Below are positions 1-64,000 of a stretch of 64,000 nucleotides of DNA, piece by piece. The stretch spans positions 992,001-1,056,000 of the forward strand of contig NZ_OX458932.1 in NCBI RefSeq assembly GCF_949774925.1. Direction: 5' to 3'. The stretch is from Candidatus Methylacidiphilum fumarolicum (GTDB lineage: Bacteria > Verrucomicrobiota > Verrucomicrobiia > Methylacidiphilales > Methylacidiphilaceae). Within the stretch, counting starts at the first letter, position 1. Each line of letters begins with the position of its first letter. The notes under the pieces were generated by a model. The model did not search any database. It had not been told where the DNA came from and saw only the letters and a program-made list of their open reading frames with translations. Both the position numbers and the translations under genes were made by a program.

Positions 1-626
1 CCCAGATTATAGTTTTAATAACCGGAGCTTTTACAGGTGCTGTTTTTGCAGCCCAAGTGCAGTTTCATTTTGGAAAACTTGGGATGAGTTCAGCTACGGG
101 CCCAGTCGTAACTTTAGCCATGTTAAGGGAATTGGGGCCTGTCCTCTGTGCTCTAATGGTGTCGGGCCGGGTAGGTTCTGCAATGGCTGCAGAAATTTCA
201 ACAATGAGAGTGACCGAACAGATTGACGCCTTGAGGGCTCTGGGAGTATACGTGACCCAATATCTGGTTGTGCCGCGTTTTTTGGGCCTGGTTGTTTCTA
301 TGCCGTTGCTTGTGGCTATTACTTCTGGGATAGGTATCCTCTGTGGCTATTTGGTCTCTGTGCCATTGCTGGGAGTGGAGCCTGCTTATTATTGGGAAAA
401 TACAATCAGATTTACATCGCTCGATGATGTATGGATGGGAGAATTAAAAGGGATGTTTTTTGGGGGGCTGATTGTATTGATTAGCTGCTATCGGGGACTT
501 AATTGTCAATTAAGTGCTGAAGGAGTAGGGATTGCTGCGACGCAGGCAATGGTATATTCTTCGATATCCATTCTTATTTCTAACTTTTTCTTTAGTTTTC
601 TTATGAATATCCTGTTTGCAGGATAA
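1..626 (+). CDS. mlaE: MlaE-type ABC transporter permease (5' end cut by window edge)
   Basis: Inner-membrane permease of the Mla phospholipid transport system, which moves lipids between inner and outer membranes. The reading frame is open from base 3 of the window, so the gene starts upstream; about 207 residues are visible. The sequence shows the family core GPVVTLAMLRELGPVLCAL followed by SGRVGSAMAAE and the conserved MRVTEQIDALRALGV stretch, then hydrophobic membrane segments to the C-terminus (ending in ...SNFFFSFLMNILFAG). It is followed after about 200 bases by the ATPase mlaF and then mlaD, the usual order for this transporter. An internal ATG at 57 exists, but the preceding frame encodes the conserved TGAFTGAVFAAQVQ, so it is not the start. 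Very likely functional; only the 5' part is missing from view. Confidence 0.93.
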   Translation, partial: QIIVLITGAFTGAVFAAQVQFHFGKLGMSSATGPVVTLAMLRELGPVLCALMVSGRVGSAMAAEISTMRVTEQIDALRALGVYVTQYLVVPRFLGLVVSMPLLVAITSGIGILCGYLVSVPLLGVEPAYYWENTIRFTSLDDVWMGELKGMFFGGLIVLISCYRGLNCQLSAEGVGIAATQAMVYSSISILISNFFFSFLMNILFAG

Positions 627-825
627 AGAAGAGATAGATAAAGATAGACAAATGAGAAATGCTTATAAAAATGGGTATTTGTAAGAAAATAAAAATCTGT
701 GAGCTCTATGAGCTGTTGGTTGTGTCTGATAACTGATAAATGATGGAGAAGGATAGAGAAACAAGGAAAGAGAGCAGGGAAAAGAACTTATTTGTTCTTG
801 AATCGCACAAAAGGGTAGCAGAAAG

Positions 826-1572
826 ATGCTGAAGGTAGTCAATATCAAAAAAACTTTCAATGGAACTGTTGTTTTAGATGGAGTCAATTTTGAAATCCTT
901 GAAGGAGACCGGTTCATGATTATTGGAAGGAGCGGAGGGGGTAAAAGTGTCCTTTTACGCATTATTCTTGGCTTAATAAAGCCAGATTCTGGGGAAGTTT
1001 GGTATAAGGGTCAAAATATTGTAATGCTTTCAGAAAGAAAACTTGCTCCCTTACGGAGAGATATGGGAATGGTTTTTCAGAATGGTGCCCTATTTGATTT
1101 TATGACCGTTGAAGAAAATGTTGCTTTTGCCTTGCGGGAAAAGGGAGGAATGAGTGAAAAAGAGATTAAGAAAGAAGTGAGTGAACTTTTAGAAAGGCTA
1201 TTGTTAAAAGGTCAGGAAAAGAAGATGCCGTCTGAACTTAGTGGAGGAATGCGAAAAAGAGTAGCCGTGGCTCGTGCAGTTATAGCGAAACCGAAGATCA
1301 TATTTTTCGATGAACCAACTGCTGGACTTGATCCTATAGCCTCTTCGGAACTTAACGCTCTTATTTGTTCTTTAAATAAAGAATTTAATGTGACTACTGT
1401 TATAGTTACCCACGATATGGAGGCGGTTCGGCAACTGGGAATCACTGTAGCCATGCTCTATAATGGTAAAATTTACAGGATAGGGACTCCCCAAGAGTTT
1501 GAGACTTCAATGGATCCTGTGATTCGTAATTTTGTACATGGGATTATAGAATCCGAAGCGAGGTGTAATTGA
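826..1572 (+). CDS. mlaF: MlaF-type ABC transporter ATP-binding protein
   Basis: Cytoplasmic ATPase that powers the MlaEFD lipid transporter. Its 248 residues contain a Walker A loop (GRSGGGKS, about residues 34-41), a Q-loop (GMVFQNGALFD), the ABC signature LSGGMRKRVAVARA, Walker B IIFFDEPTAGLDP, and the switch histidine in VIVTHDME. The signature with MRKRV is typical of the Mla/Ttg2A branch rather than of general importers. It starts 199 bases after mlaE and ends one base before mlaD, so the two downstream genes are tightly coupled. The 627-825 gap holds no gene that I can recognise. Confidence 0.95.
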   Translation: MLKVVNIKKTFNGTVVLDGVNFEILEGDRFMIIGRSGGGKSVLLRIILGLIKPDSGEVWYKGQNIVMLSERKLAPLRRDMGMVFQNGALFDFMTVEENVAFALREKGGMSEKEIKKEVSELLERLLLKGQEKKMPSELSGGMRKRVAVARAVIAKPKIIFFDEPTAGLDPIASSELNALICSLNKEFNVTTVIVTHDMEAVRQLGITVAMLYNGKIYRIGTPQEFETSMDPVIRNFVHGIIESEARCN

Positions 1573-1573
1573 A

Positions 1574-2389
1574 ATGGAACCAAAAAATTTAGAACTGAAG
1601 GTGGGTTTATTTCTTTTGATAGGGCTGGCGATTTTAGGGGCATTGATCATTTATTTCGGCCGGTATGGGGAAAAATTTCGTCCTTCTTATCAAGTTACTG
1701 TCGAGTTTCCTAATGCTTATGGATTGATTAAGGGTGCTCCTGTTTATTTTGCGGGTGCTCCAGTTGGTAGAGTGATCAGTACCCCGCGGCAAATTAGGGA
1801 GGGGAGGGCGGTGGAGGTGGATATAAAAATTAACGCTGATGCTAAAATCCGTAAGGATGCTTTGTTCCAAATTGTAGATGTAGGGATGTTAGGGGATAAA
1901 GCTATTGCGATTACTCCTAAAGGAGTAACGGCTCCTTTTTTGCGGAATGGGGATAAGGTTCGGGGAACTAGAGCTTCAACCCTGAGTGATGTGACCAGTC
2001 AGATTACCCCTTTAATAAATTCGGCAACCCAATTACTTGAAGGGGCGGGAACCATTGTCAACAGGATCAATCAGAATGTATTGACAGAGGAAACTGCATC
2101 TGATCTTCGAGCTACTATAAAGGAGTTGCGGTTGGTTTTGAGTCGAACTGATCAACTACTTGCAGACGCTCAGTATGGTAAGGGACCACTCGCAAAGATT
2201 CTTAACGACCCTGAAATTTCAGAAAATCTGTCCGCTTTCGTTTTCAATCTCCGGAAAAAAGGCATTCTTTTTTATTCGGATGTTGCTGCCAAAGAAGAAG
2301 CTAAAGAAGAATCGGCGCAAGCCCGAGAAGGGACAAAAACCAAAGGCCCGGTTCTAAAGGCAAAAATGGGAAAAAGCAATGTCAAATAG
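1574..2389 (+). CDS. mlaD: MlaD-type MCE-domain protein
   Basis: Periplasmic lipid-binding subunit anchored in the inner membrane; MCE domains form hexameric rings that hold the lipid in transit. The 271 residues begin with one membrane helix (GLFLLIGLAILGALIIYFG, about residues 11-29), followed by the MCE domain (YQVTVEFPNAYGLIKGAPV...GRV..I, about residues 39-120). A helical region with Asn/Gln-rich segments follows (QLLEGAGTIVNRINQNVL), and the C-terminal 40 residues are a low-complexity Lys/Glu tail. It directly follows mlaF and is 5 bases before ispD. No lipobox is seen. Assignment to the Mla rather than another MCE system rests on the adjacent permease and ATPase. Confidence 0.92.
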   Translation: MEPKNLELKVGLFLLIGLAILGALIIYFGRYGEKFRPSYQVTVEFPNAYGLIKGAPVYFAGAPVGRVISTPRQIREGRAVEVDIKINADAKIRKDALFQIVDVGMLGDKAIAITPKGVTAPFLRNGDKVRGTRASTLSDVTSQITPLINSATQLLEGAGTIVNRINQNVLTEETASDLRATIKELRLVLSRTDQLLADAQYGKGPLAKILNDPEISENLSAFVFNLRKKGILFYSDVAAKEEAKEESAQAREGTKTKGPVLKAKMGKSNVK

Positions 2390-2394
2390 ACACG

Positions 2395-3090
2395 ATGAAT
2401 GCTTTTATAGGAACTATTCTTGTTGCGGCAGGACAAAGCAAGCGGATGGGTTTTGACAAGATATTCAAACCGTTTGCTAATGGACTATGTCCTTTAGAAA
2501 TCTGTTTGCATAGAATTCTGAACTCTCCTTTAGTGGGACAAATTGTAGTGGTTGTATCGAAAGAAAATTTCGAAAGGGCGATGGAAAAAATTTCAACCCT
2601 TTGTCATGATAAAGATATAAAAATTGCAGAAGGGGGCAAAGAAAGGCAGGATTCGGTCTATCAGGGATTATTGGCTTTGGATCCGCTGTGGGAATATGTA
2701 ATGGTTCATGACTCGGCTAGACCTTTTATTAAAGAAGAACTTATTTCAGTAGTCTTTCAGGCAGCAAGAGAAGTGGGAGCAGCTGTTTGCGGAAAGCCTT
2801 GTTCGGATACTCTAAAAGAAGTGGATATGGATGGAAAAATCCTTAAGACCCTGGACAGAAGCAAAATATGGACGGTGCAGACGCCTCAGATTTTTAAAAG
2901 GTCTTTATTGGAAAAGGCCTATATGGCATTACAAAACCAAGGGGATATAGTAACCGATGATGCCTCCGCGGTTGAGCGGATTGGAGGAACTGTAAAAGTC
3001 GTTTTCTATAAAGGAAATAACATGAAGATGACATTGCAAGAGGATTGGGATATAGCAAATCTCCTTTTGCAAAAGGAGAAATTCAACTAA
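2395..3090 (+). CDS. ispD: 2-C-methyl-D-erythritol 4-phosphate cytidylyltransferase
   Basis: Third step of the MEP isoprenoid pathway: couples CTP and MEP to CDP-methylerythritol. The 231-residue length fits the family. The nucleotide-binding N-terminus is present (ILVAAGQSKRMGFDKIFKPF, with the conserved AAG-x-x-x-RMG pattern), as are GGKERQDSVYQGL, the VMVHDSARPF motif, and the C-terminal VQTPQIFKRSLL and TDDASAVERIGG motifs. It starts 5 bases after mlaD and is probably cotranscribed with the mla genes. It converges with rpmG, which lies 29 bases downstream on the other strand. Confidence 0.95.
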   Translation: MNAFIGTILVAAGQSKRMGFDKIFKPFANGLCPLEICLHRILNSPLVGQIVVVVSKENFERAMEKISTLCHDKDIKIAEGGKERQDSVYQGLLALDPLWEYVMVHDSARPFIKEELISVVFQAAREVGAAVCGKPCSDTLKEVDMDGKILKTLDRSKIWTVQTPQIFKRSLLEKAYMALQNQGDIVTDDASAVERIGGTVKVVFYKGNNMKMTLQEDWDIANLLLQKEKFN

Positions 3091-3119
3091 CCCATGAGTC
3101 TATTGTTGTATGGCTTTTT

Positions 3120-3287
3120 TTATTTAATTTCTCGATGTAGGGTGTGACGTCTAAGAAAAGGATTATATTTTCTGAGTTCAATTTTGCCTTGTTGTAACTT
3201 TTTGTTCTTTGTTCCATAGTACCGAGAAGCAGGTTTGCCTTCGGCCTTCGCTTCCGTGCATTCAAGGATGATCTGTTCTCTAGGCAT
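3120..3287 (-). CDS. rpmG: 50S ribosomal protein bL33, cysteine-poor form
   Basis: Small large-subunit ribosomal protein, 55 residues, read on the minus strand from ATG at 3287 to TAA at 3120. The start [14 protein letters not shown] and the end [17 protein letters not shown] are the two conserved halves of bL33. The zinc-ribbon cysteines are mostly gone: the first pair is reduced to C10 (ECTEAK in place of ECTECK) and the second pair is replaced (YNPFLRRH in place of YCPFCRKH). This is the zinc-independent C-minus type. In many bacteria rpmG sits next to secE; here it is alone, about 13 kb from secE, convergent with ispD and divergent from the CHAD gene. It is too short for a 60-codon ORF filter. 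Confidence 0.92.
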
Positions 3288-3400
3288 GCTTTAAACTTTA
3301 TTTCTTAAAAAAAGATTGTCAATGGAAAGAATAAAAGAGAATAAATTGGCCCTTTTTTTTCTTTTTAAACTGATAGATATTTTTTAACGGATCTTTTCTT

Positions 3401-4294
3401 ATGGAAAAGCTAACTAGAAGAATAAGCAAGCAGCAGGAAAGCCTCAATCTATGGGATACTGCCTCCAAGGACCTTTTGAAATGGAAAAATCCAGAAAGCT
3501 TCGCTGAGCAGATCCATGATCTGAGAGTCTTAGGCAAAAAATTGCGTGCCCTTTATTATTTTTTTAAGCCAATACTTGATTGCCGTCTTTTAGAAAAAGA
3601 AAAGCATCGAGTCAAGATGGCTATGTCAAGCTTAGGTTCTATAAGAGATTCGCATGTGTCGATAGATATTCTTAGAAAAATTAAGAAAGATTATCCTCAA
3701 TTGATAATTCCCAACAAAATTGATCGTTTTTTGGAAGAACAATCGTTGGAATGGAACCAAAGCCAATCCTTTTCTAATGGAGATAAGATGGATGCTTCTA
3801 AGAAGCTTGTTTCGGTTATGGAAGTGCTTTTAGAAGCCAAAGAAAAGCTGCTTAGTCAATTATCTAAACGGGCAATCGAAAAAAAAATAATCTTAGAAAG
3901 GTTAACAAAAGGCTTTAAGGCTGTAAAAAAAACAATGGAAAAAGCTATAGAAGAAGAATCGGCTGATTCATTTCATCGTTGGAGGCTCAAAACAAAGAGA
4001 TTTTACTATCTTCTTGATCTTTGCATGCGGCAAAACAATTCTAAAGGGCTAAGCAAAGTCCTAAAAAAATTTAAACAGATCGAACAACTACTTGGTCAAG
4101 CACATGACTTTCATGTGCTGGCCTCTTTTCTTACGCAATTGAAACCTCCTAAAGAAGGACAGAACAAATCATTCAAAAACTTTGTTTTGCTACTGGATAC
4201 TCTTGAAAAGGAAAAGGAAAAAAAAGCGTTATCAGTGGCTAAAAAAGTTGTAACGGCTGATTTTGAAAAAAACATTCAACATATTTTTAATTAA
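3401..4294 (+). CDS. CHAD-domain protein
   Basis: CHAD domains are histidine- and arginine/lysine-rich helical domains that bind polyphosphate; in several bacteria CHAD proteins attach to polyphosphate granules. The 297-residue protein carries the two expected half-repeats: HDLRVLGKKLRALYYFFKP at about residues 39-57 and HRWRLKTKRFYYLLDL at about residues 192-207. Further basic helices and another His-rich stretch (GQAHDFHVLASFL) lie near residue 240. No CYTH (triphosphatase) domain is fused to it. No signal peptide is visible, so it is probably cytoplasmic. Its last 8 bases overlap the 3' end of the convergent namZ-like gene. A PPK2 polyphosphate kinase lies 3 kb downstream. The precise role is inference. 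Confidence 0.85.
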   Translation: MEKLTRRISKQQESLNLWDTASKDLLKWKNPESFAEQIHDLRVLGKKLRALYYFFKPILDCRLLEKEKHRVKMAMSSLGSIRDSHVSIDILRKIKKDYPQLIIPNKIDRFLEEQSLEWNQSQSFSNGDKMDASKKLVSVMEVLLEAKEKLLSQLSKRAIEKKIILERLTKGFKAVKKTMEKAIEEESADSFHRWRLKTKRFYYLLDLCMRQNNSKGLSKVLKKFKQIEQLLGQAHDFHVLASFLTQLKPPKEGQNKSFKNFVLLLDTLEKEKEKKALSVAKKVVTADFEKNIQHIFN

Positions 4295-5606
4295 AAGATT
4301 CAGAGTCCTCAGTCCTTTTGACCTTCTGTGCCTTTTTGATGGGAATTTTGTTCTCTAGGATTATTTCCTTACTTGGATAGAGCAAATAACTGTTTCTGGC
4401 TAATAAAAAAGCGTTTAGGTCATAAGCCCATTTTCGTGCAATGGATTGAAGGGACTTGTAGGTATTGAGCTCTGTCAGAATAAGAGGACTGCCATAGACT
4501 TTGAAAAAAAGATTTTTATGGGCAACAGAAGATCTTTGGAAAGGACTTGGATGGGCCATGTTGTTGATTCGAGACGCAAGAAAGACAGCAAGAGCAGTGA
4601 GATTTGCAGGAGTTTTAGGGTCGATCTGCAATTCTAATCCAATAAGTCCATTAATAGATCTAGGAACAGCAAGGACTCCAGGAAGATTCAATCCGTTTAT
4701 TTCTCTTGCCAACCGATAGCCATCCAGTCCTTTAGCTGCTATCAACCTAAAGGCTTCTGTTGTGCCTGTTCCAAGCTCAAGTCCTGATAGACTACCAACA
4801 AGACCTGTGACGACATAGTAAACAGGGGTGTCTTCTCTTGGTATATTGGGTGAGGTAGGGATCCATCGTAAGCCGGTATCTTGCCATACCATGGATCGAT
4901 TCCATCCTTTCATGGGAATTACATAAAGTCTACAGGGATGCGAGATGAACCCCCTGCCATTAGCCATCTGGGCTATTTCTCCCACAGTCATTCCATGAAC
5001 ATAAGGTACTGGAATAAAACTGACGAATGATTTCCAGCTGGGATTAACCAGTGGCCCCTCCACACGTAGTCCACCAAGGGGATTAGGCCTATCCAGTACG
5101 TAAAAAGGAATGCCGGCTTCGCCACAAGCCTCCATCGCTGCCACCATAGTGCTTACGAAAGTATAGCTTCTACAGCCAATGTCCTGAACATCGAAAACTA
5201 AACAATCAAGATTTTTTAGCATTGCTTGAGTTGGTTTTTTTGTTTCTCCATAGAGGGAAAAAACCTTTAAGCCCGTCAGTCTATCTCGATGAGAGGGTAC
5301 TTCATCTCCGGCTTTGATTTTTCCTTCAATGCCATGCTCTGGGGCAAAAAGGCTGACGAGTTTGACTCCAGGTGCCTTTTGGAGTATCAGTCTAGTAGGC
5401 ACTCCATGGGAATCTACACCACTTTGATTAGTAATAAGTCCTACTCTTTTCCCTTTTAAGGAGGCGAAATTTTCTTCCCTTAGAACATCAATCCCAAGAA
5501 GAACAGCTGCATTGAGACAGGAGATGAAGTTGTGAATTGAAACAAAAAAAATGAAAAGAAATGGACCCAACAGGGATCTTTTCATTTTATTGTAATTCTT
5601 AAGCAT
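4287..5606 (-). CDS. NamZ-like exo-beta-N-acetylmuramidase (DUF1343 family), secreted
   Basis: The family includes NamZ, which releases N-acetylmuramic acid from the non-reducing end of peptidoglycan fragments. The 439 residues begin with a basic, hydrophobic export signal (KRSLLGPFLFIFFVSIHNFI). Family motifs follow in order: GKRVGLITNQSGVDSHG, SLFAPEHGIEGKIKAGD, FDVQDIGCRSYTFVSTM, FYVLDRPNPLGGLRVEGP, VPYVHGMTVGEIAQMANG and TSPNIPREDT. A second in-frame ATG eight codons in (MKRSLLG) is an equally plausible start. It likely acts in cell-wall turnover in the periplasm. The 3' end overlaps the CHAD gene tail-to-tail by 8 bases. The C-terminal 20 residues are Lys-rich and not typical of the family. 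Confidence 0.88.
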   Translation of the reverse strand: MLKNYNKMKRSLLGPFLFIFFVSIHNFISCLNAAVLLGIDVLREENFASLKGKRVGLITNQSGVDSHGVPTRLILQKAPGVKLVSLFAPEHGIEGKIKAGDEVPSHRDRLTGLKVFSLYGETKKPTQAMLKNLDCLVFDVQDIGCRSYTFVSTMVAAMEACGEAGIPFYVLDRPNPLGGLRVEGPLVNPSWKSFVSFIPVPYVHGMTVGEIAQMANGRGFISHPCRLYVIPMKGWNRSMVWQDTGLRWIPTSPNIPREDTPVYYVVTGLVGSLSGLELGTGTTEAFRLIAAKGLDGYRLAREINGLNLPGVLAVPRSINGLIGLELQIDPKTPANLTALAVFLASRINNMAHPSPFQRSSVAHKNLFFKVYGSPLILTELNTYKSLQSIARKWAYDLNAFLLARNSYLLYPSKEIILENKIPIKKAQKVKRTEDSESFN

Positions 5607-5735
5607 GCGAGCAAGGTAAGCAAGACAATATTTTTGCTTGTAGGAGTTGGTAATTAAGCTTGATATTATCTATTCTTCAGTATACAATCAAAAACCTAAG
5701 CATAGTCCTCTGGGTGTGAAGCCATACCCCCCAAA

Positions 5736-7454
5736 ATGAATCATTTAAAAAATTCTTTCTATCGCACTATTGCTTATTTTTCAATGGAAATCGCTGTTGA
5801 TGAGCGCATTCCCACTTATAGTGGGGGACTTGGTGTTTTGGCTGGAGACACATTAAGTGCCGCTGCTTCGGTCGGCTTTTCCATGGTTGGAGTTAGTCTG
5901 CTTTATCGCAAAGGGTATTTCTTTCAAAAGATAGATGAGCAGGGAGTTCAAAGAGAAGAACCTGTAGAATGGGCTGTTGATGATTTTCTTGTAGAACAGC
6001 AACCTCGAGTAACAATTCAACTGGAAAATAGAGTGGTGACGGTTCGATGTTGGCTCTATGAAATTGAGCAGAATGAGCATAAAGTTCCCGTTTATTTTTT
6101 GGATACCGATCTTCCAGAAAACGATCCTTATGATAGAAGTCTTAGTGGTTTTTTATATGGTGGAGATGATCGCTATAGATTGTGTCAAGAGGCTGTTTTA
6201 GGGATTGGAGGCGTACGGATGCTTCGGGCTTTAGGCTATAAGAAAATAGACAGATTTCACATGAATGAAGGCCATTCGAGCCTCTTGACTCTTGAGTTGC
6301 TTAGAGAAATATCTGAAACAAAGCATGAGCCTATTTCTTGGGAGGATATCGAAGCGGTTCGAGCCCTTTGTGTTTTCACAACGCATACACCGGTGGCTTC
6401 CGGTCATGATAAGTTCCCTCTTTCTCTTGTAAAAGAGGTTTTACCTTTCTTCCCTTTTTATTATGGGGAGCTCAGGGATATTTTCTGTTGTGGGGACTTC
6501 TTAAACATGACTTATCTAGCTTTAAATCTTAGTCATTATATTAACGGCGTTGCTAAAAGACATTCGGAAGTTTCTCGAATGCTCTTCTCTCATTATGAAA
6601 TAGATGCCATCACTAATGGGGTCCATGTCCCCTCTTGGGTCAGTCAGCCAATTCAGGAACTTTTTGATAAACATATTCCTCACTGGAGAGAGGATATTTT
6701 CAGTATTCGTTATGCTATTGCTATTCCTTTAAAGCAAATTTGGGAAGCCCATTTGATTAACAAGAGGCATTTGTTGGACTTTGTGAATAGACAGAAAAAC
6801 ATTGGTATGGAGATTGATAATTTTACAATTGGTTTTGCCCGAAGAATGACCGCATACAAAAGACCGGAGCTTATTTTTTCGAATCTTGATCGGCTAAAGT
6901 CTATTGCAAAAGCAATAGGACCGCTGCAATTAGTCTTTGCAGGCAAGGCGCATCCTAAAGACGAAGAGGGTAAAAAAATTATCCAAAGAATACATGCTAT
7001 CCATTCTTCTCTGAGTCCTGAAGTAAAACTTGTTTTTTTAGAAAATTATGATTTGGCTTTAGCTAAAAGGATTGTGGCTGGAGTCGATCTCTGGTTAAAC
7101 AATCCGCTACCGCCATTGGAAGCTTCTGGAACGAGTGGGATGAAAGCGGCTATCAACGGTGTTCCCTCTTTGAGCGTTCTGGATGGATGGTGGATAGAGG
7201 GTTGCATTGAGGGGATGACTGGATGGTCTATTGGGATGGATCATTTTCAAAAAAAAGAAGGAATAGAAGATGACCATAGCAACGATCGGGATGCTAATGC
7301 TCTCTATGACAAACTGGAAAAAGTAGTTATGCCCCTCTTTTATAAGAATAAGGATGCCTATTCATTAATCATGCGTTCCTGCATCGCCATTAACGGTTCT
7401 TTTTTTAATGCACAACGGATGCTCATGCAGTATGTAATAAAAGCCTATTATTGA
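5736..7454 (+). CDS. glgP: Alpha-glucan (glycogen) phosphorylase, short form
   Basis: Releases glucose 1-phosphate from glycogen or maltodextrins using a pyridoxal-phosphate cofactor (GT35 family). At 572 residues it belongs to the short branch of alpha-glucan phosphorylases, not the roughly 800-residue glycogen phosphorylases. The N-terminus has [20 protein letters not shown] and [12 protein letters not shown]. The middle has [11 protein letters not shown] and [11 protein letters not shown], then the NGVHVPSW motif. The cofactor region is [19 protein letters not shown] with the probable PLP lysine at about residue 470. The stop is 7 bases before ppk2, so the two are probably one operon, joining carbon-reserve breakdown with polyphosphate metabolism. 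Confidence 0.93.
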
Positions 7455-7461
7455 AATTCTG

Positions 7462-8313
7462 ATGAATACGGCTGCTTATCTAATTAAAGAAGGGCAAAAG
7501 GTCTTTTTAGCGGATTTTGATCCTGCCGATACAGGGCATTTTAAGAGTAAAGAAGAGGCTTTAACAAAGCTGGGTGCAGATATAGAAAAAATGATCAGTT
7601 TACAGGATAGATTTTATGCCCGGAATACCTATTCTTTACTGATTATTCTACAAGGAATGGATTGTGCGGGGAAGGATAGTCTGATTAAACATGTTTTGTC
7701 TGGATTAAATCCGCAGGGTGTTGAGGTTTATAGTTTTAAAAAACCCACAGTTGAGGAATTAGAACATGACTTTTTGTGGCGATGTTGGAAAAGATTACCG
7801 GCCAAAGGTCACATTGGAATTTTCAATAGATCTTATTATGAAGAACTTCTGGTGACCAGGGTCCATCCAGAACTTCTCGAAAAAGAAAGGCTTCCTCAAC
7901 AGACTTTTGATGAAAAATTCTGGGAAAAAAGATTTTCAGCCATCAACCACTTTGAACAGTTTCTTGTAGAAAACGGACTCTTGATTATCAAGTTTTTTCT
8001 TCATTTGTCAAAAAAAGAGCAGGATAAGCGATTGGCGGAAAGAATCGAAAGGGATGATAAGCAGTGGAAAATATCTTTTTCGGACCTGATGGAAAGAAAA
8101 AAATGGCATGAGTATATTTCTGCCTATGAAAAGCTGCTTGTTGAGACTTCTACCAAACACTGTCCTTGGTACATTATACCAGCAGATCATAAGTGGTACA
8201 GCCAACTGCTGGCTGCTAGCATAATCGTAGAAAAAATGGAAGCCTTACAATTGGATTATCCCAAATTAAATGAAGAGGAAAAAGAAAAGTTAAAAGCTCT
8301 ATTTTATGACTAA
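7462..8313 (+). CDS. ppk2: Polyphosphate kinase 2 family protein
   Basis: PPK2 enzymes transfer phosphate between polyphosphate and nucleotides, usually making NDP or NTP from polyphosphate. This is a single-domain version of 283 residues. Visible motifs are the Walker A-like GMDCAGKDSLIKHVL (about residues 65-79), the F-x-K-P-T stretch FKKPTVEELEHDFLWR, the Walker B region GIFNRSYYEELLVTRVHP, and the lid ERIERDDKQWKISFSDL followed by ERKKWHEYISAYEKLL. Substrate class (AMP, ADP or GDP) cannot be decided by eye. It follows glgP by 7 bases; fumC begins 38 bases later and may be separately transcribed. Confidence 0.92.
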   Translation: MNTAAYLIKEGQKVFLADFDPADTGHFKSKEEALTKLGADIEKMISLQDRFYARNTYSLLIILQGMDCAGKDSLIKHVLSGLNPQGVEVYSFKKPTVEELEHDFLWRCWKRLPAKGHIGIFNRSYYEELLVTRVHPELLEKERLPQQTFDEKFWEKRFSAINHFEQFLVENGLLIIKFFLHLSKKEQDKRLAERIERDDKQWKISFSDLMERKKWHEYISAYEKLLVETSTKHCPWYIIPADHKWYSQLLAASIIVEKMEALQLDYPKLNEEEKEKLKALFYD

Positions 8314-8350
8314 GCTTTTGCGATTGTAAAAAGTAATAAAAAGGAAATTT

Positions 8351-9742
8351 ATGGTAAAATACCGAAAAGAAACAGATTCTCTTGGAACTATTGATGTTCC
8401 TTCAGATAAATATTATGGAGCACAGACGGCTAGATCCTTGATTCATTTTTCAATTGGTCAAGAAAAAATGCCCATTGAGGTGATTAGAGCCTTGGCATTG
8501 ATCAAGAAAGCTGCTGCATTAACCAATGCCGAATTGAAGTTGCTTTCCGAAGAGAAAAAAAAATGGATTCTGAAAGCTTGTGATGAAATTTATCAAGGTC
8601 AGCTGGATGATCATTTTCCACTTCACGTGTGGCAAACTGGCAGTGGCACTCAAACAAATATGAATTGCAATGAAGTCATTGCCAATCGAGCAAACGAATT
8701 GGCAGGGTTTCCTCTTGGATCTAAAAGTCCTGTACACCCTAATGACGATGTGAACCGCTGCCAGTCTTCTAATGATGTTTTCCCATCGGCTATGCATATT
8801 GCTGCAGCCTTATCAATTCACAATTTTCTTTTGCCTGAAGTTTCTAAGCTAAGGGATGCTATAGAATCGAAATCAAAGGAATTTTTTCACATTATAAAAA
8901 TTGGTCGTACCCATCTGATGGATGCGACTCCGATTTCCGTTGGACAAGAATTCAGTGGTTATGTTTTTCAGATTGATATGGGTATTTCTCATATAAGATC
9001 TAGCTTAGAGAAAGTCTATGGATTGGCTATTGGCGGCACGGCTGTAGGCACCGGTATCAATGCGCATCCGCTTTTTGGAGAAGAGGTAGCAAAAAAAATA
9101 GCCCAATGGACGAATCTTCCCTTTTTTTCGGTTCAAAATAAGTTTGCCTATCTGGCTGGTCACGAACCACTTCTAGCATTAAGTTCGGCTCTTAAAGGAC
9201 TTGCTGCCTCTCTGTTTAAAATTGCTTCTGATATTCGTCTAATGGGATCTGGTCCACGATGTGGTCTTGCGGAATTAATCCTTCCTGAAAACGAACCTGG
9301 CTCTTCTATTATGCCTGGCAAGGTGAATCCCACGCAAGCAGAGGCGCTCTCCATGGTTTGCATTGAGGTCATGGGTAATGATACAGCCGTAGCCATAGCG
9401 GGAAGCCAGGGGAATTTTGAATTGAATGTTTTTAAGCCTCTTATTATATGGAATGTCCTTCGGTCTATCCGTCTTTTAGCTGATGCATGTAAGAACTTTA
9501 GACGATTTTGTATCGAGGGTTTGCAAGTCAATGTGAAGAAGTTGAAGGAATATGTTGATAATTCGTTGATGCTTATCACAGTGTTGACGCCTAAAATTGG
9601 ATATGATTTGGCTGCAAAAATCGTCAAAAAAGCATATCAGGAAAACTGCTCTTTGAAAACAGCAGCTATTGCATTGGGAATATTGACTGCAGAGGAATAT
9701 GACCGGTATGTGCAGCCTGAAAAAATGATCGGAATTGAATAA
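8351..9742 (+). CDS. fumC: Fumarate hydratase, class II
   Basis: Interconverts fumarate and malate in the TCA cycle; class II enzymes are iron-independent homotetramers. The 463 residues match the family length. The start [20 protein letters not shown], the substrate-site motif [17 protein letters not shown], the B-site region [17 protein letters not shown], the catalytic [11 protein letters not shown] and the superfamily signature [13 protein letters not shown] are all intact. An AAGGA Shine-Dalgarno (AAAAAGGAAATTT) precedes the ATG. It is followed 14 bases later by rfaE2. Confidence 0.96.
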
Positions 9743-9756
9743 TTTAAAACACAATC

Positions 9757-10278
9757 ATGAATACGCGAGGTGCTTTATTGGGAATGGAAACAAGCTTTTG
9801 GTTTATCCCCATGGATAAAGTGGTTGCTTTTCGTCAGTTCCTAGAAGCCAGAAGCATTGTCGTGACCAATGGTTGTTTTGATCTCTTCCATTTTGGACAT
9901 TTAACCCTTCTCAGAGAGGCAAAAAAATTGGGAGATTTTCTTTGGGTAGGAATCAATGGGGATCAGTCGGTAAAAGAATTAAAAGGGGCTGAAAGACCTT
10001 ACTTCTCTGAGTGGGAAAGAGCAACTATCGTTGGATCTTTTAAGTATGTGGATGCTGTGACTATTTTTCCAGAAGCACGAGCCACGACATTTCTTTCTTT
10101 GGTCAGGCCTGTGATTTATGTTAAGGGTGCAGACTATTCTTCCCAAACGATCCACCAGGAGGAAAAAGAAGTTCTAGAGAGATGCCAGTCGCTCATCAAA
10201 TTTGTTCCCTTATATCCTGGTCGATCGACTTCGGGAATAGTTGAAAGAATACGAAAAGGAGCCCAGTCTGCAGATTAA
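9757..10278 (+). CDS. rfaE2: D-glycero-beta-D-manno-heptose 1-phosphate adenylyltransferase (RfaE2/HldE C-domain type)
   Basis: Activates heptose 1-phosphate with ATP to ADP-heptose for the LPS inner core. The protein is a stand-alone nucleotidyltransferase domain (173 residues), without the kinase domain of fused HldE. The HxGH-type site is VVTNGCFDLFHFGHL, followed by WVGINGDQSVKELKGAERP. The ISTTxxxKR-like segment is replaced by GRSTSGIVERIRK at the C-terminus, as is usual for RfaE2. Later in-frame ATGs at 9784 and 9811 would trim 9 or 18 residues and are possible starts, because the conserved domain begins near residue 24. Its presence supports a Gram-negative envelope with heptose-containing LPS. 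Confidence 0.9.
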   Translation: MNTRGALLGMETSFWFIPMDKVVAFRQFLEARSIVVTNGCFDLFHFGHLTLLREAKKLGDFLWVGINGDQSVKELKGAERPYFSEWERATIVGSFKYVDAVTIFPEARATTFLSLVRPVIYVKGADYSSQTIHQEEKEVLERCQSLIKFVPLYPGRSTSGIVERIRKGAQSAD

Positions 10279-10305
10279 TGAAGAATGTGAAAGGCAAGCA
10301 TTCTC

Positions 10306-10914
10306 ATGTCAAATTCTAAGCTAGTCAACATTGCTGTGCTTGGTTCTGGGAAAGGTAGCAATTTTTTATCAATTGCTAAAGCGGTCTCCATGGGCGAACT
10401 CCCTGCTAGGATTTGTGTGGTTGTTTCGGACAATCCTGAGGCTTTGATTATAAAAAAAGCTACCGAGCTGGGTATTCCCACAGCAGTGTTGCCTCGTGGA
10501 AAATACAAAACTTGGCTTGAGCCATGGATTGAAGAAGAACTTGTTCGTATTTTAAAAAAGTATCATTCTGAGTTAGTTGTCCTAGCTGGCTTTATGCGTG
10601 TTTTAAAAGAGACTTTTCTTAACGCCTTTGAAGGCAGGACAGTAAATATTCATCCTTCTTTGTTGCCTGCTTTCAAAGGAAAGGAAGCGTGGAAAGCAGC
10701 GTTAGAGGCTTGCGTTACGGAAACTGGCTGTACCATTCATTGGGTCAGCAAAGAGGTGGATGGGGGTAAAATCATTGCCCAATCTAAGGTTCCTGTTCTG
10801 CCAGGTGATACCTCAGAAAGTTTACATGCTAGAATACAACAAGCTGAGCATGAATTGTATCCCAAGGTGCTGAAAGATCTCTGCTTGGATTGGATCAAAA
10901 AATATGCGAAATAA
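10306..10914 (+). CDS. purN: Phosphoribosylglycinamide formyltransferase
   Basis: Formyl transfer from 10-formyl-tetrahydrofolate to GAR in purine synthesis. The 202 residues contain the phosphate-binding GSGKGSNF (about residues 13-20), the conserved LAGFMRVL, the NIHPSLLPAFKG active-site region (catalytic Asn and His), TGCTIHWVSKEVDGGKIIAQ, and the family tail. It starts 27 bases after rfaE2, and xseA follows after 21 bases, so rfaE2, purN and xseA look like one transcript. Confidence 0.95.
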   Translation: MSNSKLVNIAVLGSGKGSNFLSIAKAVSMGELPARICVVVSDNPEALIIKKATELGIPTAVLPRGKYKTWLEPWIEEELVRILKKYHSELVVLAGFMRVLKETFLNAFEGRTVNIHPSLLPAFKGKEAWKAALEACVTETGCTIHWVSKEVDGGKIIAQSKVPVLPGDTSESLHARIQQAEHELYPKVLKDLCLDWIKKYAK

Positions 10915-10935
10915 AATCTCTATCCATTAAAATCA

Positions 10936-12291
10936 GTGATGAAAGAAACGGAATTGGATCTATGGCAGAGCGATGTTGCAAGGCAAAATGCTCTTTTTGA
11001 TGGCTTCAGTGCCCCTTGGACGGTTAGCGAGTTGACAAAAAAAATTCGATTTCTTTTGGAAGGGCAAATTGGAGAAGTCTGGGTACTTGGGGAAATTTCC
11101 AACTTAAGAATTCCTAGCTCTGGACATTGTTATTTTACGTTAAAAGATGAAACTGCTGTGATCAATGCTGTATTTTTTAGGAGTGACGCCCAGAAGCTTA
11201 CATTCGAGTTAAAAGACGGTCTTTCTGTTGTGGTCAGGGGGTTGTTAACGGTTTACGAGACAAAAGGGCAGTATCAACTCAGGGTGCTAGAAGCTAAGAA
11301 AAAAGGGGCTGGATCACTGTTAGAAAAGTTCGAGGAATTGAAACGAAAGCTTTCTCAAGAAGGCCTTTTTGATTTATCTAGGAAAAAAAAGCTCCCTCTT
11401 TTTCCAGAAAAAATAGGAATTATAACCTCTTTAAAAGGAGCAGTGATTCAAGATTTTTCCAGAATTTTGCAACGAAGAGCTCCAGGCATAAGAATTTATG
11501 TTCGAGATGTAAGAGTGCAAGGAAATGGAGCGGCTGTCGAAATAGCAAGGGCTATAGATGAATTTAGTTTAGCTCATGAGGTTGACATTTTGGTTCTAGC
11601 CAGAGGAGGTGGCAGCCTGGAAGACCTATGGGCCTTTAATGAGGAGCAAGTGGCAAGGGCGCTTTTTCGCTGTAGGATTCCAACAGTTTCTGCTGTCGGG
11701 CATGAAACAGATTTTACAATCGCTGATTTTGTTGCTGATGTGAGGGCTCCAACGCCTTCGGCGGCGGCGGAGATTGTATCCAGGGATTGGGAGGAATGGA
11801 GGCAAGAGCTTGAGCATTTGCGCCAGAGAATTTATCGGTTTTCTCTCCAGTTTATTGAAATATGGAAGGAACGGTTAGAAAAAATCAGGAGCAGTTCTAG
11901 TCTTGCCGAACCCTCCCGATACGTTGGATTGCTTCGGCAAAATGTGGATATGCTTGAACAATCCCTCGAAAAAGCGGCCATGGTGGCTGTCGAACGAATA
12001 CGAACAAAACAAGCTCAATTGCGTTTACGCCTACAGTCCTTCGATCCTATGCAGCATATTCGTAGTCTTGCAGAGGCATTAAAACTTTGGGGAGCTAGGC
12101 TCGAATCGGTTAGCCCTCAGGTTGTTCTCGACAGAGGCTATGCAATGGCCTTTGATCAACAGGGCCAACTACTAAAAGATGCTGGTAAGGTTGTCAGTGG
12201 AGAAAAAGTCATTGTCGTTCTTTCAAAAGGAAAGCTGTTAGGAGTAGTGGAGAAAACAGTTCGAAACAAAGAGGAAGATCTTCCTCTTTGA
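10936..12291 (+). CDS. xseA: Exodeoxyribonuclease VII large subunit
   Basis: Catalytic subunit of ExoVII, which degrades single-stranded DNA into oligonucleotides. The 451 residues show the N-terminal OB fold (VWVLGEISNLRIPSSGHCYFTLKD), the catalytic region (KIGIITSLKGAVIQDFSRIL, LARGGGSLEDLWAFNEE, then TVSAVGHETDFTIADFVADVRAPTPSAAAE), and a coiled-coil C-terminal half that ends with the usual QVLDRGYAM-like motif (VVLDRGYAMAFDQQG). ATG codons at 10936 and 10939 are adjacent. The small subunit xseB often follows, but here the next sequence is a decayed IS607 element, so xseB must lie elsewhere or be missing. Confidence 0.95.
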   Translation: MMKETELDLWQSDVARQNALFDGFSAPWTVSELTKKIRFLLEGQIGEVWVLGEISNLRIPSSGHCYFTLKDETAVINAVFFRSDAQKLTFELKDGLSVVVRGLLTVYETKGQYQLRVLEAKKKGAGSLLEKFEELKRKLSQEGLFDLSRKKKLPLFPEKIGIITSLKGAVIQDFSRILQRRAPGIRIYVRDVRVQGNGAAVEIARAIDEFSLAHEVDILVLARGGGSLEDLWAFNEEQVARALFRCRIPTVSAVGHETDFTIADFVADVRAPTPSAAAEIVSRDWEEWRQELEHLRQRIYRFSLQFIEIWKERLEKIRSSSSLAEPSRYVGLLRQNVDMLEQSLEKAAMVAVERIRTKQAQLRLRLQSFDPMQHIRSLAEALKLWGARLESVSPQVVLDRGYAMAFDQQGQLLKDAGKVVSGEKVIVVLSKGKLLGVVEKTVRNKEEDLPL

Positions 12292-12378
12292 AGGAGAAAG
12301 GTTTTTTGTTTGCTAGGAGTTTGCTAGGAGTAAAGAATAGTTCTAGATATTGCGATGCCAAAATAGTTAAAAGTATGC

Positions 12379-12822
12379 ATGACGAACATCTATTCGCCGA
12401 AGAAGTTTGGCGGGCTGATCGGTCGGAGCGTATACACGCTGCAACGAAAGGCGACAGGAAAGGGAAACGGCTGCAAAACGAACACCGACGAACCAGCGGT
12501 ACTACACGCACCAGTCCAATCTGAGGGTGATCGGACAAAAGGTAAGGAGAGCACCGCGCAATCGCTTATGCAAGAGTCTGCCAGCGCCGGGCAAAAGGAG
12601 GATCTCAAGGAATCAGCGGGAAGCGTTTGCAGGTTTTGTCTGGCTTGAGGCAAAGCGGTAAGATATGACCAAGGATCTTCTCTTGGGTCACTCCCTGCAT
12701 TCCCAAGCTCTCTTTACGGTTTGCGCCAATACGAAAAGAAAAGACCAGAGGTCGTGATGAAAACCAATGAAGCCGGGGAAGATGATGTGGCAAGCAATCC
12801 AAGCAGAAAGCTTGGAGCTTAA
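12379..12822 (+). pseudogene. IS607-type serine recombinase tnpA, frameshifted and internally deleted
   Basis: IS607 TnpA is a small serine recombinase with an N-terminal MerR-like DNA-binding domain. The start FGGLIGRSVYTLQR is in one frame. After a frameshift near 12440 the sequence continues as KRTPTNQRYYTHQSNLRVIG, the diagnostic IS607 TnpA recognition segment. After another shift the catalytic-domain fragment SASAGQKEDLK follows (the usual VSSAGQKEDL). The core with the THKDRL motif, present in copy B, is missing here. The sequence jumps from the LAEGKAV-equivalent to a C-terminal piece GLRQYEKKRPEVVMKTNE, a deletion of roughly 0.3 kb. It cannot make an active enzyme. Confidence 0.75.
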
Positions 12823-14285
12823 CAAGAGAAAGTGCCAGATGCTAGAAGATCTTTGCCTTTGCTATTCCTACGAGAAGGAGCAGTTTGTTGTCTATTATTT
12901 CGAACTAGACCGCTTCTCGGAAAGTCTTGGGCAAACGCAAAGAGCGGAATCTACTGCTAAAAGCACAGTATAAAAGCCCAAAGGGCTTACAGGCAAGGAT
13001 GTGGAAGGCAAGCCCTTAAGGAGGCCTATGAGGCCATTGGAAAATGACTCCTGTCTTTAGCCGTAGAGATGAAGCCAAGAATCAATCAGAGGGAAAAATG
13101 GAGGGAAGAAGAAAAGCGTTTTGCTTATTGGCAAGTCACTTCTCCGCGACGGATCGCTTCGGTATGGCAGCAAAGAGAGCTTGCCGCATCTAAGTTTTCC
13201 ATAACAATGCAAAGACAAAAAAGCCATTCTTTTCAGGATCCGCAAAGACTTGCAAGAGGTAGTTAGACAGCCGCCCAGAGTGAAGAAAACTAGAGCTATT
13301 CTGTAGGATGAAGAGAGGTGTCGGACTTTCGAAGAGAAGGGACGGCAGTATCTCTCTCTTATGGGACTGGAGCATGGGAAAAGGATAGTCATTCCCCTAG
13401 CCGGGAAGTTGAAGATTCGGGGAATGATTTATCTTGTTTTAAAGGAAAAGAAGGCGGTCATTTCCTACGTAGCACCCCTAAAAGTTCCGAAGCGGTTAGA
13501 TGGGGAAATAGTTGGGATCGATATGGGACTTTCAGAAGCGTTCACCGATGACAAAGGGAAGAAGTATGGGAAAGGGGTTGGTAAGGTATTAGCTAAGTTA
13601 TCTAAGCAGTATACAGAGAAAGGAAGGAAACGACAGAAACTTCATGCCATATGTAAGAAGACAAAAGACAAAGCAAAAGCAAGGGGCGTTGGCAAGAATA
13701 ATTTAGGAAGGAAAAAGCTAGCAGAGAGACTCCATAAAGTGCCAGCAGAGATAGAAAGCAGGGTGACTACAAGCCTGCGCAAACTTCTCAAGCTCCGAAG
13801 TCCATCTATGATTGTCTTTAGAGGATTTACACATTTATGGGAAATCGCCAAGCAAAGAGCTTTCCAGGCGCATCCCCCAGATGCGAACCGGTGCGCTTCA
13901 GGATCGAATCGATTTCTAGCGCCTGGGGGGAGGTTCTCGGCCAGAGAGGAGGTCAACCTGGCCTATAGCTCTTGGGCTTTGTCCTTGGTGCGGGTATATG
14001 TCCATTCCAAGAACCGCATAGGGGATAAGTTGGCATGCCGACATTACAAGTATGTGAGCTATGTGGATAGGGTGGGCGGTATACAACCTCAAGAAAAGGG
14101 TCGAAGATCCGGAGATAGGCTTGTGGATGCCGCAGGAACGCCTGCATGCGATCCTTCCTGTTAGGTTTACCAACGGTATGGGCGACCGCTCAGTTGAAAT
14201 CCCGAGGAGGGGGACAGGTCTGGAGCGGCAGACTCCAGGATCTGGCATGTCGCACCCAATGGAAACGGGGCAGAGCGAGTGGTAG
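12770..14285 (+). pseudogene. tnpB of IS607 copy A (RNA-guided nuclease family), broken
   Basis: TnpB proteins are compact RuvC nucleases encoded by IS605/IS607 elements. The longest piece is 13361-14164, with GKRIVIPLAGKLKIRG, the RuvC-I region IVGIDMGLSEAFTD, helical LSKQYTEKGRKRQKLH, and SMIVFRGFTHL at the RuvC-II position, where the usual Glu reads Arg (IVFED expected). Around 13950-14100 frames change and the zinc-ribbon region appears broken (CPWCGY is readable only in another frame). The tail, readable again from 14061 as NLKKRVEDPEIGLWMP, aligns with NLKERIEDREISLWTQ in copy B. The upstream piece 12767-12973 is the N-terminal domain in yet another frame. Several stops and shifts rule out a product. 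Confidence 0.75.
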
Positions 14286-14549
14286 AGCCAGGAAATTGGC
14301 CATTCCTGACTTGCTAATACCATGCTAGACAAACGGAGAACGAAATGGCTTTGGCTATATCGAGGGGACTTGGGGCAAAACCAAGGCGAAAAGAACGAAC
14401 TTGGATCAGGCGTAAGCAGGTCTCGAGTATGTTTTTAGGAACAGTTCTTGACTAAAAGAAAATTCTTGTATTATATTGCTAACTCTTTTCATATGCATTG
14501 AAACAAAAGAGTGTATCAGGAATATAGTATATATATATTTTAATACGCA

Positions 14550-14579
14550 TTGGATTGATTTATAATAAAAAGTTATAAT
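14550..14579 (+). promoter_or_regulatory. Probable sigma-70-type promoter before tRNA-Thr/tuf
   Basis: TTGGAT at 14550-14555 and a perfect TATAAT at 14574-14579 are separated by 18 bases. The predicted start point lies about 25 bases before the tRNA-Thr gene at 14610. A second TATAAT at 14561-14566 arises because TTATAATAAAAAG occurs twice in tandem here. The surrounding 150 bases are strongly AT-rich and have no gene. This would drive tRNA-Thr, tuf, tRNA-Trp, secE and nusG as one transcript. Call based only on consensus matching. Confidence 0.5.
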
Positions 14580-14609
14580 AAAAAGTATAAAGGAAAGATA
14601 TTGTTTTTT

Positions 14610-14682
14610 GCCCATGTAGCTCAGTTGGTAGAGCACGTCCTTGGTAAGGACGGGGTCACCGGTTCAATCCCGGTCATGGGCT
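14610..14682 (+). tRNA. tRNA-Thr (anticodon GGT)
   Basis: Full 73-base cloverleaf. The acceptor stem GCCCATG/CATGGGC has discriminator T; the D-arm is GCTC...GAGC. The anticodon stem CGTCC/GGACG encloses loop TTGGTAA, giving anticodon GGT (reads ACC and ACT). The T-arm is ACCGG-TTCAATC-CCGGT. CCA is not encoded. It lies 51 bases before tuf; a tRNA-Thr/tuf/tRNA-Trp/secE order is a conserved bacterial arrangement. Confidence 0.97.
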
Positions 14683-14733
14683 CGTAAAAAAATAATAACT
14701 TAGGAATAACTGAACTAAAAAGAGGGAAGGTCA

Positions 14734-15918
14734 ATGGCAAAGGAGGCATTTTTAAGAAAAAAACCCCATATTAATGTGGGAACAATTGGTCATGTCGATC
14801 ATGGTAAAACAACTTTAACTTCGGCTATAACATTTGTGCTCGCCAAAAAAGGGCTTGCACAAAAAATGGCTTATGAGCAGATCGACAAAGCTCCAGAGGA
14901 AAAAGAACGTGGTATTACCATCAATACGGCTCATGTTGAATATGAGTCGGATAAAAGACACTATGCTCATGTGGATTGTCCCGGTCATGCAGATTATATC
15001 AAAAACATGATTACTGGGGCAGCCCAAATGGATGGAGCGATCTTGGTGGTAAGTGCGGCTGATGGTCCGATGCCTCAAACAAGAGAGCATATCCTTTTAG
15101 CCCGGCAAGTGGGGGTTCCCTATATCGTTGTTTTTCTTAATAAAGTGGATATGGTCGATGATAAGGAATTACTGGAACTAGTCGAGCTCGAAGTAAGAGA
15201 GTTGTTGACTCAATATGGGTTTCCTGGAGATAAAATTCCGATTATTAAAGGAAGTGCCCTGAAGGCTCTAGAAGGAGATCCTGAATACGAAAAGAGCATT
15301 CTTGAGCTTGTCGAAGCGATGGATAATTATATCCCAATTCCAGAAAGACCTAAAGATCAACCCTTCTTGATGCCGATCGAAGATGTCTTCAACATTGAGG
15401 GTCGTGGTACCGTAGTCACAGGTAGAGTTGAGAGAGGGACATTAAAGCGGATGGAAGAAGTAGAGATTGTGGGGCTTAGGCCAACGATCAAAACAGTAGT
15501 GACGGACATAGAGATGTTTAGGAAGACTTTGGATACAGCGGAAGCAGGAGATAATGTTGGTATCTTGCTTCGAGGCATTAAAAAGGATGATGTGGAAAGG
15601 GGACAGGTCGTTGCTAAGCCTGGTACAATAACTCCTCATCATAAATTTAAGGCTCAGGTCTATGTTTTAAAGAAAGAAGAAGGAGGCAGACATACCGCCT
15701 TTTTCAATGGCTATAGGCCGCAATTTTTCTTCAGGACAACCGATGTGACTGGAACGGTTACATTGAAAGAAGGTGTGGAGATGGTCATGCCAGGGGATAA
15801 TGTTGAATTTACAGTAGAGCTGATTTCTTCGATCGCCATGGAAAAGTCAATGCGCTTTGCCATTCGTGAAGGAGGAAAGACGGTAGGAGCTGGAGTTGTG
15901 ACTGAAATTATTGAATGA
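14734..15918 (+). CDS. tuf: Elongation factor Tu
   Basis: GTPase that delivers aminoacyl-tRNA to the ribosome. The 394 residues are the standard length. G1 [11 protein letters not shown] (about residues 19-29), G2 within [14 protein letters not shown]3 [21 protein letters not shown]4 [10 protein letters not shown] and G5 GSALKAL are all canonical. The C-terminal [13 protein letters not shown] and the MVMPGDNVE motif are also present. A GAGGGAAGG Shine-Dalgarno precedes the ATG. Flanked by tRNA-Thr upstream and tRNA-Trp 35 bases downstream, the gene is likely processed from a mixed tRNA/mRNA transcript. Confidence 0.98.
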
Positions 15919-15953
15919 AAGGGGCTTGAAAAACTGATCAAAACCAGTAAATT

Positions 15954-16026
15954 AGGGCAGTAGCTCAATTGGTAGAGTAGCGGTCTCCAAAACCGTCGGT
16001 TGGGGGTTCGAGTCCCTCCTGCCCTG
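15954..16026 (+). tRNA. tRNA-Trp (anticodon CCA)
   Basis: Complete 73-base cloverleaf: acceptor AGGGCAG/CTGCCCT with discriminator G. The anticodon stem GCGGT/ACCGT has loop CTCCAAA, giving anticodon CCA, and the T-arm is GGGGG-TTCGAGT-CCCTC with one wobble pair. It lies between tuf and secE, with the secE start only 10 bases beyond its 3' end, so it must be cut out of the secE-nusG mRNA. CCA is not encoded. Confidence 0.97.
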
Positions 16027-16036
16027 TAATATAAAA

Positions 16037-16339
16037 ATGGCTATTTCTTGGATTGAGATTGTTAACATTGTTGTCCTTTTTTTGAGTGCAGCTCTCTTAG
16101 TCTGGCTCTGGAAAAAAAGGGGGACATTGATTCGAGCTTTTATTGGAGAGGTTATCGTTGAGCTAAAAAAGTGTACATGGCCATGGGATCCAAAGGAAAA
16201 GGGGATAAGAAAATATAAAGAATTGATTGATTCGACATTGGCTGTGTCCATATATTCCATTATATTAGCGGCAATAGTGACTTCTGCTGATTTTATATTA
16301 GTAAGGGTAGTGCATTTTATAATAACGCTACATTTTTAG
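16037..16339 (+). CDS. secE: Preprotein translocase subunit SecE
   Basis: Small essential subunit of the SecYEG channel. The 100 residues carry an N-terminal hydrophobic helix (VNIVVLFLSAALLVWLW), the conserved amphipathic hinge FIGEVIVELKKCTWPWDPKE (the usual ELKKVTWPS region) and the C-terminal membrane helix. Two membrane helices are seen, rather than the single one of minimal SecE. Position directly after tRNA-Trp and before nusG is the standard order. No clear Shine-Dalgarno is present in the 10-base spacer. Confidence 0.93.
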   Translation: MAISWIEIVNIVVLFLSAALLVWLWKKRGTLIRAFIGEVIVELKKCTWPWDPKEKGIRKYKELIDSTLAVSIYSIILAAIVTSADFILVRVVHFIITLHF

Positions 16340-16395
16340 TTGCAATAGGGGGGAGTCTTTGATCTCTTCTAATTAGAGAAAAAAGTACAGTAAGG

Positions 16396-16998
16396 ATGAA
16401 AGTGGAATATTCTAATGCGCCAATAGATGAGATTGCTGAAAAATCTCAGAAGATGCAATGGTATGCATTACATGTTCTTTCTGGACAGGAAGAAAAAGTT
16501 AAAAAAAATTTAGAAAAGAGGATCAAGACCGAAGAAATGCAGGATCTTGTTGGCGAAGTAATTATTCCTGTAGAAAGAGTATCAGAAGTACGAAAGGGGA
16601 AAAGAATTGAGCTTAATAGAAAACTCTATCCAGGCTATGTATTTATCCAGATTCAATTAAGGGATAGTTCTGGAAAGTTAATTGAGCGCTGTTGGTATTT
16701 TATTCGAGATACTCCTGGCGTGATAGGATTTGCGGATGGAGAAAATCCTTTACCTATGCCTAAGGAACAAGTTGAGGGGATGTTGAGGCAAATTCAGGAA
16801 AGGACAGAAAGTATTTTACCCAAAACTGTTTTTTCCGTTGGGGATCGAGTCAAAGTGGGAGATGGGCCCTTTTTGAATTCTGAGGGGGTAATTGAAGAAG
16901 TTGATTTGGAAAGAGGCAAACTGAGGGTTTCTGTTAATATTTTTGGGCGTTCTACCCCGGTAGAACTCGAGTATTGGCAAGTAGAAAAGGCGACTTAA
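16396..16998 (+). CDS. nusG: Transcription termination/antitermination protein NusG
   Basis: Binds RNA polymerase and couples transcription to translation or Rho. The NGN domain begins at about residue 21 (WYALHVLSGQEEKVKKNLEK) and contains YPGYVFIQIQL and the TPGVIGFADG loop. The KOW domain is FSVGDRVKVGDGPFLNSEG through VSVNIFGRSTPVELEYWQV. Length 200 residues, slightly above the 180-residue standard because of a 20-residue N-terminal extension. An AAGGATG context (AGTAAGGATG) places a Shine-Dalgarno next to the start. It is followed by rplK. Confidence 0.96.
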   Translation: MKVEYSNAPIDEIAEKSQKMQWYALHVLSGQEEKVKKNLEKRIKTEEMQDLVGEVIIPVERVSEVRKGKRIELNRKLYPGYVFIQIQLRDSSGKLIERCWYFIRDTPGVIGFADGENPLPMPKEQVEGMLRQIQERTESILPKTVFSVGDRVKVGDGPFLNSEGVIEEVDLERGKLRVSVNIFGRSTPVELEYWQVEKAT

Positions 16999-17061
16999 AA
17001 TTTATCTTTGATCCAAAGCTCATTCTATTGCAAGGAATCATTTTAAAAATTGGGAAAAACT

Positions 17062-17487
17062 ATGGCTAAAGAAGTGAGTGCTATTGTTCGGTTGCAGATA
17101 CCTGCTGGCCAGGCAAATCCTGCTCCTCCGGTGGGTCCGGCGTTAGGACAGCATGGGGTCAATATTATGGCATTTTGTAAGGAATTTAATGCGGCAACTC
17201 AGAAGGAGGCGGGAAACATATTGCCAGTGGTAATTACTATCTATAAAGATAAGACATTTACTTTCATTACGAAGTCCCCACCCGCTTCTATATTACTTAA
17301 GAAGGCTGCCAACATCGCAAGTGGTTCTAAAGAGCCAAATCGGACGAAAGTGGGAAAAGTAACTCGGGCTCAGATTAAGGATATTGTAAAAATCAAATGG
17401 AAAGATCTAAACGCTTCGACCGAAGAAGCAGCAATGAGAATGATCGAGGGGACAGCAAGGAATATGGGAATAGAGGTTGTAGATTAA
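17062..17487 (+). CDS. rplK: 50S ribosomal protein uL11
   Basis: Forms the base of the L7/L12 stalk with 23S rRNA helices 43/44. The 141 residues have the N-terminal [19 protein letters not shown] and [19 protein letters not shown], and the RNA-binding C-terminal half ([16 protein letters not shown]). I choose ATG 17062 because the product then starts with the family's MAKEV. The upstream in-frame TTG at 17050 would add four residues (MGKT) and is unlikely. Confidence 0.96.
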
Positions 17488-17532
17488 TGGATAATTAATG
17501 GAAAATCAAAGATGGATTGGGAGGAGAAACTC

Positions 17533-18231
17533 ATGGCGAAGAAAAGAAGCAAAAGATACCGGTTGGCTGCTGAGAAAATTGAAAAGAATAGGACCTATTC
17601 TTTGCCTGAGGCATTAGAGCTATTACAGAAAATGCCTAAAGCACGATTCGACGAATCAATAGATGTGGCTTTTCATTTAGGGGTGGATCCTAAGCAAAGT
17701 GATCAGATGGTTCGTGGGACGGTGAGCCTACCACATGGATCAGGAAAATCAATGAAAATAGCTGTTTTTGCCAAGGGGAGTGCGGCTGAAAGTGCAAAAG
17801 AGGCAGGAGCGGATTATGTTGGTTATGAGGATCTAATAAAAAAAGTGCAAGAGGGATTTACTGATTTTGATGTGGCTATCGCGACACCCGATGCGATGCA
17901 GGAGGTTAGGAAACTTGGAAAAATTCTTGGACCAAGAGGGCTCATGCCTAATCCTAGAACGGGAACGGTCACAGAAGATGTTGTTGGCGCTATAAAGGAG
18001 TTTAGGAAGGGAAAAGTTGAATTTAAGGTGGACAAGACGGCTAACCTCCATGTAGTAGCTGGGAAAGCTTCTTTCCCCAATGAGGCCTTGGGAGACAATA
18101 TAAAAGCTATTGTGGAAGCGGTGGCAAAAGCTAAACCACATTCCTCTAAAGGCAAATACTTTCAGTCTATGGCCATATCTTTAAGCCAATCGCCAAGTAT
18201 CCATGTTGATCCTTCTTCAGTAGTCAAATAA
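17533..18231 (+). CDS. rplA: 50S ribosomal protein uL1
   Basis: L1 stalk protein, also a translational repressor of its own operon in many bacteria. The 232 residues match the family: KRYRLAAEKIEKNRTYSLPEALELL at the start (interrupted here only by description), then RGTVSLPHGSGKSMKIAVFA, LGKILGPRGLMPNPRTGTVT and the C-terminal KGKYFQSMAISLSQSPSI. Start choice: ATG 17533 sits 7 bases after a strong GGGAGGAG ribosome-binding site (17519-17526). The earlier in-frame ATG at 17512 lies upstream of that site and would add seven unsupported residues. Confidence 0.95.
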   Translation: MAKKRSKRYRLAAEKIEKNRTYSLPEALELLQKMPKARFDESIDVAFHLGVDPKQSDQMVRGTVSLPHGSGKSMKIAVFAKGSAAESAKEAGADYVGYEDLIKKVQEGFTDFDVAIATPDAMQEVRKLGKILGPRGLMPNPRTGTVTEDVVGAIKEFRKGKVEFKVDKTANLHVVAGKASFPNEALGDNIKAIVEAVAKAKPHSSKGKYFQSMAISLSQSPSIHVDPSSVVK

Positions 18232-18244
18232 GGAATAAGTTTCT

Positions 18245-18781
18245 ATGAGAACAGAAAAAATAGCTTTAAAAGAACAAATTTCCGAAATTGTCAAAGCTTC
18301 TTCATTGATTGTTTTGATTGATTTTACGGGGCTAAAGGTTGCCGTTTTTTCTGAATTAAGAAAAAGGCTAAGATCGGTCAATTGTCGCTGCCTTGTTTTG
18401 AAAAACACATTGCTAAGGCTTGCATTAAAAGAAGCCAAAATGGTTATGCCTCAGCAGAATGATGCTATCGTAGAGAGCTTTTTGAAAGGTCCAACAGCGA
18501 TTTTGTTTTCGGAAGCTAAAGATGTGGCTGGGGTGGCCAAAGTTTTGAAAAATTTTATTGCTGAGTTTCAACTGCCAAAGGTTAAGGGTGCTTTCATGGA
18601 GAACGCCCTTATTAGTGAGCATGATTTTCTGAAATTAGCGGAGTTGCCTAGTTTGGAAGTTTTAAGGGGACAACTTCTTGGGACTCTTCAATTACCTGCG
18701 GTAAGATTGGTGAGATTACTTAACGAGCCAGCTACTGCCCTTGCACGATTGGTAGAGATCTATTCAAAGAAGGAAAATTAA
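18245..18781 (+). CDS. rplJ: 50S ribosomal protein uL10
   Basis: Stalk anchor that carries the L7/L12 dimers. The 178 residues include the N-terminal K-E-Q-I-SEIVKASSLIVLIDFTGL, VNCRCLVLKNTLLRLAL, KGPTAILFSEAKDVAGVAKV, and the C-terminal LLNEPATALARLVEIYSKK helix that binds L7/L12 dimers. The C-terminal helix is long enough for at least two dimers; a count of three would need structure comparison. It starts 13 bases after rplA. Unusually, 276 bases separate it from rplL, and that gap holds a terminator-like hairpin and a three-way-junction RNA. Confidence 0.95.
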   Translation: MRTEKIALKEQISEIVKASSLIVLIDFTGLKVAVFSELRKRLRSVNCRCLVLKNTLLRLALKEAKMVMPQQNDAIVESFLKGPTAILFSEAKDVAGVAKVLKNFIAEFQLPKVKGAFMENALISEHDFLKLAELPSLEVLRGQLLGTLQLPAVRLVRLLNEPATALARLVEIYSKKEN

Positions 18782-18900
18782 AACCGTGCATTGTCTTATT
18801 TTAGAGAATGGAAAATAAACTTATTTACCATGGAAAAGACACCTCTTCCAAGTAAGAGAAAAACGGAGAAAAGTTTTGGATTTTATATGTCAGAAAAGTT

Positions 18901-18924
18901 TATCCTTTGTAAAGGATTTTTTTT
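18901..18924 (+). terminator. Intrinsic terminator or attenuator between rplJ and rplL
   Basis: Inverted repeat ATCCTT...AAGGAT (18902-18907 and 18912-18917) with loop TGTA, followed at once by eight T residues (18917-18924). The stem is short and AT-rich, so it may be a partial terminator (attenuator) that reduces or splits the rplJ and rplL transcripts, not a full stop. If it terminates, rplL must have its own promoter within the next 130 bases. Confidence 0.5.
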
Positions 18925-18979
18925 GAAAATATTCAAGAAAAATAGGGACAAAGGATCATAAAATGAAGAGGGCGAAATG

Positions 18980-19041
18980 TCCACCTAGCCTTGGAGCCCT
19001 CCAAGGAGAATTGACAGAGCGGGTGCCTGTCTCTAGGTGGA
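18980..19041 (+). promoter_or_regulatory. Three-way-junction RNA structure in the rplL leader
   Basis: A 9-bp closing stem (TCCACCTAG at 18980-18988 with CTAGGTGGA at 19033-19041) encloses two hairpins. The first is CCTTGGA/TCCAAGG with loop GCCC (18989-19006). The second is GACAG/CTGTC with an inner GC/GC extension (19013-19031). The structure ends 4 bases before the AAGGAGG ribosome-binding site of rplL (19046-19052). All pairs are perfect or nearly so, which is unlikely by chance. The placement suggests translational or stability control of rplL, or an RNase processing site, allowing L7/L12 to be made in excess over L10. I know of no named leader family with this shape at this location; function is inference. 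Confidence 0.65.
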
Positions 19042-19057
19042 ATGAAAGGAGGATAAA

Positions 19058-19447
19058 ATGGCTGATCTGGATACGCTTGTCGATCAATTAAGTAAACTAA
19101 CGATATTGGAAGCTTCTGAGCTAGTAAAAAAATTGGAAGCCAAGTGGGGGGTTAGTGCTGCAGCTCCTGTAGCAGTGGCAGCAGCAGCCCCGACTGGAGC
19201 TCAGCAAGCTGCAGAAGCTCCTGCAGAAGAGAAAACAACCTTTGCGGTCCATCTGAAAGAGATTGGGCCAAATAAAATTGCCGTGATTAAAGAGGTAAGG
19301 GCAGCGATTGCTGGTCTTGGGCTGGCAGAAGCCAAAGCGCTTGTCGAAGGGGCTCCAAAACTTCTAAAAGATGGAGTATCAAAAGAGGAAGCTGAAGAGA
19401 TAAAGAAAAAAATAGAGGCTGCTGGAGCTAAAGTCGAAATTAAATAA
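19058..19447 (+). CDS. rplL: 50S ribosomal protein bL12 (L7/L12)
   Basis: Multi-copy stalk protein that recruits translational GTPases. The 129 residues have the N-terminal dimerisation domain ([20 protein letters not shown]), the Ala/Pro-rich flexible hinge (about residues 33-60), and the conserved C-terminal domain ([20 protein letters not shown], then [16 protein letters not shown] and a helical end [19 protein letters not shown]). A strong AAGGAGG site lies 5 bases before the ATG. Separation from rplJ by 276 bases and a structured leader suggests independent control. Confidence 0.97.
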
Positions 19448-19474
19448 TAACTGCGTCATTGTGGGGCTTAGGAT

Positions 19475-22400
19475 ATGAATCAGAAAATGCAGAGAATCAA
19501 TTTTGGGAAAATTCGGGAAGGATTGAGTTTGCCTAATCTTATTGAACATCAAACAAAATCTTATGCCGATTTTCTCCAACTCTCGGTAGCTCCACAGGAT
19601 AGGAAACCTGAGGGGTTGCATGGAGTTTTTCAGGAAGTTTTTCCGATAGAAAGTTACGATGGGAAAGTCAGGCTAGAGTATGTCAATTACGAAATTGGCG
19701 ACCCTAAATTTAGTCCTATTGATTGTCTTCGGGATGGAAAAACTTATGCAGCCCCTTTGCATGTTACGTTTCGACTTAAAGATGAGGAAGGGGTAAAGGA
19801 AGAGAAGGTTTACATGGGAGAGTTGCCGATGATGACTCCTCAGGGAAGTTTCATCATCAATGGGGCTGAAAGGGTCATAGTCAACCAATTGCATAGATCT
19901 CCTGGAATCTGTTTTGAATCTTCTTTTCATAGTAACGGAAAGACGCTTTATTCCTTTCGGATCATCCCTGACAGAGGCAGTTGGCTTGAAGTTGCCTTTG
20001 ATTCCAACGATCTGCTTTATGTCTACTTGGACAGAAGGAAAAAGAGAAGAAAATTTCTTATTACGACCTTGTTGCGAGCCCTTGCCGCTGCATTGTCTGG
20101 GTCCTCGTCTCCCTTAGGGACAGGTGGGGATGAAGAAATTATCAGACTTTTTTACACGGTTGAGGAAATTAATCTTTCTGAGGGTATTGAAGAAGAAAAA
20201 GTTGCCACAAAAGTGCTCGTTAACGAAGTGCGAGATCCCAATAACCCAGAGGTGGTTTTGGCTAGGGCTTATGAGCCAGTAACAAGAAGCGTGGTTAGGC
20301 AGCTGTTGGATTTGGGCATTAAGACGATTCAGGTAGTCGATGTACAATATGATGATACGCTGATTAAGTGTATAAAGAAAGATCCAACGAAAGATCCAAT
20401 TGAGGCTTTAAAAGAAATATATAGAAGGTTGCGGCCTGGAGACCCCCCAACTGAATCGAATGCAAAACTCCTTTTGAAAAGGCTTCTACTGGATCCAAAA
20501 AGATATGATTTAGGAAGGGTTGGCAGGTATAAACTCAATCAAAAATTGAACATTCAAGTAGATCCAGAGATTCGCATATTGACTTGGGAAGATCTTGTGG
20601 CTGCCACCCGCTATTTAATAAAACTTAAAAAGGGGGAAGGGATTACAGATGATATTGATCATTTAGGGAGTAGGCGCGTTCGTGCAGTTGGTGAGCTTGT
20701 AGCCAATCAATGTCGAATGGGACTAGCTCGAACCGAAAGACTCGTCAAGGAACGGATGACGCTTTTTGATGTCAATACGGAAGGAATGACCCCTCAAAAA
20801 TTGATTAATCCTAAGGCGTTATCGGCTACAATAAGAGATTTTTTTGCTCGCAGCCAGCTTTCTCAGTTGATGGATCAAATTAATCCTCTTTCAGAGCTGA
20901 CTCATAAGAGAAGGCTTTCGGCTTTAGGTCCAGGGGGCTTATCAAGAGAACGAGCCGGTTTTGAGGTCAGAGATGTGCACCCTTCCCATTATGGAAGGAT
21001 TTGTCCTATCGAAACTCCAGAAGGACCAAATATTGGGCTTATTGCCACGATGGCTTCTTACAGTCGCTTTAATGAATACGGCATTTTGGAAACGCCTTAT
21101 CGTAAGGTAGTTAATGGCAAGGTAACCAATGAAATCGTTTATTTTACAGCTGATCAGGAAGAAAATTACGTGATAGCCATGGCCAATACGGCTGTTTCTG
21201 ATGATGGAACGATATTAGATCAGCGAGTAGCTGTCCGCTTTCGCAGAGAGTTTATGGAAGTGGAAAGAGAAAAAGTAGAATACATTGATGTCTCGCCCAA
21301 GCAGATAGTTTCTATAGCTGCAGGGCTCATTCCATTTCTTGAACATGATGATGCGAATCGGGCACTGATGGGTTCTAATATGCAAAGGCAGGCTGTTCCG
21401 CTCATTCAGCCAGAAGCACCGATTGTGGGTACAGGAATTGAGGAAAGGGTTGCTAGGGACATTCAAGCTGTGGTTGTTAGTGAAACAGATGGTGTTGTAG
21501 CATCCGTTACGGGAAATGAAATCATTGTGACGCCAACTGGATCTATTGCTGATCTTAAGAAAAAGAAAATCAAACAAGGTTCTGAAAAGGAAGTTGGCAT
21601 ATATAAGCTCAACAAGTTCATGCGATCTAATGCTGGGACTTGTATCAATCAAAAACCCATTGTGAAAAAAGGGCAGGTGGTCAAAAAAGGAGATATTCTA
21701 GCCGACGGTCCAAGTACGCAGAATGGAGAACTTGCTCTGGGAAGAAATCTACTTGTGGCCTTTATGCCTTGGAATGGATATAACTTTGAGGATGCTATCA
21801 TTGTTTCAGAAAGGATTGTTAAAGAAGATCTTTTTACAAGTATTTATATCGATGAATTTGAGATCGTAGCTCGGGATACGAAATTGGGACCGGAAGAAAT
21901 CACTAGGGATATTCCTAATGTAGGAGATGAGGCACTAAAAAACCTTGGCCCTGATGGAATCATTCGAGTTGGTGCGGAAGTTAAACCCGGGGATATCCTC
22001 GTAGGGAAAATAACACCTAAAAGCGAAACCGAACTGGCTCCAGAAGAGAGGCTTTTAAGAGCCATTTTTGGAGAAAAAGCTGCTGATGTGAAAGATTCTT
22101 CTTTGAGGGTCCCATCGGGCACCTATGGCATTGTAATGGATGTACGAGTCAGTTCCGGGACTGCTCGTGTTAGAAAAGAGAAGATAAATGCTTCGGAAGC
22201 CAAACAGAAAATCAAAGAGATTGAAGAAAGATATGATAAAAAAGAAGAAGAGCTTCGGGAAGAACTGACGCAGGCCCTTTCCAATATTTTACTGAATGAG
22301 AAAATTCCTCTTGATGTGGTTAATGTGGAGACAGGAGAAATCATCATCCCTGCTAACCGGAAAATCACGAAGGTTCTTTTAAGGAAAATGGCTCAAGCCT

Positions 22401-23344
22401 ACGATAAGATTGAGATTGATCCAAGTCCAATTCGTTCCAAGATCTTTGATATTATTGGGAATTTTGAAGCCAAATTTGAACAACTAAGAAACGATAGAGA
22501 GTTAGAACTTGATCAAATAGAAAGTGGGGAAGATACAGAACCTGGGATCATCAAGCAGGTAAAAGTATTTATTGCCAACAAAAGAAAGCTTTCGGTTGGA
22601 GACAAAATGGCTGGAAGGCATGGGAATAAAGGAGTTGTTTCAAAAATTGTTCCCGTAGAAGACATGCCCTATCTTCCTGATGGTACCCCTGTAGATATTG
22701 TTCTTAATCCGCTGGGGGTTCCTTCTCGAATGAATGTAGGGCAAGTGCTTGAAACCCATCTTGGGATAGCTGCAAAGAAATTAGGGTTCAATGTGGCCAC
22801 TCCTGTGTTTGATGGGGTTAAAGAAGAGAAAATACGGGAATTTTTGGTGAAGGCGGGTATGGATGAAGATGGGAAAAGCATCCTATATGACGGTCGAACT
22901 GGAGAACGGTTTAATCAGAGAGTGGTTGTTGGAGTGATCTACATGATGAAACTTAATCATATGGTGGCTGATAAAATTCATGCCCGTGCAGTTGGACCTT
23001 ATTCGTTAGTAACGCAGCAGCCTTTGGGGGGCAAAGCGCAGTATGGTGGCCAACGGTTTGGTGAAATGGAAGTTTGGGCAATGGAAGCGTATGGCGCAGC
23101 TTATGTCTTGCAGGAGTTGTTAACAGTTAAATCAGATGACGTGCAAGGTCGAACGAGAATTTATGAGAGCATTGTTAAAGGGGAAAATTACTTAGAGACG
23201 ACAACACCAGAATCTTTTAATGTGCTTGTCAAAGAAATGCAAGGGTTGTGTCTTGAAGTCACCATCGGCCAGCGATCGGATTCGTTTGGCTTACATATGA
23301 AACCAACCTCTTCGAAAGCCTTGAATGGGGGTGAAGCAGCTTAA
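19475..23344 (+). CDS. rpoB: DNA-directed RNA polymerase subunit beta
   Basis: Second-largest RNA polymerase subunit, 1289 residues. Recognised landmarks are the N-terminal [19 protein letters not shown], the rifampicin region with [20 protein letters not shown] and [10 protein letters not shown], then [20 protein letters not shown]. Further on are [51 protein letters not shown] and the C-terminal [20 protein letters not shown]. The rifampicin-site residues S-Q-L-M-DQ-N and H-KRR-S-LGPGG look like the sensitive form. It is preceded by rplL (27-base gap) and followed by rpoC (22 bases). Confidence 0.98.
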
Positions 23345-23366
23345 AATAAAGAAGGAGTAAGATGAT

Positions 23367-26300
23367 ATGGAAGCAAATAATTTAACAGCTCGCCAGGTGC
23401 TTGGTTTTCAAAAAACAATAGGGTTTGATGAGGTAAAAATTTCAATTGCTTCCCCTGAAACGATCGAATCATGGAGTAAGGGAGAAGTACGCAACCCGGA
23501 AACTATTAATTATCGGACCTTTAAACCCGAAAAAGGGGGATTGTTTTGCGAAAGGATTTTTGGGCCAACAAAAGATTGGGAATGTGCTTGTGGGAAGTAC
23601 AAAAGAATCAAGTATAAGGGGGTTATTTGTGATAGATGTGGCGTAGAAGTGACTTTATCAAGGGTAAGAAGAGAGCGGATGGGGCATATTCGACTTGCTG
23701 TGCCTGTTTCTCATATATGGTTTTTAAAATGCATGCCTAGTCGATTGGGTTTGATGATGGATATGACCGCAAAGGATCTTGAGCGGGTGATTTATTATGA
23801 AGATTATCTTGTGGTAGATCCAGGGAAAACGCCTTTGAAGTTCAAACAGCTTCTTTCCGAACAGGAATATCGAGACGCATTGGCACAATACGGGGAGGGT
23901 TCCTTTGTGGCGAAAATGGGAGCGGAAGCTGTAAGAGATGTTTTAAAGCAAATCAATTTGGAATCCCTTGCGAATGATCTTTCCAGAGCGATTGAAGGAA
24001 CGAGAAGTAAACAACTTAAAAAGAAGCTTTCGAAAAGGCTGAAACTAGTTCAAGGACTTATAAGCTCAGAAACGAGGCCTGAATGGATGATATTGGAGGT
24101 GCTGCCTGTGATTCCTCCAGATTTAAGGCCTTTAGTTCCTCTTGAAGGAGGAAGATTTGCCACTTCTGATTTGAACGATCTTTACCGAAGGGTCATAAAT
24201 CGAAATAACCGGTTACGAACTCTTCTGCAGTTGAAAACCCCTGATGTGATTATCAGAAATGAAAAACGGATGTTGCAGGAAGCTGTAGATGCCCTTTTGG
24301 ATAATGGCAGGCATGGAAGGGCTGTTACTGGAGCGGGGAATCGTCCACTGAAATCGTTATCGGACATGCTTCAGGGAAAAACGGGAAGGTTCCGGATGAA
24401 TCTGTTAGGTAAGCGAGTGGATTATAGCGGTCGATCAGTCATCGTTATCGGCCCAGAGTTAAAGCTCCACCAGTGTGGTCTTCCAAAAAAAATGGCTCTT
24501 GTTCTTTTTGAACCCTTTATGATTAGAAGACTGAGAGAGCTTGGGCATGTCCATACGGTGCGAACGGCTAAGAAGATGATTGAAAAACAGGATCCACTGG
24601 TATGGGATGTTCTTGAACAAGTAACTGCCGGACACTTAGTTCTTTTAAACAGAGCTCCTACATTGCACAGGCTTTCTATTCAAGCTTTTGAACCGATCCT
24701 TATCGAAGGAGATGCGATTCGTATCCATCCTTTGGTTTGTACTGCCTACAATGCTGATTTCGATGGGGATCAGATGGCTGTCCATGTTCCGCTTTCCATA
24801 GAAGCACAGTTGGAGGCTCGACTTTTAATGCTTGCTCCATTGAATATCTTTTCGCCTTCCAGCGGCAAGCCGATCACTACGCCATCCCAAGATATAACGC
24901 TTGGTTGTTACTACATAACGCAAGCTCCCTTGAAGAGCAAAGCTCAGGAACAAAAAAGAAAGCCGCTATTTTCCGATCCTTTGGAAGTCATCTTTGCTTA
25001 CAATGATGGAAATTTGCAGGTTCATGATCTCATTTTTCTTAAAAATCCAGATTATGGGAAAGAGACGATTTTTGGTGATAAAAACAAAAAAGTTATTGAG
25101 ACCACTCCTGGAAGAGTCATCTTTAATCAAATATGGCCTGAAGAACTCGGTTTTTACAATAAGCCTGCTGGTAAAAAGCAGCTTGGAGAAATAATCCTGA
25201 AGTGCTATCAAAAGGTTGGCAGGGAGAAAACGGTTCAATGTCTTGATAAGCTCAAGCAGCTAGGCTTTTCTGAAGCCACAAAAGCTGGCATTTCCATTGG
25301 AATGGATGATATGATTGTTCCCACTGAGAAATCCAGGATCATTGCAAAAGCTTATGAGATGGTCAATGTTGTGGAGCGGCAATATAGATCTGGGGCTATA
25401 ACTGATGGAGAAAGATATAATAAAATTGTAGATATCTGGACACAAGCTACGGAAGAAATTTCTAGTGTGATCTACAAGACATTGGAGAGTAATCTAGGAA
25501 GACCGGAGTACAATCCTCTTTATCTTATGGTGGATTCGGGAGCCAGAGGGAATAGGCAACAAGTCAGACAACTTGCTGGAATGAGGGGACTCATGGCCAA
25601 GCCGTCTGGGGAAATTATAGAAAGACCCATCATTTCAAATTTCAGAGAAGGACTTTCTGTTTTGGAATATTTTATCAGTACTCATGGGGCAAGGAAAGGA
25701 CTTGCTGACACAGCTTTAAAAACGGCTGATGCGGGCTATTTGACAAGAAAATTGCATGATGTTGCCCAAGACGTGGTGATTACTGCTGAAGATTGTGGGA
25801 CGAATAAGGGAATAATCGTCAAAGCAATTTATGAGGGGGATGAAGAAATTGTGAAATTATCCGAAAGGATTTATGGAAGGGTCTGTTGTGATGAAATCTT
25901 CGATCCAATGACCGGGAAGAAAATCATCCAACCTGGAGAACTCATCGATGAAAGGAAAGCTAAAGAGATAGAAGAGGCTGGAGTAGAAAAAGTCAAGATT
26001 CGTTCTGTCTTGACCTGCGAAAACAAGTGGGGCGTTTGTGCTATGTGTTATGGGTTGAATCTGGCTACAAATAAAATGGCAAAGCTTGGTGAATCAGTTG
26101 GAGTGATTGCTGCTCAATCTATTGGAGAACCAGGCACACAGCTGACCATGCGCACCTTTCATATCGGAGGAACCGCCTCTCAGGTCTTCAAACAACCTCA
26201 GATTCGAGCTCGAAACGATGGCATCGTCCAGTACATTGATCTTCGGACAGTTAAAACAGCTGAAAACCATTTCATAGTGTTAAGTAAAAGCGGTTACCTT

Positions 26301-27539
26301 GCTGTTCTGGATCCCTCAGGGAGGGAATTGGAAAGACATACAGTCATTGTTGGATCGATTATTTTGATTCCAGATGGAGAGAAGGTGAAAAAAGGACAGG
26401 TTTTTGTTCAATGGGATCCTTATAATGTTCCAATTTTGACGGAGAAGGGGGGCATTGTTGAATTTAGGGATATCATTGAAGGAGTAACTGTGAAAAAGGA
26501 GTTGGATGAAACGACCAAACAGATTAGCACGATTGTCATTGAGCACAAACATGATCTTCATCCTCAGTTACTCATCCTGGACGAAAACACACGAGAAGTT
26601 ATTGCTTTTTATGGTATTCCCGCAGGAGCAAGAATCGAAGTGAAGCCAGGAGATAAGGTAGTAGCTGGACAAAGAATAGCTAGAACACCTAGAAAGATGG
26701 TTCAAACAAAGGATATAACTGGAGGGTTACCTCGAGTTGCAGAGCTTTTTGAAGCAAGAAAACCCAAAGATTCTGCCGAGATTGCCAAAATAGATGGGAT
26801 TGTGGAAGATGGAGGAATTATCCGTGGCAAAAGAAGGATATTGATTAGGGATGTAGAAACGGGGATAGAAGAAGAGCATCTGATTCCCCTTTCTAAACAT
26901 TTGATTGTTTATAAGGGAGATGTTGTTAAAAAGGGCCAACAATTAACAGAAGGGCCGATTGTACCCCAAGAAATTCTCGAAGTATGCGGTATTCAGGAAT
27001 TACAGGAATACCTACTAAATGAAGTGCAAGAAGTGTATAGACTACAAGGAGTCGAGATCAATGATAAGCATATTGAGATTATTATCAAACAAATGCTTAA
27101 AAAGGTAAAAATTCTTGATTCCGGGGATACTTCTTTCTTGTGGGAAGAACAAGTCGATCGATTAAGATTTGAAGAAGAAAATAGAATCGTTGAAGCTAAA
27201 GGAGGCAAGCCCGCTGTTGGGGTGCCAGTCCTTCTTGGAATTACTAAAGCTTCCTTGGACACGGACAGCTTCATAGCGGCTGCCAGCTTTCAGGATACGA
27301 CAAGGGTTTTAACGGATGCGGCTACGCTTGGAAAAGTAGATCCTCTCAGAGGCTTTAAGGAAAACATCATTATGGGGAATTTAATCCCTTCAGGTACTGG
27401 ATTCAGAGTGTATAGGAATATTCGGTTGGTGGAGCTCAGACCTGCTGAAAGCAAAGAAGAACAAAAGGAGCAGAAGGCTTCTGAAAATGGAGAAGGTAGT
27501 ACTTTAGAAGAAAAATGGATTCCTCAAGCTGGAACATAA
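23367..27539 (+). CDS. rpoC: DNA-directed RNA polymerase subunit beta'
   Basis: Largest RNA polymerase subunit, 1390 residues. The N-terminal zinc site is [20 protein letters not shown]. The active-site magnesium loop is [16 protein letters not shown], with the aspartates near residue 464-468. [20 protein letters not shown] and the bridge helix/trigger loop region ([20 protein letters not shown]) are present, as is the second zinc cluster (C[15 protein letters not shown]). C-terminal residues after about 1360 are Glu/Lys-rich. A GAAGGAG site precedes the ATG at 23367. The gene ends the ribosomal/polymerase block and converges with folD 63 bases away. Confidence 0.98.
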
Positions 27540-27602
27540 GGGGCCTCGAACTGAGATCTCATGGAAAAAGTGCAGGATATTGCAGAAGCAGAAAACGAGA
27601 AA

Positions 27603-28493
27603 TTATGAAAAGAGAGAAAGTTCAGCGGCTTTAACGGTATTGGATAACAGCATTGCTATGGTCATGGGACCAACTCCTCCTGGATTTGGAGTAATCCAGG
27701 AGGCTATTTTTTTTATTTCATCAAAATCAACATCTCCAACAATCTTAAATCCCTTATGTGAGGAAGCATCAGCAACCCTGCTAACTCCAACATCAACAAC
27801 CACTGCGCCAGCTTTGACAAAATCTTTTGTTACAAACCGAGCTTTACCCATTGCGGCTATCAGGATATCGGCTCTCTGACAATGTTCTTTGATGTTTTGA
27901 CTGAAGGAATGGACAATAGTCACCGTTGCATTCGCATACTTCGATTTTTGGAGTAGTAGAGCTGCCATTGGTTTCCCAACAATATTGCTTCTTCCAAGGA
28001 TAACCACTTCTTTTCCTTCGATCTCGATGTTGTAGCGCTTCAACAGTTCTTGAATACCCAATGGAGTGCACGGATAAAAGCAGTCTTTTTCTCCAAGGAG
28101 CATTTTCCCAAGGTTTATAGGATGAAATCCATCAATATCCTTTTTGGGATCAATAGCAAGAGCTATTTCTTTCTCAGATAGATGGCTGGGAAGTGGAAGT
28201 TGAACCAGTATACCGTGGATGGAAGGATCTTGATTTAATTGATAGAGTTTCTCTAAGACTTCGTTTTGTGATACATCCTCAGCAAAAGAAATGACTTGGG
28301 ATTTGATCCCAAGTTCTTGAGCTTTCTTCTGTTTCATCCTAACATAAAGTTCAGATGGTGGGAACTGTCCAACTCTTATAAAAACGACAGAAGGTTGAAC
28401 TCCATGTTGTCGCAACTTCTGAACAACTTCCATTGTTTCTCTATGGATCTGATGTGCCACAAGCCTACCGTCCAGCAAATTGGCTTCTTTCAT
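27603..28493 (-). CDS. folD: Methylenetetrahydrofolate dehydrogenase / methenyltetrahydrofolate cyclohydrolase
   Basis: Bifunctional one-carbon enzyme producing 10-formyl-tetrahydrofolate, the donor used by PurN. The 296 residues contain the catalytic YVRMKQKKAQELGI (Tyr and Lys pair), VQLPLPSHLSEKEIALAIDP with the PKKDIDGFHPINLGK motif, the Rossmann GRSNIVGKPMAALLL, VTIVHSFSQNI, and the C-terminal ITPNPGGVGPMTIAMLLSNT. It is convergent with rpoC. The epimerase-like gene lies 20 bases upstream on the same strand, so they probably share a transcript. Confidence 0.96.
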   Translation of the reverse strand: MKEANLLDGRLVAHQIHRETMEVVQKLRQHGVQPSVVFIRVGQFPPSELYVRMKQKKAQELGIKSQVISFAEDVSQNEVLEKLYQLNQDPSIHGILVQLPLPSHLSEKEIALAIDPKKDIDGFHPINLGKMLLGEKDCFYPCTPLGIQELLKRYNIEIEGKEVVILGRSNIVGKPMAALLLQKSKYANATVTIVHSFSQNIKEHCQRADILIAAMGKARFVTKDFVKAGAVVVDVGVSRVADASSHKGFKIVGDVDFDEIKKIASWITPNPGGVGPMTIAMLLSNTVKAAELSLFS

Positions 28494-28513
28494 TGCAGCT
28501 TATCCTAATTTAA

Positions 28514-29350
28514 TCAATGGGTTTTAAAAAATTTAATGAGTTCAGAATATCCTTCCTTAAAGGTCGGGAAATCAAGCATAAAACCAAAAGTTTTAGCTTT
28601 TTTATTGGAGACCCTTTTATTGGAATATCCTCTCTTGGGATGAGGCGCTTTGGGTTCAATGGGGGGGAGGGGAAGGTTAAATCTTTGACATAGCCAGCGA
28701 TAAAAGTCTTCCTCGAGAATGGGAAGGTCATCTGTGATATTAAATAGGCCAGGAATAGTTAAAAAATGCACAATAGCAGTTGCTAAATCCTGTCCATGGA
28801 TCTGATTGATCCATTTTTTCCTGGGATCGATCCGAACGGTATTTTGTAGTAATCCAGTGATCCGGTAAACTCTTTGGGGTCCATAAATTCCGGATGCTCT
28901 TAAAACGGTACCCCCTCTGTCTAAAACTTTTTCTTCAGCTTTTTTTAAAATTTTTCCAGAGGAAGTTGCAGGAGTTGCCAGAGACTCTTCATCTACCCAC
29001 TGGCCTTCTGTATGCGTATAGAGTGAAGTAGAAGAAACTAATAGGAAAGGACAATTTTTGGCTATTCTCAAGGCATTGTCGAGTCCAATTGAAAAGATTT
29101 TTTCAAATGCTAAAGGCTCTTCCCTATTTGAAGAAGCAGAAAAAATAACGGCTGAGAATTTGGGCAGAGAATTGAGAGAATTATGATCGGTAATATCTAA
29201 CGCAAACGCAGGAATTCCAAGCTGTTGCAAACGGTTTTTACTCCCTTGGCTTTTTACCACACCGATAACCTCTTGATTCTTCTGTTGTAAGCTTTTAGCT
29301 ACTAATTTTCCTATATAACCACAGCCAACGATTAATACTGGATAAGCCAT
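28514..29350 (-). CDS. NAD(P)-dependent epimerase/reductase-like protein (YeeZ-type extended SDR)
   Basis: Rossmann-fold protein of the extended short-chain dehydrogenase class. The 278 residues start with VLIVGCGYIGKLVAKSL (glycine motif GxGxxG at about residues 9-14). They continue with LLVSSTSLYTHTEGQWVDEE and LRASGIYGPQR, which correspond to the catalytic Ser/Thr and Tyr regions, but the classical YxxxK is not obvious. That loss is common in the YeeZ group. Substrate unknown. Divergent from proB, upstream of folD on the same strand. Confidence 0.75.
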   Translation of the reverse strand: MAYPVLIVGCGYIGKLVAKSLQQKNQEVIGVVKSQGSKNRLQQLGIPAFALDITDHNSLNSLPKFSAVIFSASSNREEPLAFEKIFSIGLDNALRIAKNCPFLLVSSTSLYTHTEGQWVDEESLATPATSSGKILKKAEEKVLDRGGTVLRASGIYGPQRVYRITGLLQNTVRIDPRKKWINQIHGQDLATAIVHFLTIPGLFNITDDLPILEEDFYRWLCQRFNLPLPPIEPKAPHPKRGYSNKRVSNKKAKTFGFMLDFPTFKEGYSELIKFFKTH

Positions 29351-29457
29351 TTGTTTTTTTAGTATAGTTTAACGACAAAATAGAGAGAGAAAATGACCGT
29401 TTTATTATTTTCTATTGTCATTTTTCTGCTATTCTAAATTATTTCATTGTTTAAAAC

Positions 29458-30267
29458 ATGAAATCAGAAAGATGGGTAATCAAGTTAGGAACAGGAGTGT
29501 TGAGCACCAGGGAGGGTTCTCTTGATTTGCCTCAAATGGAGAATCTTACAAAGCAGCTCGTAGAAATCAAAAAGAAAAATATTGATGTGATTATTGTCAG
29601 CTCTGGCGCTATAAGCTGTGGCATGGATATACTAGGTTATTCCAAAAGGCCGGAGAATATTGAGGAACTTCAGACATGTTCCACTTTAGGTCAACCTTAT
29701 CTCATGCATTATTATAAGCAACTGTTTTCAGCTCATGGGTTTCATGTTGCCCAACTCCTTGTGACATATTTTGATCTAGACAGTCTCTCTTTACGTAAGA
29801 ACATTAAGAAACTTTTAGAGAATTTATTGCTCAAGAAAACCATTATACCTATCATTAATGAAAATGATTGTGTTTCTTACGAAGAAATTCGGTTTGGGGA
29901 CAACGATCGGCTTTCGTCTCATATTGCAGTTTTAGCTGAAGCGCAAAGGCTGATTATGCTGTCCAACGTTGCTGGATTGATGGATTGTAGCAATGGAAAA
30001 AACAAAATGATTTCCTATGTAGAAGAAATCGACAGCACGATTGAAAAGCTAGCAGAAGGAACCAGGAGTGAGAGATCGGTGGGAGGGATGATAACAAAAA
30101 TTGAAGCTGCTAAAATAGCTCAAGCAAGTGGCATTCTAACACAGATTGCTGATGGAAGGGAAAAAAATGTTTTAGTGCGCATTTATAATGGAGAGCCATT
30201 GGGCACAATTTTTGAAACGAAAAAAAATGAAAGAACTGTCAGAACAAATTCAGGGTCTTTGCCGTAG
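29458..30267 (+). CDS. proB: Glutamate 5-kinase (without PUA domain)
   Basis: First step of proline synthesis: phosphorylates glutamate. The 269-residue amino-acid-kinase domain is complete: WVIKLGTGVLSTREGSLDL, IIVSSGAISCGMDIL, PIINENDCVSYEEIRFGDND and the C-terminal GGMITKIEAAKIAQASG. The RNA-binding-like PUA domain of the longer (about 370-residue) enzymes is absent. The gene overlaps proA by 41 bases, so translation is probably coupled. Divergent from the epimerase-like gene with a 107-base AT-rich spacer that should hold both promoters. Confidence 0.94.
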   Translation: MKSERWVIKLGTGVLSTREGSLDLPQMENLTKQLVEIKKKNIDVIIVSSGAISCGMDILGYSKRPENIEELQTCSTLGQPYLMHYYKQLFSAHGFHVAQLLVTYFDLDSLSLRKNIKKLLENLLLKKTIIPIINENDCVSYEEIRFGDNDRLSSHIAVLAEAQRLIMLSNVAGLMDCSNGKNKMISYVEEIDSTIEKLAEGTRSERSVGGMITKIEAAKIAQASGILTQIADGREKNVLVRIYNGEPLGTIFETKKNERTVRTNSGSLP

Positions 30268-31489
30268 GGCGAAAGAGGCAAGTCGCTTATTGTCTGAGCT
30301 TTCTACAGAAAAAATTAATCAAGCTTTGATTGCTATTGGAGAGGAACTTCAGACAAGAAAGACAGTCATTCTTTCTGCTAACGATAGGGATATTGATAGC
30401 GCAAAAATTATGGGTCTTTCCGAGGCGATCATAGATAGACTTTTTCTTGGGGAAAAAAGGTTTACAGCCCTTCTAAAATCCTTGGAAGACATAGTCTTGC
30501 TTCCTTGCCCAATTGGAGAAACTATCGAGCAATGGAAAAGACCTAATGGAATATTGATTAAAAAAGTGAGAGTTCCAATTGGAGTCATTGGAATCATTTA
30601 TGAATCAAGACCTAATGTCACTGTTGATTCTGCAGCCTTATGTTTGAAATCAGGCAATGTAGCTATTCTTAGAGGAGGTACGGAAGCTTTTAACACAAAT
30701 AAGGAGCTTGTTACTGCTATACGCGAAGGACTTAGGAAAACGAATATTGCAGAAGACGCTGTCATTCTTATTCCCACAACCGATCGGCAGTCTATCCCCA
30801 TTCTCTGCGCACAAAGAGATTTCATCGATCTGCTAATACCAAGAGGAGGAAAAGGATTGATTGAAACGGTAATGAACAATGCAAAAGTACCGGTCATTAA
30901 GCATTATCAGGGGATTTGTCATGTTTATATCCACAGCGAAGCTTCCTTTGAAAAAGCCTTGGACATTGTCTTGAACGCTAAATGTCAAAGGCCGGCTGTC
31001 TGTAATGCTATGGAAACGCTTTTGGTGGATGAAAAAATTGCTTCGGATTTTCTTCCCTTGATTGTCAGTGAACTGCAAAATAGGGGAGTGGAAATTCGTG
31101 GTGATGAAAAATGTCTTCACATAATGGGAGATCGAATAAGTACCGCTACGGAAGAGGATTGGTCCACAGAGTATCTAGATCTTATTTTATCAATAAAGAT
31201 TGTTAGCAATCTTGACGAAGCCATCAATCACATCCATCAATATGGGTCTAATCATTCCGATGCGATTGTAACGGAAGACCCTGCTGCAGCAGAGGCTTTT
31301 TTACACAAAATCGATTCCGCTGCCGTTTACTGGAATGCTTCCACACGTTTTACCGATGGATTTGAATTTGGATTTGGAGCCGAAATAGGTATCAGTACGG
31401 ACAAAATCCACGCTCGTGGTCCCATGGGGCTGAAAGAGCTTACTTCTTATAAGTATCTTATTTATGGAAATGGTCAGGTTCGAAACTGA
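30227..31489 (+). CDS. proA: Glutamate-5-semialdehyde dehydrogenase (gamma-glutamyl phosphate reductase)
   Basis: Second step of proline synthesis: reduces glutamyl phosphate with NADPH. The 420 residues fit the family. Visible are KVRVPIGVIGIIYESRPNVT, KSGNVAILRGGTEAFNTN, DLLIPRGGKGLIETVM, KHYQGICHVYIH, the catalytic cysteine region QRPAVCNAMETLLVD, and EFGFGAEIGISTDKIHARGP. I use ATG 30227 (MKELSEQIQGLCRRAKEA). An in-frame upstream ATG at 30188 would add 13 residues overlapping proB further and is less likely. Confidence 0.95.
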   Translation: MKELSEQIQGLCRRAKEASRLLSELSTEKINQALIAIGEELQTRKTVILSANDRDIDSAKIMGLSEAIIDRLFLGEKRFTALLKSLEDIVLLPCPIGETIEQWKRPNGILIKKVRVPIGVIGIIYESRPNVTVDSAALCLKSGNVAILRGGTEAFNTNKELVTAIREGLRKTNIAEDAVILIPTTDRQSIPILCAQRDFIDLLIPRGGKGLIETVMNNAKVPVIKHYQGICHVYIHSEASFEKALDIVLNAKCQRPAVCNAMETLLVDEKIASDFLPLIVSELQNRGVEIRGDEKCLHIMGDRISTATEEDWSTEYLDLILSIKIVSNLDEAINHIHQYGSNHSDAIVTEDPAAAEAFLHKIDSAAVYWNASTRFTDGFEFGFGAEIGISTDKIHARGPMGLKELTSYKYLIYGNGQVRN

Positions 31490-31647
31490 AAGACTAGTGA
31501 AATAAAAGCATTATAATATTAAAACAACAAATAACACGCATTAGCTTATACTCTCTTGATAGTTGAAAAACCATTGATTCTGTTCAAAGGCAAGTTTTTA
31601 TACGAGATGTATTCTTAATTCAAAATCTTAACGGATTTCTTTTAAAC

Positions 31648-32313
31648 TTAACCATGCTGTTTCCCATTGCCATTTTTCTTTTCTTGTTTGTTTTGCTTTT
31701 CTTGTTCTTTTGAGGAATCTTCTTCTTTTAATTTTTCTTTGTCTGCTTCTGCTTTCTCATCTATTTCTTCTTCCTCTTCTTCCCACTCTTCAATGAGAAT
31801 TTCTTCAGTGTACAGACTTTCTTCGGATTCGTCTTCTTCGCCTTCTTCGTCTTCTTCGTCAGTCATTTCTAAAGCTTCATATTTTAAAACGCTTGTCATC
31901 ATATCATCGAAATCCTTAAATTCGACTACTTCCTGAAGATCCTCCTCATCCAAAGCCAGATATTTGTTCGTAGGGAAATGATAGGCATACCAGAAAAGAT
32001 TGGAATAGCCTAATATGAGATAATCCTTGTTTTGCTCGAAGGTACCAATAGCTAGATTTTCAGATATTAATCCTGGAATCACTTGAAATTCATCTCTTTC
32101 ATGGTCTGTGGAAAAAAAGACAACCCCATTATGGGCAAAACCGTCTGCAACTTTTAAAAAATCAAGATAATCTTCTGGAATTTCTATACCATATTTTTCC
32201 TTAACCTGATCTCTATAAGCCAAAATTTTTTCTTCTGGTCTCCCTCTAAAGGGCTCAAAGCCTGCATCGGTTTCTTCTTTGTTGACCATTTCTAAATATT
32301 CGAGGTATTTCAT
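31648..32313 (-). CDS. SUKH (SMI1/KNR4)-domain protein with acidic C-terminal tail; probable immunity protein
   Basis: SUKH-domain proteins are the commonest immunity partners of bacterial nuclease toxins. Residues about 30-145 match the SMI1/KNR4 pattern: YGIEIPEDYLDFLKVADGF, then NGVVFFSTD, YLILGYSNLFWYAYHFPTNK and EFKDFDDMMTSVLKYE. Residues about 149-205 are an extreme Glu/Asp-rich stretch, followed by a short Lys/Gln/Asn tail. An acidic tail of this kind could mimic nucleic acid or shield a basic toxin surface (inference). No signal peptide, so cytoplasmic. It lies 14 bases downstream of the probable toxin gene on the same strand, the usual toxin-then-immunity order. Confidence 0.75.
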   Translation of the reverse strand: MKYLEYLEMVNKEETDAGFEPFRGRPEEKILAYRDQVKEKYGIEIPEDYLDFLKVADGFAHNGVVFFSTDHERDEFQVIPGLISENLAIGTFEQNKDYLILGYSNLFWYAYHFPTNKYLALDEEDLQEVVEFKDFDDMMTSVLKYEALEMTDEEDEEGEEDESEESLYTEEILIEEWEEEEEEIDEKAEADKEKLKEEDSSKEQEKQNKQEKKNGNGKQHG

Positions 32314-32327
32314 AACATTGCCTTTGA

Positions 32328-33578
32328 TTAGCGATATAACGCTTGGTTTTTTAGTTCATTGTCCTTTGTATAAAATTTTGACGATGCCACTGCCCAATTC
32401 ATTTTATTTTCACTGTTAATGATTGGCAATATAAATTTTGGTTTATGGGTCGAAGGAAGCTTGATTCCATTGATAATGGCGCCCGCAGGTAGCCAGTCTT
32501 TTGCAAAACAACTTGCTTCTTTCGCAGCCTGATTTCTTACATAAATATTTTTCGATTGTTCCTTGTTTTCTTTGGAATGTATTTTTTGGAAAAGCTTTAT
32601 AGCTTTTCTATATTTTTGATCAATCTGGTATGGCTGTTCTCCGATAAGACGAGAGAAGGCGACAATTTTATTTTCCCAAGAAAGTGGGAGACTTGCTTGT
32701 GGATCAAGAATTTTTAATTCTTTACGCAACTGTTCGACCGAATGGATCGGTTTTTGAATGGGAGGATAAATAGGAAAGAGAGGTCGTACTGCATAATATG
32801 GTTGTGGTGTTTGGGTGTTCCCATTTATTTGTGGATGAAGAAAAATGGCATGCCAGAAATGGTGCGGATTCATTTGGTTGTTGTTGCTTTTAAAAGTTTG
32901 AACAAGTACAAGATTGGCTGGATCATTTGGAGAAGGATGATTTTTGGACAGGACACTTTTCTGAATGACATGATGACAATTATAACTGTCTTTGATAGTT
33001 TCCATGCTGCTTTGACGCAGCCTTTTAACCTTATAAAAAGCTATGGCATTACGCCGAATACCATCTTCATCAAGGATGGTTCCTAAGTTTTTTTTGGGAA
33101 CTTTCCCTTTTTTCATGAGTTCTAGACCCTCCTTACCAACGGCAAGGAGACTAAGTGATTTGCCTACTGGATGAGAAGCAAGGGCTGCTAAGAATTGAGG
33201 CCTTATTTTTTCATATTCTTTAACGATTTTTTTGTAATTTTTACTTTCTTTGTCCAGCGGTGTGACGATCGATTTTTCTAGAACTATTCCGGGGGCCTCT
33301 GGACAACCCTGAAGTATAGAAGAAGGGCTAGCAAGGCCATCAAGGTTTTTAAGCATTCGATCCACTTTTAAGACCATCTCTTTTGAGGGAATAATGTTCC
33401 CTTTAGAATCTCGTAATAGACTCCTTTTCTTTTTCATAAAAAAGGAGTGGGTTGATAAGAAGAGGGCACTAAAAAAAAGAGCTTTTTGTTTAAAAAACCC
33501 TGTTCGAAAACTCCATTGCAAGACCTTGGAATATGAATTTACTGATAGTTTCCTTTTACTAAAACATATTCGGGACAT
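32328..33578 (-). CDS. Probable secreted HNH/EndoVII-like nuclease toxin
   Basis: I do not recognise a named family over the whole 416 residues. Near residues 201-248 a His-rich ββα-metal-like pattern is visible: CHHVIQKSVL, then DPANLVLVQ about 20 residues on, then PHHFWHAIFLH. This order (HH, N-L, H-x-x-H-x(4)-H) resembles HNH/EndoVII toxins of the WHH/LHH type. The N-terminus has a basic, hydrophobic segment (ALFFSALFLSTHSFF, about residues 33-47) that could be an export signal. The first ~9 residues are encoded by the right end of IS607 copy B, so the true start may be a TTG at codon 20 (AAGG upstream) or ATG at codon 48. SUKH immunity gene follows after 14 bases. Confidence 0.55.
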   Translation of the reverse strand: MSRICFSKRKLSVNSYSKVLQWSFRTGFFKQKALFFSALFLSTHSFFMKKKRSLLRDSKGNIIPSKEMVLKVDRMLKNLDGLASPSSILQGCPEAPGIVLEKSIVTPLDKESKNYKKIVKEYEKIRPQFLAALASHPVGKSLSLLAVGKEGLELMKKGKVPKKNLGTILDEDGIRRNAIAFYKVKRLRQSSMETIKDSYNCHHVIQKSVLSKNHPSPNDPANLVLVQTFKSNNNQMNPHHFWHAIFLHPQINGNTQTPQPYYAVRPLFPIYPPIQKPIHSVEQLRKELKILDPQASLPLSWENKIVAFSRLIGEQPYQIDQKYRKAIKLFQKIHSKENKEQSKNIYVRNQAAKEASCFAKDWLPAGAIINGIKLPSTHKPKFILPIINSENKMNWAVASSKFYTKDNELKNQALYR

Positions 33579-33653
33579 GCTAACCCCAGGCCCTGAGTTC
33601 GTTCTTTTCGCCTAGGTTTTGTGTCGGGATGATCCGAAATTGCCAAGACCATT

Positions 33654-34860
33654 TTATTCTCCGATGGATTGGTGTGGTGTTGATGGACCAGTGGCGGAAG
33701 ATCCTCCGGTACTCTCACTAGCCGCGATGGCAATCGCTCCCGCTTCGCGTCCATCCGCTGCGGTTGGCCGGTGTCTGGAGTCGTTTGCCCTGAAATAATC
33801 TCCTTCATCGGGATGGCAATCGGGCGGTAGCCTGCTGTTACAGATACTCCTTTCCAAATGCATCGCAAGCAGCAGGTTCTGCTGAGTCCATAGAGAAATC
33901 TCCCGATCTTCGATCCTTTCTTTGAGGTTATATGCGCCAACCCCATCCGCATAGCTCGCATACCCACCAAGCAGGCATACAAACCTATCTCCCCTGCAAT
34001 TCTTTGGATGGACATACCCGCTTCGCATCAAAGCCATAGAGCTATAGGCTGGGTTGGCCTTCTCTCGACGGAAACCTTCCGCCGACTCCAGAAAATCGAT
34101 TCGCTCTTGAAGCAAACAGCTGCGCATTTGTAGGATGCGCCTAGAATGCTCTTTACTTGAAGCGTTCCCAACCCTAAGAAACAATTACTGAAGGTCTTTG
34201 TAATGTAAGAAGAGGGCTTAGGCTTATGTTTATTGGCCGCTCTATTTTTGTCTACCCCTTGCGCAAAAGAGGTAGTCACTTTTTATCCCCCAGGCTGTGC
34301 TTGCGGATGCGTCTTGGTTTAGTTGCCTTCCCTGTATTCTTACTAATTGCTTGGAGGTGGTACCGTTTCTTTCCTTCCTTTTTATGATATTAGAGAGCTT
34401 AGAAAATATTTCTTTTCGTGGCCATCTATGAAAACTTCAGAAAGTCCACCCTCTATTCCGACTGCTTCTCCATATAATCGCTTCGGAATTTGTCGTTGCG
34501 CTGCGTAAGGAATTCCCGCCTCTTTTTTTTTAAACAGGGCAAATCATGTCCTGAAGCTTTAAGTTAACTGATAAAGGAATGACAACCCTTTTGCCACCTT
34601 CATGACTCATGAGAAAGATGTACTGTCTTTCCTTCTCTTCAAAAGTCCGACCTTCTGTCACCAGCTTGTCCCGTTTCCCGCGTTTGCCTAAGCTTTCAGC
34701 GAAGCAGTTCAAGCCAGAGAAAGAGACAAGAAAACGATCCTTCTCGGCTGCGTAACGAAGGCAGTGATCCTTTGGCATCTGGGGCTTCTTCCGGTTGAGT
34801 TGTTGACTCTCCGCTCAATATCGTTCGCCTCAGTATCTTATCCGGCTTTATTGGTTTTCC
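33654..34860 (-). pseudogene. tnpB of IS607 copy B, broken
   Basis: TnpB-family remains with several frameshifts. 34530-34778 encodes GRTFEEKERQYIFLMSHEGG and KRVVIPLSVNLKLQD, equivalent to the GKRIVIPLAGKLKIRG segment of copy A. A middle stretch around 34300-34500 is scrambled, with a RuvC-I remnant only (GIEGGLSEVFIDG, catalytic Asp lost). 33654-34184 holds RRILQMRSCLLQERIDFLES, EKANPAYSSMALMRSGYVHP and FVCLLGGYASYADGVGAYNL, in which the zinc-ribbon cysteines (expected CPRCG and CLHCG) are mostly lost. No functional protein can result. Confidence 0.72.
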
Positions 34861-35449
34861 CCATGGCCTTTAATCTTTTCTTTTGTATTGACGCAAACCA
34901 AAAAGAGGGCTTGGGAAAGCAGTGGAGGATCGAAAGGAAATCCTTAAGCATCTCTTCCTGCAGAGAGAGGGATTCGCCCGTTCATGGGGGTGAGTTTGGT
35001 CCTAAGAGAGGGGTAAAACTTCTAGGGGCCATTCGAAACCGAATCGGACCAGCCGGTCCTTGTGAGTCACCACGACCATCGAAGACATCGGCCCGTTCCC
35101 CCCAGCTCTATCAGACGTGAGAAAATTCTTTCTCTGGTAGTTTAGTCCGCTGCTTTCAATCCTCCAGCCGTTCGGTCACCGTCTTGCCTTCAGCCAGAGA
35201 AAACCTTACCAGAGCTTTCCGCTGATCCTCCTTTTGATCTGCGCTGGAGACTCTTGTGTAGGAGCTTACGGGGTGATCTCGTCACCTTTTGGCCAATCAT
35301 CCGAAGATAGTCCTCATGGGGGGTAATACTACCTGTTTGTCGGAGTCCGCTTAGGGGCTAACACCCTTTCCCATCGCCTTTTGCTACCGTCTGTTTACGC
35401 TTCGACCGATCAGCGCACCAAACCTCGTCTGCGAATAAAAGTTCGCCAT
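34850..35449 (-). pseudogene. IS607-type serine recombinase tnpA of copy B, broken
   Basis: Starts at ATG 35449 with MANFYSQTRFGALIGRSV. After frameshifts and stops it is readable as TRVSSADQKEDQRKAL, AEGKTVTERLED, GLNYQRK and VVVTHKDRLVRFGFEW, then a C-terminal GLRQYKRK. The S-A-D-Q-K-E-D pattern and the THKDRLVRFGFEW block are hallmarks of IS607 TnpA, a serine recombinase. At least three in-frame stops interrupt it. Its main value is that it identifies both copies as IS607 family and shows what is deleted in copy A. Confidence 0.75.
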
Positions 35450-35609
35450 GCCTATTTATAACTAGATTGGCATGGCAATATCCATAACTATTATTTACTC
35501 TTTGCGGTCAAATAGGTCCTTGAAGAGCGCGCAGTTATTTCTGTCTTGACTGCAGAGGGAGTAAGAGCTTGGCTCTGTTGGATGGGACCTCTTTTGAGAT
35601 AAAGAGTGG

Positions 35610-36416
35610 TTAATGGGATTTCCATTCAATTGCAAAGATCATCAAGAGGATAAGCCCAAGTCCAACTCGATACCAGACAAAGGGAATAAATGTGTGTGTT
35701 TGAATAAAAGAAAGGAGCCATTTGACAGCAATGAAAGCAACGATGGCTGAAACGAAAAATCCCAGAAAAAGGGTGAGAGGAGGGTCAGTAGGAGGTACTT
35801 TTAAAAAATTAGTCTGTTCTACCCAAGAAAAAAGGCTTGCGGCAAACATAGTTGGAATGCCTAGCAGAAAAGCAAATTCAGTAGCGGCAGGTCGTGACAC
35901 TCCGAAGAGTACAGCCATAAGAATAGTAGCAGCTGATCTTGAAAATCCAGGTAGAACCCCTGCCACAACCTGACTTACCCCAACAGCTATGGCAGTTAAC
36001 CAGCTTATATCTTCCACAAAAGATTGATTGCGACAAGACACTTTTTCGACAAAGTAGATCCAAAATGCTCCACCAAAAATGGCGATGATTACTGGTCCAA
36101 GATCTTTAGGAAGCTCCCATCCCATTTTTTTTACCCATAATCCAAGCAACGCAGTAATGAAGAAAGCTAAACCAAGTTTCAAAAAGTAGGGAATTTTTTC
36201 TTTATTCTTCCACAAGAAAAAAAAACTAGAAACCCGTTCTTTATAAATAAGACAAACGGCCAAGACAGCTCCAAGCTGGATAAAAATGTTGAAAGTTTCA
36301 GATTTTTCTCCCATCCAATGCTCTGCAATAAGGAGATGGCCAGTACTTGATATAGGAAGAAATTCACTAATCCCCTCGATAATCCCTAAAAGGATAGTCT
36401 GCCATATGTCATTCAT
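35610..36416 (-). CDS. uppP: Undecaprenyl-diphosphatase (UppP/BacA)
   Basis: Integral membrane phosphatase that recycles the undecaprenyl carrier for peptidoglycan and LPS synthesis. The 268 residues have the family length and about eight hydrophobic segments. The catalytic motifs are LGIIEGISEFLPISSTGHLL (E-x-x-x-E and the PISST-GH box, residues about 10-29) and PGFSRSAATILMAV. Loss-of-function usually raises bacitracin sensitivity. It lies 48 bases downstream of dacA on the same strand, giving a small cell-wall operon. Confidence 0.96.
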   Translation of the reverse strand: MNDIWQTILLGIIEGISEFLPISSTGHLLIAEHWMGEKSETFNIFIQLGAVLAVCLIYKERVSSFFFLWKNKEKIPYFLKLGLAFFITALLGLWVKKMGWELPKDLGPVIIAIFGGAFWIYFVEKVSCRNQSFVEDISWLTAIAVGVSQVVAGVLPGFSRSAATILMAVLFGVSRPAATEFAFLLGIPTMFAASLFSWVEQTNFLKVPPTDPPLTLFLGFFVSAIVAFIAVKWLLSFIQTHTFIPFVWYRVGLGLILLMIFAIEWKSH

Positions 36417-36464
36417 AATGAAAGACAGCTAAAAAAAATCAGGGTCATTGCTTCTTTCAAAGCG

Positions 36465-37427
36465 TTAGAATTTCTCCTCGAGTGTATATTGTGGCTTAGT
36501 TTGAGAAAATCCATAATCGAATAGGATTCGAGCGTCATACCATTTATCGGGGCTATGCAGTAAGGTCAGATAAAGAGTATGGCCGTTTCTTTCACAGGAA
36601 GCTGCATAAGTATGTAAGGAAATTCTAGTCCATCCTGTCTTTGCTGGTCCCATGCCCATATAACTGCCCAGTAATCGGTTATGGTTATACATAACTCTGG
36701 AGATGCCTCCATTTTGAAAATGAATTTTTCTGGTTTGGCAGATTTGGTTAATAATCGGATTCTTTATGGCCGCTTGAAAGATTCGCATGAGATCTTGAGC
36801 TGTTGTATACTGTCCAGGTTCAAATAGCCCATGAGGATTAACAAAATGGGTATTCCGACAGCCTAAAGAGGCCGCTTTTTGATTCATCTCTTCAACAAAT
36901 TTCTCAACGGAGCCACTACAATATCTAGCTAGGGCCAAAGCGGCATCATTACAAGAACCGATTAGAAGTTCTTCTATCAGTTGATTGACTGGAACAATTT
37001 CTCCTGCAATAAGAGGAACATGAGATGGTTGCACTAGTGTGTCTTCTCTTTTGATACGTACGCTACCTTTGAATGCTGTTTTATCGTAAGCGACCAAAGC
37101 AGTCATAAGCTTGGTGGTACTAGCAGGGGCATAGGGAACATCCTCATTTCTTGCAAAAAGTACTTTGTGAGAGGTAGCATCGTAGAGGAGGACTCCACTG
37201 GCCTGGACAAGAGAGTTGACTTGCTCGTAACTAAGATCTCTAATCCCTCCTTTATATGAATGATGCGATCTGCTCCTTGCCAAAAGTTGGTTAGGAGGGG
37301 CAATGATTGTAATAATTAAAAAGAGAAGGGATAAAAAAGAAAAAATGGATAACTGGGAAAAAGAAAGGTAATAGCAACCGTATATTTTTTTTAATCGTCT
37401 TCTGTAAGCTCTATAAAAACAACTCAT
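36465..37427 (-). CDS. dacA: D-alanyl-D-alanine carboxypeptidase (penicillin-binding protein, DacA/PBP5 family)
   Basis: Serine peptidase that trims the terminal D-Ala of peptidoglycan side chains. The 320 residues have a basic N-terminus and one hydrophobic signal segment (about residues 27-45, FSFLSLLFLIITIIAPP), which directs it to the periplasm. All three penicillin-binding motifs are visible: SxxK in YAPASTTKLMTALVAY, SxN as GSCNDAALALARY, and KTG in MGMGPAKTGWTR. The usual C-terminal beta domain and amphipathic anchor of PBP5 are absent, so it is a minimal peptidase-only form. uppP follows. Confidence 0.93.
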   Translation of the reverse strand: MSCFYRAYRRRLKKIYGCYYLSFSQLSIFSFLSLLFLIITIIAPPNQLLARSRSHHSYKGGIRDLSYEQVNSLVQASGVLLYDATSHKVLFARNEDVPYAPASTTKLMTALVAYDKTAFKGSVRIKREDTLVQPSHVPLIAGEIVPVNQLIEELLIGSCNDAALALARYCSGSVEKFVEEMNQKAASLGCRNTHFVNPHGLFEPGQYTTAQDLMRIFQAAIKNPIINQICQTRKIHFQNGGISRVMYNHNRLLGSYMGMGPAKTGWTRISLHTYAASCERNGHTLYLTLLHSPDKWYDARILFDYGFSQTKPQYTLEEKF

Positions 37428-37661
37428 GATGCTAAATTATAAGAACATGAATCGGCTGCTGTCCAGAATTTTTTAGTCTGGCACGAGGTCTACACCCTTT
37501 TATGAGCTAGCTTGCACAAAGAGACTTATGATACGCTAGATCAGTTTTTGTACCTTTTTTCTACAAGGCATCTCTTGAGAAGACTAGCTAGAATGGCTCC
37601 ACTCCTTTTGCAGCATTCGATCCCAACGAATTGGAATCATTCCACTGCTATTTGCCAGTTG

Positions 37662-37690
37662 AGTCCGACTATTTGCTAGCAAATACCGGA
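37662..37690. repeat. Long near-perfect hairpin in the dacA/bS22-like intergenic region
   Basis: GTCCG...CGGAC encloses TATTTG...CAAATA around a CTAG centre (37662-37690), an 11-bp stem with a small internal loop; the core ATTTGCTAGCAAAT is a perfect 14-base palindrome. A second small hairpin (CCATTC...GAATGG) lies just downstream at about 37693-37710. No T-tract follows on either strand, so it is not a classical terminator. It sits 31 bases 3' of the bS22-like gene and may stabilise that mRNA end or be a protein-binding palindrome. The rest of 37428-37720 shows no gene that I can support. Confidence 0.5.
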
Positions 37691-37720
37691 CACCATTCTC
37701 TTAGGAATGGAAAAGCCAAT

Positions 37721-37825
37721 TTAAGCTTTGTATCGAAGCCTCTTTTTATGTCTATTGGCTCGCCTTCGTTTTCGGCGCTTATGTTTATTCATTTTTGCCT
37801 TGCGGCGTTTTTTAAGTGATCCCAT
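37721..37825 (-). CDS. bS22 / AURKAIP1-COX24-like ribosomal mini-protein
   Basis: A 34-codon gene on the minus strand, ATG 37825 to TAA 37721. The product is almost entirely Lys/Arg with the family signature MGSLKKRRKAKMNKHKRRK and a tail ANRHKKRLRYKA. It matches the AURKAIP1/COX24 (mS38) pattern M-G-S-x-x-KKRRK-K-M-x-K-HK-RK; the mycobacterial homologue bS22 is a small-subunit ribosomal protein of similar size. It starts 13 bases after the hisG stop, so it is probably transcribed from the hisG promoter. It is far below ordinary ORF length cut-offs and the opposite strand carries a misleading 62-codon open frame. Confidence 0.85.
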   Translation of the reverse strand: MGSLKKRRKAKMNKHKRRKRRRANRHKKRLRYKA

Positions 37826-37838
37826 GTCCAACAAATTT

Positions 37839-38717
37839 TTAGTAAATGATTTTGTTTAACGAATATTCTATTATTCCCTCTGCTCCCATTTCTTTTAGTC
37901 GTGGGGCAAGTTCCCTTACTGAGCTTTCATCCAGAATCGTTTCCACTGCTACCCATTGACAATCGGCCAAGGGAGATACAGTGGGATTTCGGAGAGCTGG
38001 TAAAATTTTTAATATCGCATTTAAATTTTCTTTGGGTACGTTCATCTTTAGACCAACTTTATTCCGCGCATTTAGAGCAGATTGCAAGAGAAGAGCCATT
38101 GAAGTAAGTTTTTTTCTTTTTTCTTTGTTTTCCCATACTGCATGAGAACAGATGAATTGAGGATAGCTTTCTAATATCGTATCCACTATCCGTAGATGGT
38201 TTGCTCTAAGGGAAGAGCCTGTTTCCGTTATGTCGACAATGGCATCGACCAATTCAGGCACTTTTACTTCTGTGGCTCCCCATGAAAATTCTACATGAGC
38301 TTCAACCCCAATTCTTTTTAAGTATTGCTTGACCATATTAACAGCTTCCGTGGCTATCCACTTACCTTGGAGATCTGTAGGCTTTTGAATAGGAGAGTTT
38401 TCGTGGACAGCAAGAACCCATTTTACCGGTGCAGATGTTGTTTTGTTATATCTGAGTTCACAAATAACATGGACGTCTGCATGGTTTTCTAATATCCAAT
38501 CTCTGCCTGTAATGCCGCAATCCAAAAAACCTTGTTCTACATATCGGGCAATTTCTTGGGGTCTAACCAGTCTGACTTCTAGCTCCTCGTCATCTATAGC
38601 AGGCCGATAATCACGACTGTTCCGAGCGACAACATAACCAGCTTTTGCAAACAGATCGATTGTCGCCTCTTCCAAGCTTCCTTTTGGTAGTCCAAATCTT
38701 AATTTCAAAACATTCAT
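37839..38717 (-). CDS. hisG: ATP phosphoribosyltransferase, long form
   Basis: First committed step of histidine synthesis. The 292 residues are the long (HisGL) form with a C-terminal regulatory domain. Visible are [20 protein letters not shown], the [20 protein letters not shown] region, [33 protein letters not shown] (the phosphate loop), and the ACT-like C-terminal part ending in [15 protein letters not shown]. Start: ATG 38717 ([13 protein letters not shown]) is preferred over the upstream TTG at 38741, which would add eight residues. Other his genes are not nearby. The bS22-like gene follows. Confidence 0.94.
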
Positions 38718-38830
38718 GGGAAAAGCTTCAACTCTATCCAATCTTTTGGTTTTGTAAAGATCTTTTTGTTCCTTTTGATAAGTAAGACCAAAATGGAGAA
38801 GGAAAAAAAAGAGAATAGGGACTCATAGGG

Positions 38831-39340
38831 CTATTTAATTTCTTCTTGAGCGATGAAATCTTTGGAAAGATCTTCCCTAAGGAGTCTGTATACGGTAGGA
38901 AGATCGTCTGGATGGACACGGGTATTACCGATGGTGGTAATGAAATTCGTGTCATTTTTCCAGCGCGGGACAAGATGCCAATGAAGATGACTTTCGATAC
39001 CTGCCCCAGCAGCTGCACCAACATTTAAGCCCACATTAAAACCATGAGGAGAAAAAAGCTTCTGAATACTTTTACAAAGTCTATTTAAAGTATGAAAGCA
39101 TTCTAGCATTTCTGTGTCAGTCAATTCCGTGATACTTTTAATTATTCTATAAGGAACGACCATACAATGGGCAGTATTGTATGGATAACGATTGAGCAGT
39201 GAAAAGGTTGTTTTTCCTCTTGTTAAAACAAAATTCTTTTCGTCATCGCTACTCTGAGCGATGATTTCAAAAAGATGATCAATTGCCGAAGAGTCTCGTT
39301 CAAAATAAGCTTTTCTCCAAGGAGCCCAAAGATGTTCCAT
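38831..39340 (-). CDS. HIT-family hydrolase
   Basis: HIT proteins hydrolyse nucleotide phosphoanhydrides (for example Ap4A or AMP-lysine). The 169 residues start MEHLWAPWRKAYFE, typical of the bacterial branch related to Ap4A phosphorylase/hydrolase. The active-site histidine triad appears as ESHLHWHLVPRW (H-x-H-x-H), residues about 117-128. NRYPYNTAHCMVVPYR is the second conserved block. No zinc-binding CxxC is visible. Divergent from holA (25-base spacer); substrate cannot be judged from sequence alone. Confidence 0.88.
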   Translation of the reverse strand: MEHLWAPWRKAYFERDSSAIDHLFEIIAQSSDDEKNFVLTRGKTTFSLLNRYPYNTAHCMVVPYRIIKSITELTDTEMLECFHTLNRLCKSIQKLFSPHGFNVGLNVGAAAGAGIESHLHWHLVPRWKNDTNFITTIGNTRVHPDDLPTVYRLLREDLSKDFIAQEEIK

Positions 39341-39365
39341 TTTTTTTAAATGTATCTATTGATTT

Positions 39366-40496
39366 ATGAAAAGTAAAGCAGACGCTAAAAGTCGAGTTTT
39401 TATTTTTGGTGGCGAGGATTTCTATGAAGCCCAAAAAAAGGCAAGGGCTCTCATTGAATCCTTTAGAGCTAAAGATCCTAATCTAGAGATTATTCATATT
39501 GCAGAAGAAGGAGAGAGCCAGAGTGAAATATTAGCCCTGCTTGAGCGATTGCGTGAGGAAATAGCAACTCCTTCTTTGTTTGCTACAACGAAACTTATTT
39601 TTTGGAAAGGGGCTAGTTTTTTATCCGCCAATGGTTTGGCAGATAAAAGAATAGAGGAGGATATTCGTCAATTTTTTAACTTACTACAAGAAAACCTCCT
39701 TGATGAACTCATTGTGGTCGTTCTTGCTGAGTCGATCGACAAAAGAAAGAAGCTTTTTCAAGAGCTAAAGGCTCAATTTCATGTCGAACTAACTGATAAG
39801 CTGGATCCTTTAGATCCTTCCTCTTTATTGGAAGTGATGGAGAAGTTGGAAGAAAGAGGAATCGAAGCAGATCAAAGTTTAGGCCAGCAACTATTAATGG
39901 AATCTGGAGCTCAGCGTTCGTTACTTGATATGGAAATTGAAAAGTTATCTCTTTTCCTTGGAGCAAAGGGAAAGATTCAACCTGAAGAGATTTCCAATTT
40001 GCTTTGTGGAAAAAGAGAAACAGTTATCTGGAGACTTTGTGATCTTGTGATTTCCGCAAAATTCGATTTGGCTCTTGTGGAATTGCAAATTTTGATGCAA
40101 GAGGGAGGTTCAGAAATGGGAATACTCCTTGCTTTAGCACAAAGGATTTTCTGGGCGTGTCTTGGATTGGTTTTATTGAAGATCGGTTGGCTTGATGTTC
40201 AAAGCAAAGGAAAATATTTGAAGCTTATTTTAAAAGAAGAGGGCTATTTTTTATATCCCAAAAAAAAATCTGGGGAGCTTGTGAATCAATGGGCTTTTGG
40301 GCAGAATTTGCAACTAGCTCAAAACATAGACTTACATTTTTGGTTATGGGCCCTTCGACACACCTATGAGACAAATAAAATACTTATTTCTGGAAATATT
40401 TCTCCAGATCTTAGGGGTAGGATGCTTGAAAGGCTACTTATTAAACTGAAAATATATTATGAAAAAGTAATAGAAAAGTCTAAAGACTCCGTTTAA
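39366..40496 (+). CDS. holA: DNA polymerase III subunit delta
   Basis: Opens the beta clamp within the clamp loader. The 376 residues have the HolA domain order: N-terminal AAA-like fold beginning VFIFGGEDFYEAQKKARALI, the LIFWKGASFL and ELIVVVLAESIDKRKKLFQEL segments (the clamp-contacting F-x-x-L is not precise), and a helical C-terminal collar (GQQLLMESGAQRSLLDMEIEKL). Overall identity is low as usual for this subunit, so the call rests on the combined pattern and length. It starts 25 bases from the divergent HIT gene. Confidence 0.8.
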   Translation: MKSKADAKSRVFIFGGEDFYEAQKKARALIESFRAKDPNLEIIHIAEEGESQSEILALLERLREEIATPSLFATTKLIFWKGASFLSANGLADKRIEEDIRQFFNLLQENLLDELIVVVLAESIDKRKKLFQELKAQFHVELTDKLDPLDPSSLLEVMEKLEERGIEADQSLGQQLLMESGAQRSLLDMEIEKLSLFLGAKGKIQPEEISNLLCGKRETVIWRLCDLVISAKFDLALVELQILMQEGGSEMGILLALAQRIFWACLGLVLLKIGWLDVQSKGKYLKLILKEEGYFLYPKKKSGELVNQWAFGQNLQLAQNIDLHFWLWALRHTYETNKILISGNISPDLRGRMLERLLIKLKIYYEKVIEKSKDSV

Positions 40497-40576
40497 AACA
40501 GCTTGTACTTTTAATATTAGAAAGCAAAATTGTAGCCATGGATATCATGGACAAGATCCAAGAGCGGCCATAGAAA

Positions 40577-41344
40577 ATGATGACGACATCCAATGAGAGA
40601 TCGGAACCGGTAGATCTATCGGTAATTATTCCATTTCATAATGAAGCGGAAAATATTCCAGCTTTGCTCACCGAGCTTGACCAATGCCTTCCAGCTTTGG
40701 GTCTTCATGTCGAAATTATCATGGTGAACGATGCTAGTACGGATTGCTATGAGCGTCCAGCGGCAACACCCAGATTTCCTGTAATTTGGCTAGATTTAAC
40801 AGAAAGAAGTGGTCAGAGTGCGGCTATGTATTTTGGAATCAGTCAAGCTGCCGGTCGATATGTAGCTTTTATGGATGCGGACCTTCAAAACGATCCAAGG
40901 GATCTGGAAAAATTGTATTATAAGCTGAATGAGGAGGGATTAGATTTAATAACCGGTTTAAGGATCCACAGAAAAGATAGTTGGTTTAGAAAAATCTCTT
41001 CCAAAATAGCCAACAAAATTCGGTCCTCTCTTTTAGGTGATAACACGCGTGATACAGGCTGTTCGCTGAAAGTTATGAGGTCTGAATTAGCCAAAAGACT
41101 TCCAGGATGGAATGGCATGCATAGGTTTATCCCGGCTCTTGCTCAAGCAATGGGATATAGGGTAGGTGAATGTCCCGTAAACCATCGTCCAAGAAGAGCA
41201 GGCAAAAGCAAAGTAATTTCATGGAAAAGAGCCATTCAAGCTACCGTCGATTTGATAGGGATGGTCTGGTTTTGTAAAAGACAATTTAAAGGCCGGCTTG
41301 CCTCCCATCCAGCCATCAATCCAGCTAAAAAGATACCCAATTAA
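40577..41344 (+). CDS. Family 2 glycosyltransferase (dolichol-phosphate-mannose synthase-like)
   Basis: Transfers a sugar from a nucleotide donor, possibly to a lipid carrier. The 255-residue protein is a single GT-A domain: DLSVIIPFHNEAENIPALL, then IIMVNDASTDCYER (nucleotide-binding aspartate), RYVAFMDADLQNDPRDLEKL (metal-binding DxD, D-A-D), and the acceptor region RDTGCSLKVMRSELAKRLPG followed by GKSKVISWKRAI. There are no membrane helices, unlike the GT2 enzymes with C-terminal anchors. It stands alone between holA and adk, so the acceptor is not indicated by context. Confidence 0.88.
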   Translation: MMTTSNERSEPVDLSVIIPFHNEAENIPALLTELDQCLPALGLHVEIIMVNDASTDCYERPAATPRFPVIWLDLTERSGQSAAMYFGISQAAGRYVAFMDADLQNDPRDLEKLYYKLNEEGLDLITGLRIHRKDSWFRKISSKIANKIRSSLLGDNTRDTGCSLKVMRSELAKRLPGWNGMHRFIPALAQAMGYRVGECPVNHRPRRAGKSKVISWKRAIQATVDLIGMVWFCKRQFKGRLASHPAINPAKKIPN

Positions 41345-41345
41345 G

Positions 41346-41930
41346 TCAGGGTAAGGGTTCTAGGATCCGACGTAAAACCTGGTAGGGTAGAGCAGAACAG
41401 TCGATTTCTTTGAGTTGAGTCGCAGAAAAAAGATTCAGGAGGGGTTTTGTTTCTCTTTCATAGATCTCGAAACGTTTTCTGATGACTTCTTCTGTATCGT
41501 CCACTCGATGATCCTGAACAGCTCGACCTTTAAGTCTAGAAACAAGGATACTACGATCCGAGCAGTACAGGTGATAGACAAAAAGAATTTCTACTTTTTC
41601 GGACAGAATATGCCATTGACGAACATTTCTTGGCAGGCCATCTAATACCAAATAGTCCACTTTCGGTCGAAATCTGCCTTCCGATATCATTTGATCAATA
41701 TAAGAGTTAAAAAGCTGGATAGTAATATCATCTGGGACAAGTAATCCTTTTGAAGAATATTCCAAGAACGTTTTGCCGATAACACTGTTTGAATCCACGG
41801 ATCGAAAAAGCTCTCCAGATGAAAAATGAAAGAACCCAGGAATCGTTCCTAAGATTTTTCCTTGGGTTCCTTTTCCAGAACCTGGAGCACCAATAAGTAA
41901 TAGAGATTTGTACTTCACGTTGATTTTCAA
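41346..41930 (-). CDS. adk: Adenylate kinase (short form, no LID insert)
   Basis: Interconverts AMP, ADP and ATP. The 194 residues show the P-loop LLLIGAPGSGKGTQGKIL, the AMP-binding HFSSGELFRSV (family: H.STGDLLR), YLVLDGLPRNVRQWHIL (family DGFPR), and a short lid SRLKGRAVQDHRVDDTEE followed by RKRFEIYERETKPLL. The zinc-type LID of long adenylate kinases is missing. Convergent with the GT2 gene, 1 base apart. Confidence 0.9.
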   Translation of the reverse strand: MKINVKYKSLLLIGAPGSGKGTQGKILGTIPGFFHFSSGELFRSVDSNSVIGKTFLEYSSKGLLVPDDITIQLFNSYIDQMISEGRFRPKVDYLVLDGLPRNVRQWHILSEKVEILFVYHLYCSDRSILVSRLKGRAVQDHRVDDTEEVIRKRFEIYERETKPLLNLFSATQLKEIDCSALPYQVLRRILEPLP

Positions 41931-42095
41931 TTTATTTAAAAGCCAATATAAAAAAAACTAGCTTTTTTCAATATTCAATCAAGATTGCCAAAGGAATCTT
42001 ATTTGATAAACTAAAAATGAAAGAATTCATGACTTTTCTTTGTAATTTCTTTTTAATTATCTAAAAGCCTATGCGAGTATAAATAGTTGTTATCT

Positions 42096-42890
42096 ATGAA
42101 AATTACCTATCTGTTGGATTTTGTTTTTCCCTTTTTAGGTGTCTTGGCGGAAGAGGGAGCGTCGAAACCCATTACTGTATTGGATCTCCTAAAATCGGGG
42201 GGGTGGGTTATACTGCCTCTTTTTTTTATTTCTTTTTTGGTTGTTGCCTTAATTTTCTACTATTTTGCTTCTCTACGCCTATCAGCTGTTTGGACAAAAG
42301 ATCTTGACAGACGGATAGAAAATGCCCTTAAGAAACAGGATCTTTTTTTAGTTGCAGAAGTAATAAAAAACCGATCTGAAGGCTGTGCCCGTCTGTTAAA
42401 AGAAGTATTGAATTTTTTATCTAAGCATAAAGATGCAGATCTAGAATCAGTGACTTCCGTAGCTGAAGCTTTTGGAAGCGGATTTTCCTCTCTACTCAAC
42501 CAAAGAATACTTTATTTACTTGATGCGGGAGTGATTGCTCCAATGTTAGGTCTTTTTGGAACGGTCGTTGGGATATTAAGATCTTTTGGCTCGATCGCTG
42601 CCGAACCTTCGCCAATGCGGACACTCTTGCTTGCTGGAGGCGTATCTCAAGCTCTTGTCTCTACTGCTATTGGACTGATTGTTGGCATTTCGGCCATGTT
42701 TTTCTATTCTTTTTTTAGGGGAAGGGTTCAATATCTAATCTCTGTGTTTGAAGAGCGGTCAGTCATTTGGGTTCAAGAAGTTTACCTTTTGAACAAGAAA
42801 ATCCAGGACAAGCCTGCACCAGAAGTCAAAGCTTTTGCTTCTGGATCTTATGATGTGGATGAATCGAGTGAAGAAAATAAGGAAGCATAA
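42096..42890 (+). CDS. exbB: MotA/TolQ/ExbB-type proton channel protein
   Basis: Inner-membrane part of an ion-driven envelope motor. The 264 residues show three hydrophobic regions: GGWVILPLFFISFLVVALIF, LLDAGVIAPMLGLFGTVVGI and LLAGGVSQALVSTAIGLIVG; the last contains the conserved TAIGLIVG proton-channel motif. ATG 42096 is chosen; a TTG three codons earlier is not needed. It is followed by the ExbD-like gene after 25 bases, then by the TPR protein and the TonB/OmpA-like fusion, so it resembles a Tol-Pal rather than a siderophore system, although TolB is not present in the window. Confidence 0.9.
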   Translation: MKITYLLDFVFPFLGVLAEEGASKPITVLDLLKSGGWVILPLFFISFLVVALIFYYFASLRLSAVWTKDLDRRIENALKKQDLFLVAEVIKNRSEGCARLLKEVLNFLSKHKDADLESVTSVAEAFGSGFSSLLNQRILYLLDAGVIAPMLGLFGTVVGILRSFGSIAAEPSPMRTLLLAGGVSQALVSTAIGLIVGISAMFFYSFFRGRVQYLISVFEERSVIWVQEVYLLNKKIQDKPAPEVKAFASGSYDVDESSEENKEA

Positions 42891-42915
42891 GGAAGGTGGA
42901 GGAAAAGTTTAACGT

Positions 42916-43344
42916 ATGAATTTCAGAAAAAGAGTAGGGGTTGAACAGATCGGCTTACAGCTTGCACCCATGATTGATGTAATTTTGTTTTTGCTTTCCT
43001 TCTTCCTTTTGACTTGGAATTTAGCCCGATATGAAGCTGATCTAGAAGTGAAAATACCCAAAGCGAAAAATGGGGAGTTACCCAAGAGGTTACCAGGTGA
43101 AGTAATCATCAATATTACCAAAGATGGGCAAGTCAATTTAAATCATAGGGTTGTCTCAGCCAAAGAACTAGAAGAAATTATCAGAGGAGTGATTCAGCAA
43201 TATCCTGATCAGGCAATAATTATTCGTGCGGATGAAGAAACAAGTTACAAAGAAGTGATAAAAGTATTAGATGTTTGTCGAGCAGTTAATGCCTGGAATA
43301 TTGCTTTTGCGACAAACCGACCCGATATGACTTCTTCACAATGA
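42916..43344 (+). CDS. exbD: ExbD/TolR-type proton channel protein
   Basis: Partner of the ExbB-like protein; its single membrane helix carries the proton-accepting aspartate. The 142 residues have an N-terminal cytoplasmic stretch, then the helix QLAPMIDVILFLLSFFLLTW with the conserved D-V-I-x-x-L, followed by a periplasmic ExbD domain (VNLNHRVVSAKELEEIIRGV, IIIRADEETSYKEVIKVLDV). Together with ExbB and the downstream TonB/TolA-like anchor it can form a force-transmitting complex. It is 47 bases before the TPR gene. Confidence 0.92.
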   Translation: MNFRKRVGVEQIGLQLAPMIDVILFLLSFFLLTWNLARYEADLEVKIPKAKNGELPKRLPGEVIINITKDGQVNLNHRVVSAKELEEIIRGVIQQYPDQAIIIRADEETSYKEVIKVLDVCRAVNAWNIAFATNRPDMTSSQ

Positions 43345-43390
43345 AAGAAAGATGGTTAAAATTTTATAAAAGTTCCGAAGATGTAAAGGA

Positions 43391-45751
43391 ATGAAATGTA
43401 GTAAAAGATCTTGGAACAAACCGCTTCTTATCAGCTTGTATTTCTTTGTTATCCTCTTTCTTTTTTGGATGTCGAATGCAAAGCTTTTAGCTCGGACTGA
43501 GAAACAGGCTCAGGGTGTGGAAATCATTCCTACGGCAGATGTTGATTTAGATAGAGCGATAGCCCTTTATAGGCAAGGTGAGTATGAAGAGGCAATAAAA
43601 ATATTTTATAGAATACTGCCGTTATTATCTCCAGGGAAAAAAACTGAAGCACTTTATTCAATGGCTGATTGCTATCGGCTGATCGGAAGAAAAGAGGATG
43701 CAATTAAAATTTATCAACTGCTTGTTCAAAGCGATCCATCGAGTGCTTTTGCACCCACAGCCTATTTTTGGGAAGGCAAGTTATTATCAGAATTAGGTAA
43801 TTTTGCCCAAGCGGCTGGAGCGCTCAAAATAGCTCTGGAAAAAGCCGATCCTCAGACGGCCAATGCTGCTAGTTTTCTTCTTGCATTATGTCAACTTCGA
43901 ATAGGTGAAGAAGAAAAAGGAGTGTGCAGACTCAGAGAATTGGTTGAGAAATCCGCAGATCTAAGGGTTGATGCTGCTGCGGTATTGGCAACGTATTATG
44001 AATCTATTTTCGATTGGGGGCATGCTTTAGAATTTTGGTCCATTGTTTTACATGAAAGTAAAGATCCTCAAACAAAATCAAAAGCTTTGACACGATGTGG
44101 TTGGGCAGCTTGGAAATCTGGACAGGCAAAAGAAGCCGAACATTATTTAACACAAGCTTCAGGAGGGCCTCCCTATACGGAATGGAATAGAATAGCTAAC
44201 AGCGGTCTTTTTGAATTTTACCTATCTCAAAACAGATATAAGGAAGCGATTCAATTTTATGAAAAACATAAGGATGGATTTATAGAAAACCAGAAAGAAA
44301 ATATTCTCTTAGATTTATCAACTGCCTATATAGAGATTAAAGACTATTCGAAAGCTCTTTCGGTTATTGATTTATTTCTTGCCAATTATCCAAAATCCTC
44401 GTTGGTTGATTTGGCTGTATACAGAAAAATAGTAGCTAATTATTATCTGGAGCAAGGTTCGTTGGAAAAAAATGCCCAGCAATTTTTCTCACAATATCCC
44501 TCCTCTCCCTATACCTATCCTCTACTTTATTTGGAAGCAGAAGACTTTAACAGAACCGGAAAATTTACTTTGGCTCTTCCGATATGGGAAAAATTGGAAT
44601 CCGCTCATTCGAGCTTAGTCCCCAAAGAGGCTATTCTGCTTGGGCGAGCTAATGCTATGTATGGTCTTGAAAAGTGGAGTGAAGCAGCCGAGCTTTTTAA
44701 AAAGTTCTTAACCGAATACCCCAAATCGAGGGAAATCGTTCATGTGAAGATGCATCTTGCGAGTGTCCTCGAGAAAGGTGGGGAAAAGAAAGAAGCATTG
44801 AAATACTGGCAGGAAGCTCTTGGATCCGTTAAAAGAACTGATCCAGAAAGGCAAAGTTGCCTTGAGCAAATTGGTATTTTAGCATACGATCTAAAAGAAA
44901 ATAGCTTGGCAGCGGAGACTATGCAGAAAGTTTTGAGCGAATATCCACATTCTTCTTATCGTGGGGTTGCAGCGTGGATTGTTGGACAATCAAAATATGA
45001 TAATAAAGAGTATGAAGCGGCAAAAGAGTATTTTTCTTTAGCTAGAGAAGCCGAACCTGAAAAACTCTACTTGGCAGCTACATTGATGCTTGCCTGGATT
45101 GCTTATCACCAAGATGATGTTGAAAAAGTCTGCTCCTATGTCCAATCTTACGAAGACAATTATAAAAAAGGAGCTGAATCGATTCCAACAGAACTTTACT
45201 ATTGGATAGCTTCTCGACTTTTACAAAAGGGGAAACTCGATTTAGCCGTTTTCTATTTTAAAAAAGTCATTCAAACTGCTCAATCTAAAGAAAAGTACTA
45301 TATTTCAAGCCTTTGGCAGCTGGCTGAAACAGAACGCAAGCTAATGAATTGGAAAGAGGCTAATACTTATTATCTTGAATTTCAGAAGGCAGATCCTCAA
45401 AACGCTTCCAATTCGCCTGTCCTTTTAGGCTTAGCTGAGACACAAATTGCTCTAGGGCAGTTTGCCGATGCACAGAAAAACTTAGAAGAGGTATTGTTAA
45501 AGGAACCTGAAGGAGAGAATAATGCCAAAGCCAGGATGCTTATCGGAGATAACTATTTGGCTCAAAAAAATTATCGGGAAGCAGCAAAAGCCTACACGAC
45601 TTTGAGTTTGATTTATCAAGACGATACTATTACCCCCAAAGCCATGCAAAAAGCTGCTTTTTCTTTTTCTAAGGCTGGAGATAATGATCAGGCCGCTTTT
45701 TGGGAAAAAAAACTAAAAGAAAAATACCCGAAGTTCAAACCGGACGCCTAA
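43391..45751 (+). CDS. Large periplasmic TPR-repeat protein (CpoB/BamD-like context)
   Basis: A 786-residue protein with a signal-like N-terminus (basic start then ISLYFFVILFLFWMSNAK, cleavage near residue 32) and then almost continuous TPR-like helical repeats. Examples are DRAIALYRQGEYEEAIKIFY, KTEALYSMADCYRLIGRKED and SSLVDLAVYRKIVANYYLEQ. No catalytic domain is visible. Its position between exbD and the fusion gene matches the CpoB-like TPR proteins of Tol-Pal operons, although it is three to four times as long as CpoB. Its TAA shares one base with the next ATG (TAATG), so the two genes are translationally coupled. Confidence 0.8.
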   Translation: MKCSKRSWNKPLLISLYFFVILFLFWMSNAKLLARTEKQAQGVEIIPTADVDLDRAIALYRQGEYEEAIKIFYRILPLLSPGKKTEALYSMADCYRLIGRKEDAIKIYQLLVQSDPSSAFAPTAYFWEGKLLSELGNFAQAAGALKIALEKADPQTANAASFLLALCQLRIGEEEKGVCRLRELVEKSADLRVDAAAVLATYYESIFDWGHALEFWSIVLHESKDPQTKSKALTRCGWAAWKSGQAKEAEHYLTQASGGPPYTEWNRIANSGLFEFYLSQNRYKEAIQFYEKHKDGFIENQKENILLDLSTAYIEIKDYSKALSVIDLFLANYPKSSLVDLAVYRKIVANYYLEQGSLEKNAQQFFSQYPSSPYTYPLLYLEAEDFNRTGKFTLALPIWEKLESAHSSLVPKEAILLGRANAMYGLEKWSEAAELFKKFLTEYPKSREIVHVKMHLASVLEKGGEKKEALKYWQEALGSVKRTDPERQSCLEQIGILAYDLKENSLAAETMQKVLSEYPHSSYRGVAAWIVGQSKYDNKEYEAAKEYFSLAREAEPEKLYLAATLMLAWIAYHQDDVEKVCSYVQSYEDNYKKGAESIPTELYYWIASRLLQKGKLDLAVFYFKKVIQTAQSKEKYYISSLWQLAETERKLMNWKEANTYYLEFQKADPQNASNSPVLLGLAETQIALGQFADAQKNLEEVLLKEPEGENNAKARMLIGDNYLAQKNYREAAKAYTTLSLIYQDDTITPKAMQKAAFSFSKAGDNDQAAFWEKKLKEKYPKFKPDA

Positions 45752-46776
45752 TGAAAACAGAACCATTCCATTCCATTTCCCTAATCTTAGATAGGAAAAC
45801 GGTTACCTTAGCTGTTATTCTTTCTCTAATCGTGCATTTAGGTCTAATTTTAACAGTTGGTCCTTTGCGGATTAAAAATTTCTCTTTGCCTTATGCAGCG
45901 AAGAAATTTAATAGGAGGATAGATCTAAAAAGAGCTGAGTTACCGGCTTCCATTTTTCAAGCTAGAGCCGAAACTAAAAGCCCATCGGTTACTCCTATTC
46001 CTGCTTTGGAAGCTCCGAAACAGATCAAGGCTATTAATCCTCTAGTTCAAGACATCACACAAGCCAATCCGATTAGGATCCCAATGCCATCGGTTGTTCC
46101 TGGGGGAGCTCCTGAAGTCGCTGTATTATCTCCGACACCTCCCACGGCCATAAGCCCCTATGAAGAGGATGCTAAATCCCAGCTTCAATCCATGATCTCT
46201 CATCTAATAATCGGACCTTCCTCCTCGGGGGTACCAAATACAAATAATATTCTACCTTCAGGTCTTGGACACGATCCAATTCCAGGAGCTAGTGCAGCTG
46301 GTCAAGCGGGGACGCATCCAACAGGGACAAGCGGAGGAGAAGGAATACCAGGGGTGGATGACATTCAAACACAGTTCAAAGCAGCTGCTAATTTTGATCC
46401 AAGGATTCCACAACCAGTAGTTTTGCGTTTGCCAAGCGATATCCTCTTTGATTTCGATTCGGCTAACATAAAAGCTGATGCAGAACCACTTCTTTTCCAA
46501 GTGCTAGAAATCTTGAAAAAATACCATCGGGCCGATGTGGAAATCGGCGGTCATACGGACACATTCGGTGATAATATGTATAATTTACAGTTAAGCGAAC
46601 AAAGAGCGTTTGCTGTCCAACAATGGCTAGAAGCTCATTTGCCAGCAGGAATGTATAATTTTCATTCTACTGGGTATGGGAAAAGTCATCCCATTGTTAA
46701 TCCAAGAGGATCGATTGAAGAACAGGCAAAAAATCGCAGAGTAGAAATAGTCATCCGAGCGCTAGTTGAAGAATAA
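45751..46776 (+). CDS. TonB/TolA-like membrane anchor fused to an OmpA/Pal peptidoglycan-binding domain
   Basis: 341 residues. Residues about 17-37 form one membrane helix containing S25-x3-H29 (AVILSLIVHLGLIL), the same spacing used by TonB and TolA to couple to ExbB/ExbD or TolQ/TolR. A Pro- and Gly-rich linker (about residues 60-210) follows. Residues about 215-341 are an OmpA-like domain with SDILFDFDSANIKADAEPLL, GGHTDTFGDNMYNLQLSEQR (binding Asp and Arg), GYGKSHPIVN and KNRRVEIVI. In classical systems the anchor (TolA) and Pal are separate proteins. Start chosen at ATG 45751, which overlaps the preceding stop; an upstream in-frame ATG at 45700 lies inside the TPR gene. Confidence 0.82.
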   Translation: MKTEPFHSISLILDRKTVTLAVILSLIVHLGLILTVGPLRIKNFSLPYAAKKFNRRIDLKRAELPASIFQARAETKSPSVTPIPALEAPKQIKAINPLVQDITQANPIRIPMPSVVPGGAPEVAVLSPTPPTAISPYEEDAKSQLQSMISHLIIGPSSSGVPNTNNILPSGLGHDPIPGASAAGQAGTHPTGTSGGEGIPGVDDIQTQFKAAANFDPRIPQPVVLRLPSDILFDFDSANIKADAEPLLFQVLEILKKYHRADVEIGGHTDTFGDNMYNLQLSEQRAFAVQQWLEAHLPAGMYNFHSTGYGKSHPIVNPRGSIEEQAKNRRVEIVIRALVEE

Positions 46777-46866
46777 GCGAGTCTCTTGCCCAGCATTCCC
46801 AATCCAATTTGTCCTTTATGGCTAACCACACCTATTGCTTTTTTAGCAATTAAAGAGATCTATCTC

Positions 46867-46899
46867 TGGAGGAAGAATCCTCCATTGAGGTTGTTTTTC
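46867..46899 (+). terminator. Possible terminator after the envelope-motor operon
   Basis: Hairpin TGGAGGA/TCCTCCA with loop AGAA (46867-46884), directly preceded by a second small hairpin AGAGA/TCTCT (46854-46867). A T-rich stretch TTGTTTTTCT follows, but about 9 bases after the stem, so it is imperfect. It lies about 90 bases after the TonB/OmpA-like stop and 25 bases before the next gene. Confidence 0.35.
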
Positions 46900-46924
46900 T
46901 AAAAAAAAGTGGCTAATTTAATAG

Positions 46925-47494
46925 GTGCGAGTAAAGGCTCAAACCAGTTTTTTGCTGTTATTCTTTTTTGTTTTTCTCTTTGATGTTTTCTCCAAGAGCA
47001 TAGGAAAATCCTCAACGAACGCAAACGACAAAGCCGTATATATTTTAGTTATTCATGAAGCATGGTTTAATAGGCCGCCGGAGTTTGTTTTATCGAGGTA
47101 TGATTATCTTTCACAGAGGGATATTCTTTATCAAGAAACGATTAATGCCTTTAAAAAAGCTTATCCTTCTTTGGAGGTAAAAAGGATCGATAAACTTAGT
47201 CAAGCTAAGGAAGGCATACCAATTCTAAGGGTTGATTTAGGCCGCTGGCGATACTCTTTTATAGGTACAAATGCTGCTACTGATATCGTCGTTCGACTTT
47301 TTGCTGACTATTATCCTTCAAAAGAATCCAAAGCGATTCACCTAGGATCCTTTGGGAACGTTCAAAGAGCTCACGTTTGGCTTTATGATGGGTATCGAGA
47401 CTTTAATGAAGATTATATCAATGCTTTACGACCTGCCCTTGAAAAGATTGTTCATGCTGTTGGGCCTTTATTGGATTCACATCGAAAGGGATAG
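46925..47494 (+). CDS. Secreted protein of unknown function
   Basis: I do not recognise a family. The 189 residues begin at GTG 46925 with a signal peptide (QTSFLLLFFFVFLFDVFSKS). A mixed alpha/beta mature part follows, including KAVYILVIHEAWFNRPPEFV, PILRVDLGRWRYSFIGTNAA and RAHVWLYDGYRDFNEDYI. The pattern is compact, with few cysteines. It follows the envelope-motor operon in the same direction and may share its transcript if the intervening terminator is weak. The GTG start is supported only by the signal peptide beginning right after it. Confidence 0.6.
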   Translation: MRVKAQTSFLLLFFFVFLFDVFSKSIGKSSTNANDKAVYILVIHEAWFNRPPEFVLSRYDYLSQRDILYQETINAFKKAYPSLEVKRIDKLSQAKEGIPILRVDLGRWRYSFIGTNAATDIVVRLFADYYPSKESKAIHLGSFGNVQRAHVWLYDGYRDFNEDYINALRPALEKIVHAVGPLLDSHRKG

Positions 47495-47675
47495 TAGCTT
47501 GCTCTAAGCACTTTTGTAAGATTTTTGCAGTAAATGAGAAGATTCTTGATGCTTTTCTTTTGTCCGATATGTGAGGATTGGATAAGACTGTTTTGGTAGG
47601 TGAGCAGCACCAGAGAAGTATTAAACGCCATCTTCTTCTCCTATAAGGAGGTATTTGCACAATTTCTAGTTGGAT

Positions 47676-47732
47676 GGAAAACCAAAAACAGTTCGGAAAA
47701 CCAAAAACAGTTCGGAAAACCAAAAACAGTTC
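47676..47732 (+). repeat. Three perfect tandem copies of a 19-base unit
   Basis: Unit GGAAAACCAAAAACAGTTC is repeated exactly three times with no spacer (47676-47694, 47695-47713, 47714-47732). It lies in the 332-base gap between two unknown-function genes, where no credible gene is visible; a short open frame passes through it but has no recognisable protein features. The unit length is not a multiple of three, so the repeat cannot be a repeated peptide. It is a probable slippage-prone minisatellite, possibly variable between strains. Confidence 0.85.
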
Positions 47733-47826
47733 GATTTATTCTTTTAATTTTAATAATAAGTTTTTCTTTATTTTTAGATTGGCTTTGTTTATATGGGTAT
47801 AAATTTTCATCTCCTCATAGTGTGTT

Positions 47827-49617
47827 GTGAAACTATCCTGTTTTCGTATTTATGATTGGTCCTATTTTTTTTCTTTTTATCTCGTTCTGAGCTTTTTATC
47901 TTTTTCAACCCTTAAGTCAGAAGAAGAATCATCTTTTGATTCCGATTTTTGGACATCAAGAATTGTTGATTTCTTTCTATCCGATTCAAATGGAATGACC
48001 CATTGGATCAGAGGCATAGTTCTATCCGCGGATGGTAAAGTGCTGACCTTATCTGATGTTTTTAATGGGGAAAGGAAGATTAAAGAGGTAAAGAGATGGG
48101 ACTTTCGACCTGTGCAATATATTGGATGGATTGTGAAGGACCCAGAAAAAAATTTTCTCTTGCTTCAAGTCGAAGGCAAATCCCTTTCGGCACTAAGAAT
48201 TGTTTCGAGAGAAAGTTGGCCTGCGAATGGAGGAAATGAATTTTACATTCCTGTTCCTACCCCTGAGGAACCTAGAAGGATTGCAAAATATGTTCCAAAA
48301 GAAATGCCAGAAAAAGATAACGAGCATCTTTTTTTTACAGGTCCGACCGCTAGCGTGTTGCTTGGTAGCCCCATCATTAATGAAAAAGGACAAACTATTG
48401 GAATTGTTGATTGGATCGACATTCAAAATAGCTTAGTTAGGGTAAGAGTGCTTGATGGACCTTTGGAAATCTTAGATAAAGCAGATCGGCTTGTTGAGTT
48501 TGCTTTTTGGCAAGAGAACTTAGAAGCGATTAGGAAAAAAGGAGAGCAGAATTCCTTACTCTCCTCTTCTACCCAGTGGAGAAATTTATGGCAGGGAACT
48601 CAAAAAAATGAAATCGAAAAGAGCGCTGATATTTTGATTCAACTCTACCCAAAATTAGATGTTGCCTGGGCTGCTGCCTCAGCAAATTATTTAAGGTTAT
48701 CTTTATGGGATAAGGCAGATTTTGCTGCCAGAAAAGCTATTGCCATGAATTCCTCTGATTATCATTATCCTGTTTTATTTGCCCAAATATTAATTGGGAG
48801 GAAGGAGTGGAATCCCGCTATTGATGCATTGCTTCAGGCTCGTGAAGAAGGGGCCCTTTCAAAGGAAATTGCTTATCCCTTAGGGATCTGTTTGTATAAA
48901 ATTGGTCAATACGAAAAAGCGGTAGAAGAGCTGAAAAGTTATGTGGAAAATCGGCCCAGACATGTAAGCGCCTGGATTTTAATGGGTGAAATCTATCAAA
49001 AAATGCATCATTGGGAACAAGCTATCAGTGCCTTTACCAAAGCAGCAAGATTAAATCCACAGTCTATACGAGCATGGGTAGGGATGGCTGATTCTTATAG
49101 AGAACTTTCCAAATGGGAGCAGGCCTCTGAAGCCTATACGGAACTGAGTCTTTTGGAGCCTACGAATGGGGCCGTGTGGTATAACCTTGGTCTAGTGCTG
49201 TTGAAAATGGAGCAAGAAAAGTTTGCTCGAGCTTGTTTTATGCGCGTCATAGAGTTAAATCCAAAAGATCGAGATGGATGGTTTAATTTTGGTGTCCTCA
49301 GTCAGAGAGCAGGAGAAAGATTGGTTGCGATGGATGCTTACAAAAAAGCTGTAAATCTAGATCCAGATTTTGGCATTGGATGGTTTAACTTGGGGTGTCT
49401 GTATCAAGAACTCCACCTTTATCCTGAAGCAATTGAAGCGTGGCGGAAAGCTGAGAAATCCCTCCCTGGTGATATTCGACCGTTAATCAATCTCGTTTTT
49501 CTTGAAAATCATCTCCATGATTATAGCCAGAGGGATAAGGATTTGTTAAAATTAGAAGGCATGGATCCTCGTCTTGCCCAGCAAATAAGATTTAAGATGG
49601 CTACAATGAACCGGTAG
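47827..49617 (+). CDS. Exported protein: degenerate trypsin-like domain plus TPR repeats
   Basis: 596 residues from GTG 47827 with a signal-like hydrophobic start (YFFSFYLVLSFLSFS). Residues about 55-215 resemble the HtrA/trypsin fold: GIVLSADGKVLTLSDVF matches the usual G-V-V-x-DGYILT-x-x-HV block, and ASVLLGSPIINEKGQTIGIV matches the GNSGGPL-x-x-x-G-x-VIGI block. The catalytic histidine position reads D, and the nucleophile serine motif is replaced, so peptidase activity is unlikely. Residues about 250-590 are Trp-rich TPRs (ISAFTKAARLNPQSIRAWVG and others). Function unknown; a pseudo-protease scaffold or binding protein is inferred. Confidence 0.6.
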   Translation: MKLSCFRIYDWSYFFSFYLVLSFLSFSTLKSEEESSFDSDFWTSRIVDFFLSDSNGMTHWIRGIVLSADGKVLTLSDVFNGERKIKEVKRWDFRPVQYIGWIVKDPEKNFLLLQVEGKSLSALRIVSRESWPANGGNEFYIPVPTPEEPRRIAKYVPKEMPEKDNEHLFFTGPTASVLLGSPIINEKGQTIGIVDWIDIQNSLVRVRVLDGPLEILDKADRLVEFAFWQENLEAIRKKGEQNSLLSSSTQWRNLWQGTQKNEIEKSADILIQLYPKLDVAWAAASANYLRLSLWDKADFAARKAIAMNSSDYHYPVLFAQILIGRKEWNPAIDALLQAREEGALSKEIAYPLGICLYKIGQYEKAVEELKSYVENRPRHVSAWILMGEIYQKMHHWEQAISAFTKAARLNPQSIRAWVGMADSYRELSKWEQASEAYTELSLLEPTNGAVWYNLGLVLLKMEQEKFARACFMRVIELNPKDRDGWFNFGVLSQRAGERLVAMDAYKKAVNLDPDFGIGWFNLGCLYQELHLYPEAIEAWRKAEKSLPGDIRPLINLVFLENHLHDYSQRDKDLLKLEGMDPRLAQQIRFKMATMNR

Positions 49618-49678
49618 TGTGTAAACTAATAGCGATTCATTGATTGGTTTTGTGACTTTTTAATGCCTGTTTTTAAAG

Positions 49679-50518
49679 ATGAAAGTGGAGTGCGCTAAAT
49701 CTGTGGCTGCGATCCATTTTTATATTGGAATTATTCTCTTGGCTTTTTCCTGGATTATGAATGGGATCCTTGAAGGAGCTCGAACTCATTATTTCTTTTT
49801 CTTTTTGTGGGTTGGATACATTTTAACGATCGATGGCATGCTAGTCATGAAAAGAGGAGCATCTCCTCTGACAAGGGCTGGATTTTCTTATCTTTTTTTC
49901 TTTTTGTTGTCTATTCCTTTCTGGTGGCTATTCGAAGGGGTAAATCTCAGAATGCAAAATTGGGAGTATGTAGGCTCCCACAAGTTTGGACCTATTAGTT
50001 ATTTTTTGTTTGCCTCTTTGAATTTTTCTACCGTTATACCCGCTGTTTTGACCACTTCTGAATGGGTTAGGCATTGGAAATGGATTGAAAATTTAAAAAA
50101 AGGGCCTGCTATTTCCGTCCCTTCCAAAGAATTAATTTTTGTTTTGGGGTTATGCTTTCTTCTGCTTCTTTTATGTTTTCCTCATATATTTTATCCTTTA
50201 TGCTGGATTTTTCTCTTCTTTTTAACAGAACCACTCAATGCGAAGTTTAAAAAAAGATCGATTCTTTTTAGCGATTTAAGTGAAGGTGAATGGAAAGCAG
50301 TTATTTCTTTGGCTATTGGCGTCTTAATTTGTGGATTATGTTGGGAAACATGGAATTGGAATTCAGATCCCAGATGGGTCTATCATATTCCCTTTTTGGG
50401 GTTTTTCCCAATATTTGAAATGCCTATTTTAGGATATCTCGGTTATTTGCCTTTTGCCCTGGAACTTTTTTCTGTTACTGTCTTGTGCTGGAAAGGCAAA
50501 TTACCCGTAGATTTGTAA
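49679..50518 (+). CDS. Multi-pass membrane protein of unknown function
   Basis: 279 residues with about seven or eight hydrophobic segments: IHFYIGIILLAFSWIMNGI, YFFFFLWVGYILTIDGML, GFSYLFFFLLSIPFWWLFEG, LCFLLLLLCFPHIFYPLC and others. Conserved-looking loops are FEGVNLRMQNWEYVG and WETWNWNSDPRWVYHIPFLG, both Trp/Asn/Glu-rich, which suggest a specific but unknown site. No domain is recognised with confidence. It sits downstream of the pseudo-protease/TPR gene on the same strand with a 61-base gap. Confidence 0.6.
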   Translation: MKVECAKSVAAIHFYIGIILLAFSWIMNGILEGARTHYFFFFLWVGYILTIDGMLVMKRGASPLTRAGFSYLFFFLLSIPFWWLFEGVNLRMQNWEYVGSHKFGPISYFLFASLNFSTVIPAVLTTSEWVRHWKWIENLKKGPAISVPSKELIFVLGLCFLLLLLCFPHIFYPLCWIFLFFLTEPLNAKFKKRSILFSDLSEGEWKAVISLAIGVLICGLCWETWNWNSDPRWVYHIPFLGFFPIFEMPILGYLGYLPFALELFSVTVLCWKGKLPVDL

Positions 50519-50588
50519 CTACAATTGGCTTTTCCATTTTTCTTTACTCTGGAGTATATTTTTAGAATTCCTTTTGTTAATTCCAATT

Positions 50589-51659
50589 ATGAAATCAGAG
50601 GTTTCCATTCTTATTCCTTTTGATTTAGGCTTGGAACTTGAGTTTGGAGGAGAGGAAGCTAATAGAATAGTTAAAGAAATTTCAGCAAGAACCACTCAAC
50701 TTATTGCCTTTAAAGACAAAATGACGGCAAAAGCTCAAGTGGTTACCCAAATCTATAAGTTTGGCGTTGGTCTCATCGAAGTCTCTTTTCCACTGGAAGC
50801 AGAAATGGGTTTTCTCACATACTTTGCAACGGAAGTAAAATCGATTCGTGTTGGTTCAATGGGTATATTGTCTTGGGTTAAAACTTTTGTCAACAGTTTG
50901 ATTGAACAAGCTAAGGTATTTGCCAGTTATCAGTATGTCTATCGGCTGGAGGAATTAGATCTATTTCCTGTGTTTTCTTTAGAGCCAGGGAGTGTAAAAG
51001 ACGCAGAAAAATTTCTAGAAGAGCATTACAAGAGGCTTTATGGCATAGTATCTGGTGAAGCCAATTACGATAGCTTATCCCAATTTGTTATGGATAATGA
51101 AAAGCTAATCAATTTTGGCTATTATGAAAATGAACTGATTTTGATTAAACGGTTCGGAGCTGTCATTTCTTCTTACGAATCTCAAGTAATCTTGAACATT
51201 ATACGGCTGGTGTATGCTCTTTATTGGAATTTACTTTCTTATAATTTTTTATTGGATAGAGAACTGGACAAAGTTCAATCTATTCTAGCTCATCTGCCTC
51301 CTTGGTATAAATTTTGGATGATGCCTCAAAGATATCAGAAATTTTCTGAAGAAGGCATGAATTTTGTGCAGGACAAGCTTTCAATTGTTGAATCAATCTA
51401 TTCGGTTTTTGCTAATGTAAACCAGATAGCATCCGATTGGCATCTTCGAACGATTTATAAATATGTAGAAAAGGAATTTGATATCGATGATATTGCTTCA
51501 GCAGTAAAAGTAAAGTTGGATAGAGTCGAACAATCTTATAATTCTGCTAGGGAGTTTATTGCGACGAATTTCTTTATTGCTGTGGAAATTGTTCTTATCT
51601 TATCTCTTCTCTGGATGATTTTGGATACGGCCTTACTTTATATCATTTCCAAAAAGTAA
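50589..51659 (+). CDS. Helical membrane-anchored protein of unknown function
   Basis: 356 residues from ATG 50589 (a TTG five codons earlier is possible). It is mostly helical, with an N-terminal alpha/beta part (SILIPFDLGLELEFGGEEAN), long helices (SQFVMDNEKLINFGYYENEL) and a single C-terminal membrane helix (NFFIAVEIVLILSLLWMILD). The helix-then-anchor layout and the phrase RVEQSYNSAREFIATNFFI are weakly reminiscent of RMD1/DUF155-type proteins, but I cannot confirm this. No signal peptide; probable tail-anchored inner-membrane protein. Confidence 0.55.
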   Translation: MKSEVSILIPFDLGLELEFGGEEANRIVKEISARTTQLIAFKDKMTAKAQVVTQIYKFGVGLIEVSFPLEAEMGFLTYFATEVKSIRVGSMGILSWVKTFVNSLIEQAKVFASYQYVYRLEELDLFPVFSLEPGSVKDAEKFLEEHYKRLYGIVSGEANYDSLSQFVMDNEKLINFGYYENELILIKRFGAVISSYESQVILNIIRLVYALYWNLLSYNFLLDRELDKVQSILAHLPPWYKFWMMPQRYQKFSEEGMNFVQDKLSIVESIYSVFANVNQIASDWHLRTIYKYVEKEFDIDDIASAVKVKLDRVEQSYNSAREFIATNFFIAVEIVLILSLLWMILDTALLYIISKK

Positions 51660-51817
51660 AGCAGAATGTTGAATCATCGATAGAGAGGCTTTATTGAGTA
51701 ATTTTTCTTAGACTCTATCTAGTGATTTAGTGTTATTCTCATAAGCTGGCAAATAGCTTTGAGAGTTGTTGGAATAGACATCTAGGGTTAGGATTGGAGA
51801 GATTGCATTGAAAAATG

Positions 51818-51890
<73 letters not shown>

Positions 51891-52033
51891 AGTTTCTATT
51901 TTAAAAAAAGATAGGTAGTCTAAAAATGAGGCGGAAGCATTAAAAAATCAAGTTTTAAGTCTATTACTTTGTTTGATTTTTCCTAGAGATCTTTTCACTG
52001 GTAATCGCAACAGCAAATAGTTAAAATGAAAAA

Positions 52034-54832
52034 ATGGATTTTGAATGCCATTTCCTTGGTTGGCAGGATCCTTTCCCTCTTCTTGTTGCTGAATGGATTA
52101 CTTCTCAAAGTAGTAAAAATTCTTTTGGATTTTTCGACCTTTCAGACAGTCTTGTGATCGTTCCTACTACGCTATCTGGAAAAATGCTTCATCGGGCCCT
52201 TAAGATGCGTCTTGGTGACAGTTTTCTTCCTCCCATTATTATCACCCCCATGAGTCTTTTTGAGATTCATCCGGATTATCAGCTTGATCATAAAGTCGAA
52301 CCTACTCCTTTACAAAAGAAAATTTTTTGGATCAATGCATTGGTTGAATCTATCGAAAGAGGGAGCTGTGGGCAATGGTTAAAAGAAAATAGGGATTTCG
52401 AAAGTCTTTTTTCTTTTGCAACAATTCTTAGCAGAACACAAGAAGAACTAGCAGAGAAGTCTTTGGTTTTGAAAGATCTAGCGGCTTTTGTGGAAGATAA
52501 TTTTTTCGAAGAGATTGGAGTGCTTGAATCGATATATTTCGAAACAATGGATCGATTAGGTTTTATCGATCCCTTTTGGCGCAAACAGGAGTTATTAAAA
52601 AATCCAAAACTTCCTCCAAAGATTGAAAAAGTAGTCATTGCGGGCTGTCTTGATCCTCATCCTTTGGCATTGCAGTTTCTTGAAAAGTTGAAAGAACCAT
52701 CAACGGTTGATGTTCTGCTTCCCGTAACAGAAAAATATTCTCACTATTTTGATGCCAAAGGCAGGCCACTGGAAAGCCTTTGGCAAGAGACAGTGTTAGC
52801 TCTACCAGAGCAATTTATTCATTTGTATGCGGATGAAACGGCAATGGTTGAGGAAATCATTGAGCTTGTTGCTAATGTGAACAGCAATGAAGCTACAACA
52901 GTTGGAATATGTAGAAATCATTTGACTGAGCTGCTTACTTTCCAACTGAAGCAAAAATGCATTCCATTTTTTAATTTTTCTGGACTTTCTTATGTCGATA
53001 GCCCTTTTTTCGATTTTTTTTTCCTTTTGAAAGAAATACTCAAAGAGCCCTCTCTAGCAACCATAACAAAGTTTGTCCGCAATCCGTTGTTTTATGCATG
53101 GCTTCAAATGAAACAACAGGATCAAGCCGATGCGTTTTTGGGAAATCTCGATGCTTTTGTCAATGCCTATATTCCATCCACTCTAAGTGATTTTATCGAA
53201 AGGAATCCTTCTGAGGATTCGTTCAAAGAAGCCTTTTTGCTTTTGAATGACTTTCTTGTCAAACTAAAATCGAAACATTGGCCCAAAGCTCTTTTAGGTT
53301 TTTTCTCTGAAGCCCTAGAAAATTTCTCTTCGCTTTTAGAAGAACAATTGGAAAAATTTAGTGCTTTTCTTGTAGGGTCTCTTAATCAGTTTAATCGTTT
53401 GGCCCCTTTTAATATTTTTTCTAGCTGTGAGGCTTTTTTATCCTTGTTTCTAGAGGCAATGAAGGAAGCAAGGCTGTTTTTAACCGAAGAAGGCGAGAAA
53501 TTAGAACTTAAAGGATGGTTAGAATTGCTCTATGACGATGCCTCTTATTTAATTTTAGCTGGATTTCAAGAAGGGGATATTCCAAAGGCTTTGGAGTCTA
53601 ATTGTATTTTGACCGAAAAGGTCAGAAAGCAATTGGGGCTGACAACCATAGAAAGTCGTCTTTCTAGAGACATGGTGATACTTCACAGTCTTGTGGAACG
53701 GCTCAGCAAAAGGGGCAGAATAGATATTTTTTTATCAAAAACAAGTCATGAAGGAGAAAATTTGTTGCCTTCAAGACTTCTTTTCAAAGTTGACAAAAAG
53801 GAACTGGCTGCTCGAACGGCTTTGCTTTTTACGACTCTTCCTTCTAAAACAGGTCCCAAGCCTAAAACAAAAGGTTGTTTTCAGTTACAAATTCCCTTTG
53901 AGGAGCCCTTTTCTCCAGAAAGTCTTTCTGTCAGTGCCTTAAATGATTATTTAAACTGTCCCTTTTATTTTTATTTAAAGCATAAAATGCATTGGCAACC
54001 AGTCACGCTCCCCAAAGGAGAAATGAACGAATCTGTTTTTGGAAGTCTAATACATAAAGTTTTGGGGGATTTCGGGAAGAATACTGAGGCAAGAGGATGG
54101 AATGATCCAGATCAAATTTATTCATTTCTAGAATCACAACTGGAAGCAGAGTTCACTGAGCGATTCGGGAAAAAACGTACTATTGGCTTTCAACTTCAAC
54201 AAAAGGCATTAGCTGAACGGTTAAAGGCCTTCTCATTCTTTCAAGCTGATTGGAGGAATCAAGGAGCAGAGATTATTGATGTAGAGAAGGAATTTGAACT
54301 TCAGATTGAAGGACTCACCATTCGAGGGCGGATCGATCGTATAGATTATCTAGGGGACGATAAAGTGATGATCATTGATTACAAGACTCTTAGCACGGGC
54401 ATAAAGAAGAATCCTTTTAACAGTCATCTATGTATCTCAAGAGAAGGAAAAGAAGAGCAACCTCCCGCGGAGGCCTATTTTTTTTCAGGAGGAAAACGAT
54501 GGCGTTGGGTAAATTTCCAACTGCCTATTTATTATTATGGCGTCCAATCAATGGGATTAGGAAAAAATATCGGTGCTGCTTTTTATTTTCTGTCTAGAGT
54601 AAAAGAAAACAGCCGATTAAAGGTTTGGGAAGAGGATAATTCTAATTTTTTAGAAGAAAGCATTGTGGCTATCCGTCGAATCATTCGAGCAATAAAAGAG
54701 AATAAATTCTGGCCTCCCAACCCAAAAGCAGTTGTCTGGCAGTATGCTCCATGGGATTTCTGGTTTGAGAAGAATCCGGAAGAAGTTTTTGCTGCTTCTT
54801 CTTTTGCTGGCTCGACTAAAACAGACTTTTAA
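52034..54832 (+). CDS. addB: AddB-like subunit of the AddAB helicase-nuclease
   Basis: Partner of AddA in resecting double-strand breaks before RecA loading. The 932 residues have a degenerate helicase-like body (N-terminal SLVIVPTTLSGKMLHRAL, without a usable Walker A). From about residue 630 a PD-(D/E)XK nuclease domain follows: SVSALNDYLNCPFYFYLKHK, then VFGSLIHKVLGDFG, GRIDRIDYLGDDKVMIIDYK (catalytic D...DxK) and VNFQLPIYYYGVQ (Q-x(3)-Y). AddB usually has an iron-sulfur cluster made by one cysteine before and three after this domain. Here only the first is present (NCPF) and the C-terminal part reads WQYAPWDFWF with no cysteines. The gene precedes addA by 2 bases. Confidence 0.85.
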   Translation: MDFECHFLGWQDPFPLLVAEWITSQSSKNSFGFFDLSDSLVIVPTTLSGKMLHRALKMRLGDSFLPPIIITPMSLFEIHPDYQLDHKVEPTPLQKKIFWINALVESIERGSCGQWLKENRDFESLFSFATILSRTQEELAEKSLVLKDLAAFVEDNFFEEIGVLESIYFETMDRLGFIDPFWRKQELLKNPKLPPKIEKVVIAGCLDPHPLALQFLEKLKEPSTVDVLLPVTEKYSHYFDAKGRPLESLWQETVLALPEQFIHLYADETAMVEEIIELVANVNSNEATTVGICRNHLTELLTFQLKQKCIPFFNFSGLSYVDSPFFDFFFLLKEILKEPSLATITKFVRNPLFYAWLQMKQQDQADAFLGNLDAFVNAYIPSTLSDFIERNPSEDSFKEAFLLLNDFLVKLKSKHWPKALLGFFSEALENFSSLLEEQLEKFSAFLVGSLNQFNRLAPFNIFSSCEAFLSLFLEAMKEARLFLTEEGEKLELKGWLELLYDDASYLILAGFQEGDIPKALESNCILTEKVRKQLGLTTIESRLSRDMVILHSLVERLSKRGRIDIFLSKTSHEGENLLPSRLLFKVDKKELAARTALLFTTLPSKTGPKPKTKGCFQLQIPFEEPFSPESLSVSALNDYLNCPFYFYLKHKMHWQPVTLPKGEMNESVFGSLIHKVLGDFGKNTEARGWNDPDQIYSFLESQLEAEFTERFGKKRTIGFQLQQKALAERLKAFSFFQADWRNQGAEIIDVEKEFELQIEGLTIRGRIDRIDYLGDDKVMIIDYKTLSTGIKKNPFNSHLCISREGKEEQPPAEAYFFSGGKRWRWVNFQLPIYYYGVQSMGLGKNIGAAFYFLSRVKENSRLKVWEEDNSNFLEESIVAIRRIIRAIKENKFWPPNPKAVVWQYAPWDFWFEKNPEEVFAASSFAGSTKTDF

Positions 54833-54834
54833 AA

Positions 54835-57800
54835 ATGGAAAAACTAGGGCATTTGATTGTGATTGCTTCAGCTGGAGTGGGTAAAACCCATAAGCTTGTG
54901 AAGCGAGCCATTGACCTCTTGTCTAGAGGCATTGCTCCCACTACAGTCGTTATTATCACTTTTACAAGAAAAGCAGCGCAAGAAATAGTTGATCGGCTAT
55001 TCTCGAATCTAGCTCAGAGTATTCTTTTTGAAACCTGTGAAGAAAAGCTGGCTTCTTCTCAAGATTTAAAAACAGTTCTTACCTTAAAAACATTACTTGA
55101 TCATTTACCTTATCTTCATTTTGAAACCATTGATTCCTTTTTCTATAAGCTCCTTAATCATATTCCACCAGAGAAAAGAGGCGCCTTTTCTAACTTCTCT
55201 TTATTGGATGATTTCCGACAATTAAAACTTCGAGAAGAAATTCTTTGGAACGTACTAAATTCAAAAACATTAGATAATTCTATTGTAGAAGCATTCCAAC
55301 AAATATTTGTAGGAGAAGATTTTAAAAACGTATTTTCTAAATATTGGACGTTAGTGGAAAAATATTATCCTTTTTTTCAAGATCTTCCACAGGTGGAATA
55401 CTGGGGAGCCCCAAATCTCTTCGATGATATCAAAGACATAACGCTAAATCAGGAATTTCTTTCTTTAGTCGCTCATATCGAGAATTTATTAACAAACGAG
55501 GGAATTCCTACGAAGCTTTGGGATGAGCAGAAAAAAAATATCCTTTCTTTTCCTAAACTGTACCAAAATCTTTTAAAGGCTTACGACCCTAATACCCGTC
55601 AATGCTTCCAGTTGATTTTAGAGCGCAAAAAATATAACCTCAGCCCTCCCTTAGCTCTCTCATTGGGGAAGCTTGCTGAGCTAACCCTTACTTTTTTTCT
55701 TAAAAAATCTCATGATCGAACTCGAGGCATTGCTCAACTGCTGCAGCTCTATGATATTCATTATCGCAAGAAGATAAAGACAGAAGGAGTACTTTCTTTT
55801 GAGGATATGCCAAGGGTTATATTAGAAGCCTTTGGATTAGATCTACCTACCTCATCATTTTTTAATCTGGCCAAAAAATGGGACCATTTTTTGATCGATG
55901 AATTTCAGGATACAAGCCTGTTACAATGGAAGGTGATCAAACATTTTGTTGATGAACTCTTACAAAACGAGGATGGATCTCGATCTTTTTTCTGTGTAGG
56001 TGACCCCAAACAATCCATTTATGGTTGGAGAGGGGCCTGTGGGGAGCTACTTGATTCGATCGTTTCTCTTTTTCATATGGAGAAGCAGGAGTTGAGTGGT
56101 TCAAGAAGATCCGCATGGGCTATTCTGGATATGGTCAATAGGCTTTTTGGAAACTTTGAAGTGATTGGAAAGCTGTTCCCAGAATGTGCGGAAATCTGGA
56201 AAAAAAGGTGGTCAATTCAAGATTGTGTTGAGAGGAAGCTTGAGGGTTATGGCTGTTTTTTGTGTGTCATAGAACCGTCGAAAGGAAAGGACTTTAGCCT
56301 AGAAAATACTTCCAATGATGAAATTGAGGAAAAACAAGAAGAGCAAGTAGTCAATAACAGCTCTATGCTTCGGTTCGAAGCAATAAAAAGGCTATTGATT
56401 GATGAAATCAAACCACAAGAAAAAAAGTTGAGTTGCGCCATACTTGTCCAAACCAATAAGGAAGCAGCAGATATTTTTCACTATCTATCTTCAAGCTCTA
56501 ACCTTAAGGTCTCCTTAGAAGGAAAGATATATCCAGGAAAAGATAACAGATTAGCAAAATTTTTTTCTGCTTTGGTTCAATCCATTGCTCATCCAAGCGA
56601 TTCTTTGGCCTTAGGCTGGTTACAGGCTACTCCTGTGGGAGACATTTTTAGAGAAGAATCGTGGAGGAAAAATATTTGGGAAAAACTTTTTATGGGGGGA
56701 TTTTTGGAGGTGGCTTCTTGGCTATTTGCTGTTTTAGAAAAAAAAATACAATTGGATGACTTTCATAAAGAGAGAATGGCAATGATTTTTCGAATTTGCC
56801 AGTCTTTCGATAAAACCGGAAGCAGGGATTGTGATTTGTTTTTAGACTATTTGAAAAACTATTCCATACCTATTTGTGAAGATCCCTCTTCCATTCAAAT
56901 AAGAACAGTCCATAGCGCCAAAGGACTTGAATTTGATGTTGTCTTTGTTACTGAACTCAAAGGTTCATATAGAACAGCGATGAATCAGCCTAGAGACCAA
57001 CCCATTATGTATCAGTCGCCAGAAAAGGAAAGGAGAATTTTTTTCCTTCCCAAAAGAGAAGTTATCGAAAAGATTCCAAGCTTAAAGGCTGTATATAAAA
57101 AGCTGATAGGAGAAGAAGCATTAGAAAAAATCTCCCTCCTATACGTCGCTATGACTCGGGCTAGGCAAGGATTGTATATTGTTGGAGAAATGAAAGAAGA
57201 GGAATGGAAAAAATCTTCTAAAAAAAGTTTAATTTATTGGCAAGATTTTCTCATAGAAGGATTGGATAGCAAAGAGGAAGAAGAAAAATATTTTTTTGAT
57301 GATTTCCCTTTGCTTACCATTTTTGAAACGGGTAAGAGAAATTGGATTCCCCATGGAAAAAAAGGAAATCAAATCCAGAAAGACTCCATCGGTTGTTCAA
57401 GCCAGGATCTTCTCTTTTTGCCAAGACCAATTAAAAGAGACAATTTTATTTCTCCTTCATCACTTGTAGAGCAAACTCAAAATAAAGATCTTTCTTTCCT
57501 TTTTAATTTGGAAAGAGAAAAGAATAAAGAGTATGGCCGAAAAATTCACGAGTTGTTCGCACGCCTAGAGAGACTAACCGATCCGTTTGTACAATCTTTA
57601 CAAAAGTTAGCCTTAGAATATAAAGGGGAAGAGACAGAAAGAAATCCATTTCAAGATGTTTTGGAGTGTTTGCAGGCTCCAGAGATTCAAAAAATATTTA
57701 CTCCGAGCCAGGATACAGAGATTTGGATAGAAAGAAACTTTTGCCTCGAAGTCGAGGGTCTTTGGATAAAAGGCTCATTTGATAGAGTTCATATGAAAAT

Positions 57801-58020
57801 AGAGTCAGGTAAAGGAATCAACTGTGAAATTTATGATTTTAAGACTGATTTTGTTATTTCTCTTGAGGGTCTGCATGAGCTTGCAAAAAAATACCACTGT
57901 CAACTTCTGCTTTATCGAAAAGCCCTCTGTAAACTTTTGCAAGTAGAACCTACTCAGGTGAGAGTATTTCTTGTTTCGGTATATCTTAAGAAAATGATTG
58001 AATTATTTCAAAATGCTTGA
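54835..58020 (+). CDS. addA: AddA-like UvrD-family helicase with C-terminal nuclease domain
   Basis: DNA helicase/nuclease of the AddAB recombination complex, 1061 residues. UvrD motifs in order: Walker A VIASAGVGKTHKLVKRA (about residues 9-25), Ia VVIITFTRKAAQEIVDRL, motif II HFLIDEFQDTSLLQWKV, III FFCVGDPKQSIYGWRGAC, V IRTVHSAKGLEFDVVFV, VI LLYVAMTRARQGLYIVG. The C-terminal nuclease shows YGRKIHELFARLERL, WIKGSFDRVHMKI and CEIYDFKTDF (D-x-K), then CQLLLYRKALCK. It begins 2 bases after addB, so the two are translationally linked. It is followed by decayed sequence. Confidence 0.92.
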   Translation: MEKLGHLIVIASAGVGKTHKLVKRAIDLLSRGIAPTTVVIITFTRKAAQEIVDRLFSNLAQSILFETCEEKLASSQDLKTVLTLKTLLDHLPYLHFETIDSFFYKLLNHIPPEKRGAFSNFSLLDDFRQLKLREEILWNVLNSKTLDNSIVEAFQQIFVGEDFKNVFSKYWTLVEKYYPFFQDLPQVEYWGAPNLFDDIKDITLNQEFLSLVAHIENLLTNEGIPTKLWDEQKKNILSFPKLYQNLLKAYDPNTRQCFQLILERKKYNLSPPLALSLGKLAELTLTFFLKKSHDRTRGIAQLLQLYDIHYRKKIKTEGVLSFEDMPRVILEAFGLDLPTSSFFNLAKKWDHFLIDEFQDTSLLQWKVIKHFVDELLQNEDGSRSFFCVGDPKQSIYGWRGACGELLDSIVSLFHMEKQELSGSRRSAWAILDMVNRLFGNFEVIGKLFPECAEIWKKRWSIQDCVERKLEGYGCFLCVIEPSKGKDFSLENTSNDEIEEKQEEQVVNNSSMLRFEAIKRLLIDEIKPQEKKLSCAILVQTNKEAADIFHYLSSSSNLKVSLEGKIYPGKDNRLAKFFSALVQSIAHPSDSLALGWLQATPVGDIFREESWRKNIWEKLFMGGFLEVASWLFAVLEKKIQLDDFHKERMAMIFRICQSFDKTGSRDCDLFLDYLKNYSIPICEDPSSIQIRTVHSAKGLEFDVVFVTELKGSYRTAMNQPRDQPIMYQSPEKERRIFFLPKREVIEKIPSLKAVYKKLIGEEALEKISLLYVAMTRARQGLYIVGEMKEEEWKKSSKKSLIYWQDFLIEGLDSKEEEEKYFFDDFPLLTIFETGKRNWIPHGKKGNQIQKDSIGCSSQDLLFLPRPIKRDNFISPSSLVEQTQNKDLSFLFNLEREKNKEYGRKIHELFARLERLTDPFVQSLQKLALEYKGEETERNPFQDVLECLQAPEIQKIFTPSQDTEIWIERNFCLEVEGLWIKGSFDRVHMKIESGKGINCEIYDFKTDFVISLEGLHELAKKYHCQLLLYRKALCKLLQVEPTQVRVFLVSVYLKKMIELFQNA

Positions 58021-58617
58021 TATTTGGTGGTGTCCTGGGCCAGGCCAAGAAGGCCATTTTATTGGATTGATATACGCGGCATGACTGAGAGCTGTTGCTT
58101 CTGAGGAGATATCAAAGATGCTGGAAGGAAAACTTCTAGATACAGCTTTTTTGGTGGCGGAACAGACTAGTCTGGATAGGAAATTAGATTTGGTAGCTTA
58201 GAGAGAGCATTTACTAAAGGTGACTAATAGATCTAAATATGACAATTCAAGAAAGATAAGAATGCTCTTAGGATCTTTAGTTTTTAATGTGAATGTGGAA
58301 AATTATCCTATTTTCCCGTGTAGGAAGAGGGGTGGTATTACTCCATTTTATGTTCCCACAGATTCTAGCCAGAAGGGGAGATCACTTATATTTTGTTATT
58401 GGACTAGATCCTGCGAGCTTTTTTGGAAGGACCGAGTCATTCGCTGGTTTAGTAAGGAATACTTCTTCATTAGGCTGCTGGATAGGGTAGAAGGACTCAT
58501 CCAATATGCCATCTGTAAACTAAATTTAGGATTCAAACCTGAAACTTACAGGGTGGTTCCGGCAGATCTCACTTACCTAACATTGCTACCGAAGGGGATT
58601 ACAGAAGGAGAAAGATC
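58021..58617 (+). other. Decayed coding-like stretch, no intact gene
   Basis: About 600 bases between addA and the IscB element. In the frame of base 58085 there is an open, protein-like stretch (AVASEEISKMLEGKLLDTAF) that is broken by TAG at 58199-58201 and continues as REHLLKVTNRSKYDNSRKIR. A different frame at about 58340-58490 also reads like protein (RRGDHLYFVIGLDPASFFGR, TESFAGLVRNTSSLGCWIG). These could be remnants of one or two genes, possibly broken by the mobile element next door. I recognise no family. Confidence 0.4.
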
Positions 58618-60246
58618 TTGTCAACTATCCATCCCATAAATGGGATGGGCTTGTAGACAACTGCAAGCCGGGTTGACCAGGGTAAGTTATGGAGCAGATG
58701 ACAATGCAAAGAAGTAACTACGTGAGCGCTAGGTGGCAGCAGACCCACTCCGGGATGCTTCCTCAGTCCCGTACACTGGAAGAAGGGGATCATGCTGGCA
58801 AAAGGCAAAGCGCCAAAGGTTCTCTTCTCCCGCGTAGGTGGGCAGCCGGTCGTGCACATTCTCGAGGGGAGCGAGCCAGGAACGCCAACCAGGCTCCGTC
58901 ACCGGAAATAACCGGGAAAGGGAGCGTAAGCTCCCATGTGTTCGTATTAGATAAGCGAAAGCGGCCTTTGATGCCTTGCTTGCCCGTTAGGGCAAAGAGG
59001 CTCTTGAGTCTAGGGAGAGCCGGCGTGCACCGGGTGTATCCATTCACGATCCGGCTCAAGTTCAGGACCAGCGGCAATACGCAACCGGTCCAGCTTAAAC
59101 TAGACCCGGGTAGTAGAACGACGGGCTTGGCGCTCCTTCGTGAGGATGGAATCAGGCAGCATGTTTTCTGGATGGTGGAACTAGAGTATCGAGGAGAGGC
59201 GATCCGGGCCTCTCTTACGCAACGCCGAGCTTTTCGCCGCCACAGGAGCAGCGCTAACTTACAGTATCAACCGCCCAGATTCAATAACCGTGCTAGGCCG
59301 GAAGGGTGGATTGCGCCTAGCTCAAGGCTCCGAGTCGATACCACAATGTCCTGGGTCAACCGGCTAGGGAGATTGGCTCCGATCACAGGCCTTAGCGTCG
59401 AGCTGGTGCGGTTCGATACCCTGGCAATGCAGAATCCTGAAATTAGCGGTGTAGAGTATCAGCAAGGGACGCTGGCTGGATATGAGCTTCGAGAATACCT
59501 ACTGGAGAAGTGGGGGCGTGAAGGTGTGTATTGTGGAGCCAGGAACGTGCCGCTTGAGATCGACTATATTCATCCAAAGAGCCTTGAGGGCAGCGACCGG
59601 GTAAGTAACCTAACTCTTGCTTGCCAGGAGTGTAACCAAGCTAAGGGCAATCAGCCAGTGGAGAAATTCCTTTCTGGGCAGCCGGAGCGGCTGGATCGGA
59701 TCCTGGCGAAGGCAAGGGCGACTTTGTGGGATGCTGTGGTGGTTAACAGCACCCGCTGGGCTCTCTTCCATCGCGTGAAAGAGACGGGTCTTTCAGTTAA
59801 TGCTGGAACGAGCGGGAGGACAAAGTGGAATCGCAGTAGGCTCTCCATTCCGAAGGCTTACTGCTTGGATGCTGTTTGTGTGGGTGGGCTCGAGTCTGCT
59901 GAAGGATGGAACCGGACGTTTTTGAAAATCAAGGCGTCAGGACGTGGCAGTTATCAACGGACTTGGCTCAATCAGCATGGGTTTTCCAGAGGCTATCTCA
60001 TGCGGCGTAAGGTATCTTTCGGTTTCCAGACTGGAGAAATCGCGCGGGTCGTCGTGCCGATGGGAAAGAAGGCGGGGACTTACGTCGGCCGCATTGCAAT
60101 CCGCGCTAGCGGTAGCTTTAAGGTGCAAACGGCGGATGGCGTCGTGCAAGGCGTACCGCATCGCTTTTACCGACTACTCCATCGTAACGATGGTTATGGA
60201 TACTCACATTGGACGCTAACCCTCCCCTCCCTAAAGGGAAGGGGTA
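58618..60246 (+). mobile_element. IscB-encoding IS200/IS605-like element
   Basis: Bounded by two hairpins that both carry a TAAA loop: CCATCCCA-TAAA-TGGGATGG at 58629-58648 (extended by TTGTC/GACAA outside it) and CCCCTCCC-TAAA-GGGAAGGGG at about 60226-60246. Subterminal hairpins of this type mark the left and right ends of IS200/IS605-related elements. Between them lie a GC-rich structured non-coding stretch and the iscB gene. No tnpA is present, so it would depend on a helper elsewhere. The region is visibly more GC-rich than its neighbours, which indicates acquisition from another source. Exact cut sites are not determined. Confidence 0.65.
58650..58937 (+). ncRNA. Candidate omega RNA (guide scaffold) of the IscB element
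   Basis: IscB proteins use a guide RNA transcribed from the region upstream of iscB, in the same direction. This 288-base stretch is GC-rich, full of short inverted repeats, and ends in two clear hairpins: CCGG-AAATAA-CCGG (58902-58915) and GGGAGC-GTAA-GCTCCC (58920-58935, a perfect stem with a GNRA-type loop). The last hairpin ends two bases before the iscB start. An open frame crosses the region but has no IscB-like residues before GTG 58938. The guide would be specified by the sequence left of about 58620. Boundaries are approximate; expression is untested. Confidence 0.55.
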
Positions 60247-60266
60247 TCTCGCGAGGAGTTTTATGA
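58938..60266 (+). CDS. iscB: IscB RNA-guided nuclease-family protein with altered catalytic histidines
   Basis: 442 residues from GTG 58938 (ATG and open frame further upstream are in the RNA region). PLMP domain: KRPLMPCLPVRAKRLLSLGR (residues 9-28). RuvC-I LKLDPGSRTTGLAL with D56. Arg-rich bridge helix about 96-118. RuvC-II GLSVELVRFDT with E155. HNH about 196-240: VYCGARNVPLEIDYIHPKS then LTLACQECNQAKGN. RuvC-III IPKAYCLDAVCVG with D311. The HNH catalytic His (expected D-H-I) is Y210 and the first zinc cysteine (expected C-x-x-C before CG) is G196. The RuvC-III His (expected H-x-L-D) is Y308. The reading frame is otherwise intact. IscB is the family from which Cas9 arose. GC-rich relative to neighbours. 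Confidence 0.85.
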   Translation: MFVLDKRKRPLMPCLPVRAKRLLSLGRAGVHRVYPFTIRLKFRTSGNTQPVQLKLDPGSRTTGLALLREDGIRQHVFWMVELEYRGEAIRASLTQRRAFRRHRSSANLQYQPPRFNNRARPEGWIAPSSRLRVDTTMSWVNRLGRLAPITGLSVELVRFDTLAMQNPEISGVEYQQGTLAGYELREYLLEKWGREGVYCGARNVPLEIDYIHPKSLEGSDRVSNLTLACQECNQAKGNQPVEKFLSGQPERLDRILAKARATLWDAVVVNSTRWALFHRVKETGLSVNAGTSGRTKWNRSRLSIPKAYCLDAVCVGGLESAEGWNRTFLKIKASGRGSYQRTWLNQHGFSRGYLMRRKVSFGFQTGEIARVVVPMGKKAGTYVGRIAIRASGSFKVQTADGVVQGVPHRFYRLLHRNDGYGYSHWTLTLPSLKGRGISRGVL

Positions 60267-60748
60267 ATAAAAGACTTTTCCAAGGTGCTTACCTCTGCTT
60301 ATGCCTTTATTTTTTTAGCCTATCTGTTTCTCTTTTTGCTTTTGAGGATCCTCTGTTACCCGATCCCAAGTTGACACCGGGCGATACTTTTGATGTTACA
60401 AAGGAGGACATTTGTGTTCCTGGTTATGCAAAGCTTGTCAGGGATGTTCCCTATGCCCTCAAAAGAAAGGTATATTTAAGATATGGCATTATTCATCCGG
60501 ATAAGCATCATTATGAGATAGATCATTTGATTCCTTTGGGACTTGGTGGTTCCAATTCAATAAAAAATCTATGGCCTCAATCTTATAGGACCTTTCCCTG
60601 GAACGCTTATCTTAAAGACAAGCTGGAATATAAGTTGCACCAATTAGTTTGTGCTGGAGTGGTTGATTTAAAGGAAGCTCAAAGGGAAATTGCTACTAAT
60701 TGGATAGAAGCATATAAAAAATATATGGCAGAAGGGAAGGCTAAATGA
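60263..60748 (+). CDS. Secreted HNH-nuclease-like protein
   Basis: 161 residues from ATG 60263, supported by a GAGGAG ribosome-binding site at 60253-60258. A signal peptide is visible (GAYLCLCLYFFSLSVSLFAF). The mature part has the HNH pattern HHYEIDHLIPLGLGGSNSIK (D87, H88), N-L-W-P and then NAYLKDKLEYKLHQLVCAGV. Cysteines 51 and 130 could form a disulphide in the periplasm. Similar small exported HNH proteins are widespread in Proteobacteria; their role is unclear. Its start overlaps the iscB stop by 4 bases and lies right after the element's right-end hairpin, so its original promoter may have been displaced. Confidence 0.75.
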   Translation: MNKRLFQGAYLCLCLYFFSLSVSLFAFEDPLLPDPKLTPGDTFDVTKEDICVPGYAKLVRDVPYALKRKVYLRYGIIHPDKHHYEIDHLIPLGLGGSNSIKNLWPQSYRTFPWNAYLKDKLEYKLHQLVCAGVVDLKEAQREIATNWIEAYKKYMAEGKAK

Positions 60749-60807
60749 ACCGATGGCTTTCTTCTTTTCTTGCTTTCTAGAAAGAATGAATCAAGTTATT
60801 AATTCAT

Positions 60808-61104
60808 ATGGGACTAAATAAAAAGCTCTCTCAACTTATTGCGGGCAGGAAAGTAGCCAAAACGGAGCTTAAAGAAGGCCTTTTGACCATTGATTTTAGT
60901 GATGGTTCTTCGTTACAAATAAAGATTAGAGGAGCTATTACTGGTGAAATTCAGTCAGGACAATGTCTCCAAAAAGTTTTAGAAAATGAGGAGCAGTTGA
61001 TTTTGGAGTTTGATGACAAGAAGAGAGTAGAAGCCATTCTTTTGAACCCTGGAGGATCGGTGATTCTACGGAATAAAAATAATGCTCTTGAATATTTGGG
61101 ATAA
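60808..61104 (+). CDS. Small protein of unknown function
   Basis: 98 residues from ATG 60808, no signal peptide and no membrane helix. The composition is strongly beta-like with alternating charged and hydrophobic residues: LLTIDFSDGSSLQIKIRG, ITGEIQSGQCLQKVL, LILEFDDKKRVEAIL. It looks like a small beta-barrel or a DNA/RNA-binding-type domain, but nothing diagnostic is visible. It follows the HNH gene with a 59-base gap and converges with tatC 4 bases away. The coding character is supported by the clean alternating pattern. Confidence 0.55.
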   Translation: MGLNKKLSQLIAGRKVAKTELKEGLLTIDFSDGSSLQIKIRGAITGEIQSGQCLQKVLENEEQLILEFDDKKRVEAILLNPGGSVILRNKNNALEYLG

Positions 61105-61108
61105 GGAA

Positions 61109-61891
61109 CTAAGAAAACAGCTCTTCTTTTCTATTTTCTATCGTCCGATTTTTGGAAATTCCCCTTTTTGATTCTATGCTTTTGACAACCAAAAGGGAAG
61201 CTTCGTAAAGCAGATACATGGGGACAGAAAGAAAGAGAAGGCTTAAAGGATCTGAGCTAGGAGTAATGCAGGCAGCAGCGATGACAATCACTACGATTGC
61301 ATGCCTTCTATAATGGATTAATGTCGAAGTATTTAATATACCGAGAAGTCCCAATAGGACAATAATCAGAGGTAGTTCAAAAGCAAGTCCAAAAGACACT
61401 AACATTTGCACAACAAAATTTGCGTAGTTTTGAAGCGTCCAATCGGTTTGTATTCCCATCCATTGATTGTAGGTGGAAAAAAAGCGCAGAGTTTGGGGTA
61501 GGAGTATAAAGTAAGAAAAGAGAATGCCTCCGACAAAGAGAAGGGCACCAGCACTGAAAATGGGGAAAAGCAGTTTTAATTCTGAAGGAGTAAGTCCAGG
61601 GATGATGAATTCGGCGATAAAATAAAGAATAAAGGGTAGACTCAATACTAATCCACCAAGTAAACTAATTTGGAGCTGGACGCTTAATGGATCTACTACT
61701 CCTAAGACTCTTAAAACTTTTTGAGGATCCTCTCCAGCGGCTTTAAGGGGTCTCAATAGAATAGCCATCAAGGGTTTTGTTTCAACAAAGCAAACAATCG
61801 CTCCTCCCACCAAGGCCATTAGGGATTTGATGATGACCCATCTTAGATCTTCTAAATGCTCAAGAAAAGGTTTCTCCTCATGGTCTTTCAT
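61109..61891 (-). CDS. tatC: Sec-independent protein translocase TatC
   Basis: Core receptor of the twin-arginine export pathway, which exports folded proteins. The 260 residues have six hydrophobic segments. The N-terminal hallmark is PFLEHLEDLRWVIIKSLMAL (family: H-L-x-E-L-R-x-R), with FVETKPLMAILLRPL next. The central F-x-x-A-E-F pattern is present as LYFIAEFIIPGLTPSELKLL, and AFELPLIIVLLGLLGIL and ITPSSDPLSLLFLSVPMYLL follow. TatA and TatB are not in the window. It follows queH by 11 bases on the minus strand. Confidence 0.93.
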   Translation of the reverse strand: MKDHEEKPFLEHLEDLRWVIIKSLMALVGGAIVCFVETKPLMAILLRPLKAAGEDPQKVLRVLGVVDPLSVQLQISLLGGLVLSLPFILYFIAEFIIPGLTPSELKLLFPIFSAGALLFVGGILFSYFILLPQTLRFFSTYNQWMGIQTDWTLQNYANFVVQMLVSFGLAFELPLIIVLLGLLGILNTSTLIHYRRHAIVVIVIAAACITPSSDPLSLLFLSVPMYLLYEASLLVVKSIESKRGISKNRTIENRKEELFS

Positions 61892-61902
61892 GGAAACAGA
61901 TT

Positions 61903-62595
61903 TTAGGAAGGTGGATGGATACTAGTAGAAGAATTAGAATCTTCTGAATCAAAGCCATAAAAGGTTTTCCCGAAAGTGATTTTTGGTTTGCCTTTGGACA
62001 ATCGCCACTGATTGGTATCTCTGAGAGAATAGATACATCCACAATAGAGTTGTTGATAAAAATTTTCTTCTTTTGAAATTAAAATCATCCGTTCTGATCC
62101 CCCTTTTTTTCTCCAGTTATAGCTCCAATATTCCAAACCATAGCGAGATGCCGCTCTTTTGCCAGCCGAAGTCACTTGATCGAAATCTTTCCATCTGGAA
62201 ATCCCAAGGCTAGAGCTAAAAACCTTAAATCCATGTTCATAGGCATAGAGTGCCGTGCGTTCCATTCTTATGTCGAAGCAGACTGTGCATCGCTTTCCTC
62301 TTTCAGGTTCCCATTCAAGGCCTTTTACTCTTTCAAACCATCGATCCTTATCGTAATCTGCATCAACAAACTCAATTCCTCTTTTCTTTGCAAACCGTAT
62401 GTTTTCATTTTTACGGATTTCGTATTCTACGTGTGGGTGAATGTTGGGGTTATAAAAAAACACCGTTAAATGAATCCCAGAGGCAATAATTGCATCCATT
62501 ATTTCGGCTGAGCAAGGAGCACAACAAGAATGGAGTAAAACTTTGTCCACTCCTCCAGGTGGTATAAGTTTTTCTCTAATAAATGAGTTTTTCAT
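61903..62595 (-). CDS. queH: Epoxyqueuosine reductase QueH
   Basis: Reduces epoxyqueuosine to queuosine in tRNA anticodons. The 230 residues have the QueH signature cysteines: [18 protein letters not shown] at the start (CC-x-x-C), [18 protein letters not shown] in the middle, and [14 protein letters not shown] near the C-terminus. [20 protein letters not shown] and [19 protein letters not shown] are also typical. This is the non-QueG (cobalamin-independent) enzyme. It is the first gene of a queH-tatC pair on minus. The frameshifted tnpB ends about 60 bases upstream of its start. Confidence 0.93.
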
Positions 62596-62656
62596 ATTCT
62601 AAGTAACAAATCTTATATTATAGAAAGGGAGATTGCAACCGTTCCGTCAGACTTAC

Positions 62657-64000
62657 TCATCTCTGCGCCTCAGTCAAAACAAAGCTGACTTCCTGCTTCA
62701 TCGAGACCGGTTTTACTACCGTCTTGCGACGACGGCCAGAGCCTTCCTCTCCACAGGTTTCATATTCGGCGAAACTCGCCGTAGAGCAGCCTAGTACTGC
62801 CGAGCCATACGCCAAGAGATTCCTGGACGTCTTCACGTCCCGGCCCTGGAGTGTTCCACAGTCCGGGCAGGTCCACTGGTAAACAGCCAGCGATATTTTT
62901 TCCCAAACCCTCCCGCGAGCAGAGCTGGTATTGCTGGGCGAAAACCAGCGATCAGCTACCTCTCTACACTACCACGCCATTCCGCTTTATATTCTAGTTG
63001 TCTCCGGAATTTAGAAATACTCCTCTCAACAATGGATCTGGCCAGGGGATGGCTTTCCAGCTTCCTGCACCCATTCAAGTCTTTGATAACAATGGAATGA
63101 AACCGTCGGGTAAGGTTGGACATGAACTAGTGCCAACCATCCTGCCGGATATTGGCGATGCGGGCGTGGAACCTGGATAGCTTGGCTTTTGCTTTTTTTC
63201 GCATTCTCTGATACCGGCAACCGTGTGCTTTTGTAAACCAGAGCATTGCCCGCCTACTCAAGCTTTCTCTTGACAGCTTGGTGCTTGCTTGAGAGACTCT
63301 AAAACAGTCGCTGCAATCGCTTGAGTAAGACCTTGGGTGGCTTGGAACCGGTGACCTTTTCTCATCTAGAGAGCGTTGCCAGGGCCGATACCTCCAAATC
63401 CACCCCAATCACGCCTTGATTTTCGTAGGGACGCCGGACAATAGCGTCCGTATCTGCGGTGATGCTGACAAACCACCGGTCCGTTACCTGAAAGACGGTA
63501 GCGGACAGGATCTTGTCTATGAAAGGCAACGGCTCCAGCCTCCGTAGATAACTCAGTTTGGGTATGCGGATGCGGCACCAATCGAGGGAAAACTGGGCAT
63601 TGGTTTGGGGAAAAACAGTCAGGTACGCCTATCTTGCGGTACTTCAGGTATTATGCGCGTACTTCCCAGAAGTTCTTGCAGGCGGCTCCCAACTGCCTAA
63701 TCGCCATCTGTGGTGCGTTTTTGGTGACTTCAAGCATACAGGGGAATTCCTCGTGTTTCATGGCGTTGAGCTGACGATAGAAGGAGGGCTGCGAGCGCTT
63801 GGGCAGGCAGGTTCTCGGCTTCCCACCCCGTATATAGTCTCTGCCACTCGATAAGCGCCTAGAAGTAGGCGAACCGCGTAGTCCTCGCAGCCTTGGCAAA
63901 GTAGGTGGCCTGAATATTGTTTGAGTCCAGCGCGATTGTGTGGACGACGATCCTGCCTGGAATTCCTCCACGGCTTTTTTGACACCATCCAATAGCTTCT
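62657..64000 (-). pseudogene. tnpB of an IS605/IS607-type element, many frameshifts (continues past edge)
   Basis: Minus-strand TnpB remains reaching the right window edge. From the N-terminal end: a stretch near 63840-63900 reads TRFAYF-stop-ALIEWQRLY; then MKHEEFPCMLEVTKNAPQMA and IRQLGAACKNFWEVRA; then LPFIDKILSATVFQVTDRWF and GVIGVDLEVSALATLS (RuvC-I with its aspartate); ASTKLSRESLSRRAMLWFTK; then KKAKAKLSRFHARIANIRQD; and a C-terminal WTCPDCGTLQGRDVKTSRNL ending at TGA 62657. Frames change at least four times and the first zinc-ribbon cysteine pair is replaced (SSARG). It is unrelated in detail to the two IS607 copies and also more GC-rich than the host genes. Confidence 0.75.

Follow-up and report, generated by a model that had tools for sequence, protein, structure and literature searches.

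Early decay probably accounts for a recently inserted IscB with tyrosine at both nuclease histidine positions

The window analysed here is a 64,000-nucleotide stretch of the Candidatus Methylacidiphilum fumarolicum genome. It carries a complete HEARO element that has no transposase gene of its own and holds the only full-length open IscB frame in the genome, one other copy being broken and one carrying an internal deletion. IscB is an RNA-guided DNA cutter and an ancestor of Cas9. The element and its surroundings comprise the following features, all on the forward strand.

58604..58619, + strand: presumed omega-RNA guide, the 16-nt left flank GAAGGAGAAAGATCTT, directly upstream of the omega-RNA
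58620..60262, + strand: complete HEARO (IscB) element, with left end GTCAAC and right end before ATGA (ends common to other copies, uninterrupted sister site, GC step)
58620..58877, + strand: omega-RNA (HEARO, RF02033), directly upstream of iscB (Rfam 88.4 bits, gathering score 83)
58938-60266, + strand: iscB, an open frame of 442 codons with GTG start and TGA stop, the stop lying inside the target ATGA
59187..59189, + strand: codon 84, Tyr, against His in 148 of 149 homologues (alignment)
59247..59270, + strand: codons 104 to 111, where near-invariant arginines are gone (R104S, R109Q, R111Q) and a one-residue insertion adjoins; presumed bridge-helix segment (alignment)
59523-59525, + strand: codon 196, GGT, Gly at the position of the first zinc Cys, which is Cys in 149 of 149 homologues (alignment)
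59565-59567, + strand: codon 210, TAT, Tyr at the position of the HNH catalytic His, motif E-I-D-Y-I-H-P (alignment, PDB IscBs)
59859-59861, + strand: codon 308, TAC, Tyr at the position of the RuvC-III catalytic His, motif P-K-A-Y-C-L-D-A (alignment, PDB IscBs)
60221..60262, + strand: right end, an inverted repeat plus GAGGAG (60253-60258) that may serve the downstream gene as ribosome-binding site (read directly)
60263..60748, + strand: downstream gene of 161 codons with weak HNH-like similarity, its ATG being the A-T-G of the target ATGA (adjacent start codon also at the empty site in sister genome G001)

In its domain order, its omega-RNA directly upstream, the position of its guide in the left flank, the TAM-like ATGA on its right and the lack of a target duplication, this locus resembles the IscB/HEARO systems of the IS200/IS605 superfamily (OMEGA). 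The guide role of the 16-nt flank is presumed from the known IscB layout, in which the omega-RNA guide lies in the left flank. Elsewhere in the genome, copies have the same left end, GTCAAC (GTCATC in the variant copy S649), and right ends that run into ATGA, and the GC content of the element, about 55%, forms a sharp step from the surroundings. The right-end layout is also present in a deletion derivative, D1988. When the flanks are joined, GAAGGAGAAAGATCTT followed directly by ATGAATAAAAG, the resulting sequence is uninterrupted in sister genome G001, with 88% identity over 500 bases, and the empty site reads GAAGGAGAAAGATCTT followed by ATGA; a shorter match in sister genome G004 also spans the junction. 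Insertion of the HEARO element thus caused no target duplication, and it parted the 161-codon gene's start codon from its ribosome-binding region; the presumed guide overlies that former ribosome-binding region. Because the site is uninterrupted in sister species, the insertion is recent, and it most likely postdates the split from the sister species.

The window element is one of nine HEARO matches in the genome, the others being the broken iscB copy, D1988 and six solo elements of 466-471 bp, in which no iscB is left beyond a C-terminal remnant.

G000:C1 at 649471, 688694, 710638, 730974, 861343, 1519489 and 1988113: the six solo elements and D1988 (L049-L055)

Each of the eight insertion sites tested has an uninterrupted counterpart in one or more sister genomes. 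Ends are defined for eight elements, and seven of these, counting the window copy, lie immediately in front of an ATGA whose ATG opens a real-looking gene; for the solo elements and D1988 by themselves the figure is six of seven. The probability of such gene-start placement for seven of the eight is about 2e-4, a rough value obtained against ATGA at gene starts and non-coding ATGA counted in one window. HEARO was originally described by Weinberg 2009 (cited in PMC9755519); a literature search on HEARO and ATGA returned nothing relevant.

Several further observations concern these elements. At the site of solo element S1519 (L051), sister genome G001 has another HEARO element (L092, G001:C43:16418-16821), 67% identical and at exactly the same insertion point, with flanks that are 96-97% identical between the species; the two belong to different HEARO subfamilies, and the shared point reflects either independent insertion or replacement. 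A solo HEARO precedes the start of what seems, by eye, to be the same alcohol dehydrogenase gene both here (S731, L055) and in sister genome G003 (L098), the element types and left flanks being unlike. Contig G003:C1 has five HEARO RNAs (L084, L089, L091, L094 and L098; 88-104 bits), most of them directly before a start codon, and a search for IscB in G003 gave no match. D1988 (L049) and L318/L314 (G442:C43:20896-21090), which are unrelated mini-elements, both have iscB codons 1-21 in frame with the C-terminal end, and their upstream breakpoint is identical. Non-autonomous derivatives of IS200/IS605 elements are known. The solo elements and D1988 resemble them in retaining both ends without most or all of the gene, but differ in retaining the omega-RNA and in lying mostly at gene start codons.

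The window protein scores 399 bits against the curated NCBIfam IscB model NF040563 (cutoff 175) and contains the RRXRR and HNH Pfam domains; judged by its sequence, it is an IscB by descent, which does not imply endonuclease activity. We aligned it with 149 full-length homologues, all distinct, drawn from bacterial genomes and viral contigs. In genome-contig searches an alignment query recovered homologues and a single-sequence query recovered none; the phage records searched held no match. A first-pass annotation had described an unbroken 442-codon frame with tyrosine at both the HNH and the RuvC-III histidine, glycine in place of the first zinc cysteine, and intact D56, E155 and D311, and all of this held up: the frame runs from GTG to TGA, column 210 is His in 148 of the 149 homologues, column 308 is His in 147 (Tyr in one, Lys in one), and C199, C229, C232 and N233 are intact as well. 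That annotation had also proposed an alignment with known IscBs. Those in the PDB span both motifs and, like the 149 homologues, align unshifted there, which rules out a catalytic histidine moved to an adjacent position. Same-genus and same-family relatives that can be read at these positions retain the histidines. The complete HNH and RuvC catalytic set is thus absent (H210Y and H308Y). Because the two histidines and the zinc cysteine are each nearly or fully invariant among the homologues, the protein is very probably nuclease-dead. If RuvC were partly active despite Tyr308, the protein could act as a weak single-strand nickase, as the three intact acidic residues would allow and as a full-length homologue with Tyr at the same RuvC-III position (L113) might suggest; nevertheless, the near-universal histidine at that position (147/149) and the loss of many other invariant residues from the window protein make this the least likely of the readings considered here.

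The upstream omega-RNA and the exact element ends were absent from the first-pass annotation, as were many further broken near-invariant columns, and it is these columns that bear most directly on what the protein has become. At a conservation threshold of 95% there are 95 columns, of which the window protein breaks 16, the highest count among 150 sequences (the next breaks 7); at a threshold of 98% there are 61, of which it breaks 10, again the most among the 150. A long branch as the sole cause is ruled out by comparison with 26 homologues on terminal branches of at least 0.30 (window copy, 0.42), which break on average 1.0 of the more strictly and 2.9 of the less strictly conserved columns (maximum 7 in the latter). 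Excluding the catalytic and zinc columns leaves 13 broken, against a mean of 2.8 on the 26 long branches. Catalytic and zinc columns are broken in 3 of 10 cases and the others in 13 of 85, a difference without significant enrichment (Fisher p = 0.36), ten columns giving little power. The near-invariant residues lost include R104, R109, R111, H84, Q162, G292 and P350. What sets the window protein apart from other IscB/HEARO systems is the replacement of the two nuclease histidines, of one zinc cysteine and of many further near-invariant residues. In IscB structures an arginine-rich bridge helix lines the guide (PMC12991159), and the arginine-rich segment of the window protein is presumed, from its position and composition, to be this helix. 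Given that its arginines are lost, omega-RNA binding is probably impaired, and the protein would be a poor RNA binder.

These losses help to decide between the two outcomes that the first-pass annotation had left side by side, early decay and a binding-only protein. Selection for binding alone would be expected to spare all but the catalytic residues; here the losses are protein-wide, so that a binding-only role is not supported, and with the recent insertion it is the decay half of that alternative that stands. A binding-only RNA-guided regulator, using its own omega-RNA or the genome's solo omega-RNAs in trans, would fit the changes at both nuclease sites in an open frame, the largely preserved omega-RNA, and the presence in the genome of seven more omega-RNAs with little or no iscB, mostly adjoining gene starts. 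It is nevertheless very unlikely: the presumed bridge-helix arginines and many other near-invariant residues are gone, the orthologue search that the annotation had also proposed found no orthologous insertion in the sister species tested, and the window's 16-nt guide plus ATGA, the one guide searched, matched genome-wide with up to three mismatches only its own flank and one further site with three mismatches. The narrower proposal, in which a nuclease-dead IscB serves the solo omega-RNAs in trans as a binding-only regulator whose guides adjoin gene starts, is less probable still.

The comparison with TldRs, nuclease-dead transcription regulators derived from TnpB (PMC13418256), leads to the same point. 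Like them, the window protein descends from a mobile-element nuclease and combines an open frame with changed active sites, although TldRs arose from TnpB and not from IscB. Catalytic loss in an otherwise constrained protein is not what we found, given the 13 broken non-catalytic columns, and conservation in relatives is likewise missing in sister genomes G001 (uninterrupted) and G004 (match across the junction). Neither a conserved orthologue nor a genomic target of the TldR kind was found for the window protein, whose losses are protein-wide.

We next consider how long the frame could have stayed open without selection. In the omega-RNA, D1988 and the window copy are 95% identical, and with an outgroup made up of the broken copy and the solo elements, 9 changes in 318 bases are assigned to the window copy and 7 to D1988. 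The nine are mostly from G/C to A/T, as are the steps to tyrosine and several of the arginine losses, and many of the protein changes are C-to-T or G-to-A steps. The estimated divergence of 2.8% corresponds to about 37 changes in the open reading frame, and in a simulation with 33 changes the probability of no stop was about 0.2; with indels included, we estimate the chance of frame survival at perhaps 5-10%. An open frame is thus plausibly compatible with neutral decay, and in so young an insertion it says little in favour of function. Against early decay stand the open frame itself, in which the one small insertion is in frame, and the number of losses: were the 13 extra losses all neutral and later than the insertion, they would need about 5% divergence, close to the most that the sister species allow, at which the simulated probability of no stop drops to about 0.05-0.09. 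One loss, R20K, is common to D1988 and the window copy and therefore predates their split. On the window branch dN/dS is unusable, because every relative tried gave a saturated dS.

An open frame despite broken residues would also be accounted for if only the reading frame were selected, the protein having decayed and iscB persisting as a translated leader whose terminating ribosomes help to start the downstream gene. The iscB stop overlaps the downstream start (A-TGA, 60263-60266), and D1988, which fuses codons 1-21 to the C terminus in frame, retains the same overlap with its host gene. On the other hand, the right end itself supplies a GAGGAG immediately upstream of the ATG, which may make coupling unneeded; in three solo elements the frame leading to the terminal TGA spans only 34-36 open codons; and the stop-start overlap is not general among 139 IscB loci. 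We consider such a leader unlikely.

Taken together, these data make early decay the best explanation for the window IscB, and we hold it with good, though not full, confidence. The HEARO element would have entered the chromosome after the split from the nearest sister species, landing immediately in front of a host gene's start codon, and substitutions would have accrued under weak or no constraint since the insertion or shortly before it. Some of these would have cost the protein its HNH and RuvC-III histidines and the zinc cysteine, and others RNA-binding and structural residues throughout its length, the iscB frame not yet having met a stop or frameshift. We infer that the gene is under no present selection; such decay is an ordinary fate for a gene of a mobile element. 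The first-pass annotation had called every neighbouring transposase shattered; in a light check of these, three open reading frames at 63.1-64.0 kb had no Pfam match, and elsewhere the genome has 12 full-length Y1 transposase domains in open frames.

The same alignment, followed by a wider comparison, also revealed a monophyletic IscB clade from Acidithiobacillus, so labelled from the genome records of three members and the genus membership of the rest.

Clade members: L132 (=L299), L146 (=L300), L125 (=L302), L331, L332, L334 and L335

In all seven members found, the RuvC-II Glu (E155) has become Met or Leu. Two of them keep the RuvC-I Asp and five carry a replacement there; their HNH site is intact, a HEARO RNA that exceeds the gathering score accompanies six, and pairwise dN/dS is 0.10-0.18. 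The three members tested break 2-3 near-invariant columns, mainly RuvC ones. By these alignment-based measures, the clade shows a specific, conserved loss of the RuvC-II Glu under purifying selection, and the window protein is unlike that; the clade proteins are candidates for a natural HNH-only nickase. Among other IscBs, single catalytic positions are altered in L124 (D56H), L153 (HNH His to Pro) and L113 (RuvC-III His to Tyr), and two in L249 (D56C and RuvC-III His to Lys).

One way to separate decay from repurposing in RNA-guided nucleases is to count broken near-invariant columns against homologues on comparable branches, a test that the window protein does not pass as a repurposed binder. 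The side findings are more interesting leads than the window protein itself. With its solo omega-RNA elements placed at the start codons of genes, the genome makes it possible to test how HEARO elements choose their insertion sites, and the Acidithiobacillus clade is the better candidate for a naturally altered IscB which, if confirmed, would be a natural single-strand nickase.
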